NCBI GenBank assembly: GCA_007693505.1
Contig: REDL01000098.1
Span: 1-51,107, forward strand
Direction of reading: 5' to 3'
Length of the DNA: 51,107 nucleotides
DNA from: Desulfovibrionales bacterium
GTDB taxonomy: Bacteria > Desulfobacterota > Desulfovibrionia > Desulfovibrionales > Desulfonatronaceae
Part shown: positions 1-51,107 of the stretch, piece after piece
Position numbering within the stretch: position 1 is the first letter of the stretch
Layout of the letters: every line of letters starts with the position of its first letter
Notes under the pieces: generated by a model
Database searches by the model: none
Seen by the model: only the letters and a program-made list of their open reading frames with translations
What the model was told of the DNA's origin: nothing
Translations under genes and position numbers: made by a program

Positions 1-5
1 CTTGC

Positions 6-90
6 TTCGATTGTCAGGAGGGCAATCGAAAATGTGGCAAAGCCACAGCCCTTAGGGGCTGGACACAGGACGTGTCTGGGTAGTTTTTTT
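6..90. other. Array of four consecutive small hairpins before a T run
   Basis: Four perfect hairpins follow one another. They are TTCGATTG/CAATCGAA (6-13 with 23-30), TGTGGC-AAA-GCCACA (33-47), GCCC/GGGC (48-51 with 56-59) and GACAC/GTGTC (62-66 with 72-76). Seven T residues follow at 84-90 on the plus strand. No coding potential is convincing here. The region lies downstream of the minus-strand kinase ending at 223. It could be a structured RNA, a mobile-element end (IS200/IS605 ends carry such hairpins) or a terminator region for a gene left of the window. Only the hairpins are observed; the role is unknown. Confidence 0.4.
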
Positions 91-222
91 GCTCCTTGCA
101 CTTGGGGTTCTTGAACGGACTGTCGGATAAGAACGTTTTCTCCACTCGGTTAGCATGACCTCTCAGAACCTTCATTGAGGAGCTGACCGCGATGATCGCG
201 GCCTGGTTTCCAGAAGTGCTCA

Positions 223-3200
223 TCATCCAGGTTTTCCTTCGACTGGGCCCAACTCCAGGCACAGGAGCTCAAATTCGCGTACCACGTGCGGCTCAAGGTT
301 TCGACATGCCGCAATGTCACCATCTTTCCCGGCCTGCTCCAAAAGCCCGGCCGCGTTGGCCAGAGCACCGGCACTGATGTTCAGGGACGAGCCCTTGATG
401 GCATGGGCAAGTTCCCGAATCCCCATGGTGTCTCTTTGCTCAATCGCCTGAAAAAGCGTTTCCATATGACCCAAATTTGTATCGACAAACCTCTTGATGA
501 TCTGTATTGCCAGTTTTTCGTCCCCGTCCAGCCGATGCACAAACTCCGATTTGTTGAACACGGAAAGGTCGTTTTCCCTGGGCAAGGCTTCACGTTGTTC
601 CTTTCTCCCATCTCCAGCCTCTACGTTTTGTTCTTCATCCTCCCGAGCCGGCAGCCACCTCTCCAGCATTTCCGCCAACTGAACCGGTTCCAGCGGCTTG
701 GTCAGATAATCATCCATGCCCGCCTCCAGACACTTTTCCCGATAGCCCTGCATGGCATGGGCGGTGAGGGCGATGACCGGCAGACGCCGGGGGGAGGGGT
801 GAGGGCTGAAACCTGAAACCTGATGGTGAGAGGTGCTCTCTTCAATTTCCGACTCCTGGCTCCTGATCTTTCTCGTCGCCTCCAACCCGTCCATCACCGG
901 CATCTGCACGTCCATAAGCACCAGGTCGTAGGGGATGGTTTGCACGGCCTGGACGGCTTCGGCGCCGTTGGCCACGCCATCGGCGGACAGGCCGAGTTGT
1001 TTGAGCATGGCCAGAGCCACCTGCTGGTTGGTGGGGTTGTCTTCGACCAGGAGGATGCGGGCCTTGCGCGGAGCGAAGTCCTGGTGGCCTTCCGTGGCGT
1101 TCCTGATCCTGTGCCGGGTGATCAGTTCCCGGGATGGGCCGGGCTCATGCCTGGCCATGACCATGGCCAGGGTGTCATACAGTTCGCCATGAAGTACGGG
1201 TTTGGTCAGGAAAGCGGAAAATCCGGCTTCCAGGAAACGTTTGGTGTCTCCACGGCTCTCATGGGCCGTCAGCATCACGGTATGCAGAGGTTGCAGCCTG
1301 GGGTCGGCATGGATGGCCCGGCCCAAGGCTTCCCCATCCATGCCGGGCATTCGCAAATCCAGAATCGCCAGACGGTAGGGATCGCCCTCGGCCAGGGCCT
1401 GGTACAGCAGGCCCAGGGCCGTGGGGCCATCCGCAGCCGCATCCGGGCGCATCTCCCAGCCCATGAGGAGTGTCCGCAGGAATTCCCGTTTCGAGGGGTT
1501 ATCGTCCACCACCAGTACACGGATGTCATGCAGATTCACGGATTTCAGCGTCGGTTCCTCCACCGTCTCGGTCAGCCCCAGGCGCACCGTGAACCAAAAC
1601 GTCGATCCCCGTCCCTCGATGCTCTCCACGCCAATTTTTCCGTCCATCATTTCCGCCAACTGCCGGGAAATGGCCAATCCCAGACCAGAACCACCGAATT
1701 TCCGGGTAATGGAGGCGTCCACCTGGGAAAAGCTCTGGAACAATCCCCCAAGCTTGTCCTTCGGAATACCGATGCCGGTGTCGCGGACGGTGAAAAGCAG
1801 AGTAATATTCGGGATGTTGGAATGCTGGGATGCTGGAATGCCGGAATCTGAACCGTGCTGAAACGGCTGTGTCTCCAGGACAATCGACGCCGATGTCTGA
1901 GCCCGGTCAACCGTATCTGAAGTACTGAACGCGCCGCCTTGCTCGCCAATTCCAGCCGCAGTTGAACCCGGTGAAATCCGCTGCGCGGAGACCTTGTCAA
2001 TTTCACCGGGCAGGTACCCTGGACGGGGGTCCGGTTCAAAAGGGTAAACATTCAAGTATTCCAGCATTCCAGTATTTCTTTCCGCCCTTTGCACCCAGAG
2101 CACCACCTCGCCTTTTTCCGTAAACTTTATCGCGTTGCCGGCCAGGTTGGTCAGTATCTGCTGCAGTCGTCCGGGGTCGCCGATGAGGTGGTCCGGGACG
2201 TCCGGGTCGGCAGCGCAGATGAATTCCAGCCCCTTGTCCTCGGCCTCGAAGGCCATTGTGGCCGCGAAATTGTCCAGCATGGGCCGCAGGGCAAAGTCCA
2301 GGCTTTCCAGTTCCAGCTTGCCGGACTCGATTTTGGAGAAGTCCAGGATGTCGTTAATCAGGTTCAGCAGGGCCTCGCCGCTGGTACGCACGATTTCCGC
2401 GAACCGGCGCTGGGTTTCGTCCAGATTGGTGTCCAGGAGCAGCCCGGTCATGCCGATCACACCGTTCATCGGGGTACGGATTTCATGGCTCATGTTGGCC
2501 AAAAACTCGCTTTTGGCCCGGGTGGCCGCCTCGGCCTGGGCCAGGGCTGCGTCCAGTTCCATGTTTTTCATTTCCATCTGTTTGGCAAACTGGCGAAGCT
2601 TCTCCTCGGCCACTTTCCGACCCGTAATGTCCGCATAGATGGCGTACCCACCCACGATCTCTCCCTGCTTGCGCACCGGACCGCCCTTGAGCAAAACGTT
2701 TCTGGTCTCCCCGGATTTTGTGTAGCGGGTAACGTCCATTTCGATCTGCTCACCGCGCAAAATCCGGGGAGAGCCGTATTCATCGGCCTTTTTCAGTGGG
2801 TCCACCACGGTGTTGATATTCTTGTACAGCACCTCGTCCAGGGTGTATCCAAAGATTTTCGTGAACACGGTATTCACGTTGATGATCCGGTGTGCGGTAT
2901 CGAAAAAGACGATGGCGTCATTGGTGTTGACGAACAGCGACTCGAAATGGGCCTTCTGGTGCAGCAGCGCCTCCTCGGCCTGCTTGCGGTCCGTGATGTC
3001 GAAGGAAATGCCCAGGGTGGAGACGACCTTCTTCTGGTCGTCGAAAACCGGTTGGACGCTGAAGAGTGCCGGGAAGACCTCTCCTGACTTTCTCACCAGC
3101 TGCGTTTCAATGGTAAAGCCTTCCCCTCGCGAGAGTTTCGCGACATACTCCACCAACTTTGTGGATTCGTCAGCGGAGTGCAGGATTCCGACATGCCGGC

Positions 3201-4065
3201 CAATCATCTCCTCTCTGGAGTATCCGAAAATGTCCTCGGCCCCGGAACTGAATTCCTCAACAATGGACTCCAGGCTGGTTTTGATCAGGCTGACGGATTT
3301 TGCGGACTGAAAAATGCTTTCCAACTCTCGAGCCCGTTTGTTCAAGGCGTTCTCGTTCTGAATGCGCTCCGTGACATCCCGGGCCGCGGCGTAGATCAGG
3401 GTGCCGTGGGGATGGGAGCGCCATTCGATATGCCGGTAGGAGCCATCCCTGCGGCGGTAGCGATTCACGAACTGGAGGACCGGCTTTTGCGCATCCAGTT
3501 CGGCCATGGCCGCAAGGGTGGGCTGAAAATCGTCCGGGTGGACGAACTCCAGGAAGGTGCGTTGCTCCAGTTCCTGGGCCGTGTAGCCGAGCATGGACTC
3601 CCACTCGGCGTTGACCTTGATGAAGTTGCCGGACGTGTCCGCAATGCAGAGCAGGTCCAGGTTGACAGAGAAAAACCGCTCCACTTGCAGAGTCTGTTCC
3701 TTCTCCGAAGTGATGTCCTGGATCACGGTCACGAAATGGCCCGCTTCTGGAGAATAGGCGTTGATCTTGTACCAGCGACAAAGGGGCTCCGAATACTGTT
3801 CAAACTCCTCCTCGGTTCCTTCCTGGGCGATCCGCCCGTAAAACCCGACCCAGTCGAAGGGATCATTCTTGATCCCTGGCAAGACCTCCGTCACCCGTCG
3901 GCCGAGGATGATCTCCGCGGACAACCCGGTCATCCGCTCAAACCCGGCATTGACCTCCAAAAACTCGAAATCCACCGGCTTTCCGAAACCGTCCTCGACG
4001 ATCCGATGAAAGGCGTAGCCGAAAAAAGAGCAACCCATGATCCGCTTGAAGCTTTGTTCGTACAT
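223..4065 (-). CDS. Hybrid sensor histidine kinase (4 PAS, HisKA, HATPase, 2 receivers, HPt)
   Basis: This 1280-residue hybrid kinase probably drives a multistep phosphorelay. Four PAS/PAC modules span about residues 1-490. The HisKA H-box (SHEIRTP, His near 525) is followed by a HATPase domain with DTGIGIP and a GGSGLGL box. Receiver 1 has its Asp in LDLRMPGMDG (near 902), receiver 2 in LMDVQMPVMDG (near 1050), and the HPt histidine lies in HAIKGSS (near 1222). No transmembrane segment is seen, so it is likely cytoplasmic. Two in-frame insertions are odd: about 90 residues at 662-755 inside the HATPase domain, bounded by octanucleotide repeats, and about 25 residues before PVIALTAH of receiver 2. 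The partner output protein is not evident. Confidence 0.93.
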   Translation of the reverse strand: MYEQSFKRIMGCSFFGYAFHRIVEDGFGKPVDFEFLEVNAGFERMTGLSAEIILGRRVTEVLPGIKNDPFDWVGFYGRIAQEGTEEEFEQYSEPLCRWYKINAYSPEAGHFVTVIQDITSEKEQTLQVERFFSVNLDLLCIADTSGNFIKVNAEWESMLGYTAQELEQRTFLEFVHPDDFQPTLAAMAELDAQKPVLQFVNRYRRRDGSYRHIEWRSHPHGTLIYAAARDVTERIQNENALNKRARELESIFQSAKSVSLIKTSLESIVEEFSSGAEDIFGYSREEMIGRHVGILHSADESTKLVEYVAKLSRGEGFTIETQLVRKSGEVFPALFSVQPVFDDQKKVVSTLGISFDITDRKQAEEALLHQKAHFESLFVNTNDAIVFFDTAHRIINVNTVFTKIFGYTLDEVLYKNINTVVDPLKKADEYGSPRILRGEQIEMDVTRYTKSGETRNVLLKGGPVRKQGEIVGGYAIYADITGRKVAEEKLRQFAKQMEMKNMELDAALAQAEAATRAKSEFLANMSHEIRTPMNGVIGMTGLLLDTNLDETQRRFAEIVRTSGEALLNLINDILDFSKIESGKLELESLDFALRPMLDNFAATMAFEAEDKGLEFICAADPDVPDHLIGDPGRLQQILTNLAGNAIKFTEKGEVVLWVQRAERNTGMLEYLNVYPFEPDPRPGYLPGEIDKVSAQRISPGSTAAGIGEQGGAFSTSDTVDRAQTSASIVLETQPFQHGSDSGIPASQHSNIPNITLLFTVRDTGIGIPKDKLGGLFQSFSQVDASITRKFGGSGLGLAISRQLAEMMDGKIGVESIEGRGSTFWFTVRLGLTETVEEPTLKSVNLHDIRVLVVDDNPSKREFLRTLLMGWEMRPDAAADGPTALGLLYQALAEGDPYRLAILDLRMPGMDGEALGRAIHADPRLQPLHTVMLTAHESRGDTKRFLEAGFSAFLTKPVLHGELYDTLAMVMARHEPGPSRELITRHRIRNATEGHQDFAPRKARILLVEDNPTNQQVALAMLKQLGLSADGVANGAEAVQAVQTIPYDLVLMDVQMPVMDGLEATRKIRSQESEIEESTSHHQVSGFSPHPSPRRLPVIALTAHAMQGYREKCLEAGMDDYLTKPLEPVQLAEMLERWLPAREDEEQNVEAGDGRKEQREALPRENDLSVFNKSEFVHRLDGDEKLAIQIIKRFVDTNLGHMETLFQAIEQRDTMGIRELAHAIKGSSLNISAGALANAAGLLEQAGKDGDIAACRNLEPHVVREFELLCLELGPVEGKPG
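776..866. repeat. Degenerate heptanucleotide repeat tract inside receiver 2
   Basis: Read on the minus strand, the DNA falls into degenerate 7-base units such as TCAGGTT repeated, TCAGCCC, TCACCCC and TCCCCCC. It adds about 25 low-complexity residues (rich in S, H and P) between the KIR helix end and PVIALTAH of the second receiver. The reading frame is kept. The style matches short tandemly repeated repetitive heptamers described in other bacteria; the family assignment is inference. Confidence 0.5.
1812..1851. repeat. Octanucleotide tandem repeat, about 5 copies, in HATPase domain
   Basis: Three clean units (TGGAATGC, TGGGATGC, TGGAATGC at 1820-1843) are flanked by two degenerate ones. They encode the IPASQHSNIP stretch at one end of the insertion in the kinase ATPase domain. 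The unit is the same as in the tract at 7073-7152. Confidence 0.75.
2051..2074. repeat. Octanucleotide repeat, inverted copies
   Basis: Three 8-base units (TTCAAGTA, TTCCAGCA, TTCCAGTA) are the reverse complement of the TGGRATGC unit found at 1812-1851. They mark the other end of the insertion in the HATPase domain, so the 1812-2074 segment has octamer tracts of opposite orientation at its two ends. Confidence 0.65.
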
Positions 4066-4123
4066 GAGGGGGCCGTTTGGGATAGAGTAAACGTTGTCTG
4101 AACGGTGATTCAGATTTTTTGAT

Positions 4124-4175
4124 TGTATGATCTCTTCCGATCGTTCCCATACTGGAGCGTGGGACCGATCATACA
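4124..4175. promoter_or_regulatory. Interrupted palindrome between divergent genes
   Basis: TGTATGATC (4124-4132) is perfectly complementary to GATCATACA (4167-4175). Inside lies a near-match pair, GTTCCCA (4143-4149) and TGGGACC (4160-4166). It sits in the 170-base gap between the divergent kinase (start 4065) and coiled-coil gene (start 4236). No T run follows on either strand, so an operator or leader structure is more likely than a terminator. Confidence 0.35.
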
Positions 4176-4235
4176 GTGATTCGCTTTCCGCGCTTTTCCC
4201 TTGACCATCATCTCCCGGAGCATTACGTTTTCACC

Positions 4236-4832
4236 ATGGAAACGCAACCGAACTCCACTCCCGTTTCCCCTCCGCCGCTCTCCCCGGATTTCCTGGCCAA
4301 CCCGGAATTCAGGGCCATGGTCCGCAACGAGTTGTCCGACATCCTGGCCGATTTTATCGCGACCCAGGAAAAGCGGGCCGGAGAGGTTTCGCTGATCGAG
4401 CGCATCATCCGCGTCGAGGAGTCCCAGCGGTCCCATGAACAACTGTCCAGGGCTCTGCTGGAACAGATGAATTTGCGTTTCGAAGCCGTGGACAAGCGTT
4501 TCGTGGAAATGCTGCAGAGCATGGACAAGCGTTTTGAATCCATGGACAAGCGTTTCGAATCCCTGGACAAGCGTTTCGTTGAAATGCAGCAGGGTATGGA
4601 CAAGCGCTTCGAATCCATGGACAAACGTTTCGAGGAGATGCAGCGGAACATGGACAAGCGTTTCGTTGAAATGCAGCAGGGCATGGACAAGCGTTTCGAA
4701 GCCGTGGACAAGCGCTTCGAGTCCATGGACAAACGTTTCGACGATCTGAGCCGTCGCATGGATCGGTTCATGTTCTGGTCCCTGGGATTGACGGTTTCCG
4801 CCACCTTTCTGATCATCTCCGTGCTTCGTTAA
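4236..4832 (+). CDS. Coiled-coil DKRF-repeat protein with C-terminal membrane anchor
   Basis: The product is about 198 residues from the ATG at 4236, which has CGGAG roughly 15 bases upstream. A GTG at 4176 would add 20 residues. The N-terminus is Pro-rich, followed by a helical region and ten copies of a DKRF motif spaced 7 or 14 residues apart (for example FESMDKRF, FVEMQQGMDKRF), a heptad rhythm typical of a long coiled coil. A single hydrophobic segment (FMFWSLGLTVSATFLIISV) ends the protein and is likely a tail anchor. The 21-base DNA repeats could expand or contract. It is divergent from the sensor kinase. The function is not recognised; a structural or scaffold role is possible. Confidence 0.75.
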   Translation: METQPNSTPVSPPPLSPDFLANPEFRAMVRNELSDILADFIATQEKRAGEVSLIERIIRVEESQRSHEQLSRALLEQMNLRFEAVDKRFVEMLQSMDKRFESMDKRFESLDKRFVEMQQGMDKRFESMDKRFEEMQRNMDKRFVEMQQGMDKRFEAVDKRFESMDKRFDDLSRRMDRFMFWSLGLTVSATFLIISVLR

Positions 4833-4866
4833 CTCCTTCACGGATCGGCACTTCCCCCCTCCGATC

Positions 4867-6840
4867 CTACTGCAACTGCTCCTCTAGTTCCTTCAGTTCC
4901 CCGGCCTGCCGGGCCAGTTTGGATACGGCTTGGGCCGACTGGTCCATAACCTCGCTGGTTTCCGTTGAGATGCGGTTGATGTCCTCCACCCCGCGGTTGA
5001 TCTCCTCGCTGGTGGCGGATTGTTCTTCCGCGGCGGTGGCGATGGACCGGACCTGGTCCGCGGCCTGTTCGGCCAGGGCCAGAATATCCCGCAGTGCGTC
5101 GCCGGATTGGTTGGCCAGCCGGGTGGCCTCTTCGATGGCTCCCACGGACTGGTCCATGCCCTGGATGTTGGCCTGGGTACCTTGCTGAATGGCCGTAATG
5201 GCCTCGCCCACTTCCTTGGTGGCGTTCATGGTCTTCTCGGCCAGCTTGCGCACTTCGTCAGCCACTACGGCAAACCCGCGTCCGGCGTCTCCGGCCCGGG
5301 CCGCCTCGATGGCCGCGTTCAGTGCCAGGAGGTTGGTCTGGTCCGCGATGTCCTCGATCACGGTCATGATCCGGCCAATCTGCTCGGCTTGACGTCCGAG
5401 CTGGTCCAGCTTGCTCTTCATTTCCTGAGCTTGCGTTTGCACCGTGTTGATGGCCCCGACCGAAGCACTGACCACCTTGGCGCCGTCCACGGCCTTGGTC
5501 CGGGCCAGATCAGAGGCCTCGGCGGCCTGGGAGGCGTTTTTGGCCACTTCCAGCACGGTGGCGTTCATCGCTTCCATGGCCGTGGCCGTTTCCCCGGTGC
5601 GGTTTTTTTGTTCCTCCGCGCCACGACTGGCCTGTTCCACCTGGGCCGCCAGTTGTTCCGAAGAAAAGGATAATCTTTTGGCCACACCTTCAATCACTGC
5701 CGCAGCCTGCAGCATGCCCTTTCTGGCTTCCTCAGTCTGTTGCTTGGACATTTCCGCGGCGGATTCGGCCTTCCGTGCCTTTTCCGTTTCGGAAGTATTC
5801 TTTTTGACGATTCCTTCCAGCTTATCCAGCAGATTGTTGATCCAACGGGAAATCTGCGCAGTTTCATCATTTCCCATGCGGGATGTGTCCAGACGAGTGG
5901 AAAGGCTTGCTCCGCATTCAGCCGCATCCAACATGACGTCAGACATGACTTGTAGTCGGTTCGCAAACAACTTGGGGATATTACGATAAAACAAGACCAT
6001 ACAGGCAATGGCGATCACCAGCGCGGGCAAGACAGACAGAAGAAGCGGCACACCAATCAAATTCAAGGCAAGCATGACCGCCAGTGGAAGAAAAACAGCC
6101 GGCATCATTCCGACAAGAACTTGATACTCCAGATTCCGGGACCGATAGACTTCCTCCAGATCTCCTTCGCACATCATGCCCCACTTGTCCGGAGATCCCG
6201 GCAATTGCAGCGTCATTTCACTGCCAATGACGGGTATATGCCGATAATCGGAATACCCGGGGTATTCGACAAAAACATTTGCTCCCCGCTTTATGGTTTC
6301 CCTGACCCCGGGGTGCAGCTCTTTTGTGGCGGGGTCAGTAAATCGGACTTCGAATTCCGTCTGTTTTTTCACGCTGACAGTGCCCCAATCCGTTCGAGCT
6401 CCCCCTTTGAGATTCTCTCCAAAAGAAAACGTGTCGTCCTCGAATCTGGAACGGGACAGGGCGACACCCTGGGCGATGGATGGATCAAACCGGGAATCGA
6501 CCATGAACAAGTAGTTGTCGCAGGACTCTGGATAAACGTGTCCAGCCTCACGCTGGATGAGATCACCCAGCACGTCGTTCGGAACCCTTTCGCAAAGACA
6601 GCCCAAAGCCTGGCCAGCAAAAGGCTGGACTACCCTGGGATTATTGAAAGAAAGAAAAACAATCCCAACGGGGTTGCGTCTGTTGAAGTTGCCGGTCGTT
6701 TCCACGTTTAAGGACGCAACCCATTTGGAGTAGGTTACGAAAATACAGCATTTCCCAGGGTAGCGACACAGTCGCAACCCTGGGCTGGGGGGCAGAAACC
6801 CGTTGGGATTCCCGGAAGAAAAGAACCGTCCGGTACGCAT
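4867..6840 (-). CDS. Methyl-accepting chemotaxis protein, N-terminus altered by a repeat
   Basis: The C-terminal half is a classic receptor signalling domain with the conserved hairpin tip ([19 protein letters not shown]) that contacts CheA/CheW. Two adjacent membrane segments lie near residues 240-285. The N-terminal sensor, with the landmark [15 protein letters not shown], precedes them without an obvious first membrane helix, giving an Aer-like order of soluble sensor, membrane hairpin and signalling domain. Residues 1 to about 80 are encoded by the repeat at 6601-6810 and look unlike protein sequence. The true start is therefore uncertain: the gene may be truncated, or the repeat may supply a new N-terminus. 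No cheA or cheW is in the window. Confidence 0.85.
6601..6810. repeat. Multi-hairpin repeat element overlapping the receptor N-terminus
   Basis: AATCCCAACGGGGTT (6661-6675) is inverted relative to AACCCGTTGGGATT (6797-6810). Nested within are GTTGCGTC/GACGCAAC and a CCCAGGGT/ACCCTGGG hairpin (6754-6761 with 6777-6784). A second CCCTGGG block with a CCAGC/GCTGG stem lies at 6601-6640. The design resembles the CCCAGGGT-type intergenic repeats of many environmental bacteria; that link is from memory and not tested. It lies in frame with the chemoreceptor. Confidence 0.6.
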
Positions 6841-6914
6841 AATGAGCCATGCTTTTTTGTTACTTCAAAACCTTGTCCATTGTGGGTACTTCGTAAAACA
6901 CCTCTGCCAGGGTG

Positions 6915-7379
6915 CTACATTCTGGCCTTTGGGGTTTGAACATTCCGCTCCAACACCCTCGCCAAATCATCCACACCCACCGGCTTGCCCAGGTAATCGT
7001 CCATCCCAACGGCCAGGAATCGTTCCCTGTCGCCGGGCTGGGCATGGGCGGTTACGGCGATGATGGGAATTCTGGAATGCTGGGATGCTGGGATGCTGGG
7101 ATACTGGGATGCTGGGATGCTGGAATGCTGGAATGCTGGGATGCTGGAATTCTTCTCATCCTCTAACCTTCTGATCTCCCGCGTTGCTTCGTCGCCGGTC
7201 ATCACCGGCATTTGGATGTCCATGAGGATGCAGTCGAAGGCGCTCTGTTTCAGGAAGTCCAATGCTTCCTGACCGTTACTGGCCAAGGTCACAGTATGCC
7301 CGAGTTTTTTCAGGATCGTCTGCATGAACAACTGGTTCAGGGGGTCGTCCTCGGCCAGGAGGATGTTCAGGTGCTTTTT
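6915..7379 (-). CDS. Receiver domain of the adjacent hybrid kinase, out of frame
   Basis: This frame encodes a complete receiver domain. It starts at [15 protein letters not shown], carries the phospho-acceptor Asp in LMDIQMPVMTG, and ends with the KPVGVDDLARVL helix. It belongs to the kinase at 7276-9144 but is shifted by one base. Removing one A from the minus-strand A5 run at 7375-7379 fuses the kinase C-terminus smoothly into the receiver. An octanucleotide tract at 7073-7152 inserts about 25 residues just before PIIAVTAH. A separate translated response regulator is less likely, because no well-placed start codon and ribosome site precede the domain. Confidence 0.7.
   Translation of the reverse strand, partial: KKHLNILLAEDDPLNQLFMQTILKKLGHTVTLASNGQEALDFLKQSAFDCILMDIQMPVMTGDEATREIRRLEDEKNSSIPAFQHSSIPASQYPSIPASQHSRIPIIAVTAHAQPGDRERFLAVGMDDYLGKPVGVDDLARVLERNVQTPKARM
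7073..7152. repeat. Octanucleotide tandem repeat, 10 copies, within a coding sequence
   Basis: Ten head-to-tail copies of TGGRATGC-type units fill exactly 80 bases. They are flanked by GGAATTC at the left (7066-7072), with the last unit also ending in GGAATTC. Because 8 is not divisible by 3, the translation repeats every 24 bases as an octapeptide (SIPASQHP, SIPASQHS and similar). A gain or loss of one or two units would shift the frame of the last 50 or so receiver residues. Confidence 0.92.
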
Positions 7380-9144
7380 GGTCTCTCTCGGCGCGGGGTG
7401 ATGCAAGGGCTGTTGGGGAAACGTCCTGTTTTGGCAGGGCAAAGGGCAGGACCACATGCACGGTGGTGCCCTGACCCTGCGTGCTTTCCACGGAAATATT
7501 CCCACCCATCAGCTCCACCAAGCGGCGGACGATGGTCAGCCCCAGCCCGGCGCCTTGGTAGGGGCGGGTGTAGGAGCCGTCCACCTGGACAAAGGGATTG
7601 AATAGACTGTCCAGCTTGTCGCCCGGGATGCCGATACCCGTGTCGGAAATGGAGAACATGATTCGGGCATCACCCCCCTTGGCCGGTGAAAGCGCCGTCA
7701 ATTGAAGCCGCACGCTGCCATTATCCGTGAATTTCAACGCATTTCCCACCAGATTGAACAAAATTTGTCGAACCCGGGTATCGTCACCGACCAGGTGATG
7801 GGGAATGCCGGAGGCCAAAGTGCACTCCAGGGCAATGTGCTTGTCCCGGGCTGTTATGGAGAACAGGTCCGTGACGGAATCGCAGACATCCTGGGTCAGA
7901 AATTCGGATTCTCGGATTTCCATCATTCCCGCTTCGACCCTGGACAGGTCCAGGATATCCGAAAGCAGGCGGTTCAGCCGTTCGGCTGAAGTGACAGCCA
8001 GCTGCACGAAGTTGCCCTGTTCGGCATCAAGAGATGTGGTTCGCAGCAATTGCATCATGCCCAGGATCCCGTTCAGCGGGGTGCGGATTTCGTGGGACAT
8101 GTTGGCCAGGAATTCGGATTTGGCCTGGTTGGCGGCCTCGGTATGCTCCTTGGCCTGGATCAGCGCGAACTCGGCCTGTTTGCGATTGGTAATGTCCGTC
8201 AAGAAACCCACATAGGTCATCTCGCCCCGTTCATCCCGCCTGACTCTGGTATCCACGGAAACCCAGAAAGTGGTTCCATCTGGGCGCTTCAGTTCGGTTT
8301 CAAAGTTCCGGGCATGTCCGTCATCAATGAGCAACCGGTTGAGAAGATCGCGATGCTCGGGGTGAACGTAAAGCTGGCGGGAAATATTTACTATTCCGGC
8401 CATCATGGCCTCGGGCGAGCTGTAACCCGCAATTCGCGCATACTCGGGATTCACGGCCACGTATCGCCCTTCAGGAGTTGATTCGTAAATTCCCACCGGT
8501 GCGTGCTCATACAACTCCCGGTACTGTCGCTCACTGTCCCGCAAGGCTTGCTCCGCCCGGACCCGGGAGCTGACGTCCTGAACCACGAGGAGAATCCCTC
8601 TCCACAGCTCCCCCTCGCCAGAGGACGTGGGTATTTTTTCCTCCACCTTTGCGGTGCAGCGGACATGCAGTTCACCCTTCTTGCCGCAAAGCCGGAATTC
8701 CAATTCTTTCTCCTCGGGGTGCTTGAAGAAAGCCCGATAGCGCCCGTGAAACGCACCCCTGTCCTCGGAATTGATGTAGTCGGAGAAGCTGACGCCGTGC
8801 AGCCGGTGCGCGTCCTTCCCGACCATGTCCGCAAAAGTCTGGTTGGCCTGGATGATGACACCGCTGTGATCCACGACAAGATAGCCCACGGGCACATCGT
8901 TGAAGAGTCGGATGTACCGGTCCCTGGTCAGGGCCAACTGATCTTTCGTTTCTTCCAGTTCCTGGAGAACACTGCGCAATTCCTCGTTCTGCAGCTCCAG
9001 CTCGACCTGGTGCACCTGATAGTCGTGCAGAAGCTCTCGGAGCTCCTCCTGGGAAAGCTGCCCTGCCGGCTCCGAAGCCTGGCTCAGCCGGGCCTTGGCC
9101 TGCTCACGCAACTGGCGCAGCCTGGTTTGATCATCCTTGATCAT
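7276..9144 (-). CDS. Hybrid histidine kinase (PAS-PAS-HisKA-HATPase), frameshifted before its receiver
   Basis: The readable part has 622 residues. A coiled N-terminus (to about 65) precedes two PAS modules (about 70-190 and 205-325), HisKA with SHEIRTP (His near 350) and HATPase with [11 protein letters not shown] and GAGLGLTI. After PFALPKQ the frame drifts into non-homologous residues and stops at 7276. The receiver continues in the next frame (6915-7379). The likely cause is an A5 homopolymer at 7375-7379. The ATG at 9144 overlaps the TGA of the upstream chemoreceptor, implying translational coupling. No membrane segment is seen, so it is probably a cytoplasmic sensor. Confidence 0.88.
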
Positions 9145-11192
9145 GAAATTCTTCTCTCCGGGCGGTGATGCTGTTCCGGGTCGGTATTGTTGCTAAAGGG
9201 CACGGCAGCACTTGCTTTATTGACGATGCCATGGTCAGCCGCATCCGTGGCCGGAATCTCGCGGATTGTCGGCTCTCCGATGTCGGACCGGATCTCGCTG
9301 ACCGCGAAAAAGTCCATGGTCGACTGCAACTCCTCGGCCTGGCTGGACAGCTCCTCAGAGGCGGAGGCGGTTTGCTCAGCAGCGGAGGCGTTATGTTGAA
9401 TGACCTGGTCAAGCTGCTGGATGGCCGTGTTGATCTGTTCTACGCCAATGCTCTGTTCCCGCCCGGCCGCGTTGATCTGCTGAATCAATTCCGCTGTACG
9501 CTGAATGTCCGGGACGATTTTGACCAGCATAGCCCCGGCCTGTTCCGCCACCTGGACGCTGGACAAAGAAAGGTCGCTGATCTCCTGGGCCGCCGCGCCG
9601 CTGCGTTCCGCCAGTTTCCGCACTTCCGCGGCTACAACGGCGAAACCCTTGCCGGCGTCCCCGGCCCGGGCCGCCTCGATGGCCGCGTTCAGAGCCAGGA
9701 GATTGGTCTGACGGGCGATTTCCTCAATGATGTTGATTTTTTCAGCAATCTGCTTCATGGCGCTTACGGTCTGGGCAACGGCTTTGCCACCCTCCTGGGC
9801 TTCCCGGGCTGCGGTAAGTGCGATCTTTTCGGTCTGCGCGGCATTGTCTGCATTCTGCCGGATATTCGCGGTCATCTGCTCCATGCTGGACGAAACCTCT
9901 TCCACCGAGGCGGCCTGCTCCGCGTTTCCCTGGGACATCTGCTCAGCTGACGCAGAGAGCTGTTCGCTACCCGAGGCCACATTGTCCGATGCGGCTTTCA
10001 CCTTGGCGACTATTTCCCGCAGCTTGGCCTGCATGCTCTCCAAGGCCATGCCCAGAGAGCCAATTTCGTCACTGTTGTCGATACCGAGACGAACACTCAG
10101 GTTTCCGGCGCCCACCTCTCTTGAAAATTCCAAAAGCCGCTGCATGGGCTTGAGAATCGCTGCCCGCACCGTTACCTGGCTGATAGCCGCGAAAACAAAC
10201 AGAACCATAAGCATCAGGCCCAACAGCAGGTGGTTTTGTCGCTGGATCAGGGCCTGTTCCTTGTCGATGTTGAGCACATAGACCATCACACCAATCTGCC
10301 GGTCCCCGTAGTCATGGATGGGGAAGGCGATCAGCGCTTGGCTGCCTTCAATGGCGACACGCAGCCCGGTTTTGGCTTGGTCTAGTAAATCCGCGCTAAC
10401 CAGCCTGTTGATGTCCACGGATTCCGCGCCTTTGACCTGGATGAAATTTTGTCCGACCAGTGGATGTTTGGCCCGATCCTGAAGTTGCTGAGCAATCTGG
10501 GCGAATTCCGCGTTCATGAACAACAGCAAATCCTGGCCCTCGCCGGATGTCGCGGCTCGCAGGATCGGGTCGAACTCCACGAGCATCTCCACGCTTCCCA
10601 GGTGCTCGCCCGCGGGGGAGGTCAAAGGCAGCACGGTGCGGATATCGAATCCCCCGACGCCGATCTCCAGTCCTTGAACCATCCGTCTGTTCTGGTTCAC
10701 ATCCATGACCGTGCGGCGAAACGCGGAGATGTCGTCGGAGATATCGATCCATTCGCCGTCACGGCGGAAGTTGTGATCCCGCCAGAGCCGGACCAGACTT
10801 CGGCCGTTGGGGAGATGGAAATGAATCTTGATCCGCTCGCCGAGAAAATCCTCGTATCCGGCCAGGAGTTGCCCAAGATTGCGGCGTAGCATGACCCGGG
10901 CTTCCTGGTGCATGGGGTCGGCCTCGTCATCCAGGTTGCCTGCCAGGGCGATGGCATAGGCCTGCTGAACAGCGTCCAGCCTGGTGAACAGAGAAGTCAC
11001 GGACAGGGCCTGGCCCGCCGCCATTTCCATGGCCGCGTCGATCTCCATGACCTTGCCCTGGCCGATCTGGGTGACAAACTCATTGCTCAAGTTGCGCAAT
11101 CCGCTGTTGATGACAACATACATGCCCAGGCCGAGGATCAGCAGGGTGATGAAAAGAGGAATCAACAATTTTCCGCGTAGCTTGATGCGCAT
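9141..11192 (-). CDS. Methyl-accepting chemotaxis protein with large periplasmic sensor
   Basis: This is a 683-residue transmembrane chemoreceptor. A first membrane helix at about 10-30 is followed by a large extracytoplasmic sensor of about 300 residues. It ends in [20 protein letters not shown], a pattern seen in double-Cache-type sensors. A second helix lies near 335-355, then HAMP (about 355-405) and the signalling domain with [19 protein letters not shown]. It presumably binds a small ligand and controls CheA. Its stop overlaps the start of the next kinase (ATGA), so receptor and hybrid kinase are likely co-expressed. The ligand cannot be read from sequence. Confidence 0.93.
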
Positions 11193-11249
11193 TTGGCCGT
11201 CTCCTGGTAAAAGGTGGCTTTCAAGCGCTTACCTGCCGTGGAGGATGGT

Positions 11250-13766
11250 TCATCGAACGCCTTTTTGCCTCATGAACGGCGTGTAGCGCTTGTCCACGCC
11301 CATGATGTGCCCGGTCAGCCACTGTTTGAGAAAGCGCATGATCTCCATGGACACCGTGGACTTGCCCGAGGAAATAGCTTGTTCCCATTCCAGGACTTTG
11401 TCCACAAAGGCCTTGTGTGCGGCTCTATGCTCCTCGGCCTCGGGGTAGCCATGCTTCTTGAACAGCTTTTCCTCGTTGGCGAAGTGAGAGGCTGTATATT
11501 CGCGCAACCGCTCAAAGATGTTCAGGAGCGCTGCCTTTGATTTGCCCATTTTCATCGCGGCATGCAGTTCGTTGATCAACTCGATCAGGGTCTTGTGCTG
11601 ATCGTCGATCCCGGCAATGCCCACGGTGAGATCGTCGGACCATTGGAACAAGGCGTCGGCGTCTCCGGTGGCGATCATGTCCACGCTGCCGCCCGCGGAA
11701 ATGGCCTGGGTGACCGTGTCCAGTTCCTCCACCTGACTGGCGATTTCCACGAGAGCCCGTGCCGAGCGATCCATGCCCTCGGAGGTTTCCGAGGCGATCC
11801 GGGTCACGTCGGTCACGGCCCGGTTGATCTCCTCGCTGGTGGCGGATTGCTCCTCCGCCGCGGTGGCGATGGACGTGACCATGTTTGTGGTTTCCTCGAC
11901 AAGGCCGAGGATTTCGCGCATCAACCCTCCGGCCTTGGTCGCGGCCTCGGTGCTGGACACGATTTCCTCGGTCGTGGTCTCCAGTGAGCTGATGTTTTCG
12001 CGGGTATGGGCCTGGATGGCATCCACGGCGTTACGAACCTCCACCGTGGCGCTCATGGTCTTTTCCGCCAGCTTGCGCACCTCGTCGGCCACCACGGCGA
12101 ACCCGCGCCCCGCATCCCCGGCCCGGGCCGCCTCGATGGCCGCATTCAAGGCCAGCAGGTTTGTCTGATCCGCGATGTCAGAAATCACGGCCATGATCTT
12201 GCCGATGCTCTCCACCTGGACGCCCAACTGGCCCATGGTCTCCTTGAGCGTGAAGATCCGCTCCCGGATGTGCTCGAAGGACTCCACGGTGCGCAGAACC
12301 TCCTTGGCCCCGGCATCGGCCTTCTCCTGGGAATTGTCCGCATGCTCGGCGGCCATGGAGGCGTTTCTGGCCACTTCCAGCACGGTGGCGTTCATTTCTT
12401 CCATGGCCGTGGATATCTCGGTCATCCGGTCGTGCTGCACCCCGACGCCCTGATTTACCGACTCCACCTGTTCGGAAAGTTCGCTGATTCCGGCGAAGAC
12501 CCCCTCCGAGACGTTTTTGGCCTTGCCCGCGGTCTCGGCCATCCGGTCCATGAGCGTGGACACCTTGCGTTCCTGACTTCTGGCCTCCTCCATGGCCTCC
12601 TGGGCCGTCGCGGCCTCTTTCTCGGCCCGCTCGCCCTTGCGCTGCGCATCCTCGTTGAGCGTGCGCAGGTTGGCGACCATGCGCGTCAGGGCTTCCTTCA
12701 GTTCCAACAATTCATAGCGAAATCGTCCGCTGAGATCGGCCTCCCAGTTGCCCTGGGCCACATCGCCGGCAAAGGCGCTGATGGACCGCAGCGGGTCCAG
12801 TACGTGCCGACGCAGGGTGACGAACATCACCACGGCCAGGGCCACAACCCCCAAGGCCGCCAGGATGATCAGCAACAACGCCGCCCGCATGGCCTCGTCG
12901 ATTCGGTTTTGAACAATGGGCTCCGACATGGCCACCACGCTCAGCCCGGTAACCCGCCCAGAAACGTCACGCAGCGGCACACCCACGGCAAAGCGTCCGG
13001 AACCCCGAAAAAAAGGCTCTGCCTCGAATCGATCCAGATCCAGGGCGGAAATGGTCGCGACAACGTCGTCGGCGAACCAGGCATCGTTGGCCAGCCAGTA
13101 GTTGCCGATGCGGCGGTTGGTCCGCAGTTGGGGGGCATCGGTCACGGCGGCCTGATTGATCAGCAGCAGATAGTCCACGTTTTCAGCCTGGTAGTCTCTG
13201 GAGACACTGCCCACGCCCTGCAGAAACTGTACATAGCCGACGATCCGGTCCCCCTGACGCACTGGCGCCGAGCCACGAATGAACACTCCGTCTGTGTCGG
13301 AAACAAATTCGGCCAAGGCCTGGCCCCGGTTTCGGACCTCGGTCAGCAATTGGCGGACCGGCTCGGAAATATCGCCATGCTGCTCCGGCCTCCAGCTCCG
13401 ATACAGCGTGGAAAAGTCCGAGTCGAAAACCTGGACGCGGATGCCGCCAAAATTGGACTGGTTGGCAAAGACCCGCAGCACGTTCTGAAATTCAGCCTGG
13501 AGCATGGGCCTGTTTCCCGACCTGACCATGTCGCCCAACCGGGAGGACAACGTCAGGGAAATGGCGTTGGTCAGTCCCACGTCGGTTTTGTTGGCCAGAC
13601 GCTCGTTTAGCGTGGCGACGATCGTGTCGTGAGCCTCCTGCTCGACCCGCTGGGTGATCAGCGAACGCTGGTGGCCGTAAATCAGAAAGCAACCCACCAG
13701 CACGAGCAGGAGCATCCCACCAATCCGCACCAGAATACTGGTATTCAAGGACTGTAACGCGATCAT
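11250..13766 (-). CDS. Chemoreceptor with C-terminal hemerythrin domain (DcrH-like)
   Basis: An 838-residue receptor: membrane helix 1 (about 12-32), periplasmic Cache-like sensor, helix 2 (about 290-315), HAMP, signalling domain with [19 protein letters not shown], then a bacteriohemerythrin domain from about residue 705. All di-iron ligands are visible: H in DDQHKTL, H in NELHAAM, HFANE (H-x3-E), HRAAH (H-x3-H) and HIMGVD (H-x4-D). The same architecture in Desulfovibrio DcrH binds O2 at the cytoplasmic hemerythrin, so aerotaxis or oxygen avoidance is the likely role. It is upstream of, and on the same strand as, the chemoreceptor at 9141-11192. Confidence 0.95.
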
Positions 13767-13975
13767 GAAAACCCTCCGGATTCTTCAAATCTTTTGTGGG
13801 CAATATTCAAGCCAAGAGACCTCACCCCACGGAGGTGCCGGTTTTTTCCTGGCAGAGTGACAAGCAACTCCGGGAATGCACGCGATCATGGTTCCATTCC
13901 GCTGGACATTTCTTGAAGGGCCATCTGATTCATGAGCTGTCCCGGACACCGATCGCCGTCTGTTTGCCAGTCGAA

Positions 13976-14911
13976 TCATGCAACAATCGTGACCCTGTTC
14001 TTTCCATTTCTTTTGCTTGCATAGAGACCCTTGTCCGCGCGATGCATCAGTGTTTCCGCCGTGTCGCACATGAGTGCCTGGGTTGCGCCGCAGGAAATGG
14101 TGACGGACAAACTTGTCGATTCCCGTGTATCAATCCTGGAAGAGGCCACAATCCGGACCATCCGTCGGCATATTGATTCAAGTTGCTCCTGCATGGTTAT
14201 TCCTGGGAGGATAACCAGAAATTCTTCACCGCCCCAGCGTCCGACGAAGTCGAAGGAGCGCAGGGCCCCGGTCAAGGACCTGGAAACCATGACCAGAACG
14301 TCGTCTCCCGCCAAATGCCCGTAGGTGTCGTTGACGGTTTTGAAGTCGTCGATATCACAAAGCGCGATGGAGAATGGCCAGGAATACCTCTCCAGTTCCT
14401 TGATCTTGGCGTCCAGGGTAATATCGATGAACCGTCTGTTCGCGATACCGGTCAAATAGTCCAGGAGGCATTGCTCCGAGAGCAGACCCATCATTTCTTC
14501 AATATCAACGGCCTTGTGAATTTCCCTGAAAACCTCAACAGCCCCGATGATCTCTCCGTCATGGATGAGCGGCATGGTTTGGACATGGACTGGAACCCGG
14601 TGTCCTTGCTTGCTGTGAAGAAAGACATCGGCATTCCGTGTATTGCCATCAATCATGGTCTGGCCAAGGGGACATATGGCCTTGCAGAGATTTTCTCCTG
14701 ATGCATCAACGTGATTTAAAATATTGTCACCGCAGGATCTACCCAAAACCTCATCCTGTTGGAAACCGGATATTCTTGTCGCACCATTGTTCCAAAAAAG
14801 TATGTGTCTTTTCTTGTCAACAATGTATATCCCGTCATGAACACATTGTATTATCCCCAGGTAATCTGAAGACAATGCACTGTGGAATCTGCCTTCGAAA
14901 CATGAATGCAT
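13976..14911 (-). CDS. PAS-containing diguanylate cyclase
   Basis: The 311-residue protein has an N-terminal PAS domain (about 15-130) and a GGDEF domain (about 145-308) with a GGEEF active site and NDTYGHLAGDD. It should make cyclic di-GMP. An inhibitory I-site, RSFD, lies exactly five residues before GGEEF, so product feedback is expected. Cysteines in the PAS region (CGDNIL, CKAICP) could hold a cofactor or sense redox, but this is inference. No membrane segment is seen. It connects the chemotaxis and kinase block to second-messenger control. Confidence 0.93.
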   Translation of the reverse strand: MHSCFEGRFHSALSSDYLGIIQCVHDGIYIVDKKRHILFWNNGATRISGFQQDEVLGRSCGDNILNHVDASGENLCKAICPLGQTMIDGNTRNADVFLHSKQGHRVPVHVQTMPLIHDGEIIGAVEVFREIHKAVDIEEMMGLLSEQCLLDYLTGIANRRFIDITLDAKIKELERYSWPFSIALCDIDDFKTVNDTYGHLAGDDVLVMVSRSLTGALRSFDFVGRWGGEEFLVILPGITMQEQLESICRRMVRIVASSRIDTRESTSLSVTISCGATQALMCDTAETLMHRADKGLYASKRNGKNRVTIVA

Positions 14912-15095
14912 CTGATGATCCTTCCCTGAAATGAGCTTGATGCAAAAAATGCTTTTTTCATCAAGCAGTGGTCAGTGATGCGTGGTTGGTGTTTGGTAAA
15001 ACAATATATTGCTGGAACTTCATAAGGTGTTTGGTTTGGCCCAGAGGACCTTTTGCACTGACCTATGGAAAGGGTAGGCAGTTTTTGGGCTGAAA

Positions 15096-17003
15096 TCATT
15101 TGTGGTCTGGATCGCCGGCCTTTGCCAACTTGCGCTGGGTGATGTCCTGATGTGTCCCGAACATCCAGAGCGGCTTTCCATCCTCGGTCCAGGTGATCAC
15201 CCGCCCCCTGTCCAAAACCCAGACCCAGTGCCCGTTCTTGTGCCGCATCCGGGCTTCGCATTCGTAAAAATCGATTTCCCCACTGAAGTGCTGTCGCAGG
15301 AGTTTCTCGCTGGTTCGGAGATCTTCCGGATGGGCAAGCCTCATCCACGTGGTGATGGAGATGGGGGCCAACTCTTCGAGATCATAGCCCACGATTTCCG
15401 CCCACCGATCGTTGAACACGGTTGCGCCGGTCTGGACATTCCACTCCCAGGTTCCGACATTGGTGCCCTTGAGAATATTCACCAGCCGTGAACGTTGGTC
15501 CAGCAGACGTTCCTGGGCTTTCTTGCTATCGGTGATGTCCTGGACCTGGGCCAGGTAGCCCTTGGTTCCCGCTTCCCCGAGGGGAGTGATCAACGCCCGC
15601 ACCCACATGGTTCCGGTCTTGGTCGTCTGGTAGAGATTGTGCTGCCTGACCTTGTCGAAATCGAACTCGATCTCGAAGTAGACTGTTTGTCCCTGCTTGA
15701 GCAGTTCGATCTCTTCGGCTTTCAGGTTGGGGGCGGCGAACAGGTCGAAGCCTTGCAGTTCTCGGACATCCTGAACACCAAACAATTCGAGGCATGCCGG
15801 GTTGACCTCCACGAGCCGGCCGAAGGAATCGTACAGTTCGATGGCAATAGGGGACTTCGTATAAATGGACCGGTAAAGCTCCTCGCTGGCACGGAGGGCT
15901 TCCTGGGTCTGCTTCTGTTCCGTGATGTCCTCGCCTATGCCCTGGTAGGCGACAACGCGGCCCTGGGCATCAAAGATGGCCCGGTCGGTCCAGCGCTGCC
16001 AACGGGTTTTTCCTTGCAGGTCGAGCACCTGGTGTTCGGTGCGGATGGTCGGGTTTTTCGGGGTCAACTCGGCCAGGGCGGCCAGAAATGGGGCTTGATC
16101 AGCCTTGGGCATCAGGCCCAGAAACGATGTGCCTTCCAGCTCGGAGCGGCTCTTACCGAAGCAGCGGCAATAGGCTTCGTTGACATAGGTGATGATGCAG
16201 CCAGGGGCGTAGCGGCAGGTCAGGGCCGGGGTGTCCCCGGCCACGGCCTGAAACATTGTTTCAGATTGCCGCAGGTCGTTGGTTCGCTCCTGGATAATGG
16301 CTTCCAGGCGGTCCATGTCGTGAAACAGGTGGTCCCTGAACTGGGACCAGTCGGAGACATCCAGGACAAGCAGCCGGGCCATGTCCTGCAATTCGGATTC
16401 ATCCTCGAGTTGTTCGGCCTGGATCAGCAGATGCCGAATGATGCCGTCCTTGCGTAACGCCTTGCACGGCAAAGGTGCGGGCCGCTGCCTGGCCTGCACC
16501 TTTTGAAGGAATTGCTTGACGCCGGCCTTGTCTTCCAGGTGAATGCGTTCCAGGAACGTGACCGGCGAGGGCTTTGTTCGTGGCGGCAAGCCCAGCAGGC
16601 GGCACAGTTCCCTGGACCAGGTATCGGAATTTGTGCCAAAATTCATGATCCAGAGGCCGCAGGCCCTGACAAGTCGGACATTTTGAGGCAGCAGGTTGGC
16701 TGGGTGATTTTCATGGTGCGGCTCACCCTCCGGTGAAAAGAGAAAGAAGTTGGCCAGCCCCGTTCCGTAGACTTTGGCGGCCCTGGACAGGGCCTCCAGT
16801 GATGGATAGCAGTGACCCCGTTCCAGAACGCTGACATGTTCCTTGGTCATGCCGATCCGCGACGCGGCCTCGGCCTGGGTCAGACTGCTCAGCTGCCGGT
16901 ACAATCTCAGGCGCTCCCCAATGCGGCGGGCCTCCTCAAGGTCTCGATTTTTTCCAGGCACCGAGCCTCCAAGCCTTTTCACGGCGTAACCGTGCGTTAA
17001 CAC
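15096..17003 (-). CDS. XRE-family HTH protein with multiple PAS domains and no output domain
   Basis: The 635-residue product starts at GTG 17003; a GTG at 16982 is an alternative. An XRE-type helix-turn-helix (LTQAEAASRIGMTKEHVSVLERG) covers about residues 25-85. A PAS-like segment follows (about 110-215), then three clear PAS/PAC modules (about 240-365, 370-490, 500-625), with GEDITEQKQ and QDITDSKKA linkers. It ends right after the last PAC (HQDITQRKL) with no kinase, GGDEF or EAL domain. It is either a sensor-regulator acting through its own HTH or a truncated fusion. Tandem 10-base repeats upstream (17028-17047) could be its own operator. Confidence 0.85.
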   Translation of the reverse strand: MLTHGYAVKRLGGSVPGKNRDLEEARRIGERLRLYRQLSSLTQAEAASRIGMTKEHVSVLERGHCYPSLEALSRAAKVYGTGLANFFLFSPEGEPHHENHPANLLPQNVRLVRACGLWIMNFGTNSDTWSRELCRLLGLPPRTKPSPVTFLERIHLEDKAGVKQFLQKVQARQRPAPLPCKALRKDGIIRHLLIQAEQLEDESELQDMARLLVLDVSDWSQFRDHLFHDMDRLEAIIQERTNDLRQSETMFQAVAGDTPALTCRYAPGCIITYVNEAYCRCFGKSRSELEGTSFLGLMPKADQAPFLAALAELTPKNPTIRTEHQVLDLQGKTRWQRWTDRAIFDAQGRVVAYQGIGEDITEQKQTQEALRASEELYRSIYTKSPIAIELYDSFGRLVEVNPACLELFGVQDVRELQGFDLFAAPNLKAEEIELLKQGQTVYFEIEFDFDKVRQHNLYQTTKTGTMWVRALITPLGEAGTKGYLAQVQDITDSKKAQERLLDQRSRLVNILKGTNVGTWEWNVQTGATVFNDRWAEIVGYDLEELAPISITTWMRLAHPEDLRTSEKLLRQHFSGEIDFYECEARMRHKNGHWVWVLDRGRVITWTEDGKPLWMFGTHQDITQRKLAKAGDPDHK

Positions 17004-17027
17004 TACAGCGAAGGATGGAGATCATCC

Positions 17028-17047
17028 TCACATAATCTCACATAATC
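17028..17047. promoter_or_regulatory. Tandem 10-bp direct repeat upstream of the XRE-PAS gene
   Basis: TCACATAATC occurs twice without a gap (17028-17037 and 17038-17047), starting 25 bases before the GTG at 17003. A 10-base period is one helical turn, as expected for adjacent binding sites on one DNA face. Autoregulation by the XRE protein is inference. Confidence 0.4.
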
Positions 17048-17553
17048 AAGGGCATTGAAATTGATTCAGGATACGTTCAGGCTCGCGGGGGGCTTTCGGC
17101 CATGATTAGTCCAGCTGTTTTGCAGGGAAGGCAGTATGCCATCCTGTCTTTTCTCCCTTCAGGATTACGGTAATATTTTCGTAAACATACCAATTGAGCA
17201 CCACTGCCGGAGCTCAATATAGCTACAAAACGTACATGGTGAAGCGATTTTGGCATAGCAAATGGAAGTTTCGCTGTGAGGGTTAAAAAAAATGGCTATG
17301 TCGCTGCAGCTGGGAATTTTTCAATGGCCTGATAATAGAGCTTGCCTATCTCGACAATAACGGAGAGATATCACTGTTTTTATTTCTTAGCGATAGAGTG
17401 GCATCTCGTTTTTGATCAAGAAAAAGCATTTTAATTTTTATCTTTCTTGATTATTCAATGAAAATCTAAATATTTTGAGAGTATTCTTCAGCAATTTGGT
17501 CTCGAGTTTTTCTGAACAAGATAAGGTTGTCCTGCCACGAAAAAAAGCTCTGA
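17048..17553. other. AT-rich intergenic region between XRE-PAS gene and rpsF operon
   Basis: About 500 bases hold no convincing gene. The composition is more AT-rich than the flanking genes, especially at 17280-17480. A perfect 9-base inverted repeat, ATCAAGAAA (17415-17423) with TTTCTTGAT (17443-17451), encloses an AT-rich loop. It probably contains upstream elements of the divergent promoters. Confidence 0.5.
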
Positions 17554-17582
17554 TTGACAACACAAGAGTGCCGGGTTTATGT
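17554..17582 (+). promoter_or_regulatory. Predicted sigma-70 promoter of the rpsF operon
   Basis: The -35 element TTGACA (17554-17559) is perfect. A 17-base spacer leads to TTATGT (17577-17582), a weak -10. Transcription would begin near 17590, just before the structured leader of rpsF. Confidence 0.5.
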
Positions 17583-17592
17583 CTCCTCTTTT

Positions 17593-17647
17593 CCTTGCTC
17601 TGGCCTTGGGGGCCAGGGCCGAATTCGACCGCAAGGAGGAGACGAGA
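17593..17647 (+). promoter_or_regulatory. Structured rpsF leader, candidate S6:S18 autoregulatory site
   Basis: CCTTGC (17593-17598) pairs with GCAAGG (17631-17636). The loop encloses a perfect CTGGCC/GGCCAG hairpin (17600-17605 with 17611-17616) and a GGCCGAATTCGACC arm. The closing stem overlaps the ribosome-binding site AAGGAGGAG (17633-17641), so folding would hide it. S6:S18 leaders are known to control rpsF operons in many bacteria; equivalence here is inference. Confidence 0.45.
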
Positions 17648-17959
17648 ATGCGGCACTATGAAACATTGATGCTTTTCAGCCCGGAAATGCCGGGTGAGCG
17701 TCGCCAGGAGGTTCTTGCCGGAATTTCCGCAATTGTGGAGCGGGACGGGGGGAAGATTCTGGCTGAGGACGACTGGGGTATGCGAACCTTGGCCTATCCC
17801 GTGCACAAGCAGACCAGAGGCCATTACTATCGGCTGGAATATGCGGCCTCGGGAAGTGTCGTCGCAGAAATGGAACGAAATTTGCGGATTACAGACGATG
17901 TGTACAAATTTCTCTCCGTAAAACTGGCCGATACCTACGAAGCACCCAAGGAGAGCTGA
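17648..17959 (+). CDS. rpsF: 30S ribosomal protein S6
   Basis: A 103-residue S6 protein starts at [17 protein letters not shown]. The ATG at 17648 is preceded by AAGGAGGAG; a longer frame from 17579 adds residues encoded by the leader and is rejected. S6 pairs with S18 on the platform of the 30S subunit. It is the first gene of rpsF-rpsR-rplI-dnaB, with a two-base gap to rpsR. Confidence 0.97.
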
Positions 17960-17961
17960 TT

Positions 17962-18222
17962 ATGGCGTTTCGAAAGTTCACCCCCCGAAAGAAATTTTGT
18001 CGGTTTTGCGCATCCAAAGACCTGAAGATGGACTACAAGCGTCCTGACCTGCTTCGAGAGTTCGTCAACGACCGCGGCAAGATCATCGCCCGTCGCGTAA
18101 CTGGAACCTGTGCCAAGCACCAACGGGAATTGACCACGGAAATCAAGCGTGCCCGGCAGATGGCTCTGTTGTACTATACGGCCACGCACAGCGTCGAGGC
18201 CATGAAACGGACCACCGGCTAA
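17962..18222 (+). CDS. rpsR: 30S ribosomal protein S18
   Basis: An 86-residue S18 that binds 16S rRNA with S6. The conserved core is [19 protein letters not shown]. Cysteines at CRFC near the N-terminus plus CAKH suggest a zinc-binding form. The start ATG follows GGAGAGCTGATT and lies two bases after the rpsF stop. Confidence 0.98.
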
Positions 18223-18236
18223 GAGGAGAGTGAGTC

Positions 18237-18788
18237 ATGGAAGTTATTTTACGCACAAACATGGACAACCTGGGGGCACTTGGTCAGGTTGTCAATGTTA
18301 AACCGGGGTATGGTCGCAACTACTTGATTCCTCAAGGCTTGGCCATGCTGGCCACACCGGGCAACAAAAAGCGTTTTGAACTGGAGCGCAAGAAGCTGCA
18401 GGAAAAACTCGATGCCGTGCGATTTGCTGCCCAGGAATTGGCCAATAAGATCAGTGCCGTCTCCCTGCGGATTCCGGTCCGTGTCGGTGAAGGCGACAGA
18501 CTCTATGGATCCGTGACCTCGGCGAATATTTCCGATTTACTGCAGACTGATCACGGGCTGGACGTGGACAAGAAGATCATCTTGCTGGATGAGCCGTTGC
18601 GGGCCCTGGGTGATTATGCCATTGAAGTCCGCGTATACCAGGATATTCGCGCTCAACTGCAGGTCGCCGTGGTTCGTCACGATGCAGACCGGACGGCCCA
18701 GGCTGAGACTGATGTCGCTGAGACAACGCAGGAAACGCCGACGGACGTGACGAATCCTGCGATGGGTCCGCTTCCAGTGGAGGAATAG
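18237..18788 (+). CDS. rplI: 50S ribosomal protein L9
   Basis: At 183 residues it is longer than the usual 148 or so. The N-terminal RNA-binding domain (MEVILRTNMDNLGALGQ, then VKPGYGRNYLIPQGLA) and the C-terminal domain (YGSVTSANI) are intact. The extra 35 residues at the end are acidic and Thr-rich (DVAETTQETPTDV), likely disordered. GAGGAG precedes the start. Confidence 0.97.
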   Translation: MEVILRTNMDNLGALGQVVNVKPGYGRNYLIPQGLAMLATPGNKKRFELERKKLQEKLDAVRFAAQELANKISAVSLRIPVRVGEGDRLYGSVTSANISDLLQTDHGLDVDKKIILLDEPLRALGDYAIEVRVYQDIRAQLQVAVVRHDADRTAQAETDVAETTQETPTDVTNPAMGPLPVEE

Positions 18789-18807
18789 CCACCGCGGAGA
18801 TCGGCAC

Positions 18808-20214
18808 GTGCCACGCTCAACCCAGAAAGTTACTGCCGCCGGCATGGCGACAACTCTCAGCGGCAAAACCCCCCCCCAGAACCTTGAAGCCGAACAGGCG
18901 GTTCTGGGGGGGATTTTTTTGCGTCCGGACCTGATCGACTCCCTCCTGGAAATCGTGGGGGAGGATGATTTCTATTCTCCGGCGCACCGCAGCATTTTTC
19001 AGTCCTGTATCCATCTCTACCAGCGCCGGGTTCCCATTGATCTGGTCACCTTGTCCGATCACCTGCAAAGTACGGGGATTCTGGAAGAGGTGGGTGGTCC
19101 GGTGTACCTGGCTTCCCTGACCGAGTCCCTGGTGGCTGCTTCCCATGCCGAGTCCTATGCCCGGATCGTTCGCGACAAGGCCATCCTGCGTCGCTTGATC
19201 AACGCAGCCTCAGAGATCGTTGTTGCCTGTCATGAAGGCGGGCAGGACGTGGACAAGGTGCTTGACGAATCAGAGTCGGCGATTTTTGCCATTTCCGAGG
19301 CAAAGATCAAAAGTGTGTTTTCCACCACCAAAGAGCTGGTCAACCAGGTTTTCGAACATCTGGAAAAGCGGGTGGAGCGCCAGGAGTTGGTCACCGGAGT
19401 GCCCACCGGATACCACAAGCTGGACGAGATGACGGCCGGGCTGCAGCCATCGGACCTGATCATCATCGCTGCCCGTCCAAGCATGGGCAAGACCGCCTTT
19501 GCTCTGAACATTGCCATGCGGGCCGCGGTGTTGAAGGAGGTGCCCACAGCGATATATTCCCTGGAGATGTCCAAGGAGCAGCTGATGATGCGGATGCTCT
19601 GCGCCTGGGGCAAGGTTGACCTAGCCAGGTTTCGCCGCGGTTTTTTGAATGATGAGGATTGGACCCGACTGTACCATGCCGCGGATGCCCTCTCCCAGGC
19701 AGCCATTTTCATCGACGACACACCGGCTCTGGGGACTTTGGACCTGCGGGCTCGGTGCCGCAGGCTGAAATCCGAGAAAAAGCTGGGCCTGGTGGTTGTG
19801 GACTACCTGCAGTTGATGCGGGCCAGCCGCCGCATCGATTCCCGCGAACAGGAAATTTCCGAAATTTCTCGAAGCTTGAAGGGTTTGGCCAAGGAATTGG
19901 ACCTGCCCATGATCGCCCTGGCCCAGCTCAACCGGAAGGTCGAGGAGCGGAGCAACCGTCGGCCCATGCTGTCGGACTTGCGCGAATCCGGGGCGATCGA
20001 ACAGGATGCGGATGTGATCGCCTTTATTTATCGCGACGAGGTTTACAACAAGCAGGAAGGCAATCCCAAGAAGGGTATCGCGGAGATCATCATCGGCAAG
20101 CAGCGCAATGGGCCCGTGGGGGAAGTGGAGCTGGCCTATCTGGACTCGTACACAGCGTTTGAAAACCTGGTCGACGTCCCACCGCCCTCGGAGAGTTTTC
20201 AATCCGGCGCGTAG
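18808..20214 (+). CDS. dnaB: Replicative DNA helicase DnaB
   Basis: A 468-residue hexameric helicase that unwinds DNA at the fork. The N-terminal domain starts PPQNLEAEQAVLGGIF. The RecA-like domain has Walker A in ARPSMGKTAFALN, Walker B in LVVVDYLQLM, and the ESGAIEQDADVIAFIYRDE region. The GTG at 18808 is preferred over the ATG at 18844 because CGGAG lies eight bases upstream of it. It follows rplI by 19 bases; rplI-dnaB linkage is a widely conserved arrangement. Confidence 0.97.
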   Translation: MPRSTQKVTAAGMATTLSGKTPPQNLEAEQAVLGGIFLRPDLIDSLLEIVGEDDFYSPAHRSIFQSCIHLYQRRVPIDLVTLSDHLQSTGILEEVGGPVYLASLTESLVAASHAESYARIVRDKAILRRLINAASEIVVACHEGGQDVDKVLDESESAIFAISEAKIKSVFSTTKELVNQVFEHLEKRVERQELVTGVPTGYHKLDEMTAGLQPSDLIIIAARPSMGKTAFALNIAMRAAVLKEVPTAIYSLEMSKEQLMMRMLCAWGKVDLARFRRGFLNDEDWTRLYHAADALSQAAIFIDDTPALGTLDLRARCRRLKSEKKLGLVVVDYLQLMRASRRIDSREQEISEISRSLKGLAKELDLPMIALAQLNRKVEERSNRRPMLSDLRESGAIEQDADVIAFIYRDEVYNKQEGNPKKGIAEIIIGKQRNGPVGEVELAYLDSYTAFENLVDVPPPSESFQSGA

Positions 20215-20257
20215 GATCGTTTCTTGCGCATCGGTCCCCGCTAGATAAGGAGGCAAC

Positions 20258-21550
20258 GTGTTTTTTGACCCAATGGAAGGACTCGACCGCGAGAAACTGC
20301 ACCAGCTGCAGTCCGTCAGGCTAAGGAGCGTGACGGAAGCGGCGGCACGCTCACCGCTGTATGCCGCGTTGTTTCAGGAACATGGCACTCAGGCCAACCA
20401 CATCCGCGGTCTGGACGACCTGGTGCGAGTACCCTTGACGGACAAGGAACACTTGCGCTCCAGTTATCCGGACGGATTGCTCTGTCGCCCCAAGGAGGAG
20501 ATGGTTCGGCTGCATGCTTCTTCCGGGACAACCGGCGCGGCGACAGTGATTTTTCATACCGCTGGAGACATCCAGACCTGGGCCGACCTGGTGGCCCGCT
20601 GCTTCCATATGGTCGGGGTACGGCCCGGCGACGTTTTTCAGAATATGAGCGGGTACGGTCTGTTCACCGGAGGGCTGGGCATCCACTATGGCGCGGAGCG
20701 CCTGGGCTGCCTGACCATTCCCGCCGGCGCGGGCAACAGCAAGCGGCAGATCAAGCTGCTTCAGGATTTTCGCGTCACGGTGATTCACATCATTCCTTCC
20801 TACGCCCTGCATCTGGCTACGGTATTTCAATCCCTGGGCGTGGAACCCGGCGGGTTGCATCTGAAGTCCGCCCTGATCGGCGCGGAGCCCCACTCCGAGG
20901 AAATACGCCAAAGGATCGAGGAATTGTACAAATTGAAGGCCTACAACTCCTACGGGCTGTCCGAGATGAACGGTCCCGGCGTGGCCTTTGAATGTCCGGA
21001 GCAAAACGGAATGCACATCTGGGAGGACGCCTTTTTGCCGGAGATTCTCGACCCGGTCACCCTGGAACCCGTACCCGAAGGAGAGGTGGGTGAGCTGGTG
21101 CTGACCACCCTGACCCGCGAAGGCATGCCCATTTTGCGCTACCGCACCCGGGATTTGACCCGCTTTCTGCCTGGAGAGTGTCCTTGCGGCCGGGTGCATC
21201 GCCGCATCGACCGGATCGTCGGCCGCAGCGACGACATGATCATCATCAAGGGCGTGAACATCTTTCCGATGCAGGTGGAGCGCGTGTTGATGGCCATTCC
21301 GGAAGTGGGGCAGAACTACCTGATCGTCCTGGAGCGGCAGGGATACCTGGACCAGTTCAAGGTACAGGTGGAAGTGAAGAGCGAATTCTTCGTGGAAGAC
21401 ATGCGGGAACTCAAGAAACTGCAGAACAAAATTACCGGCCTGCTGCGTGATGAATTGCTGGTCACGCCCAAGGTGGAACTGGTGGAAGCCAGAAGCCTGC
21501 CTTGCTCCGAGGGCAAGGCCCAGCGAGTGTGCGATTTGCGGGGAGAGTGA
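20258..21550 (+). CDS. paaK: Phenylacetate-CoA ligase
   Basis: A 430-residue AMP-forming acyl-CoA ligase. The ATP-binding motif HASSGTTGAATVIFH is complete, followed by YGLSEMNGPG, the TRDLTRF adenylate loop and a C-terminal lid with RSDDMIIIKGVNIFP. It activates phenylacetate or another aryl acid with ATP and CoA. The GTG start has AAGGAGG five bases upstream. No other phenylacetate-catabolic genes are near, so the substrate is uncertain; in anaerobes such ligases often serve amino acid-derived arylacetates. Confidence 0.92.
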   Translation: MFFDPMEGLDREKLHQLQSVRLRSVTEAAARSPLYAALFQEHGTQANHIRGLDDLVRVPLTDKEHLRSSYPDGLLCRPKEEMVRLHASSGTTGAATVIFHTAGDIQTWADLVARCFHMVGVRPGDVFQNMSGYGLFTGGLGIHYGAERLGCLTIPAGAGNSKRQIKLLQDFRVTVIHIIPSYALHLATVFQSLGVEPGGLHLKSALIGAEPHSEEIRQRIEELYKLKAYNSYGLSEMNGPGVAFECPEQNGMHIWEDAFLPEILDPVTLEPVPEGEVGELVLTTLTREGMPILRYRTRDLTRFLPGECPCGRVHRRIDRIVGRSDDMIIIKGVNIFPMQVERVLMAIPEVGQNYLIVLERQGYLDQFKVQVEVKSEFFVEDMRELKKLQNKITGLLRDELLVTPKVELVEARSLPCSEGKAQRVCDLRGE

Positions 21551-22056
21551 TGTCCTTTGTCCTGTCCGGGCTGTTCCTGGGATTTCTCGGCCTGCTCTTG
21601 ATGCTGCATGTTTTTGGTCTGCCGGCCAACTGGCTGATTCTGGCCTCCATGGCCGTCTGGGGCTGGCTGAATCCGGAGTTTGCGGGCGGGCTCGGTTTTT
21701 TCGCCATTTTGATCGCGCTCTGCATACTGGGCGAGGTTGTGGAGTTCGCGACCCAGATGTATGGCGGGCGTCGATACGGCGGAAGCCGGAAAGGGGCCTG
21801 GGCCGCGGTTATCGGGGCAATTGTCGGGGGCGTTCTGGGCGCCCCCTTTTTTTTCGGGCTGGGAGCAGTCCCGGGCTCCTTTTTGGGGGCCTACGCGGGC
21901 AGCCTGCTCATCGAGCTGGGCCAGGGCTTCTCGCTGGCCGCCGCGCGACGGGCTGCCTGGGGGGCGATGTGGAACAAGATCTTCGGCACGGTGGTCAAGG
22001 TTTGCCTCGGGGTCTGGATGATTGTCCTGAGCTTCGATATGGTCTGGCCCGGATGA
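21550..22056 (+). CDS. DUF456 family membrane protein
   Basis: A 168-residue, very hydrophobic protein with several predicted helices and Gly-rich stretches (GAIVGGVLGAPFFF, GSFLGAYAGSLL), typical of DUF456. The ATG at 21550 shares a base with the TGA of the ligase and has GGGGAGAG just upstream. A longer frame from 21502 would overlap paaK. The function is unknown; co-expression with the ligase is likely. Confidence 0.85.
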   Translation: MSFVLSGLFLGFLGLLLMLHVFGLPANWLILASMAVWGWLNPEFAGGLGFFAILIALCILGEVVEFATQMYGGRRYGGSRKGAWAAVIGAIVGGVLGAPFFFGLGAVPGSFLGAYAGSLLIELGQGFSLAAARRAAWGAMWNKIFGTVVKVCLGVWMIVLSFDMVWPG

Positions 22057-22232
22057 TTGCCGTGCCTGCTTCGGGATAGGCCTCTACTGCGTTACCGCTT
22101 ATGAATTGGGCGGATTAGGCTTCTGTGCCTGCAAAGCCAGGCAAGATGCCTGTCCCACCGTGTTGCAAGGCCTTCCGACCACACTGCGGAGCATACAGCG
22201 TCAACGGGGCAAAATCGGCTCATTGAGACCGG

Positions 22233-23081
22233 TCAACCCCCTTCGATCGCTTGGCAACTCGGGCAAAAGCAGGTGGTCCGCCCGGCGACTTTTGTGGTCT
22301 GAAGCGGGCGATTGCAGCGTTTGCAAGGGAGCCCCTTGCGGCCGTAGACCTCAAAGGTGTCCTGGAACGTACCCACCAGCCCGGCCGCGGTGCGATAGTC
22401 CCGGATGGAGCTCCCACCCGCGGCAATGGCCTCTTGCAAAACAGACTGGATGGCGGCCAACAACTGGTACCGGTGCCTTCGAGTGAGCTGGTTCGCCGGG
22501 GTGGCCGGGTGGATTCGTGACCGAAAGAGGCTTTCGTCGGCGTAGATGTTTCCGATACCGGCAATAATTCGCTGATCCAGGAGCAGAGCCTTGATCCGGC
22601 TGGTCTTGCCAGCGATTTGTCTGGCGAATTGCTCCGGGGTCAATCCCAGAGGTTCTGGGCCGAGGTCGTGGAAAAACGGCCACCCGGCCAGCTGATCCGG
22701 GGTGAACAGGGCACACGTGCCGAATTTGCGTTGATCCTGAAAATACAGCGATGATCCGTTGTCCAGGTCCAGCAAAAGATGGACATGAGGGCCAGGAGGC
22801 ATCCCAATGGGAGCAAGTCCCAGTCGTCCTGTCATCCGCAGGTGAAAGGCCAGGATCTCATCCTGTGCCAATTCCAGAAACAGCAATTTACCGCGACGGG
22901 AAACGCCATGGATCTCACGGCCCACAAGCGTGTGAAGGATGCTTTGGCCAGCGGGAGGGGCAACGGGTGCCAGATGCGCGGCCAGATGCGCCGCCAGGTG
23001 CGGAATGTTCACGACGCAACGCCCGGTGAGCATGGGACGAAGACCACGGGCAATGGTTTCCACTTCGGGAAGTTCAGGCAT
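22233..23081 (-). CDS. mutM: Formamidopyrimidine-DNA glycosylase
   Basis: A 282-residue base-excision enzyme that removes 8-oxoguanine and cleaves the abasic site. The N-terminus PELPEVET gives the catalytic Pro and Glu. RRGKLLFL holds the conserved Lys, and the C-terminal zinc finger CKRCNRP...CFCPSC is complete. A small in-frame duplication (LAAHLAAHLA) lies in the N-terminal domain, in a surface region. It is convergent with the paaK operon. Confidence 0.96.
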   Translation of the reverse strand: MPELPEVETIARGLRPMLTGRCVVNIPHLAAHLAAHLAPVAPPAGQSILHTLVGREIHGVSRRGKLLFLELAQDEILAFHLRMTGRLGLAPIGMPPGPHVHLLLDLDNGSSLYFQDQRKFGTCALFTPDQLAGWPFFHDLGPEPLGLTPEQFARQIAGKTSRIKALLLDQRIIAGIGNIYADESLFRSRIHPATPANQLTRRHRYQLLAAIQSVLQEAIAAGGSSIRDYRTAAGLVGTFQDTFEVYGRKGLPCKRCNRPLQTTKVAGRTTCFCPSCQAIEGG

Positions 23082-23087
23082 GGCTGG

Positions 23088-23122
23088 AAACTGAATTCAG
23101 AAGTCGGGAAGCAGGGATCAGG
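23088..23122. repeat. Short heptanucleotide repeat tract
   Basis: Five degenerate 7-base units (AAACTGA, ATTCAGA, AGTCGGG, AAGCAGG, GATCAGG) occupy the gap between mutM and the ChaN-like gene. A similar tract is at 30181-30215, and a longer one lies inside the first kinase. Confidence 0.4.
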
Positions 23123-23149
23123 CGATGCATGAAGTGTTGCTGGTTGCGG

Positions 23150-24304
23150 TCAGGGGGAGGTAACGGGGATGGTGAGCGTATCACCATTGCGGAGCACGTC
23201 CAAAAGCAAAGGTCGCTGTTCTCTTGTGGCCTGCATTCCTTGCTGGTGCAGAATTTCCAGAGAGGTAATGGGGACGCCGTTGGCGGCAATGAGAATGTCT
23301 CCGGGGAGCAGGCCGGCATCCTCGGCCCGTGAGCCCGGAACCACTCCGGTAACATGTACCTGGTCGTCGGCCCAGGTGATGGCGAGTCCCAGGCGCTGCG
23401 GCTCGGGACAGTAGAAGAAAAGGTCAGCGGCGGCTGGGTTCGGTGCTGGTCCACCGCGCCAGGGCATTACGGACAGAATGCTGGGCTCGTGGCCCAGTTG
23501 CAGGAGCCGGGAAGCCACTCCATGGCCGTATTCCACATGCCCGGATCCGGCCAGGATGACCATGGGCCGCTGTTTTTGATTCAGGTGCTGGAGCGCAACA
23601 TGAGCCATCTGGGTGTCCCACAAGGACTGGATCATTATGAAACGGTCCACGTCGAAACCAGCCTCCAACGTGAAATCCGGCATCCGATCCACATGGCGGT
23701 GAAATTCTTCCTCAATGGCTTCCAGTTGTTGGTCCGGAGGAAGAATAATGGCCATTGGAAGTGCCCCGCGCTCGTCGTCAGGGATGCCTTGCAGACCATC
23801 TGCCCGGATGCGTTTGAGCAGGTTTCGGGGAACATTCAAGCCAAGCACGGGGATGTTCCACTGCTCGGCTCGCTCAAAAATGGGGCGGTAGAGCGAGAAG
23901 TCAAAGCCCCAATACGTTTCCCAGCCCAGCTCATATTGCAGTTCGTCCAGGGCAACATCCCCATTGTGAAATGCATCCAGGGTCGACTGCGCGGACCAGG
24001 GCACCATTTCCAATCCCAGGAGGATAGGTAGGTCGGCGTCAGCCAAGGTATCCACAACCCAGGCCTGAAACTGGTGGTCACAGGCATTGGCGTGGGACTC
24101 GCCGACCAGGATGAAGTCCTGTGCTGCTGAGCGCTTCGCGAATTCCGCGGCATCCAGGATCCGCCCATCAGCTTGAAAAAGCGTGCCGGGCTGAGGTGGC
24201 ATGATGGGATCCGGCGGGGGGGGAGGAAAGAGCCGGGCGCAGCCGGTACTGATGAGCACAAGGGCCAGCAGTATCGGCTGCACCCACCGGGGGATCAATC
24301 CCAC
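23150..24304 (-). CDS. ChaN-like lipoprotein with C-terminal PDZ domain
   Basis: The 384-residue product has a signal peptide (ILLALVLISTGC) ending in a Cys that fits an imperfect lipobox, so it is probably an envelope lipoprotein. Residues about 40-285 match the ChaN/DUF399 fold with LVGESHANACDHQFQ and AGSGHVEYGHGV; ChaN proteins bind haem. A PDZ domain (GVVPGSRAEDAGLLPGDIL) closes the protein. The GTG start overlaps the stop of the upstream PaaK-like gene by ten bases, so the two are coupled. Confidence 0.85.
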   Translation of the reverse strand: MGLIPRWVQPILLALVLISTGCARLFPPPPPDPIMPPQPGTLFQADGRILDAAEFAKRSAAQDFILVGESHANACDHQFQAWVVDTLADADLPILLGLEMVPWSAQSTLDAFHNGDVALDELQYELGWETYWGFDFSLYRPIFERAEQWNIPVLGLNVPRNLLKRIRADGLQGIPDDERGALPMAIILPPDQQLEAIEEEFHRHVDRMPDFTLEAGFDVDRFIMIQSLWDTQMAHVALQHLNQKQRPMVILAGSGHVEYGHGVASRLLQLGHEPSILSVMPWRGGPAPNPAAADLFFYCPEPQRLGLAITWADDQVHVTGVVPGSRAEDAGLLPGDILIAANGVPITSLEILHQQGMQATREQRPLLLDVLRNGDTLTIPVTSP

Positions 24305-25560
24305 TTACGCTTGTCCTCGATGGGTCGGATCTGGGCTGGAAGCGAGCCGGGAGCCACGACTTTCAGTTCAGGCCGCAGGCCGATTTTTTCGCGGAAATGA
24401 TGAAAGAGTTCGTTTTCCCGCTTGAATTGACTGGCTTCGATGAACAGCGCCAGCTCGTCGATGCCGCCAGGATTGGTTACCTCGATCTGCCAGCGCTTGA
24501 TTTCTTCAAAGGAGGCCATGACCTGTTCCACCTGGTGCGGGTAGACGAACATGCCCTTGATCCGGGCCGTGGTATCCACCCGTCCGACAATGGTGCCCAG
24601 GCGAGGTGAAGATCGACCGCACGGGCAGGGAGCCCGGTTGATGTAAGAAAGGTCTCCGGTGGAGAGGCGGATCAGCGGATAGGTCTTGTTGAAGGCCGTA
24701 ACGACAATTTCTCCGACTTCACCATCCTTGAGCGGAATGCCGGTGTCCGGGTGGCAGATTTCCACGAAAATGCGGTTGGAGACGTGCAGGCCGTTTTTGT
24801 GAAAGCACTCATAGCCAATGGATCCGACATCCGCGGTCCCATAGCCCTGGCGCATGATGATGTCGAACTTTTTTTCCAGGTTGTTGCGCAGTTTTTCCGG
24901 AAATTTTTCTCCAGTGACGAAAGCCACTTCCATGTAGAGATCCTTGCGCAGGTTCAGGCCGGCTTCCTCTCCTTTCTGGGCCAGGTGCATCAGGTAGCTG
25001 GGTGTCCCGATAAAGCCGGTTATTCGGAGCTTTTGCATGATATCCAACTGGGTATTGGTATTGCCTGGCCCTGCAGGCACCACGGCGCAGCCCAAATTGC
25101 GCAACGGCTCCTCGAACATGAGTCCGGCAGGGGTGAGGTGGTAATTGAAGGTGATCATGTTCACGTCACCGGGCCGGAATCCGGCTGCGTAGAAGCCCTC
25201 GGTCCACCCCCAATAGTCGTCAACGCGGTCTTCGGGGTCAAAAATGGGTCCGGGAGAAAGAAAAATGCGACGCAGCTCTCCCAGATCTTTGGTCAGCAAG
25301 CCTCCCAGACGGGGACCCATGGTCTGGAGAAAGATGAGTTCCTTCTTTTTGATGATCGGAATATGCTTCAGGTCGTTGAGCACCCTGAACTTGTCCGGAC
25401 TGAACTGAGCCCTGTCGAAGCGCTTCTTGACGTCTTCGGAATATCTGTAGGCGTATGTCAACAGGTCCTTGAGATGGATCTGGTAATATTGCCTCCGTTC
25501 GCTTTCATCGAGTACTTCCCGGCGACTGTAAATACCCTCGGTACGGTCTTTTCGGGTCAT
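24295..25560 (-). CDS. PaaK-family adenylate-forming protein lacking the canonical ATP loop
   Basis: A PaaK homologue of about 421 residues from MTRKDRTEG (ATG 25560, AAAGGA upstream); an upstream ATG at 25596 is possible. Where PaaK has SSGTTG this protein has LSPGPIFDP, so the phosphate-binding loop is not recognisable. Other motifs remain: GYGTADVGS, LSTGDLSY, a CPCG pair and IKGMFVYP with the catalytic-type Lys. It may act on a different substrate or be non-catalytic. It forms an operon with the ChaN-PDZ gene. Confidence 0.82.
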   Translation of the reverse strand: MTRKDRTEGIYSRREVLDESERRQYYQIHLKDLLTYAYRYSEDVKKRFDRAQFSPDKFRVLNDLKHIPIIKKKELIFLQTMGPRLGGLLTKDLGELRRIFLSPGPIFDPEDRVDDYWGWTEGFYAAGFRPGDVNMITFNYHLTPAGLMFEEPLRNLGCAVVPAGPGNTNTQLDIMQKLRITGFIGTPSYLMHLAQKGEEAGLNLRKDLYMEVAFVTGEKFPEKLRNNLEKKFDIIMRQGYGTADVGSIGYECFHKNGLHVSNRIFVEICHPDTGIPLKDGEVGEIVVTAFNKTYPLIRLSTGDLSYINRAPCPCGRSSPRLGTIVGRVDTTARIKGMFVYPHQVEQVMASFEEIKRWQIEVTNPGGIDELALFIEASQFKRENELFHHFREKIGLRPELKVVAPGSLPAQIRPIEDKRKWD

Positions 25561-25717
25561 GGGTGTTTCCTTTCCTCCCTGTTCATGAATATCCAATCAT
25601 AACCTATAAACATCGATAAATAACAACATGACAACGGGAAGGCAAGTCCATGAGGGCAAAGAAAATCAATGCAGTCTCGAAAGCGACGCCGTCGAGACGA
25701 ATGCAGTCAACACAGCA

Positions 25718-26001
25718 GGGCCATTGGCCATGGGCCTTTTTGTTCTCACCATTTTTTTTCTTGCAAAGACGGCTGGCTTGCCCTGTTTGGAACAGCTCGA
25801 AACTCCTTCAACGGCCTCGGAACATCAAGTCGTTGCGCCATAAAAACAGGAAGTTGTGTTTTGAGCGCCCGGCAACGACTTGATGGACGATTCCTGGTTC
25901 AGTCAAACAGGCGAAACCGGTCGATCCGTCCCAAAAAAGGCAAGCCAGCCTCAAAAATTTCATATCGTTACGTCAAAACAAAAATGCCCAGGCCAATCGC
26001 C
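25718..26001. repeat. 284-bp long inverted-repeat (MITE-like) element
   Basis: The arm at 25718-25749 is inverted relative to 25972-26001, with a shared core of ATTGGCC, TGGGC, TTTTTGTT. Inside are a perfect 12-base pair, GGCTGGCTTGCC (25771-25782) with GGCAAGCCAGCC (25939-25950), and a perfect 14-base pair, CATCAAGTCGTTGC (25823-25836) with GCAACGACTTGATG (25872-25885). The whole segment can fold into one long imperfect hairpin. No transposase is encoded. The short open frames inside have no family features. It fills the gap between the PaaK-like and FAD genes. Confidence 0.65.
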
Positions 26002-26198
26002 AAGGGGTGAAAAAACAGTTTCGATAGGTGTGGCGCTCGATGTCCTGCTACAGGGAGCAGGGCGTGCGCTTTTTTCGGTCGAAGTCGGGTATTGGGTTTG
26101 TCGGGATTTTGCCTCTTGGCAGGCAGATGACGTGCAGGAGGGAGACTGGGGCAGACTGGTTGAGCAGGTGGAAGGGGACGGGGGCGTGCCGTGAACGG

Positions 26199-27644
26199 CT
26201 AGGATTGCAGATCCTTGATAATGCCTTTGGCGGCAAGCAAGCCGGTAGCTGCTGCGGAAACGATGTTTCCGGCAACACCGGGACCATCTCCGGCAACGTA
26301 CATACCCCGCAGGGACGTCCGCAGATCCGCGTCGGTTTCCATCTGGGTGGCGAAGAATTTTATTTCCGGAGCGTACAACAGTGTCTCGTCGTTGGCCACT
26401 CCTGGGACGACGCAATTGAGTTTTTCCAAGCCTTCCACAAGGTTGGTCAGGATCCGTTCAGGCAGGGCCATGGCAATGTCCCCGCAGGTGACGTTGGAAA
26501 GGGTTGGCCGGATGAACCCTTTGGAGATGCGGTTCCAGGTGCTGCGACGGCCACGTTTGAGATCCCCGAAGCGTTGCAAAATCGGCTTGCCTCCGCCGAT
26601 CAGGCTGGCCAGGCGTCCAATGGATTCGCCGTACGCCTGGTTGTCCGTGACCGGCTCAGTGAGCACCACTTTGGAGAGAAAAGCAAAATTGCTGTTTTCG
26701 GACTTTTTATCCAGGTAGGCATGGCCGTTGACGCAAACGAAGTTCTGATAGTTTTCCAGGGAGACGTATCCCCCGCGATTCGTGCAGAATGTCCGGGTCT
26801 GGTCGTCGTATTTACGTGTCTGGATGAAAAAGGTCGGGTCGTAGATAACGTTGGTCAGGTCGTGAAGGATATCATTGTGCACCTCTACGCGCACGCCAAC
26901 CTCGATCCCCCGCTGGGTCAGGTTGATGCCGTGGGACTGGGCGATGCGTCCAGCCCATTCGGCGCCGACTCGACCAGGGGCGAGAATGACATGGCGGCAT
27001 TGCAAGGTTCCCTTGATTGTTTTCACCCCGTCGACCTTGCCCTGGTCAACCAGGATGTCCTGAACATCCTCTCCGGAACGGATAATCACGCCTTTGTCCT
27101 GGATATAGTCAGCCATGGCCGCGATGTGGTCCGGCAGTTTGTCGCTGCCCAGGTGCTTTTGCCGGATCAGCAACAGATCGATCCCGGCCTTTTTGGCCTG
27201 TTTACGAATTTCCTGGGCCTTTTCCATATCCGTGGGATAGACCGGACCATCCATCCCAAAGCGGGTGAAGACTTCCTCGGTTTCCCGGATCAATGCACGG
27301 GCATGGTCCGGAGAAAGGAACTGGGTAAGATCTGTTTTGCCAAGGATGTGGATGAAGTTCAGCTTCCCGTCGGAAAACAACCCCGCTCCGCCAATCCCAG
27401 AAAGGATGTTGCAAGGCTTGCAATGATGACAGGTCGGGCTTTGGTTCTGGCCGATGGGACACGTTCTCCGCAGGGGGGATCTGCCTTTGTCCACCAGCAT
27501 GATGCGCAAATCCGTATGTTCGGCGAGGTGAAAGGCGGCGAAAAGGCCGGCTGGCCCTCCGCCAATAATAATTACGTCCGCAGTGGGGGTTGTCGGTGAT
27601 ATTGTCAAAATGTCTCCCAATGAATCGCGCGGTGATATGCTCAA
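26199..27644 (-). CDS. FAD-dependent dehydrogenase (COG2509-type)
   Basis: A 481-residue flavoprotein. The dinucleotide-binding motif VIIIGGGPAGLFAA is near the N-terminus, followed by a cysteine-rich stretch (CPIGQNQSPTCHHCKPCN) and SGIGGAGLFSDGKLN. The C-terminal FAD site is GMYVAGDGPGVAGNI. Members of this family are uncharacterised. The track-length start is a TTG at 27644 overlapping the nitroreductase stop; a TTG at 27608 with GGGAG five bases upstream is a good alternative. It is paired with the nitroreductase, suggesting shared flavin or redox chemistry. Confidence 0.88.
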   Translation of the reverse strand: MSISPRDSLGDILTISPTTPTADVIIIGGGPAGLFAAFHLAEHTDLRIMLVDKGRSPLRRTCPIGQNQSPTCHHCKPCNILSGIGGAGLFSDGKLNFIHILGKTDLTQFLSPDHARALIRETEEVFTRFGMDGPVYPTDMEKAQEIRKQAKKAGIDLLLIRQKHLGSDKLPDHIAAMADYIQDKGVIIRSGEDVQDILVDQGKVDGVKTIKGTLQCRHVILAPGRVGAEWAGRIAQSHGINLTQRGIEVGVRVEVHNDILHDLTNVIYDPTFFIQTRKYDDQTRTFCTNRGGYVSLENYQNFVCVNGHAYLDKKSENSNFAFLSKVVLTEPVTDNQAYGESIGRLASLIGGGKPILQRFGDLKRGRRSTWNRISKGFIRPTLSNVTCGDIAMALPERILTNLVEGLEKLNCVVPGVANDETLLYAPEIKFFATQMETDADLRTSLRGMYVAGDGPGVAGNIVSAAATGLLAAKGIIKDLQS

Positions 27645-28237
27645 CGATCGCCGAAACGACGCAATAAAATGGAGTCCAGGTCACGCTTGGGAACATGGTG
27701 GACACCCTTGTCATCTCGCCAGTACTGGATGTTCCCTTCCTCCATCAAGCGTTCAAGCACGATCTTTTCTTTGGGGCGGCCCAGGGCAATGACCATCAGG
27801 ATATCAAATCCGGGCGGTGAGTCCAAGCATGTGGCCAGTGCGTCTTTTTTGATGGAGCATATCATGCATCCACCCAACCCCATTTCCGTCGCACCCAGGA
27901 GGATGGTCTGGGCGGCGATGCCCAAATCCCAGGCAGACGTCTTGGAATGTCGCGCATCACCAAGGACGACGATGTATCCCGCCGGACGCTCTCCTTCCTG
28001 CGGACCATCCCAGTCCTTGAGGTAGGCCGCCCAGGCCAAGTGGGTAAAAATTTGGGCATTGATCTGGGGATCCACACTGATCATATAGCGCAAAGGCTGG
28101 AGGTTGGCTGCTGAGGCGGTTAATCGAGCCGTGTCCACCAGATCTTCCAGTGTTGTCAGCGAGAGCAGGTGATTCTCGTAAAAACGCCGAAAGCTGCGGG
28201 TTCTGGAAACAAGCTCTCGCAAGGTCATCGTCTGCAC
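27641..28237 (-). CDS. Nitroreductase family protein
   Basis: A 198-residue FMN-dependent oxidoreductase. The N-terminal RTRSFRRF motif and SAANLQPLRYMI correspond to the FMN phosphate-contact regions of the family, and GLGGCMICSI to the substrate-proximal helix. The substrate is unknown. It overlaps the FAD gene by four bases, so translation is likely coupled. Confidence 0.9.
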   Translation of the reverse strand: MQTMTLRELVSRTRSFRRFYENHLLSLTTLEDLVDTARLTASAANLQPLRYMISVDPQINAQIFTHLAWAAYLKDWDGPQEGERPAGYIVVLGDARHSKTSAWDLGIAAQTILLGATEMGLGGCMICSIKKDALATCLDSPPGFDILMVIALGRPKEKIVLERLMEEGNIQYWRDDKGVHHVPKRDLDSILLRRFGDR

Positions 28238-28416
28238 TCCTTTTCAAATCCTTCTTGGTCAAGACTGTGCTTGTTGTTGGAAAACGAGTAATTACTGCTA
28301 CATGCGCAGGACATTTTTCGAATGGATTGCCAGATACAGACTTCATCAGCACTCAAATCCGAGAAAAGGGAACAACCGGCTGATCAGCGGACACAAAAGA
28401 CGCGTTGTCCGGTGAA

Positions 28417-28433
28417 ACAAAGGATGCCTTTGT
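28417..28433. other. Small hairpin downstream of the yejF-like gene
   Basis: ACAAAGG-ATG-CCTTTGT is a perfect 7-base stem with a three-base loop, in the 273-base gap between the ABC gene end (28511) and the nitroreductase start (28237). The T stretch after it on the minus strand is short (TTTC), so it is only a weak terminator candidate. Nothing else is recognised in this gap. Confidence 0.3.
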
Positions 28434-28510
28434 GGCCGCGTTGTTCCGTCAATGCCTGCTCACGACAATCGAAGCTATTTTATAGCACGGGTCGGTACGC
28501 AGGAAAAGAG

Positions 28511-30169
28511 TCAAATCGAGGGCGATTCAGTGTCCTGAGGTGTCTGCTGGCCGGCGGAAATTGTTTCCAAGTCAAACGCGGCCGCCATCAAGGACCGTGT
28601 ATAGGGATGCTTGGGCCGGGCAACGATATCCTGGGACGGACCGTGCTCGACCATCTGTCCGTGGTGCATGACCAGGATTTCATGACTCATGGCTCGCACA
28701 ACCCGCAAGTCGTGGCTGATGAACAGGTAGGCGGTTTGGTGTTCGTGTTGCAAGTCCCGAAGCAAATCAACAATCTGCGCTTGGACGGACATGTCCAGGG
28801 CTGAAGTTGGTTCATCCAGGACCAGCAATTCAGGTTTGAGGATCATGGCCCGCGCAATAGCAATGCGCTGGCGCTGGCCGCCGGAGAATTCGTGCGGATA
28901 GCGGTGGCGACTATCCGGAGACAGGCCAACTTCCTGCAAAGCCGTGGCAATGAGGGCGTCCCGTTCCTGGAGAGTGCGACCCAAACGATGAACGATCAAC
29001 CCTTCGCCAATGATTTGGGCAATGGACATTCGGGGGTTGAGGCTGCCGAAGGGGTCCTGGAAAACAATCTGCATATTCCGCCTGAGTGGACGCAGGAGAC
29101 GCGGCGACAATGTACCGATCTCCCGGCCCTGGAAAACGATACGTCCCCTGGAGGCAATCAGGCGCAACAAAGCCAGCCCCAGGGTGGTTTTGCCTGAGCC
29201 GGATTCGCCGACAACCCCCAGGGTGCGGCCGGGGTAAAGCCGGAGATCCACCCCGTTCAATGCCTTGACATACCCCTTGGTCCGCTTGAGCAGACCTTTC
29301 TTGATTGGAAACCAGACGGCGACGTCGCCCGCCGTGAGCAACGGCTCCGTGGAGGCGGGTTTGTCTTCCGGGCCTTTCTTGGGCTCGGCCTCCAGGAGGC
29401 GTCGGGTATATGGGTGCTTTGGTTCGGCGAAAACCTGATTCACCGGACCGGATTCAACAATTTGTCCTTGTTGCATCACGCAGACATCGTCGGCATTTTT
29501 ACGCACGACATGCAGATCATGGGTGATCAGGAGCATGGCCATGCCCAGGCGGTGGCGCAGATCCTTAAGCAGCGCAAGGACTTGGGCCTGGATCGTCACA
29601 TCCAGGGCTGTCGTCGGTTCATCGGCAATGAGCAGATCCGGTTTGTTGGCCAGAGCCATGGCGATCATCACTCGCTGGCACTGACCGCCGGAGAGCTGGT
29701 GAGGCCAAGAAGCCAGCTTCCGGCCAGGGTCATCCAGACCAACCAGCTCCAGAAGTTCCACCGCCCGCTCTCTGGCCTGGTCTCCCGGCATTTTCTGGTG
29801 CAGGCGCAAGGTTTCCACAATCTGCTTTTCCACCGTGTGCAAGGGATTGAGAGAACTGAGCGGTTCCTGGAAGATCATCCCGATGCGGCCTCCACGGACT
29901 GTACGCAGCATTTCTTCGGAAGCGCCCAGCAATTCCTGCCCTTCCAGTAAAATTGATCCGGACGGATGAAAGGCCAGGGGATAGGGCAGCAGTTGGACCA
30001 GGGAGAGTGCTGTGACCGACTTACCGGAACCTGACTCTCCCACCAAGGCCATGGTCCGGCCCTTGCGCAAGGTGAAGCCGACGTTTTGCACGGCGTGAAC
30101 AACGGTCCCTGAGCCGCGAAACGAGACGGACAGGTCACTGACGTGGAGCAGAGGAGCAGGGGAAGGCAT
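28511..30169 (-). CDS. yejF: ABC transporter ATP-binding protein, two fused ATPase domains (YejF-like)
   Basis: A 552-residue peptide-importer ATPase with two complete nucleotide-binding domains. Walker A GESGSGKS and signature LSGGQCQR lie in the first half; [11 protein letters not shown] and FSGGQRQR in the second. YejABEF imports peptides such as microcin C in enterobacteria. It follows yejE after 112 bases containing a heptamer repeat. The usual yejA and yejB partners are not in the window. Confidence 0.9.
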
Positions 30170-30180
30170 GGCGGTTTTGG

Positions 30181-30215
30181 CTCAGAAGTCAGAATTCGGA
30201 TGTCAGAAGTATGGG
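30181..30215. repeat. Short heptanucleotide repeat tract between yejE and yejF
   Basis: Five 7-base units (CTCAGAA, GTCAGAA, TTCGGAT, GTCAGAA, GTATGGG) lie in the yejE-yejF gap just upstream of the yejF start. Confidence 0.45.
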
Positions 30216-30281
30216 CGGATCAGCGTGTCTGCCCGGATGTCTGATGGAAAATAAAATACAGGCAAGAGAGCGGTCATTTTT

Positions 30282-31307
30282 CTAGTGCACTTTTTTTCTG
30301 GGATCAAAAGCGTCCCTGGCCGCTTCGCCAATGAAGATCAACAGGCTGAGCATGACCGCCAAAACCACAAACGCGGTGATGCCCAGCCAAGGAGCGTGGA
30401 GATTGGCCTTGCCTTGGGCCAGCAGTTCTCCCAGAGAAGGTGATCCGGGCGGGAGGCCGAAGCCCAGGAAATCCAATGACGTCAGGGTGGTGATGGAGCC
30501 GTTGAGGATGAAGGGCAGGAAGGTCAGAGTGGCCACCATGGCATTGGGAAGGATATGCCGGAACATGATGGTCGAATTGCCGACTCCCAGAGCCCGGGCT
30601 GCTCGGACATAATCAAAGTTGCGGGTGCGCAAAAATTCGGCCCGGACCACGCCCACCAGGGCCATCCAGGAAAAGAGCAGCATGATCAGCAGCAGCCACC
30701 AAAACGTCGGCTCGATCATGGCCGAGAGAATGATGATCAGGTAGAGGAGCGGCAGTCCGGACCAGATTTCCATAAATCGTTGGAAAAGTAAGTCTGTCCA
30801 GCCGCCGAAGTAGCCTTGTACCGCACCGGCGGTGATGCCGATAACCGTGCTGGAGAGCGTCAGGAGCAGACCGAAGAGCACCGAAATCCGAAATCCGTAG
30901 ATGACCCGAGCCAGGACGTCCCGACCCTGGTCATCGGTGCCCAGCAAATTCTCCCAGCTGGGCGGTGATGGGGCGGGAACAGGCAGGTCAAAATTCACGG
31001 TTCGATGGCTGTAGGCGATGGGTGGCCAGAGCATCCAGCCCTTTTCCCGGATCAGTTCCGCCACAAAGGGGTCGCGGTAATAGGCTTCTGTTGGAAAATC
31101 TCCACCAAAGGCCGTTTCCGGATAGACCTGGAAAATGGGGAAGAACCACTGGGAATCGTAACGGATCAGCAGTGGCTTTTCATTGGCGATGAATTCCGCG
31201 CCCAGAGTGGTCAGGAACAGGACCAGAAAAATCCAAAGCGACCAATAGCCACGCCGATTCTTGCGAAAATTGGCCCAGCGGCGTTGGTTAAGGGGGCTTA
31301 GCGGCAT
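30282..31307 (-). CDS. yejE: ABC transporter permease (YejE-like)
   Basis: A 341-residue inner-membrane permease. A short cytoplasmic start (NFRKNRRGYWSL), a first membrane helix and a periplasmic loop come before NLLGTDDQGRDVLARV, a hallmark of YejE/OppC permeases. Five further helices follow, with the EAA-like loop ALGVGNSTIMFRHILPNA contacting the ATPase. It starts ten bases after lpxK, inside the purC-fabI-lpxK-yejE-yejF run. Confidence 0.92.
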   Translation of the reverse strand: MPLSPLNQRRWANFRKNRRGYWSLWIFLVLFLTTLGAEFIANEKPLLIRYDSQWFFPIFQVYPETAFGGDFPTEAYYRDPFVAELIREKGWMLWPPIAYSHRTVNFDLPVPAPSPPSWENLLGTDDQGRDVLARVIYGFRISVLFGLLLTLSSTVIGITAGAVQGYFGGWTDLLFQRFMEIWSGLPLLYLIIILSAMIEPTFWWLLLIMLLFSWMALVGVVRAEFLRTRNFDYVRAARALGVGNSTIMFRHILPNAMVATLTFLPFILNGSITTLTSLDFLGFGLPPGSPSLGELLAQGKANLHAPWLGITAFVVLAVMLSLLIFIGEAARDAFDPRKKVH

Positions 31308-31317
31308 GGCTGGTCCT

Positions 31318-32454
31318 TCATGCCTGGGCTATCCGTTGTTCCAGCCAATCCTCGAATCGGGGGCCAGCGTCGCTGAACGGTGCGAACCAGACCGTCATGT
31401 CCAGGCTCCACCACTGCGGATCCTGTTCTGATGGCAGGACACCGTGGACCTTGACGGCATCTTTTGCTGTACAGACCAGATGGTTCGCATGCGCCGCCGC
31501 GGCATTTCGGGCAAGCTGAGCGATCCTTGCGGCGGAATAGGATGCATGATCGGCAAAAACGTCGAAGCGCGCTGGCCGACCTCCCAGAAAATTCGTTGCT
31601 GTATGTTCCACGGACAAGGGATCTGCCACGCCGCTGAACAGGGTATAGCGCCCTGCGGCCTGCGCGGGCAGGTTGCTCCGGTGTTCCCCGGTACGGAGAT
31701 TGGTCAAGCCCATTGGTTGCGGACCGAAAAAAAAGGTTGGCTTGGCATACTCCCCGAGGCGGGTCACAATTGTTTTCTGGAGTGACGGAGTTGCCATGAC
31801 AGGGTCCGGCAGCTTGATGAGATAGGCGTCCGCACGGGACAGGGCGGACGGGCCCTCACGCCAGGGGCCGCTGGGCACGACCTTGTTCCAGTCGTTTTCA
31901 AGGTCCGGAAGAGTCAGTAGTACCAGGTTGATGTCTCGGGCTACGGCCATATGCTGCAGGCCGTCATCCAGGAGAAAAAGGTCCGGCTTCCAGGAAGCCC
32001 AGGCCCATTTTCCGGAGCGGCTCCGCTTGGGGTCCACGACAATTTTAGATGCCGGAAAGGTACGGGCCAGAAGTAGTGGCTCGTCTCCAGCCTCTTGGGG
32101 CAAGGCATCCGGTTTGACGTGAAACGGGAGGTGGGGGGGGCGGGCTCGGTAACCGCGGGTCAGGAGAGCGCACTGCCTGTTTCGTTTCCCGGCCCAGGCG
32201 AGCAGCCAGGCGCAGACCGGGGTTTTTCCCGATCCTCCCCAGCGAAGGTTCCCCACGCTGATGCACGGCCGGGGAGGGCGCCATGCCGGAAAAAAGCCCC
32301 GGGTATACATGGTGGCGCGCAGGGCCATCATGGCCCGGTACATTGCGGCCGGAATGGAGAGAAGGCGCATGCAAAACGGCTTGATATGGCTGGAAAAGAT
32401 CGTGCCCGTGCGGAGCTGTTTGCTGCCTGACACTGCGTTGCAAAGCACGAGCAC
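31318..32454 (-). CDS. lpxK: Tetraacyldisaccharide 4'-kinase
   Basis: A 378-residue membrane-associated kinase that phosphorylates the lipid A precursor at the 4' position. The P-loop is SVGNLRWGGSGKTP and the DDGLQH motif is present, preceded by an amphipathic or hydrophobic N-terminus. The GTG at 32454 gives an N-terminal helix of typical length; an ATG at 32370 would shorten it by 28 residues. It indicates an outer membrane with lipopolysaccharide. Confidence 0.93.
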   Translation of the reverse strand: MLVLCNAVSGSKQLRTGTIFSSHIKPFCMRLLSIPAAMYRAMMALRATMYTRGFFPAWRPPRPCISVGNLRWGGSGKTPVCAWLLAWAGKRNRQCALLTRGYRARPPHLPFHVKPDALPQEAGDEPLLLARTFPASKIVVDPKRSRSGKWAWASWKPDLFLLDDGLQHMAVARDINLVLLTLPDLENDWNKVVPSGPWREGPSALSRADAYLIKLPDPVMATPSLQKTIVTRLGEYAKPTFFFGPQPMGLTNLRTGEHRSNLPAQAAGRYTLFSGVADPLSVEHTATNFLGGRPARFDVFADHASYSAARIAQLARNAAAAHANHLVCTAKDAVKVHGVLPSEQDPQWWSLDMTVWFAPFSDAGPRFEDWLEQRIAQA

Positions 32455-32476
32455 GTATGAAGAATCCCGCGCGGGA

Positions 32477-33241
32477 TCACATGCCCATGATGTTGTAGCC
32501 TGCGTCCACGTAGATGGTTTCCCCGGTGATGCAGGTAGAGAAGTCCGAGGCCAGAAACAAGGCCAAACCGGCAGCGTCTTCCTGGGTCACGTTGCGTTTG
32601 AGGGGAGCGCGCTCTTCGACATGCTTGAAAATCTGTTTCATTCCAGAAATGCCTGATGAGGCGAGGGTTTTCAACGGGCCGGAACTGATCGCATTGACCC
32701 GGACTCCCCGTTCTCCCATGTCCACGGAGAGATAGCGGACGCTGGCTTCCAAAGAGGCCTTGGCCACACCCATGACGTTGTAGTTCGGGACAACCTTCTC
32801 CGCTCCATAGTAGCTGAGGGCCATGACCGAGCCGCCTTCGGACATCTGCGGCTCAAACGCCCGACACAGGGCAACCAAAGAATAGCAGGATACATCCAGG
32901 GCCAGGGCAAAGCCGGCTCGGGAAGTATCAACATAGCGTCCGGCCAAGTCTTCCCGATTGGCAAAGGCAACGGAATGGACAAGGATATCCACGCCGCCCC
33001 ATTTTTCGGCAACAATTTCCGCGGCAGCGGTGATTTCCGCATCGCTGGTGACGTCGCAGGGGAAAATGAATTCTCCACCCAGTTCCTCACTGATGGGCTC
33101 GACGCGTTTGCGAATAGCGTCATTCACATAGTTCAGAGCAATGGAAGCACCTTGATCCTTGAAGATTTTGGCAATGGCATAGGCTATGCTGCGGTCATTG
33201 GCCACCCCAAAAATCAGTGCTTTTTTTCCGGATACGAGCAT
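32477..33241 (-). CDS. fabI: Enoyl-[acyl-carrier-protein] reductase FabI
   Basis: A 254-residue NADH-dependent short-chain reductase for the last step of fatty acid elongation. GVANDRSIAYAIAK is the FabI cofactor motif. The catalytic pair is in YNVMGVAKAS (Tyr-x6-Lys), with a second conserved Tyr in SYYGAEKVVP. It lies between purC (44-base gap) and lpxK, coupling fatty acid and lipid A synthesis. Confidence 0.96.
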   Translation of the reverse strand: MLVSGKKALIFGVANDRSIAYAIAKIFKDQGASIALNYVNDAIRKRVEPISEELGGEFIFPCDVTSDAEITAAAEIVAEKWGGVDILVHSVAFANREDLAGRYVDTSRAGFALALDVSCYSLVALCRAFEPQMSEGGSVMALSYYGAEKVVPNYNVMGVAKASLEASVRYLSVDMGERGVRVNAISSGPLKTLASSGISGMKQIFKHVEERAPLKRNVTQEDAAGLALFLASDFSTCITGETIYVDAGYNIMGM

Positions 33242-33285
33242 GCATGTCTCCTTTGGTTATGGTCGCGGACCAGCGACGGAAGTAA

Positions 33286-34185
33286 TCAGGGGAGTTCCAG
33301 GCGGTGGCCGGTGAGTATGGCGTAGGCGTCCAGGTAACGGTCGCACGTCTGCTGGACAATGTCCCGGGGGAGGCTCGGCCCCGGCGCGAGCTTGTTCCAT
33401 CCGCTTTGGGTCAGCCAATCCCTGAGAAATTGTTTATCAAAGCTGGGCTGAGAGCGACCGGGGATGTATCCGTCCTGAGGCCAGAATCGGGAGGAGTCCG
33501 GCGTCAGGACCTCGTCAATAAGCAACAGCTGGTCGTCAACAAGGCCGAACTCGAACTTGGTGTCCGCGATGATGATGCCAAGGCCTTGGGCATAATCCCT
33601 GGCTTGAGAGTAGATTTCCATGGAAAGACGTTTCACTTCAGCTAAGCGATCCTGGCCCAGAATGTTCGCGGCCCGGATCGTACTGATGTTTTCATCGTGT
33701 TCACCCATTTCAGCCTTGGTGGAGGGAGTGAACAACGGTGGAACCAGTTCCTGAGACTCCACAAGTCCCTGGGGAAGCTGGTGTCCGCAGATCATGCCGG
33801 AGGCCTGGTAGTCTTTCCAGCCTGATCCGGAGATATAGCCGCGCACAATGCACTCCAAAGGCAATGGTTTTGCCTTGCGCGCCAGCACGGATCGACCTGC
33901 CAATTGGCCAGCGTAAGGGCGGAGGACCGATGGAAAGTCGGCAACATCCGTGGCCAGAAGGTGGTTGGGGACAATACTGCGCATCCGCTTCATCCAGAAC
34001 AGGGTGATCTGGTTCAGAACGATGCCCTTATAGGGGATCGGATCGGGCAGCACAACATCAAAGGCGGACATGCGGTCCGTCGTCACGATCAGCAGAATTT
34101 CCGGTGAAATTTCGTAAATATCCCGAACCTTGCCGCGGGAAACAAGTTGTATTTCGGGAATGAAGGTGTTTTTCAGGATTTCCAT
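33286..34185 (-). CDS. purC: Phosphoribosylaminoimidazole-succinocarboxamide synthase
   Basis: A 299-residue SAICAR synthetase of purine biosynthesis (CAIR plus aspartate and ATP). Recognisable segments are SRGKVRDIYEI, PLECIVRGYISGSGWKDY, the IADTKFEFG metal and nucleotide region and LIDEVLTPDSSRFW. The length fits the roughly 300-residue subfamily. It heads a run of same-strand genes that continues to yejF. Confidence 0.97.
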   Translation of the reverse strand: MEILKNTFIPEIQLVSRGKVRDIYEISPEILLIVTTDRMSAFDVVLPDPIPYKGIVLNQITLFWMKRMRSIVPNHLLATDVADFPSVLRPYAGQLAGRSVLARKAKPLPLECIVRGYISGSGWKDYQASGMICGHQLPQGLVESQELVPPLFTPSTKAEMGEHDENISTIRAANILGQDRLAEVKRLSMEIYSQARDYAQGLGIIIADTKFEFGLVDDQLLLIDEVLTPDSSRFWPQDGYIPGRSQPSFDKQFLRDWLTQSGWNKLAPGPSLPRDIVQQTCDRYLDAYAILTGHRLELP

Positions 34186-34320
34186 CTGTAGAGAAGCTGT
34201 CGGGATAATAGGAATCTCGGTGTCCGCAGGGCCAATCCTTCGTTACAGTTTGCCGTTACGAGTTACACCTATACCCTATTTAGAATGAATGCGAAAGAGC
34301 CATGTTATTGAGCTGTCGCT

Positions 34321-35625
34321 TCAAACGTTGCGACAGTCCACGGAACGAGCATGCGCGTCCAGTCCTTCCAGGGATGCCAGGCGGGCCACGGCCTTGCCAT
34401 GCTTGGCAACATACGCGCAGGATGTCGCGATAATATTCGACTTCTTGATGAAGTTGTCCACCGAGAGCCCAGAGGCAAAACGGGCCGTACCCATTGTGGG
34501 CAGGACGTGATTCGGTCCGGCGAAGTAGTCGCCAATGGGTTCCGGACAGTGATGACCCATGAAAACGGCCCCGGCATTGCGAATCAACCCCAAAAGTTGC
34601 CATGGGTCGTCAACACAGAGTTCCAGGTGTTCCGGAGCCAGAAGATTGATCAGCCCGGCACCTGTGGGAATGTCCGGCACGGCAATCAAGGCTCCCCAGT
34701 CGGACAGGGAGACCTTGGCGGTTTCCGCCCGCGGGAGTTGGGCCAGCTGTCGGGAAAGGGCCATCTTGACATTTTCCAGCAATGGAGGGCTATTGGAGAC
34801 AAGAATGGAAGCGGCCAAGGGATCGTGCTCGGCCTGGGAGAGCAAATCCGCGGCCACCCACTCGGGATTGGCGGATTCATCGGCGAGGATGGCAATCTCA
34901 CTCGGACCGGCGATCATGTCGATGCCCACCTGGCCAACCAGCAAACGCTTGGCAGTGGTCACGTAGATGTTTCCTGGTCCGGCGATGACGTCCACCGGAG
35001 GTATGCTTCGCGTGCCATAGGCCAAGGCGGCAACAGACCAGGCACTCCCCAGGCGATAAATTTCGCAGATACCCAGCAGGGCAGCTGTGGCCAGGATGTA
35101 GGCATCCAGGGTTCCATCGGCACGAGGCGGAGAAACAACAGCAACGGCATCAACACCGGCGACCTGAGCCGGTACGGCGTTCATGATCAGGCTGGAAACC
35201 AAGGGGGTGGTACCACCCTGGCCGCCGGGTACATAGAGTCCCACACGCTCTACTGGACGGACCATCTGGCCGAGGACGGTTCCATCCGGCTTGGTCTGAA
35301 ACCAGGATCGCTGGATCTGCTGCTCATGGAAATGCCGTACATTGTCGATGGCATTTTTCAGGATAGTGAGATCCTCTTCAGGAATGGATGCCAGAGCCGC
35401 GGAGATGTCTGTCATTGGAACACGGATCCAACCTTCTTGAAAATCCGAGCAGTCGAAGCGACGGGTGTAGTCCACCAGGGCCGCATCACCCTTTTCCTGA
35501 ACCTGTGACAAGATGTCCCGAACCTGATGTTCCATGGAAAGGTCCGGGCTCCAGCGTCCCTTGAGCCAATCACTCAAGGTTGGCCAGTCGGCTCTGGATG
35601 CATAACGCAGTTCACGGCACGGCAA
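34321..35625 (-). CDS. hisD: Histidinol dehydrogenase
   Basis: A 434-residue zinc enzyme that oxidises L-histidinol to histidine in two NAD steps. GPGNIYVTTAKR, GPSEIAILAD, QAEHDPLA, PEHLEL and HVLPTMGTARF carry the conserved His, Gln and Asp ligands. The TTG at 35625 is favoured, since AAGGAG lies seven bases upstream. No other his genes are adjacent. Confidence 0.96.
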   Translation of the reverse strand: MPCRELRYASRADWPTLSDWLKGRWSPDLSMEHQVRDILSQVQEKGDAALVDYTRRFDCSDFQEGWIRVPMTDISAALASIPEEDLTILKNAIDNVRHFHEQQIQRSWFQTKPDGTVLGQMVRPVERVGLYVPGGQGGTTPLVSSLIMNAVPAQVAGVDAVAVVSPPRADGTLDAYILATAALLGICEIYRLGSAWSVAALAYGTRSIPPVDVIAGPGNIYVTTAKRLLVGQVGIDMIAGPSEIAILADESANPEWVAADLLSQAEHDPLAASILVSNSPPLLENVKMALSRQLAQLPRAETAKVSLSDWGALIAVPDIPTGAGLINLLAPEHLELCVDDPWQLLGLIRNAGAVFMGHHCPEPIGDYFAGPNHVLPTMGTARFASGLSVDNFIKKSNIIATSCAYVAKHGKAVARLASLEGLDAHARSVDCRNV

Positions 35626-35662
35626 AATGGTACTCCTTGTCTATAAAAGTCAACGTGAAGCG

Positions 35663-35693
35663 ATCTTTTTCGGCATTGCGCATCGAAAAAGAT
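35663..35693 (-). promoter_or_regulatory. Hairpin in the hisD upstream region
   Basis: ATCTTTTTCG (35663-35672) and CGAAAAAGAT (35684-35693) form a perfect 10-base stem with an 11-base loop. It lies about 38 bases upstream of the hisD start. No leader peptide with a His run is visible, so classical attenuation is not supported. Confidence 0.4.
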
Positions 35694-35750
35694 GGAAACA
35701 CACACGATTGCGCTGAGTGGTTTGTTTTGAGTCGGAACGGGAGGGTCGAG

Positions 35751-35786
35751 AAAAACAAACGGGCTTCTTTTACGAAGCCCGTTTGT
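35751..35786 (-). terminator. Rho-independent terminator of the antiporter operon
   Basis: On the minus strand, a perfect 13-base stem ACAAACGGGCTTC/GAAGCCCGTTTGT with a six-base loop is followed by a T run (35751-35755). It lies 27 bases after the last gene of the operon (stop at 35813). Confidence 0.93.
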
Positions 35787-35812
35787 CCAGGTCAATGCTT
35801 TGTACAGCGATC

Positions 35813-37543
35813 TCAGCGCCAGAGGCTCCAGGCCGCCACGGCCACGGTGACCAGCAGTGTCAAGGTTATGGGCGTGCTCAAAGGCGGTCGGTCAGTGTCC
35901 GCGTCAAAGTCACGGAGCGGGCGGTGCATGGTGCGCAGGACATGCATGGGGTCAGAGGAGAGCAGGGAAACGAAGTCGGCAAAGCGAAAGCTCAGGCGTT
36001 CCGCGGTGTCGAAAAAGACATTCACCCAGCTAATGAAGATCTGGCGCAGATAAGGGGCCAAACGGCGATAGAACCAGTCAACGTCCAGGGAGATCTTGTC
36101 CTTGGGGGTCAACTTGGCCCGAACCAGCCAGAATCCAAAAAAGGTGAAAATCAGGATCTGGGTGGTTTCCACCAGCAAGGGGATGGTGAATGGAGTAAAG
36201 ACCATGAAATAGGGCAGTTCAGCATACAGCAACCCGGGGAAAATGCCGTAAACCACACAGAGCACGGCCACGCCGGTCATGGCGGCGAACATTCCCGTGG
36301 GGATCGGTCGCACATGCGCATGGTGCGTCTTCTCTTCATGGAACCAGGTATAGTAGGGAAGCTTGATGCCAACAGAAAGAAATGTGCCCACGGAGGCGAA
36401 AATCAGCAAAAACTTGATGGCGTAGGCAGAGCTATCTCCAGCGGCGGTGATGATCATGGTCTTGCTGATGAAGCCCATGAACAGCGGAAAGCCGGAGATG
36501 GACAAGGCCCCGACCATATACAAAACCAGTACCCACTTCATTCGCGAGGCCAAGGCACCCAGTTCGCTGAGCTTGCTGGTGCCTACAGCATACAGAACGG
36601 CACCGGTGGCCATGAACATCAGGGTCTTGTAGAGAATATTGCTGAAGGCAAAGGCCGCCGCACCATTCAGGGCCAATTCCGTACCGATGCCCACGGCAAC
36701 GATCATGTACCCCACCTGACTGATGATGTGGTAGGAGAGAATCTCCCGGATATCGTTGGCTAAAAACGCGTAACTTACCCCCCAGATCGCCATGGCCACA
36801 CCCATGATCATCAGGATCGGCCATCCAGGGAAAAGAACAATGGCCACATAAACCGCGACTTTCGTGGTGAACGCGCTGAGAACACAGGCACCGGTAATGG
36901 TTGCCTTGGGGTAGGCGTCCGGCAGCCAGGCGTGCAGGGGGACCATGGCTGCGTTGATCATCACACCGAAAAACATCAGCCAGGCTGCCAGGGATTCACC
37001 TGGAGCAAAACCGTTTTCCGGCAGCAAGAGCGATCCGGTCGATTGGACATGGACGATAATGCCCGCCAACAGAAGACTGCCGCCAAACAGGTGGTACAGC
37101 AGGTAGCGCATGCCCGCCTGCTGCGAGGGTTTGGTGCGACGCGCCCAGATCAGATAGGTTGAACCGGCGGCCATGATTTCCCAGCATACCAGCAGGGTGA
37201 AGAAGTCGCCGCAAAAGGTCACACCCAATGCACCGCCGGCGTAAAGCAAGGCAGCGGCCTGCTGTCCGGTTTCACGCATATGCAGGGCATAGACCCCACA
37301 GAAAAATGCAATGAGGGCAAAAATGATCCCGAATACCCGGCTGGCCTGCGTAACCTGGAGGACCACCAGATCGTAATGGGCAAAGGGCATGGTGACCACG
37401 GTCCCCAGGGGAATGGTCAAAACGAGGATCAGCGCGGCAATGGGGAAGGCAAGGAAGGCCGCGGGACGGGCGTTCTTGGGCAATAGGGGCAGAATGATCA
37501 GCCCCAGCCACATGACAAGAACCGGAGGCAGTTCAATGGGCAT
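35813..37543 (-). CDS. Proton-conducting antiporter-like membrane subunit (NuoL/MrpA-N/MrpD family)
   Basis: A 576-residue polytopic membrane protein. Family marks are CWEIMAAGSTY (helix 5 Glu), PLHAWLPDAYPKAT and the Lys of AFTTKVAVYV in the channel helices. The C-terminal tail (about residues 480-576) is longer than in MrpD and ends in a further hydrophobic helix. It is the last gene of the operon. It may take the place of the missing NuoL-like half of MrpA. Confidence 0.88.
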   Translation of the reverse strand: MPIELPPVLVMWLGLIILPLLPKNARPAAFLAFPIAALILVLTIPLGTVVTMPFAHYDLVVLQVTQASRVFGIIFALIAFFCGVYALHMRETGQQAAALLYAGGALGVTFCGDFFTLLVCWEIMAAGSTYLIWARRTKPSQQAGMRYLLYHLFGGSLLLAGIIVHVQSTGSLLLPENGFAPGESLAAWLMFFGVMINAAMVPLHAWLPDAYPKATITGACVLSAFTTKVAVYVAIVLFPGWPILMIMGVAMAIWGVSYAFLANDIREILSYHIISQVGYMIVAVGIGTELALNGAAAFAFSNILYKTLMFMATGAVLYAVGTSKLSELGALASRMKWVLVLYMVGALSISGFPLFMGFISKTMIITAAGDSSAYAIKFLLIFASVGTFLSVGIKLPYYTWFHEEKTHHAHVRPIPTGMFAAMTGVAVLCVVYGIFPGLLYAELPYFMVFTPFTIPLLVETTQILIFTFFGFWLVRAKLTPKDKISLDVDWFYRRLAPYLRQIFISWVNVFFDTAERLSFRFADFVSLLSSDPMHVLRTMHRPLRDFDADTDRPPLSTPITLTLLVTVAVAAWSLWR

Positions 37544-37784
37544 TGGTATTTACTTCCTGGTCGGTATCGTGGTCTTGCTGAAGAGCGTCATAGTAGTTCG
37601 GTTTCTGGGCAATGAACAGGTTCGCGCAGTACTTGGCGATAAAAATCAGCACGAGGCTACCGACGAATCCGAACACCGCGAAAAAGCCGGGAATGGCTTC
37701 CCACCAATAATTGTGCTCGATGAATTGGCCGATGACCGAAAGCGCTGTGAGGCCGAGAAGAACGATCCAATGCCACTGTTTCAT
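37533..37784 (-). CDS. Small two-helix membrane protein of the antiporter operon
   Basis: An 83-residue protein with two hydrophobic helices (WIVLLGLTALSVIGQF and IPGFFAVFGFVGSLVLIFIA) and a polar acidic tail. It overlaps both neighbours by 4-11 bases, so it is a genuine operon member. The family is not recognised with certainty; small accessory subunits of this kind occur beside Mrp/Nuo-like genes. Confidence 0.8.
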   Translation of the reverse strand: MKQWHWIVLLGLTALSVIGQFIEHNYWWEAIPGFFAVFGFVGSLVLIFIAKYCANLFIAQKPNYYDALQQDHDTDQEVNTNAH

Positions 37785-39316
37785 GGCCAGACTCCTGAGG
37801 CGATAAAGACTGCGGGCAGCTGGAATACGCTTTGCGAGATACCGGCAGCCAAGTCATACATGTTGAGGATCAAATTGGGTTGCAGGCCCAGCAGGACAGA
37901 CAACGTGGCCACGATGCAGATGGGCACGACCATGAAGAGCGAGGCTTCGCCGTGCTTTTCCAGGTCCTTGCCACCCGGTCGGAAAAAGGCCCGCTGGACA
38001 ATGGGAAAGAAGTAGGCAGCGTTGAGCAGGCCGCTGAGCAGAAAAATACCCAAAATGATGGTCTGGTCCGCGGCCATGGCCCCCTGACAGAGAAACCATT
38101 TGCTGACAAAGGCATTAATGGGTGGAACCCCAGCCAAGCCCAAAGCGCCGATAGTGAACGCTCCCATGGTCCAGGGCATCACCCTGCCGATGCCGTCCAG
38201 CTGGGAGATCTTGGTTTTATGCAGATTGACGTAGATGGCCCCGGCACAGAAAAAGAGACATATTTTTGTCGTTGCATGGTTGGAGAGGTGCAGTAGTCCG
38301 CCGGTGAACCCCTCGGGCGTGAGCAAGGCCACACCGAGCACAATGTAGGAGAGATGCCCTACAGTGGAGTAAGCCAACCGGCGTTTCAGGTCGTCCTGGT
38401 TCAGGGCGATGAGGGAGGCCAGAATGACTGTGGCCCCGGAAAAAGTCGCCAGGATCAGGTTCAGGCTGAACTCGTGCATCACCTCCGGCCCGAAAATGAA
38501 GCCGACCACCCGGATCACCCCAAAGACCCCGGCCTTGACCACGGCCACGGCATGCAGCAGGGCGGAGACCGGTGTCGGAGCGACCATGGCCGCGGGCAAC
38601 CAGCTTTGCAGGGGCATGATGCCGGCCTTCACGCCCACACCGGCGATGAACAGAATGAAGACTACCTTGATCAATACAGGATCCAGGAGAATCCCGCCGA
38701 AGATTCCGCCGGGGTTGAAGTCCAACGTGCCGGCAATGGAGTAGGTGATCCCTATGGCCGCGATGAGCACCACGCCGGCGGACATGGCGTACAGCAGGTA
38801 CTGGCGTCCGGAGCGCATGGCCTCCTTGTTTTCCTTGTGGATGACCAGGGGGTAGGTGGCCAGGGACAATATTTCGTAAAAAATCAGAAACGTGAGCAGG
38901 TTGGCTGAAAAGGCGATGCCGATGGTGGCCGAGAGACAAACCGCGAAGCTGGCAAAATACCGGGTTTGCTTTTTTTCATTGGCCCCACGCATGTACCCGA
39001 TGGAGTAGAACGACGTCAGTATCCACAAACCCGAGGCGACAACGGCGAAAAGCATGCCCACGGCGTCGGCCCGCAGTTTCAGGGCGATATCCGGGGATGC
39101 CGAGATTTGGACAATGGTGAATTCCGCCACCTCTCCGGCCATGACACCGGGCAGCAGGGAGAGAACCAGCGGAAACTTGATAAAGGCCGCAGCCAAGGTC
39201 CAGAACTCACGCATGTTCGGACGGTTGGAGCTGGCATAGATCAGCGGGACAGCGGCCAGGGAAACCAGGACTGCCAGAAAGGGAACCGAGGAGGTATAGG
39301 TGACGATTTCGTGCAT
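37781..39316 (-). CDS. Antiporter-like membrane subunit (NuoM/N, MrpD family)
   Basis: A 511-residue membrane protein with about 14 helices. IFYEILSLATYPLVIH holds the helix 5 Glu. The motif LQSWLPAAMVAPTPVSALLHAVAVVKAG has the proton-channel Lys and His. It overlaps the small downstream gene by four bases and follows the 499-residue MrpD-like gene after 13 bases. It is one of three large channel subunits in the operon. Confidence 0.9.
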   Translation of the reverse strand: MHEIVTYTSSVPFLAVLVSLAAVPLIYASSNRPNMREFWTLAAAFIKFPLVLSLLPGVMAGEVAEFTIVQISASPDIALKLRADAVGMLFAVVASGLWILTSFYSIGYMRGANEKKQTRYFASFAVCLSATIGIAFSANLLTFLIFYEILSLATYPLVIHKENKEAMRSGRQYLLYAMSAGVVLIAAIGITYSIAGTLDFNPGGIFGGILLDPVLIKVVFILFIAGVGVKAGIMPLQSWLPAAMVAPTPVSALLHAVAVVKAGVFGVIRVVGFIFGPEVMHEFSLNLILATFSGATVILASLIALNQDDLKRRLAYSTVGHLSYIVLGVALLTPEGFTGGLLHLSNHATTKICLFFCAGAIYVNLHKTKISQLDGIGRVMPWTMGAFTIGALGLAGVPPINAFVSKWFLCQGAMAADQTIILGIFLLSGLLNAAYFFPIVQRAFFRPGGKDLEKHGEASLFMVVPICIVATLSVLLGLQPNLILNMYDLAAGISQSVFQLPAVFIASGVWP

Positions 39317-39329
39317 TGGTTTTAGTCCC

Positions 39330-40829
39330 TTAGAGCCAGCCGGGGATCATGGGCACGATGAGGTTGGTGACGATCCAGGCGTTGGCGAAGCCGAGCACCA
39401 GGAGGCTGAGGGCCAGAAAGAGCGTCGGAACGAGCATGGACGCCGGGGCTTCGCTGCGAACAATGGTCTGTTCGCTGTAGTCCACCCCCTCGGGTTCCTG
39501 CGGCTTGAGGTACATCCGCTCCATGACCCGGAAAAAGTAGGCAACGTTCAGGATGGTGCTGATCAACAGGGCCGACAGAAAGATCCAGTGGGACTGTTCA
39601 ATGGCACCCAGGGCCAGGTACCACTTTCCAAAGAAGCCGGCGGTGGGCGGTAGGCCGATCATGGAGATGGCCGCCAGGGTGAAAGCGGCTGATGTCCATG
39701 GCATGGACTTGCGCAGGCCGTTGGTCATCTGGGGAATCATGCTGTGCCCGAGGCGCAGGCGCATGTTGCCGCTGATGAAAAAGAGACAGCATTTCATCAC
39801 GGCATGGTTCAAGGCATGGAGAATCGCGCCGATAAACCCAAGCGGCGAGGCCAGGGAGATACCAACCGCGATATAGCCGACCTGGGCCACACTGCTGTAG
39901 GCCAGCATCCGTTTCAGTTCCGACTGGCAGATGGCCATGATCGAGCCCCAGATGATGCCCGCGGCTCCCAGGTAACCAATGATCTGCAAGAGGTTCAACA
40001 GTTCGGTGCGCAGATGATCAGGATCGACCACGAAGAACAACACCCGGAACAGCACATACGCGGAAACTTTCGTGCCGATGGGAGCAATCAGGGCCGTGGC
40101 CGTAGTAGAAGCGTGGGTGTAGGCGTCGGGCAGCCAGGCATGCATCGGAAACAGGGCCATCTTGAGTGCCGTTCCCAGGACGATGAGCACCAGGCCGACG
40201 ATGACTGCCGGGGAATCCTGAACCATGGGCATCAGTTGCGCGATGTCCGCCATGTTCAAGGTGCCGGTGCTGATGAAAATCAGAGCCACTCCCAACAGGT
40301 AGAAGGTCGCACCCACAGTGCCCATCACCAGGTAGCGGAAGGCTGAAACAACGGCTCTTTTGTCGCCGATGGCGACCAGGGCGTATCCGGCCAGGGCGGC
40401 GATTTCCAGATACACATACAGGTTGAAAAGGTCGCCGGTCATGACCATCCCGGCCAAGCCGCCCAGGAGAAGCATGGACAAGCTGTAAAACGCGATCTCT
40501 TTCTGGGGGATCTCGTACTCCACGCTACGCTTGCCAAAGACCATCACGATGAAGGTCACGCCGCAAAGCAAGGCGCAAATAAAGGCCGAGAGCGGGTCCA
40601 TGACGAACTCGATCCCGATGGGCGGCATCCACCCGGCAATATGGTAGCTGATCCGACCCTGGGCCAGCGTGGTCTGCATGCCGATGACCGAGAAATACAG
40701 GGCCAGGGCTGATCCCAGCACCGCGGTGAGATGGGCGGCGGCACGGTTCACGGCGCCCACCAACGGGATGAGCATCGCCGCGAACAAAAAGGTCATCGGG
40801 ATGAGGATGGGAGCTTGGGAGCTGATCAT
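39330..40829 (-). CDS. mrpD: Na+/H+ antiporter subunit D (MrpD/MbhH-like)
   Basis: A 499-residue subunit of the Mrp complex, which exchanges cytoplasmic Na+ or K+ for protons. YVYLEIAALAGYALVA carries the helix 5 Glu, and FPMHAWLPDAYTHASTT and IGTKVSAYVLFR the channel Lys residues. It overlaps mrpC by four bases, which fits the conserved C-D gene order. Confidence 0.92.
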   Translation of the reverse strand: MISSQAPILIPMTFLFAAMLIPLVGAVNRAAAHLTAVLGSALALYFSVIGMQTTLAQGRISYHIAGWMPPIGIEFVMDPLSAFICALLCGVTFIVMVFGKRSVEYEIPQKEIAFYSLSMLLLGGLAGMVMTGDLFNLYVYLEIAALAGYALVAIGDKRAVVSAFRYLVMGTVGATFYLLGVALIFISTGTLNMADIAQLMPMVQDSPAVIVGLVLIVLGTALKMALFPMHAWLPDAYTHASTTATALIAPIGTKVSAYVLFRVLFFVVDPDHLRTELLNLLQIIGYLGAAGIIWGSIMAICQSELKRMLAYSSVAQVGYIAVGISLASPLGFIGAILHALNHAVMKCCLFFISGNMRLRLGHSMIPQMTNGLRKSMPWTSAAFTLAAISMIGLPPTAGFFGKWYLALGAIEQSHWIFLSALLISTILNVAYFFRVMERMYLKPQEPEGVDYSEQTIVRSEAPASMLVPTLFLALSLLVLGFANAWIVTNLIVPMIPGWL

Positions 40830-41203
40830 TTCATCCGCTCCAGGAGGGTTGGTTCGTCAAGGGTTTTGTACTCTCGATAGATACCGATAAGCAAGGCCAA
40901 GGCCACGCCCAAGGTGACCACGGCCACGACGATGGCCGTGAGCATCAACGTATGCGGTAATGGGTTGAGATACATTCCCGGATCTTCCACGCCGATGCGC
41001 GGATCCAGAACCGTAACTCCGGCCCCTTCCTTGTAGGCGCCGACGATCCAGAACATGATGGTGGTGGCGGCGACAATGGACATTCCCAGAACCTTTTTCA
41101 TCAGGTTCTGTTTGACCATCATCCCGTACAGGCCGATGGTGAATGCCGTGGCCAGAAAGATGTAGGCGTAATAGCCTTGGATGAATTCCAGCATGCTCAA
41201 CAT
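40826..41203 (-). CDS. mrpC: Na+/H+ antiporter subunit C (MrpC/NuoK-like)
   Basis: A 125-residue protein with three membrane helices, homologous to NuoK. Markers are GLYGMMVKQNLMKKVLGMSI and LPHTLMLTAIVVAVVTLGVA. A second ATG three codons downstream (41194) is possible. It overlaps the MrpB-like gene by seven bases. Confidence 0.92.
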   Translation of the reverse strand: MLSMLEFIQGYYAYIFLATAFTIGLYGMMVKQNLMKKVLGMSIVAATTIMFWIVGAYKEGAGVTVLDPRIGVEDPGMYLNPLPHTLMLTAIVVAVVTLGVALALLIGIYREYKTLDEPTLLERMK

Positions 41204-41667
41204 CCCAGCAGGTCGTCGTAAATCGCGACCAGCGTTGTCATGACGGTTATGGTTACGCCCACCTCGACCAGCAGAATGCCATAGTAGCGGAGGTAGGCCG
41301 GTTCAAGCCACGGCATGGGCAGGTAGTGATAGTCCAGGAAGTTGCCGCCAAGGAGAATGGACAGCAGTCCGATTCCCGCGAAAATCAGCGCCCCCAGGGC
41401 GCTGAGCCGCAACGTGATCCAGGACGGCATGACCGGCTGGGAAAGCGAGGTGCCCAGGCTCAAACGCAACAGCAGGATCGCCGCTGCCAGAAGCACGCCG
41501 CCCTGAAAGCCGCCTCCTGGGCTGTAGTGCCCATGAAAAAAAACATACATGCCGACAAGCAGGATGACCGGAGAAATGCCGCGGCTGGCCAGATGCACAA
41601 TCGGGCTCTCCGTGGGAGCCATCATTGAGGATTCCTTGCTGCACAACTCCGTATTGGTGGTGCTCAT
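41197..41667 (-). CDS. mrpB: Na+/H+ antiporter subunit B (MrpB/MbhF-like)
   Basis: A 156-residue membrane protein. The MnhB-domain signature GHYSPGGGFQGGVLLAAAI is complete, after an N-terminal polar tail. It is part of the overlapping ATGA chain with the upstream MbhE-like gene. Confidence 0.92.
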   Translation of the reverse strand: MSTTNTELCSKESSMMAPTESPIVHLASRGISPVILLVGMYVFFHGHYSPGGGFQGGVLLAAAILLLRLSLGTSLSQPVMPSWITLRLSALGALIFAGIGLLSILLGGNFLDYHYLPMPWLEPAYLRYYGILLVEVGVTITVMTTLVAIYDDLLGC

Positions 41668-41966
41668 GGCTTTCTTCTCCCACGGTTCAGAATGAAGAAG
41701 CAGGCTAGCCCCCCGGCAAAGACGACGATGACCTCACCCAGGGTATCAAAGGCCCGGTAGTCAGCCAGGACGACCGTAAGCATGTTCGGCGTTCTGGCGT
41801 CTTCATAGGCGTGCTGGATGAAATACGTCCCAGCCACTATTGTGCCCGCGGGATTGACATGCTGATGCACCGGGGCGGTGACGTCGCCTCGGGGAGGCAG
41901 GTTCGTAACCGCGACGATTAAAATGCCCAGAAAGGTCAGCAGGAGGAGGTATTGGAGTGTTTTCAA
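41664..41966 (-). CDS. MbhE-like subunit (detached C-terminal part of MrpA)
   Basis: A 100-residue protein with an N-terminal helix (LQYLLLLTFLGILIVAV), a middle region with TYFIQHAYEDARTPNMLTVVLADYRAFDTLGE, and a final helix. This matches the MbhE segment found at the end of MrpA; DYRAFDTLGE is its best mark. The start is TTG, overlapping the previous stop, with GGAAGAG upstream. Confidence 0.85.
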   Translation of the reverse strand: MKTLQYLLLLTFLGILIVAVTNLPPRGDVTAPVHQHVNPAGTIVAGTYFIQHAYEDARTPNMLTVVLADYRAFDTLGEVIVVFAGGLACFFILNRGRRKP

Positions 41967-42208
41967 TCTCGACTCTTCCTTGAGGTCATGAGGATGGCAA
42001 CAATACTGAATACACCAACAGCGCCCGCGCCGACCACCGCCTCGGTGAAGGCTACGTCGATGGCTCCCAGAGAGACCATGATCGCCGCAGTAAGAAAGCT
42101 GAAAATGGTCAAGATGACCGCCGCGGCCAGCAGGTTGCGGACCGTCAGGCCCACCAGCGCGGCAACGATCAGAATTACGAACAGCAGAAATTCAATCATC
42201 CAGTGCAT
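41963..42208 (-). CDS. MbhD-like subunit (DUF4040, detached MrpA segment)
   Basis: An 81-residue protein with three helices. VRNLLAAAVILTIFSFLTA and the DVAFTEAVVGAGAVGVFSI motif are typical of the MbhD/DUF4040 part of MrpA. In a typical Mrp operon this segment is fused to MrpA; here it stands alone as in Mbh hydrogenase clusters. Confidence 0.88.
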   Translation of the reverse strand: MHWMIEFLLFVILIVAALVGLTVRNLLAAAVILTIFSFLTAAIMVSLGAIDVAFTEAVVGAGAVGVFSIVAILMTSRKSRD

Positions 42209-42211
42209 GGC

Positions 42212-42532
42212 TCAGCCTTCGTCCTTGCGTTTTCCGTACCAGGGTTTCATACCATAAATCAGCGCTCTGCGGGCCAAGGCGTGGGCAGCCACGGGGCTGG
42301 TGAAGGCAACAAAGGCGATGATCAGCAGCAGCTTGGCCGAGGTCAGAGTGAAGCCTTCGAAGACAGCCAATCCACTGAGGAACATCAAAATCCCCAAGGT
42401 GTCCACCTTCCCGGAGGCATGGGCCCGGGTAAAAAAATCAGGCAGACGATTGATGCCGATGCTGCCCACGAGCATGAAAAATGTCCCGCCAAGGACCAGG
42501 ATGATGGCGAGTGCGTCCTGAAGCAAACTCAT
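42212..42532 (-). CDS. mrpG: Na+/H+ antiporter subunit G
   Basis: A 106-residue, three-helix protein with the PhaG/MnhG motif GSIGINRLPDFFTRAHASGK. It overlaps mrpF by four bases and ends three bases before the MbhD-like start. Confidence 0.93.
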   Translation of the reverse strand: MSLLQDALAIILVLGGTFFMLVGSIGINRLPDFFTRAHASGKVDTLGILMFLSGLAVFEGFTLTSAKLLLIIAFVAFTSPVAAHALARRALIYGMKPWYGKRKDEG

Positions 42533-42801
42533 TTTGCAGACCTCGCGCTGGATCGAAAGTACTTGGCCATGGCAATCACCCCGACAAAGTTCAAAATGGC
42601 ATAGCCGAGAGATATGTCGATGAACATATCCAAGCGGTCGTAAATCAGGCCGAAAAGCAGGATCAGGGTCAAGATCTTTGCTCCGACGGCCGCGGCCCCC
42701 AGCAATCGATCGAAGACCGTCGGCCCCTTGTAGACCCGGTAAAAGGGGATCAACAGGGCGATACAGAGGACCAGGGCGATACTGATAAAAAAGGTTTGCA
42801 T
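42529..42801 (-). CDS. mrpF: Na+/H+ antiporter subunit F
   Basis: A 90-residue, three-helix protein. YRVYKGPTVFDRLLGAAAVG and the GYAILNFVGVIAMAKY region are typical of MrpF/MnhF. It starts directly after mrpE. Confidence 0.93.
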   Translation of the reverse strand: MQTFFISIALVLCIALLIPFYRVYKGPTVFDRLLGAAAVGAKILTLILLFGLIYDRLDMFIDISLGYAILNFVGVIAMAKYFRSSARSAK

Positions 42802-43377
42802 TTATCTCCCCCGTCCGGAAGTGATCAGTTCAATATCACAGCACATGTCTTCACTGGTGCAGTCCTGCATGTAGAGTCGAGCCACGCGGGCTTCCATATC
42901 ACCGCTGACCAGCTCCTCTTCGACTTCCTGGGTCAGGGCATGGACCGTGAACAGATCGTCTTCAATGTCCAGCGTCAAGGTACCCGGAGTCAAGGTGATG
43001 GAATTCCCCAGGATGACCCGGGCAAGCACATTGGGCTGTTTGGAGGTAAAGCGGACGATCATCGGATCGATGGGCATTTTGGGATGCAGAATCAGATAGG
43101 CCACGTAGGTCCCGGATTTGATGATCTGCCAGACCAGCCAGAACAAGTAGACGATCAGCCGGGGGATGATGATCCGTGTCGTTCCGCAGGGTTCCTTCTC
43201 GGACAAGGGGATGGAGTGCAACTTTGCACTGAGCCAGATCACAAAAGCGACGGACACAACGCCCCAGAAGAGGTAGACTGCGTCCGTTCTGCCGCTGAGT
43301 ATCAGCCAGATGGCCGAGAGGAGCAGGATCTGGAGGATCAGGCCGCGGTGGCGAAGCCAGAGGGATGTGTTGTTCAT
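42802..43377 (-). CDS. mrpE: Na+/H+ antiporter subunit E
   Basis: About 191 residues from MNNTSLWLRHRG; a longer frame begins at 43443 but neither start has a clear ribosome site. Two N-terminal helices precede a cytoplasmic domain with GNSITLTPGTLTLDIEDD, the MrpE hallmark. It is the first gene of the operon. A TTGACA on the minus strand near 43490 could be part of the promoter. Confidence 0.9.
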   Translation of the reverse strand: MNNTSLWLRHRGLILQILLLSAIWLILSGRTDAVYLFWGVVSVAFVIWLSAKLHSIPLSEKEPCGTTRIIIPRLIVYLFWLVWQIIKSGTYVAYLILHPKMPIDPMIVRFTSKQPNVLARVILGNSITLTPGTLTLDIEDDLFTVHALTQEVEEELVSGDMEARVARLYMQDCTSEDMCCDIELITSGRGR

Positions 43378-43752
43378 TGTGCTAAAAGGAGACACCTGGT
43401 TGAAAAAGAGAAACGGTTGCGTTGCATGGACAACTTTGCACATTTTGGAACAAGGTGATGGCCTCTTACGGTATATATTGGCCCTATGTCAAGAATTGAG
43501 AGCAAAATTGACGAACCTGGCTGGTTCTTTGTGGCTATTTGCACAAGCGTTGCTTTTCCCGTTCGCCGTTGATCTCAGGGGAACACTGATGGTGCTGGTA
43601 ACATTTTTTTTGGGGTGCGGCTTTTCCCTATTGACGCTCTGCATGATTTTTTTTGTAGACAAGAGCCCCCATTGAGGGACAGGGTGGTAGCAGATAGAGT
43701 GGATGTGAAACGATCCTGATCAATCCAGGGGCCTTGGTCCTGGTCTTTCCTG
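43378..43752. other. Intergenic region between the antiporter operon and uvrC
   Basis: This gap of 375 bases separates divergent genes and should carry both promoters. A GGTATATATTGG box (43471-43482) could serve as a -10 element on either strand, but no good -35 partner fits it. A possible small hydrophobic reading frame is listed separately. Confidence 0.4.
43495..43675 (+). CDS. Possible small membrane protein (doubtful)
   Basis: From a TTG at 43495 a frame encodes about 59 residues with two hydrophobic stretches (SLWLFAQALLFPFAVDL and MVLVTFFLGCGFSLLTLCMI) and the tail FVDKSPH. A shorter version starts at ATG 43589, with AGGGGA six bases upstream. There is no family match I recognise, so chance is possible. 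Confidence 0.25.
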
Positions 43753-45762
43753 GTGAAACTGAAAATGCCAAACCACGATCATAAGAAACCTATTGAAACA
43801 CGCTCCCTGGAAAAGTATCCTGAAAGTCCAGGTGTCTATCTCTTCAAGGATGCCAAAGGCCGCATCCTCTATGTGGGCAAGGCCAAAAACTTGCGTCGCC
43901 GGTTGGGGTCCTACGTTCGGCCACCGACACAACTCCCGCTCAAGACGCGGGCCATGGTCGCCAGGTCGACGGCAGTGGACACGCTGTGCACCACCACGGA
44001 GAAGGAGGCCCTGCTTCTGGAATCAAGCCTGATCAAGAAGCATCGGCCCCGCTACAATATTTGTCTGCGAGACGACAAGCAGTATGTATTGTTCAAGCTG
44101 GACACTCAGGCCGATTATCCCCGTCTGACGCTGACCCGGAAGGTACGCAAGGATGGAGCCCTCTATTATGGGCCATTTATTTCTTCCCAGGCCGCCCGCC
44201 AAACCCTCAAGGCCATCCATCGCCTGTTCAAGCTGCGTCGTTGCAAGGACACGGTTTTTCGCAACCGGGTCCGGCCCTGTCTCTACCATCATATCGGTCA
44301 GTGTCGTGCTCCGTGCGTGCTGGATGTTTCTCCGGAGGACTATGCGGATATGGTCCGGCGGGTACGGATGTTTCTGGGGGGGCGATCCCGTGAATTGGTG
44401 ACCACATTGAACCAGCTGATGCAGGAACACTCTTTGTTGTTGGAGTACGAGAAGGCGGCGGAGATTCGCGATCTGCTCAAGGGAATTCGGCAGACCCTGG
44501 AACGCCAGGTAGTCGTGCTTCCGGATGAGCTGGACCGGGATGTGATCGGCCTGGTTTGGAATGAGCAGGGCGTGGGACTCAGTATCTTGTTTATTCGACA
44601 AGGCCGACTCCTGGACGGGAAGAGTTTTTTCTGGCCAGCAGTTGATGAAACCAGGCAGCCGCTTCAGGATTCAATGAATGGGGGGGATATCGCGTCGGAA
44701 GGTGGAGAGATGGCGCTGGTTGAGACAGACGAATGCCCTGAAACAAAGCAAAACAAGAAGCAAAACAAGATGGAGAAAGGGCATGAAAGAGGGATGGTTC
44801 GCGAATTGGACGAGGAAGAGGGTGGCGGCGACATGCTGGAGAGTTTTCTGGTCCAGTTCTATGGACCGGAGCGATTCATCCCGGAGCGCATCATCCTCCC
44901 CGTTCACGTGCCGGGAGCCGAAGAAAATACCACCGTCGCCCAATTACTCTCAGAGCGTCGTGGGGCCGTGGTACGCTTGGCTGCTGCTCGGGGGGACGCC
45001 GAGAGGCGGCTGGTGGAAATGGCCCAGGCCAATGCTCGGGAAATCATGAAGCACCACGAACCGAACTTGGCCGGGTTGCTGGCTGAAGCCCTGCATCTAT
45101 CGGCTCCGGTTCGACGAATCGAAGCCGTGGACGTCTCCCATCTCAGCGGGCAGGGCGTCCGGGTGGGCATGGTGGTTTTCGAGGACGGCCGCCCTATTTC
45201 GGAAGACTACCGCATCCATGCCATGCCTGAGCTGGAAGGCACCCATGACGATTATCTGGCCTTGGCCCATTGGGCCGAACGGCGGATAGAGGCCGGACCG
45301 CCCTGGCCGGATCTGTTGCTTATCGATGGTGGATTGGGGCAGCTTGGGGCGGTGCTTCGGGTTTGCGCCAAGGCCGGGCTGGACCAGACTTGGAACCTGG
45401 CTGCCATGGCCAAGGCCGGGCGACGGGGTGGAGAGTTGGAGGACAAGGTTTTTCGACCTGGCCGCAAGAATCCGATGCCGCTACGTCCCGGCAGCAAGGA
45501 ATTGCTTTTTCTGCAGCAAATCCGGGACGCGGCGCACCGGTTCGTGATCTCCCGACAGCGCCAGGCCAGAAGGCGCAAGGCCCTGGACACCCGCCTTGAA
45601 GCCATCCCCGGAGTCGGCCCAAAGACCGCTCGGCTTCTCTGGGATCGGTATCCGGACATCGAAAGCATTGCCCGGGCCCCACTGGAGGAATTGACGACCC
45701 TGCCCGGACTTGGCGCGGACAGGGCCAGGAGGGTTTATGAGGGGTTGCGGACACGTACCTGA
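43753..45762 (+). CDS. uvrC: Excinuclease ABC subunit C
   Basis: A 669-residue nucleotide-excision repair nuclease that makes both incisions. The GIY-YIG domain begins PESPGVYLFKDAKGRILYVG. A UVR motif (LLEYEKAAEIRDLL) lies near 235, the RNase H-like domain has EAVDVSHLSGQGVRVGM and LLIDGGLGQL, and a C-terminal helix-hairpin-helix has AIPGVGPKTARLLW. It is longer than the usual 600-620 because of a charged insertion at about residues 296-360. The start is GTG 43753 or ATG 43765. Confidence 0.96.
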   Translation: MKLKMPNHDHKKPIETRSLEKYPESPGVYLFKDAKGRILYVGKAKNLRRRLGSYVRPPTQLPLKTRAMVARSTAVDTLCTTTEKEALLLESSLIKKHRPRYNICLRDDKQYVLFKLDTQADYPRLTLTRKVRKDGALYYGPFISSQAARQTLKAIHRLFKLRRCKDTVFRNRVRPCLYHHIGQCRAPCVLDVSPEDYADMVRRVRMFLGGRSRELVTTLNQLMQEHSLLLEYEKAAEIRDLLKGIRQTLERQVVVLPDELDRDVIGLVWNEQGVGLSILFIRQGRLLDGKSFFWPAVDETRQPLQDSMNGGDIASEGGEMALVETDECPETKQNKKQNKMEKGHERGMVRELDEEEGGGDMLESFLVQFYGPERFIPERIILPVHVPGAEENTTVAQLLSERRGAVVRLAAARGDAERRLVEMAQANAREIMKHHEPNLAGLLAEALHLSAPVRRIEAVDVSHLSGQGVRVGMVVFEDGRPISEDYRIHAMPELEGTHDDYLALAHWAERRIEAGPPWPDLLLIDGGLGQLGAVLRVCAKAGLDQTWNLAAMAKAGRRGGELEDKVFRPGRKNPMPLRPGSKELLFLQQIRDAAHRFVISRQRQARRRKALDTRLEAIPGVGPKTARLLWDRYPDIESIARAPLEELTTLPGLGADRARRVYEGLRTRT

Positions 45763-45783
45763 CTGTTGCGTCGCAGTCAGTCT

Positions 45784-45960
45784 ATCCCCCCCCTCCTCAC
45801 GTGCTACCGTGTTGTTGCTCCTTCCCGTGCCGTGCGCGTCCCCGTTCTTGTACACGACAGCCCGTTTCCCTCATGGCCGTCGGCCGTCTTGTTTTACGTG
45901 AACGTGAACGGGGACGGGGGCGTGAACGGGACGGGGTTGGAGAGGAAGGAGGTGGGGGAT
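45784..45960. repeat. 177-bp imperfect inverted-repeat element downstream of uvrC
   Basis: The outer ends ATCCCCCCCCTCCT and AGGAGGTGGGGGAT are inverted copies. Inner ends CGTCCCCGTTC (45838-45848 region) and GAACGGGGACG (45906-45916) pair perfectly, with further GTGAACG-type repeats. It lies between convergent uvrC and the metallo-hydrolase and encodes nothing recognisable. Confidence 0.55.
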
Positions 45961-45984
45961 CGCTCAATATCCTCTTGCTTTGTA

Positions 45985-46719
45985 TTACTCCTCCGCAAGC
46001 TGTGCCCTGAAATCCAGGTTCTGTTTGCCTATGATCAGGGTTTGGCCGGGCTTCATGGCGTTGAGGCGGACTTTTGGCGCGTGGATGCCCAACTGTTCAG
46101 CGAAGTTGTCACAATTCTGCTCCAGGACCGGAAACGAACCCCAGTGCATGGGCACGACTTCAGTACATTGGAGCATGGCGCAGGCCATGGCCGCTTGTCG
46201 TGGATCCATGGTGAATACCCCACCGATGGGCAGCAGGGCCAAATCAATGTCAAACAGGCGGCCATACAGGTCCATGGAGGAAAATATTCCTGTATCTCCA
46301 GCATGGTAGATGCAGGTTCCATCCTCAAGGCTGAGAATGTATCCCACGGCCAGTCCGGTCTCCGAGGAGTGCTGCGCCTGGATCATGGTTGCCTGGAGAG
46401 TATGAAAACGCACTGTTCCCCCAATGTTCATCCCGACACTATTGACCACCTGGTCCGCGGGCAGGCCCTGGTTTTTCAACCGGGTCACGGTTTCCACGAT
46501 TCCCAGCAGATGCGCCCCGGTGCGGCGACAGATTTCCACAGCCTGGCCGACGTGGTCTCCGTGATCGTGGGTGATCAGTACCAGGTCCACCTTGTCCAGG
46601 GCTTCGTGGCTGGTCCGCGAGGAGGGATTGCCCTCGAACCAGGGATCTATCAACACGCTCAGACTGGGGGTGATGATTTGAAAAGCAGCGTGTCCATGCC
46701 AGATTAAACGATGTTCCAT
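45985..46719 (-). CDS. Metallo-beta-lactamase-fold metal-dependent hydrolase (UPF0173-type)
   Basis: A 244-residue hydrolase with the metal site THDHGDHVG, a further HAGDTG Asp ligand and the PMHWGSFPV histidine. The start [10 protein letters not shown] is typical of UPF0173/YtkL-like proteins, whose substrates are unknown. It starts inside the 3' end of ubiX (16-base overlap), with GGAG upstream, so it is the third gene of the ubiD-ubiX run. Confidence 0.9.
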
Positions 46720-47345
46720 GTTATTTTCTCCTTGTTTTGGGGTAGCTGATGTGTCGGATCTGTCGAATCAAGAAGTTTCTCTCCCCACCGTGGCGTCAAC
46801 TCGTGCTCCAGGCTGAGCGAGTCAAGGATTCGGCCGCAAAGTTGCCTTGCAATGTCCTGTATTGTTTGAGGGCGGTGGTAGAATCCTGGGCTGGCCGGCA
46901 GGATCACGCCCCCGGCACGCGTTACGGACAGCATGTTTTCCAGGTGGATACTGTTCAGCGGTGTTTCCCTGGTGACCAAAACCAGTCGTTGCCGCTCTTT
47001 GAGCGTGACGTCCGCGGCCCGGTGGATCAGGTTGCTGCCCAGCCCGTTTGCGATGGCCGCCAGGCTGGCCATGGAACACGGACAGACCACCATGCCCTGG
47101 TGCCTCCAGGACCCGCTGGCCGGCGGTGCAGCCAGATCGCCTTGGGAATAGACTTGAAAAGCGGTGTCCAAAAGACCCTCTCGGGGTAGGGCCACCTCCT
47201 GGTCCCAAACCAGCCAGCCGGCGTTGGAAACGATCAGGTGCAGTTCGCAGAAGTCTTGCAGCATATTCGCCAAAGTTTGGGCATACGGCATGCCACTGGC
47301 CCCGGTGACGGCCAGGACAATGCGCTTTCGCTTGGAATGAGGCAT
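46704..47345 (-). CDS. ubiX: Flavin prenyltransferase UbiX
   Basis: About 213 residues from [18 protein letters not shown] (ATG 47345). The longer frame up to 47501 overlaps ubiD and is rejected. UbiX attaches a dimethylallyl group to FMN, making the prenylated cofactor for Ubi[10 protein letters not shown] binds [23 protein letters not shown] and [16 protein letters not shown] are conserved. It follows ubiD by eight bases, so enzyme and cofactor maker are co-expressed. Confidence 0.94.
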
Positions 47346-47353
47346 GAGCGGTA

Positions 47354-48751
47354 TTACCTTTTGTGCAGGGTTTGCCAGAGCCTGGAAACGGTCTCGGTGA
47401 ATTGTGGGTCCGGATGGTTGGGCATGGGCTTTGTCGGGGGCTTGGCGCGAGCGTCCAGCAGCAGCTTCCCGCCTTTTCCCGGGGTGGGTGATGGGTGCCA
47501 CGGGGCCAGGTTGCCTTGGATGCGGACCATGTCCCGGTCCGGATCCAGGCAGTTGCCCAAGCGCCAGAGAACCTGAGAGACGTCAGCGCAGTTCACGGCG
47601 TCGTCTACGGCCACCAGGAAACGAAACCGATGAAATTCCCGTTCCCCGGACAGGCTCCGCAGGAGATCCAGGGCGTCCTGTTGATCCGCTGCCAAGGCCA
47701 CGAACAAAAAATTCTGATAAATGCCCTCCAAGGGGAGGGCAATGTCCTGTATCCCCGGATATGCTGCACGGATCCGAACCCGGAGAATCGCTTCATGGGC
47801 TTTGGCCATCCAGGTGCTCTCTGAGGGAGGTGGCCCGGCGACGATGCACGGCAGCACCGGCTCGGCGACCTGGGTAATGGTTTGCAGCCGGAAAACAGGG
47901 CATGGGCGTGGAGTGCTGAGCAGTCCGGTATGGTTGCCGAAAGGGCCTTCAAGACATCTCTTTCCAGGAAGAGCGTGCCCCTCAAGGACCATTTGACTTG
48001 TTGCCGGAACCATCAGGTCCAGGGTGTGGCAGTGAGCCAAGGGCAAGGTTGCGCCGGTTACCCTGGCTGCGAATTCCAGTTCGTCCACTTCCTCTGGCAA
48101 CGACAGCCCAGCCGTCAGGAGCATGGCCGGGGGAACCCCTATGGCCAAGGCAACTTCAAGGGGTTGATTCAGTTCTTCTGCAGCTTGAAAATGCTTTGCC
48201 GCGTCGCTGCCCGGATGCCAACCCAGGGTCGCCGTGGTCGGACCCAGGATCTGCAATCGGTAGATTCCTGCATTGTGCCGACCAGTAAGGGGATGTTTGG
48301 TCACGACCACCGCGGCGGTCAGGCAGGGACCGGCATCCCCCGGCCAAAGGGTTATTTCAGGGAGATGCTGAAACGTGGCTTGAGCTCGGGTCAGGACGTG
48401 TGCGCAACAGGCAGGGGTGTCATCGACTGGCAAACAGGAATCCCGTTCTGAGGTCTCGGGGTGGTCTGTTGGGAAACGACTCCAGCCCTGGAGCAGGCGG
48501 TTCGCCGTGTGTCCAAAATCTAAGAGGGAGGCGTGATTCAGGGCCAAGGCCAGACGATGTTCCGAGGCCAGGGCGTTTGTCAAAATGGGGTGCCTTGTGG
48601 TGCGGGTATTCCTGAAAAGCAAAGCCGGGCCCTGGTCGCGAACAGCCAATGCCGACAGAGCGGCTATTTCCAAGTGCGTGTTCACCGGCGCCTTGACAAC
48701 CTGTAACGCGGCGCTCCGGGACAGCTCCTCCAGAAAATTCGGCAGATCCAT
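47354..48751 (-). CDS. ubiD: UbiD-family decarboxylase
   Basis: About 465 residues from MDLPNFLEELSR (ATG 48751); a TTG at 48787 would add 12 residues. Prenylated-FMN-dependent decarboxylases act on aromatic or unsaturated acids. VVTKHPLTGRHNAGIYRLQ holds the conserved Arg region and LEGPFGNHTGLLS the catalytic Glu region. It could serve menaquinone or ubiquinone synthesis or aromatic acid breakdown; the context does not decide. Confidence 0.9.
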   Translation of the reverse strand: MDLPNFLEELSRSAALQVVKAPVNTHLEIAALSALAVRDQGPALLFRNTRTTRHPILTNALASEHRLALALNHASLLDFGHTANRLLQGWSRFPTDHPETSERDSCLPVDDTPACCAHVLTRAQATFQHLPEITLWPGDAGPCLTAAVVVTKHPLTGRHNAGIYRLQILGPTTATLGWHPGSDAAKHFQAAEELNQPLEVALAIGVPPAMLLTAGLSLPEEVDELEFAARVTGATLPLAHCHTLDLMVPATSQMVLEGHALPGKRCLEGPFGNHTGLLSTPRPCPVFRLQTITQVAEPVLPCIVAGPPPSESTWMAKAHEAILRVRIRAAYPGIQDIALPLEGIYQNFLFVALAADQQDALDLLRSLSGEREFHRFRFLVAVDDAVNCADVSQVLWRLGNCLDPDRDMVRIQGNLAPWHPSPTPGKGGKLLLDARAKPPTKPMPNHPDPQFTETVSRLWQTLHKR

Positions 48752-48808
48752 GAGATGCAGTCTAGGCGATCGCCAGGAAAAAACCAATCATAAGGAAATG
48801 TGGATTTC

Positions 48809-48836
48809 TTGACAAACTCCTGCCCATGGGTGTAAT
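48809..48836 (+). promoter_or_regulatory. Predicted promoter of tRNA-Arg
   Basis: TTGACA (48809-48814), a 16-base spacer and TGTAAT (48831-48836, one mismatch from consensus) lie 13 bases before the tRNA 5' end. Confidence 0.65.
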
Positions 48837-48849
48837 TGTTCTCTTTTTA

Positions 48850-48926
<77 letters not shown>

Positions 48927-48938
48927 GTAAAATCAAGG

Positions 48939-48967
48939 GGTTACGATGAAAATCGTAACCTTTTTTT
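48939..48967 (+). terminator. Rho-independent terminator after tRNA-Arg
   Basis: GGTTACGAT-GAAA-ATCGTAACC, a perfect nine-base stem with a GAAA loop, is followed by seven T residues. It lies 12 bases after the tRNA. Confidence 0.95.
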
Positions 48968-49097
48968 ATGCTTAAAATAAAAACCCAACAAAAAAACCAA
49001 CAAGCCTCCTGAAAACCGCCCGTCTCACTCACCGACCATAACATAATTACCACTGATCAACCGCCCAAAACAAAAGAGCCCTTGATGGTGGCTGCCT

Positions 49098-49475
49098 TCA
49101 GCCTTTTTTTTCGAGCCAGCGCCTCATTGAGGCGGAGTATCCGCTTATCAAATCAATGGCCGCGTTCAGGTTGAGACCAACGCCATAAAAGTTGGGTTTC
49201 AACTCGATTATCTCGTGAAAACCTGGACCACGTCGGCGAGATGGTTTCAGGTCGTAATCTGTTTCAAGCAATGATCGAAAAGGATTCGCTTCATCTGTCC
49301 CGAGATAACTCAGATACTGTGTTAATGCGCCCTTGATGATGTTACTGCAGAAAGTCGCAAAACCTTGAAATTCGTCATTCCGGCGAAAGCCGGAATCCAG
49401 TCTTTCCAAGGTGTTGAGCAAAATCACATCACACGTTTTCACGGGAAAAGGGACTTTTTGCAGTGACCTCATCAC
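49098..49475 (-). CDS. Hypothetical protein, 5' part contributed by a REP-like repeat
   Basis: A 125-residue frame overlapping the DUF1016 stop by four bases. Residues about 20-40 (LERLDSGFRRNDEF) are encoded by a CATTCCGGC-type palindromic repeat and are not expected to be a real domain. The remaining C-terminal part (HEIIELKPNFYGVGLNLNAAI) looks protein-like, but I do not recognise a family. It is probably a remnant gene whose start was replaced. Confidence 0.4.
   Translation of the reverse strand: MMRSLQKVPFPVKTCDVILLNTLERLDSGFRRNDEFQGFATFCSNIIKGALTQYLSYLGTDEANPFRSLLETDYDLKPSRRRGPGFHEIIELKPNFYGVGLNLNAAIDLISGYSASMRRWLEKKG
49377..49396. repeat. REP-like palindrome
   Basis: ATTCCGGC-GAAA-GCCGGAAT is a perfect eight-base stem with a GAAA loop, flanked by the common context TTCGTC and CCAG. 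This class of palindrome is widely dispersed in bacterial genomes. Confidence 0.75.
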
Positions 49476-50185
49476 AGATCTATGAAGTATTCCCTGCCCT
49501 CCACTTCCAATCGGAACTGACTGCCCATGAAGGCAAACATGCCGCCCATGGCGCGTAAAAAATCCTCGATCCGGGCAATCAACGCCCTCTCGAGTTCCCG
49601 TTCCCCGTGCTCGGCGCCAAGTTCCAGAAAGTCAAAGGCATACTCATCCTTGACCGCCAGTTTGGCCTGTACACGAAGTTCGGGGGTGAGAGTCATGTCA
49701 AAATTGGTCTGGCCAATCAAGGATTTTTCGTAACTTTGGTTCTCGATCTGGTGAATCAGCACGTTCTTCGACCAGCCGAACTTGCGGGTCATGCGGATAT
49801 AGAACTCACGTTCCAAAGGATCCTTGCACCGTTGCAGGACAGCCAGGTTATGGGACCAGCCGATTTGTGCAACCAGTGGTTGCACTCTTTCATCAGCCCG
49901 ATAGTAGAGATAAAATTCACGCATGTAGAAGATATTTCTTCTCGAAAACCCGGCAATGCCTGAAAATTCGGCACGCAGATCAGCGGCCAAAAGTTCCGCA
50001 ATAGCCGCCCCATGCGTGGAATCTGTTTGCCGCTCCACTATCATCCGGCCGATATCCCAGTACAAACTGACCAGTTCGGTATTGACGACCTTCAAGGCGT
50101 TGTACTGGGCGGATCGAACCCGCTCTTTGATTTCAGCCAAAAAACGGCTGTAGTCAGGCAACAGGAGAGCACTATCCGCCATCAC
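49472..50185 (-). pseudogene. DUF1016 (YhcG-type) protein, truncated before its nuclease core
   Basis: A 237-residue product with a clear DUF1016 N-terminal domain (SLYWDIGRMIVERQ, FSRRNIFYMREFY, IGWSHNLAVLQRCKDP) and the start of the PD-(D/E)XK nuclease domain, ending at RLEVEGREYFIDL. Full-length relatives continue with the catalytic Asp and Glu-x-Lys strand, which is missing here. Such genes often sit inside type I restriction operons between hsdM and hsdS. Its ATG overlaps the hsdM remnant stop (ATGA). Confidence 0.8.
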
Positions 50186-51107
50186 TTCGCCTCCAACAGC
50201 TTCACCACATTCTCAGCAATCCGCTCCTCCAACTCCCTGGCCTCGACGTTCAGCGCTTCCAGTTCCTCGTTCAGTTCCTCCAGTCGCTCTTTGAAGTCGA
50301 AGTCTTCCTCGGCTCTGGCTGCCACGCCGACATAGCGGCCAGGGTTCAGGCTCCAGCCTTGGGCCTCGATCTCGGCGATGGTGGCGACTTTGCATAGGCC
50401 GGGAACGTCGACATATTGGCCATCCGGGAACAATTCGGCCATCAGTTCGGCGCTGTCGTGGAGGTTTTCCGGTTGTTCGGCACGGTAGAGCCGGGCGATG
50501 TTGGCCAGGAATTCGATTTGGGCCGGGGTCCAGTCTCGGTGGGCGCGGTCGATTTGGCGGTAGATGTGGCGGGCGTCAAGGAAGAGTACGTTATCGGAAT
50601 ACCGTACTCTTCCACCCTCTCCCCCGCCTCTCCCAAGGGGAGAGGAGCCAGAAAAGGTTTCGCTGTTCAATCTCCCCTCTCCCAACACTTTCTCTCCCTC
50701 TGGGAGAGATGCAAGAGAGGGTTCCGTAGATGGGAGAGGGGCCGGGGGTGAGGGTGGACTTGCAATGCAAGGCCTTGTGCTCCGAGACAAAGTGGGCGCT
50801 TTGCACGAACATGCCCAGGGAGCCGCTGGCCGGGTCAAAGATGCGGCCATTGTACGGCTCGATGATCCCGACGATGAGCTGGACAAGCGCCGTGGGCGTG
50901 AAGAACTCCCCGCCTTTCTGTCCCTCGGCCCTGGCAAAGTTGCCCAGGAAGTACTCATAGATTTTGCCGAACGCGTCTCCCTCGATGTCCATGGGCACGG
51001 AGTTCATGGTCTTGAGCAGTTCCTTGAGCAGGGAATTCTCAAAGCGGTTGTAGGTCTTGGGCAGGACGTCCTTCAGGTCCGGATTATCCGCCTCAATGGC
51101 CCGCATG
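50182..51107 (-). pseudogene. hsdM: Type I restriction-modification methyltransferase HsdM, internally deleted
   Basis: Two pieces of HsdM lie in different frames. The 5' piece (51107 to about 50780; it extends beyond the window) reads to [20 protein letters not shown] and [15 protein letters not shown], a degenerate version of the usual DPACGSGGM SAM motif. The 3' piece (about 50610 to 50182) resumes at [20 protein letters not shown] and has a C-terminal coiled coil ([20 protein letters not shown]). The roughly 140-residue core with the NPPF catalytic motif is absent. A 146-bp inverted-repeat element occupies the junction. The gene cannot encode an active methylase. Confidence 0.85.
50612..50757. 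repeat. 146-bp inverted-repeat element replacing the hsdM core
   Basis: CCACCCTCTCCCCCG (from 50612) is inverted relative to CGGGGGTGAGGGTGG (to 50757), followed inward by CTCTCCC/GGGAGAG on both sides. Internal small stems (CTCCCAAGGGGAG, CTCTCCCTCTGGGAGAG) are also present. Translated, it gives the LTPGPSP and GRG-type phrases familiar from this common repeat class. Confidence 0.75.

Follow-up and report, generated by a model that had tools for sequence, protein, structure and literature searches.

A hairpin within a Desulfovibrionales MITE belongs to a repeat family found in two MITE types and in copies without recognisable transposon ends

A stretch of 51,107 nucleotides from a Desulfovibrionales bacterium (assembly GCA_007693505.1, contig REDL01000098.1, positions 1 to 51,107; hereafter the window) carries in one intergenic region a MITE whose interior is a member of a wider repeat family, present also in a second MITE type and in copies without recognisable ends. 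The hallmark of the family is a conserved asymmetric internal loop, flanked by a covarying inner stem and, in most lineages, by a long outer stem. The module likely works as a folded single strand, the folding strand being the reverse one, minus in the window. Taken as a whole, the data are read, as probable though well short of certain, as a family of structured repeats that MITEs carry as passengers and that work as RNA or, less likely, as single-stranded DNA; the choice of RNA over single-stranded DNA is the least certain step of this reading. The copy in the window, taken alone, is ordinary; the family that it exposes is not.

The copy in the window

The preliminary description had placed a 284-bp element with nested inverted repeats at 25718-26001. 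The repeats are present: the 30-nt arms of the outer stem are 83% complementary and include a perfect 12-bp run, and the perfect 14-bp inner pair was confirmed (Table 1). At the edges of that interval, positions 25720-25729 and 25992-26001 are better taken for the two halves of a target-site duplication than for hairpin arm. The hairpin had also been said to take up almost the entire intergenic region; the flanking ORFs lie 602 bp apart (25597-26198), and less than half of this distance is hairpin. Judged by comparison of the copies in the source genome, the true element measures 262 bp.

A 361-nt stretch folds at −135.3 kcal/mol (z = −5.2), and none of 100 dinucleotide shuffles was as stable. 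For the exact element the predicted fold energy was −106.2 kcal/mol on the minus strand (z = −5.7 against 200 shuffles) versus −92.4 kcal/mol on the plus strand. A counterpart was found at the same place in genome G002, where window positions 25670-25837, comprising the left part of the element and some flank, were without aligned counterpart. The window copy looks like an old, decayed MITE passenger with damaged ends, and may well have no function. Its 10-nt insertion is a GGCGAAGCC-type mini-hairpin adjoining the internal loop, seen also in L030, L031 and L035 and belonging to one type-1 subfamily.

Table 1. Positions of the element, its parts and the neighbouring genes in the window
Feature	Position	Strand	Basis or remark
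Neighbour gene, AMP-binding ligase	24295..25596	-	downstream in the minus-strand sense
Target-site duplication, left half (GCCATTGGCC)	25720..25729		8/10 identical to right half
Whole MITE copy, 262 bp	25730..25991	-	ends and fold; minus is the strand likely to fold
Left terminal inverted repeat, degenerate; family consensus CAGGGCAWTTTTGTTCTCAC	25730..25749	+	comparison of copies, end pairs
Outer stem, left arm	25771..25800		equivalent of the ~33-bp outer stem in free-standing copies
Core matched by covariance model R1, 129.4 bits	25788..25924	+	training set of R1 included this row
Conserved internal-loop strand (plus AACTCCTTC; minus GAAGGAGTT)	25801..25809	-	alignment of copies
Middle stem, left side	25810..25820		alignment and covariation
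Inner stem, left side, 14 bp, covarying	25823..25836		inverted repeat and covariation
Terminal loop, sequence variable	25837..25871		alignment of copies
Inner stem, right side	25872..25885		inverted repeat and covariation
Middle stem, right side	25887..25898		alignment and covariation
Conserved internal-loop strand (plus TCAGTCAAACAG; minus CTGTTTGACTGA)	25899..25910	-	alignment of copies
10-nt insertion GGCGAAACCG, marker of one subfamily	25911..25920		among 13 listed source-genome copies, 7 have the right arm shifted by 10
Outer stem, right arm	25921..25950		inverted-repeat pairing
Right terminal inverted repeat, 2 mismatches to search pattern	25972..25991	-	end-pattern match
Target-site duplication, right half (GCCAATCGCC)	25992..26001		flanks of end pair L001 1541-1802, equal to window 25730-25991
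Neighbour gene, FAD-dependent oxidoreductase	26199..27644	-	upstream in the minus-strand sense

Transposon ends and target duplications

The element had been suggested to be either a MITE or a structured non-coding RNA. Support was obtained for both natures, and they hold together: for the MITE, multiple copies, shared terminal inverted repeats, 10-bp target-site duplications and, in one relative, a transposase encoded between similar ends; for a structured nucleic acid, covariation, a conserved unpaired loop and strand-specific wobble. Rather than a single copy lacking conservation, the element proved multicopy and conserved. The search for genome copies with target-site duplications that had been proposed gave 15 full copies of the core in the source genome (G000) by covariance model, and 10-bp duplications were found. 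All seven other genomes searched in the genus, which is judged to be Desulfonatronum, have matches.

Most of these type-1 copies are 249-263 bp long, with CAGGGC... ends and 10-bp target duplications. With up to 3 mismatches the end pattern gave 54 matches in the source genome, 27 per strand, and a reversed control pattern gave 3. In a separate set of 54 end pairs, taken from the collected loci and including spurious pairs, the flanking 10-mers were at least 9/10 identical in 21, as compared with 0.2% of mismatched pairs. At duplication lengths of 8, 9 or 11 bp no end pair reached the standard attained at 10 bp. No empty orthologous site was seen: the copy tested is common to G002 at 95% identity, and against G005 and G001 the alignment ends before the element. 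One copy in the source genome (L041, G000:C7:28371-28812) has ends 442 bp apart and is apparently interrupted by other sequence.

A possible autonomous partner was found at one locus, L114 (G007:C399:1015-4284), where ends matching at 16/20 and 17/20 positions (next best 12-13) enclose 1.9 kb encoding, in two ORFs, a DruA/ISAs1-type transposase with DruA, DDE_Tnp_1-associated and DDE_Tnp_1 domains; no target duplication was found at this locus. ISAs1-type elements have ends beginning CAGGG and duplications of 8-10 bp, and on this general definition of the family the MITE ends, with a CAGGG start and 10-bp duplications, are of ISAs1 type. PF13808 was found in 3 of 9 genomes searched. Two further DruA/ISAs1-type transposases, L115 (G002:C4) and L116 (G000:C55), are without ends matching the MITE; those of L116, located by eye, are CAGGGCTACGTCAAAGTT/CCAGGGACCCGTCAAAGTT and unlike the MITE ends. 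In L114 and L116, the two loci on which Pfam was run, the DruA domain lies ahead of an ISAs1-type DDE domain. MITEs with the same ends, 189-215 bp long and without a match to the core model, were also present (L053 and L071 in G006, L055 in G004), their duplications being identical at 10/10 positions in L055 and L071 and at 7/10 in L053.

Occurrence of the core in other genomes

In a Blast comparison with relatives, about 118 nt from the inside of the element were found again in other genera. The core was found in at least three settings, namely the type-1 MITE, a type-2 MITE and free-standing (type-3) copies. The type-2 MITE has the ends GTAACTACTCA/TGAGTAGTTAC and a length of 223-225 bp, both ends being found in G003 and G006. 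They were present in 7 of 10 loci examined, corresponding to 6 distinct places because L094 and L199 coincide, and perfect 8-bp duplications were found in 3 of the 6. The ends of IS66 elements start GTAA, and the type-2 ends and 8-bp duplications would fit an IS66 origin. A value of 8 is given for two IS66 elements in what appears to be the duplication column of a table in PMC3281130.

Type-3 copies, without recognisable transposon ends, are abundant in two one-contig genomes of another genus, probably Desulfomicrobium: 42 matches were obtained in G043 and 53, of which 51 strong, in G031. A working set of 71 free-standing copies was assembled from 39 of the 42 in G043 and 32 in 30 fetched loci of G031 (genome total 53), leaving out copies whose motif failed the regular expression, copies at locus ends and duplicates. 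When offsets were scanned in these 71 copies, no signal of a target duplication was found. A second frequent repeat, CCAAGGAGGGGTGCCCGAAGGGCGGGGTGGTTG, adjoins several free-standing copies in G043 (e.g. L162, L185 and L163). The G043/G031 pairs L160/L232 and L161/L230 have near-identical flanks and look orthologous; the arms of L160 and L232 differ, with pairing largely kept.

Of 199 genomes in the order, 28 were matched by the first covariance model (R1), which was built from 44 copies. The second model drew on 70 matches and found the core in 5 of 395 genomes of a phylum sample, these being the source genome and 4 outside the order. The further matches fall in other families and in two lineages outside the order. 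Since at most 16 (order) and 7 (phylum) candidates per genome were scored, under stricter filters, copy numbers from these scans are lower bounds and weak matches were lost; in G005 and G054 the count is 16 or more per genome. Four cores arranged in tandem were observed at L285 6440-7276 (G012:C1), with a period of about 226 bp, and at L288 5029-6026 (G057:C7), with a period of 274-295 bp.

Structure of the module

From the base, the module consists of the outer stem, the asymmetric internal loop, the middle stem, the 14-bp inner stem and a variable loop. The proportion of paired cells in the aligned copies was 91.2%; shuffles gave 80.5%, and slid structures no more than 42.4%. Two-sided changes were found in 19 of 27 tested pairs (10.6 in shuffles).

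The outer stem is about 33 bp long. Across the 71 type-3 copies, Watson-Crick pairs occur in 37-70 copies at each of positions 1-33 and in 56 or more at 29 of these positions; pairing then drops to 36, 20 and 19 copies at positions 34-36. Most positions show several pair types, so that sequence varies while pairing is kept. Among distant-lineage copies with a motif recognised by the script (6 of 12 loci in family f55), 25-30 of the 33 positions were paired in 12 copies of G033, G045 and G059 (L203-L224), with 32/33 in L213; the corresponding values were 23-27 in the G012 array and 27-30 in six f55 copies. The stem is missing or broken in some lineages (L200, 12/33; L202, 14/33; L225, 18/33; one L201 copy, 11/33).

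The unpaired internal loop is conserved while the stems change. Its two conserved strands are separated by a nearly constant 63-68 nt in 61 copies and by more in distant lineages. Two pairs lie within the loop. At columns 20-117 T-A was found in 30 of 44 copies, C-G in 8 and non-pairs in 6, and at columns 19-118 C-G was found in 41 of 44, with G-C and A-T in distant lineages and exceptions such as L223. On the reverse strand both pairs are flanked by G.A/A.G steps, an arrangement that suggests a kink-turn-like motif.

Folding strand and orientation to replication

Mismatches in the outer stem differ between the strands. When unpaired cells were scored in a strand-neutral manner in the 42 G043 copies and 3 type-2 copies of G006 (one further copy, L198, was dropped for want of a recognisable motif), A.C was found 86 times and G.T 11 times. 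By genome the counts were 81 versus 10 in G043 and 75 versus 11 in G031, 156 to 21 in sum, and C.T exceeded A.G by 37 to 7 and 21 to 4, respectively. Removal of the recurrent positions 4 and 7 left A.C versus G.T at 57 versus 10 (G043) and 56 versus 11 (G031). On the complementary strand these mismatches read G.U and G.A, which are tolerated in a folded strand, and the reverse strand is therefore taken as the one that folds. It was predicted to be the more stable in 62 of the 71 copies (mean −111.4 versus −102.7 kcal/mol). The pooled asymmetry test mixed loci of both genera, 3 of 64 being dropped for weak pairing, and P values such as its binomial P overstate the strength of the result because the copies share ancestry. 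The source genome shows only a weak asymmetry (A.C 19 versus G.T 12 in total for its 13 listed copies), so that MITE-borne copies may be relaxed.

In fragments of G043 the GC skew is for the most part positive on the side that runs from about 3.5 Mb past 0 to about 1.65 Mb, and for the most part negative on the rest of the genome. By local GC skew the AACTCC strand lies on the leading strand in 35 of 39 copies in G043 and in 27 of 32 in G031 (62 of 71 together), from which it follows that the strand taken to fold runs against the fork. This bias is established for the free-standing copies only. In the source genome, 10 of the 14 copies retrieved have agreeing 4-kb skews, and the 51-kb skew of the window has the same sign, weakly; in G006 agreement was found for only 3 of 6 copies. 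The nine copies of opposite or zero local skew have A.C 22 versus G.T 2, so the asymmetry follows the element and not the replication strand; as far as these reversed copies allow, replication-driven mutation was excluded as its cause. Inverted repeats are unstable when the more stable fold lies on the lagging-strand template. The head-on orientation could, as a conjecture, reflect this instability, the better-folding strand being favoured on the other side.

Proposed explanation and alternatives

In the structured-RNA reading, RNA would be made when transcripts read through a copy; as both flanking genes are on the minus strand, the window copy would lie inside such a read-through transcript. 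A host protein would recognise the loop, which on the folded strand reads CUGUYU-GA-CY-GA...GA-RG-GA-GUU, with possible tandem G.A pairs of kink-turn-like form, and the outer stem would act as a double-stranded ruler of about 33 bp, nearly free in sequence. MITEs would be the vehicles, copies of the core having been moved by DruA/ISAs1-type and IS66-type transposases. Because G.T is tolerated in single-stranded DNA folds too, the wobble pairs do not establish RNA, and the orientation that tracks replication in two genomes counts against RNA, since it is not explained by an ordinary RNA gene. Further points against the reading are that neither a promoter nor a U-run is conserved next to the copies, that codirectional gene pairs divide 7 versus 7 in orientation, that the wobble asymmetry is weak in the source genome, that some lineages have the long outer stem broken or missing, and that the L114 transposase is split over two ORFs and shows no target duplication.

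A more far-reaching proposition, offered tentatively and with more doubt than belief, is that this is a previously undescribed strand-specific structured element (RNA or folded single-stranded DNA), with a k-turn-like loop about 33 bp from the base of a stem nearly free in sequence. Its most numerous form would lie against the fork and seems to be retained at fixed loci while undergoing compensatory changes, and the element would be cargo of at least two unrelated transposon lineages. This would suggest, if true, that the loop is read and the stem length measured by some unknown protein, of the host or of the element.

The chief competitor, considered unlikely, is that the hairpin acts as single-stranded DNA, the free-standing copies having spread by replication-linked single-strand recombination with the loop as enzyme recognition site; by analogy, and with the same low likelihood, the enzyme might act as IS200/IS605-type or RAYT enzymes do on hairpins, or integrases on attC. 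Such a process would account for the strong orientation bias relative to replication (35/39 and 27/32) and for the lack of a target-duplication signal in the 71 copies, and Y1 transposase domains were detected in 16 of 18 element-bearing genomes tested versus 4 of 8 lacking the element, presence or absence being taken from the scan of the order. Against it, no Y1 domain was detected in the element-rich G005 and G054, which nevertheless have their 16 or more copies each, so that a Y1 transposase as required mobiliser was rejected. The strand carrying G.T is, by deduction, not the lagging-strand template in the majority orientation, the six G006 copies are without orientation bias (3/6), and no enzyme gene was recognised beside the single-copy or arrayed loci examined.

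An ordinary MITE, in which the fold is merely the palindromic interior of a transposon derivative with function limited to transposition, is quite improbable as an account of the family. It holds for the ends, the target duplications and the copy number in the genus of the source genome, and palindromic MITEs are common according to the text of PMC10969869. For the core it is hard to sustain: the core recurs without type-1 ends in other genera and within another kind of MITE, L053, L055 and L071 are MITEs of 189-215 bp that have the type-1 ends but lack the core, and the unpaired loop is conserved while the stems change. For the window copy it stands. Mutational maintenance of a palindrome, by template switching during replication that corrects one arm from the other with no selection on folding, is the least credible, for although arms that vary strongly yet stay paired over 33 positions and an orientation tracking replication in two genomes would suit it, it predicts no element-strand mismatch asymmetry where A.C to G.T was 156 to 21 (22 to 2 in the nine copies of opposite local skew), and it leaves the conserved asymmetric loop and the drop in pairing past position 33 unexplained.

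Comparison with described elements

The literature searches, which covered papers and not supplementary motif lists, found no paper on the repeat. The cargo shared by two MITE types, the stem of set length and free sequence, the strand asymmetry and the replication polarity were not seen elsewhere in the literature searched. Integron attC sites keep their structure with little stem sequence conservation and are folded as single strands, and in both respects resemble the module; here conservation falls on a loop in the middle of the hairpin, and among the neighbours examined neither an integrase nor a cassette was recognised.

Dispersed palindromes (NEMIS, RUP, ERIC, REPIN) and candidate structured mobile or repeat sequences are established kinds in the cited portions of PMC2229807, PMC10969869, PMC3116915 and PMC11109978, and the family fits this broad kind. 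It shares with MITEs of IS families (RUP, Correia/NEMIS, QMITE2), as described in PMC10969869 and PMC2229807, a short, non-coding, intergenic nature, terminal inverted repeats, target duplications of fixed length and a transcript predicted as a stable stem-loop. It differs in that its interior is a homologous structured module in two unrelated MITE types and lacks recognisable ends in other genera. ERIC and the intergenic repeat units of enterobacteria are likewise dispersed intergenic palindromes with no evident mobiliser; compared by review descriptions and general knowledge, the present family differs in its asymmetric loop, nearly free outer stem of about 33 bp and replication-linked orientation in two genomes.

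With REPIN/RAYT, as presented in PMC3116915, it has in common dispersed hairpins, tandem clusters and proposed single-strand intermediates. A REPIN is described there as a pair of mutually inverted REPs linked to a RAYT gene, whereas each copy here is one long hairpin, no RAYT was recognised among the 20 neighbour proteins examined, and two element-rich genomes are without detected Y1. A likeness is also found to mobile/repeat candidates of PMC11109978 such as MRSC-65-2, which is described with dozens of copies per genome, a long covarying stem, inconsistent gene orientation and an RNA-or-DNA nature left open. MRSC-65-2 is said to consist of one long stem in which the motif UYCCGG is repeated, and this sets it apart from the present family, whose motif is a different internal loop; the family may be the same as another candidate listed in that paper.

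Bacterial intergenic palindromes are usually explained as transposon ends or terminators, and the constrained part here is neither. Wobble pairs indicate which strand folds, with pairing kept while the stem sequence drifts. The role of ERIC-like and REP-like repeats, at the level of RNA or single-stranded DNA, becomes testable in a genus with 40-50 copies per genome.

Genomic surroundings

Gene context in G043 was taken from a simple home-made gene caller. Of the 42 copies, 41 are clear of any called gene. Convergent genes flank 19 of them, codirectional genes 14 and divergent genes 4, and the context of 5 is incomplete. A cis-regulatory element of fixed gene orientation was rejected, as the codirectional copies divide 7 versus 7, which gives no sign of a cis role, and, among the 37 copies with a called gene on either side, just 4 lie in divergent pairs. 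No promoter-like or T-run consensus was found on either flank, in RNA orientation, in the 71 copies. The copies do not fit an intrinsic terminator, as no conserved T-run follows the stem on either side; the sole terminator-like site found is outside the element.

No Rfam family reached the gathering score, either for the window element or for 14 loci representing several lineages, and weak matches were far below the cut-off (e.g. RNA-OUT, 19.5 bits). A phage or plasmid element was likewise rejected, with no match in viral contigs (searched with one exact pattern), plasmids or phages. No cognate enzyme was recognised among 20 proteins near single-copy and arrayed loci: 19 have Pfam domains of metabolism, transport, regulation or translation, and L284:6064-7104 has no match. 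In the window, a 113-aa ORF over the element has no Pfam match, and a tRNA gene is located at 48850-48923 (Rfam tRNA, 75.3 bits).
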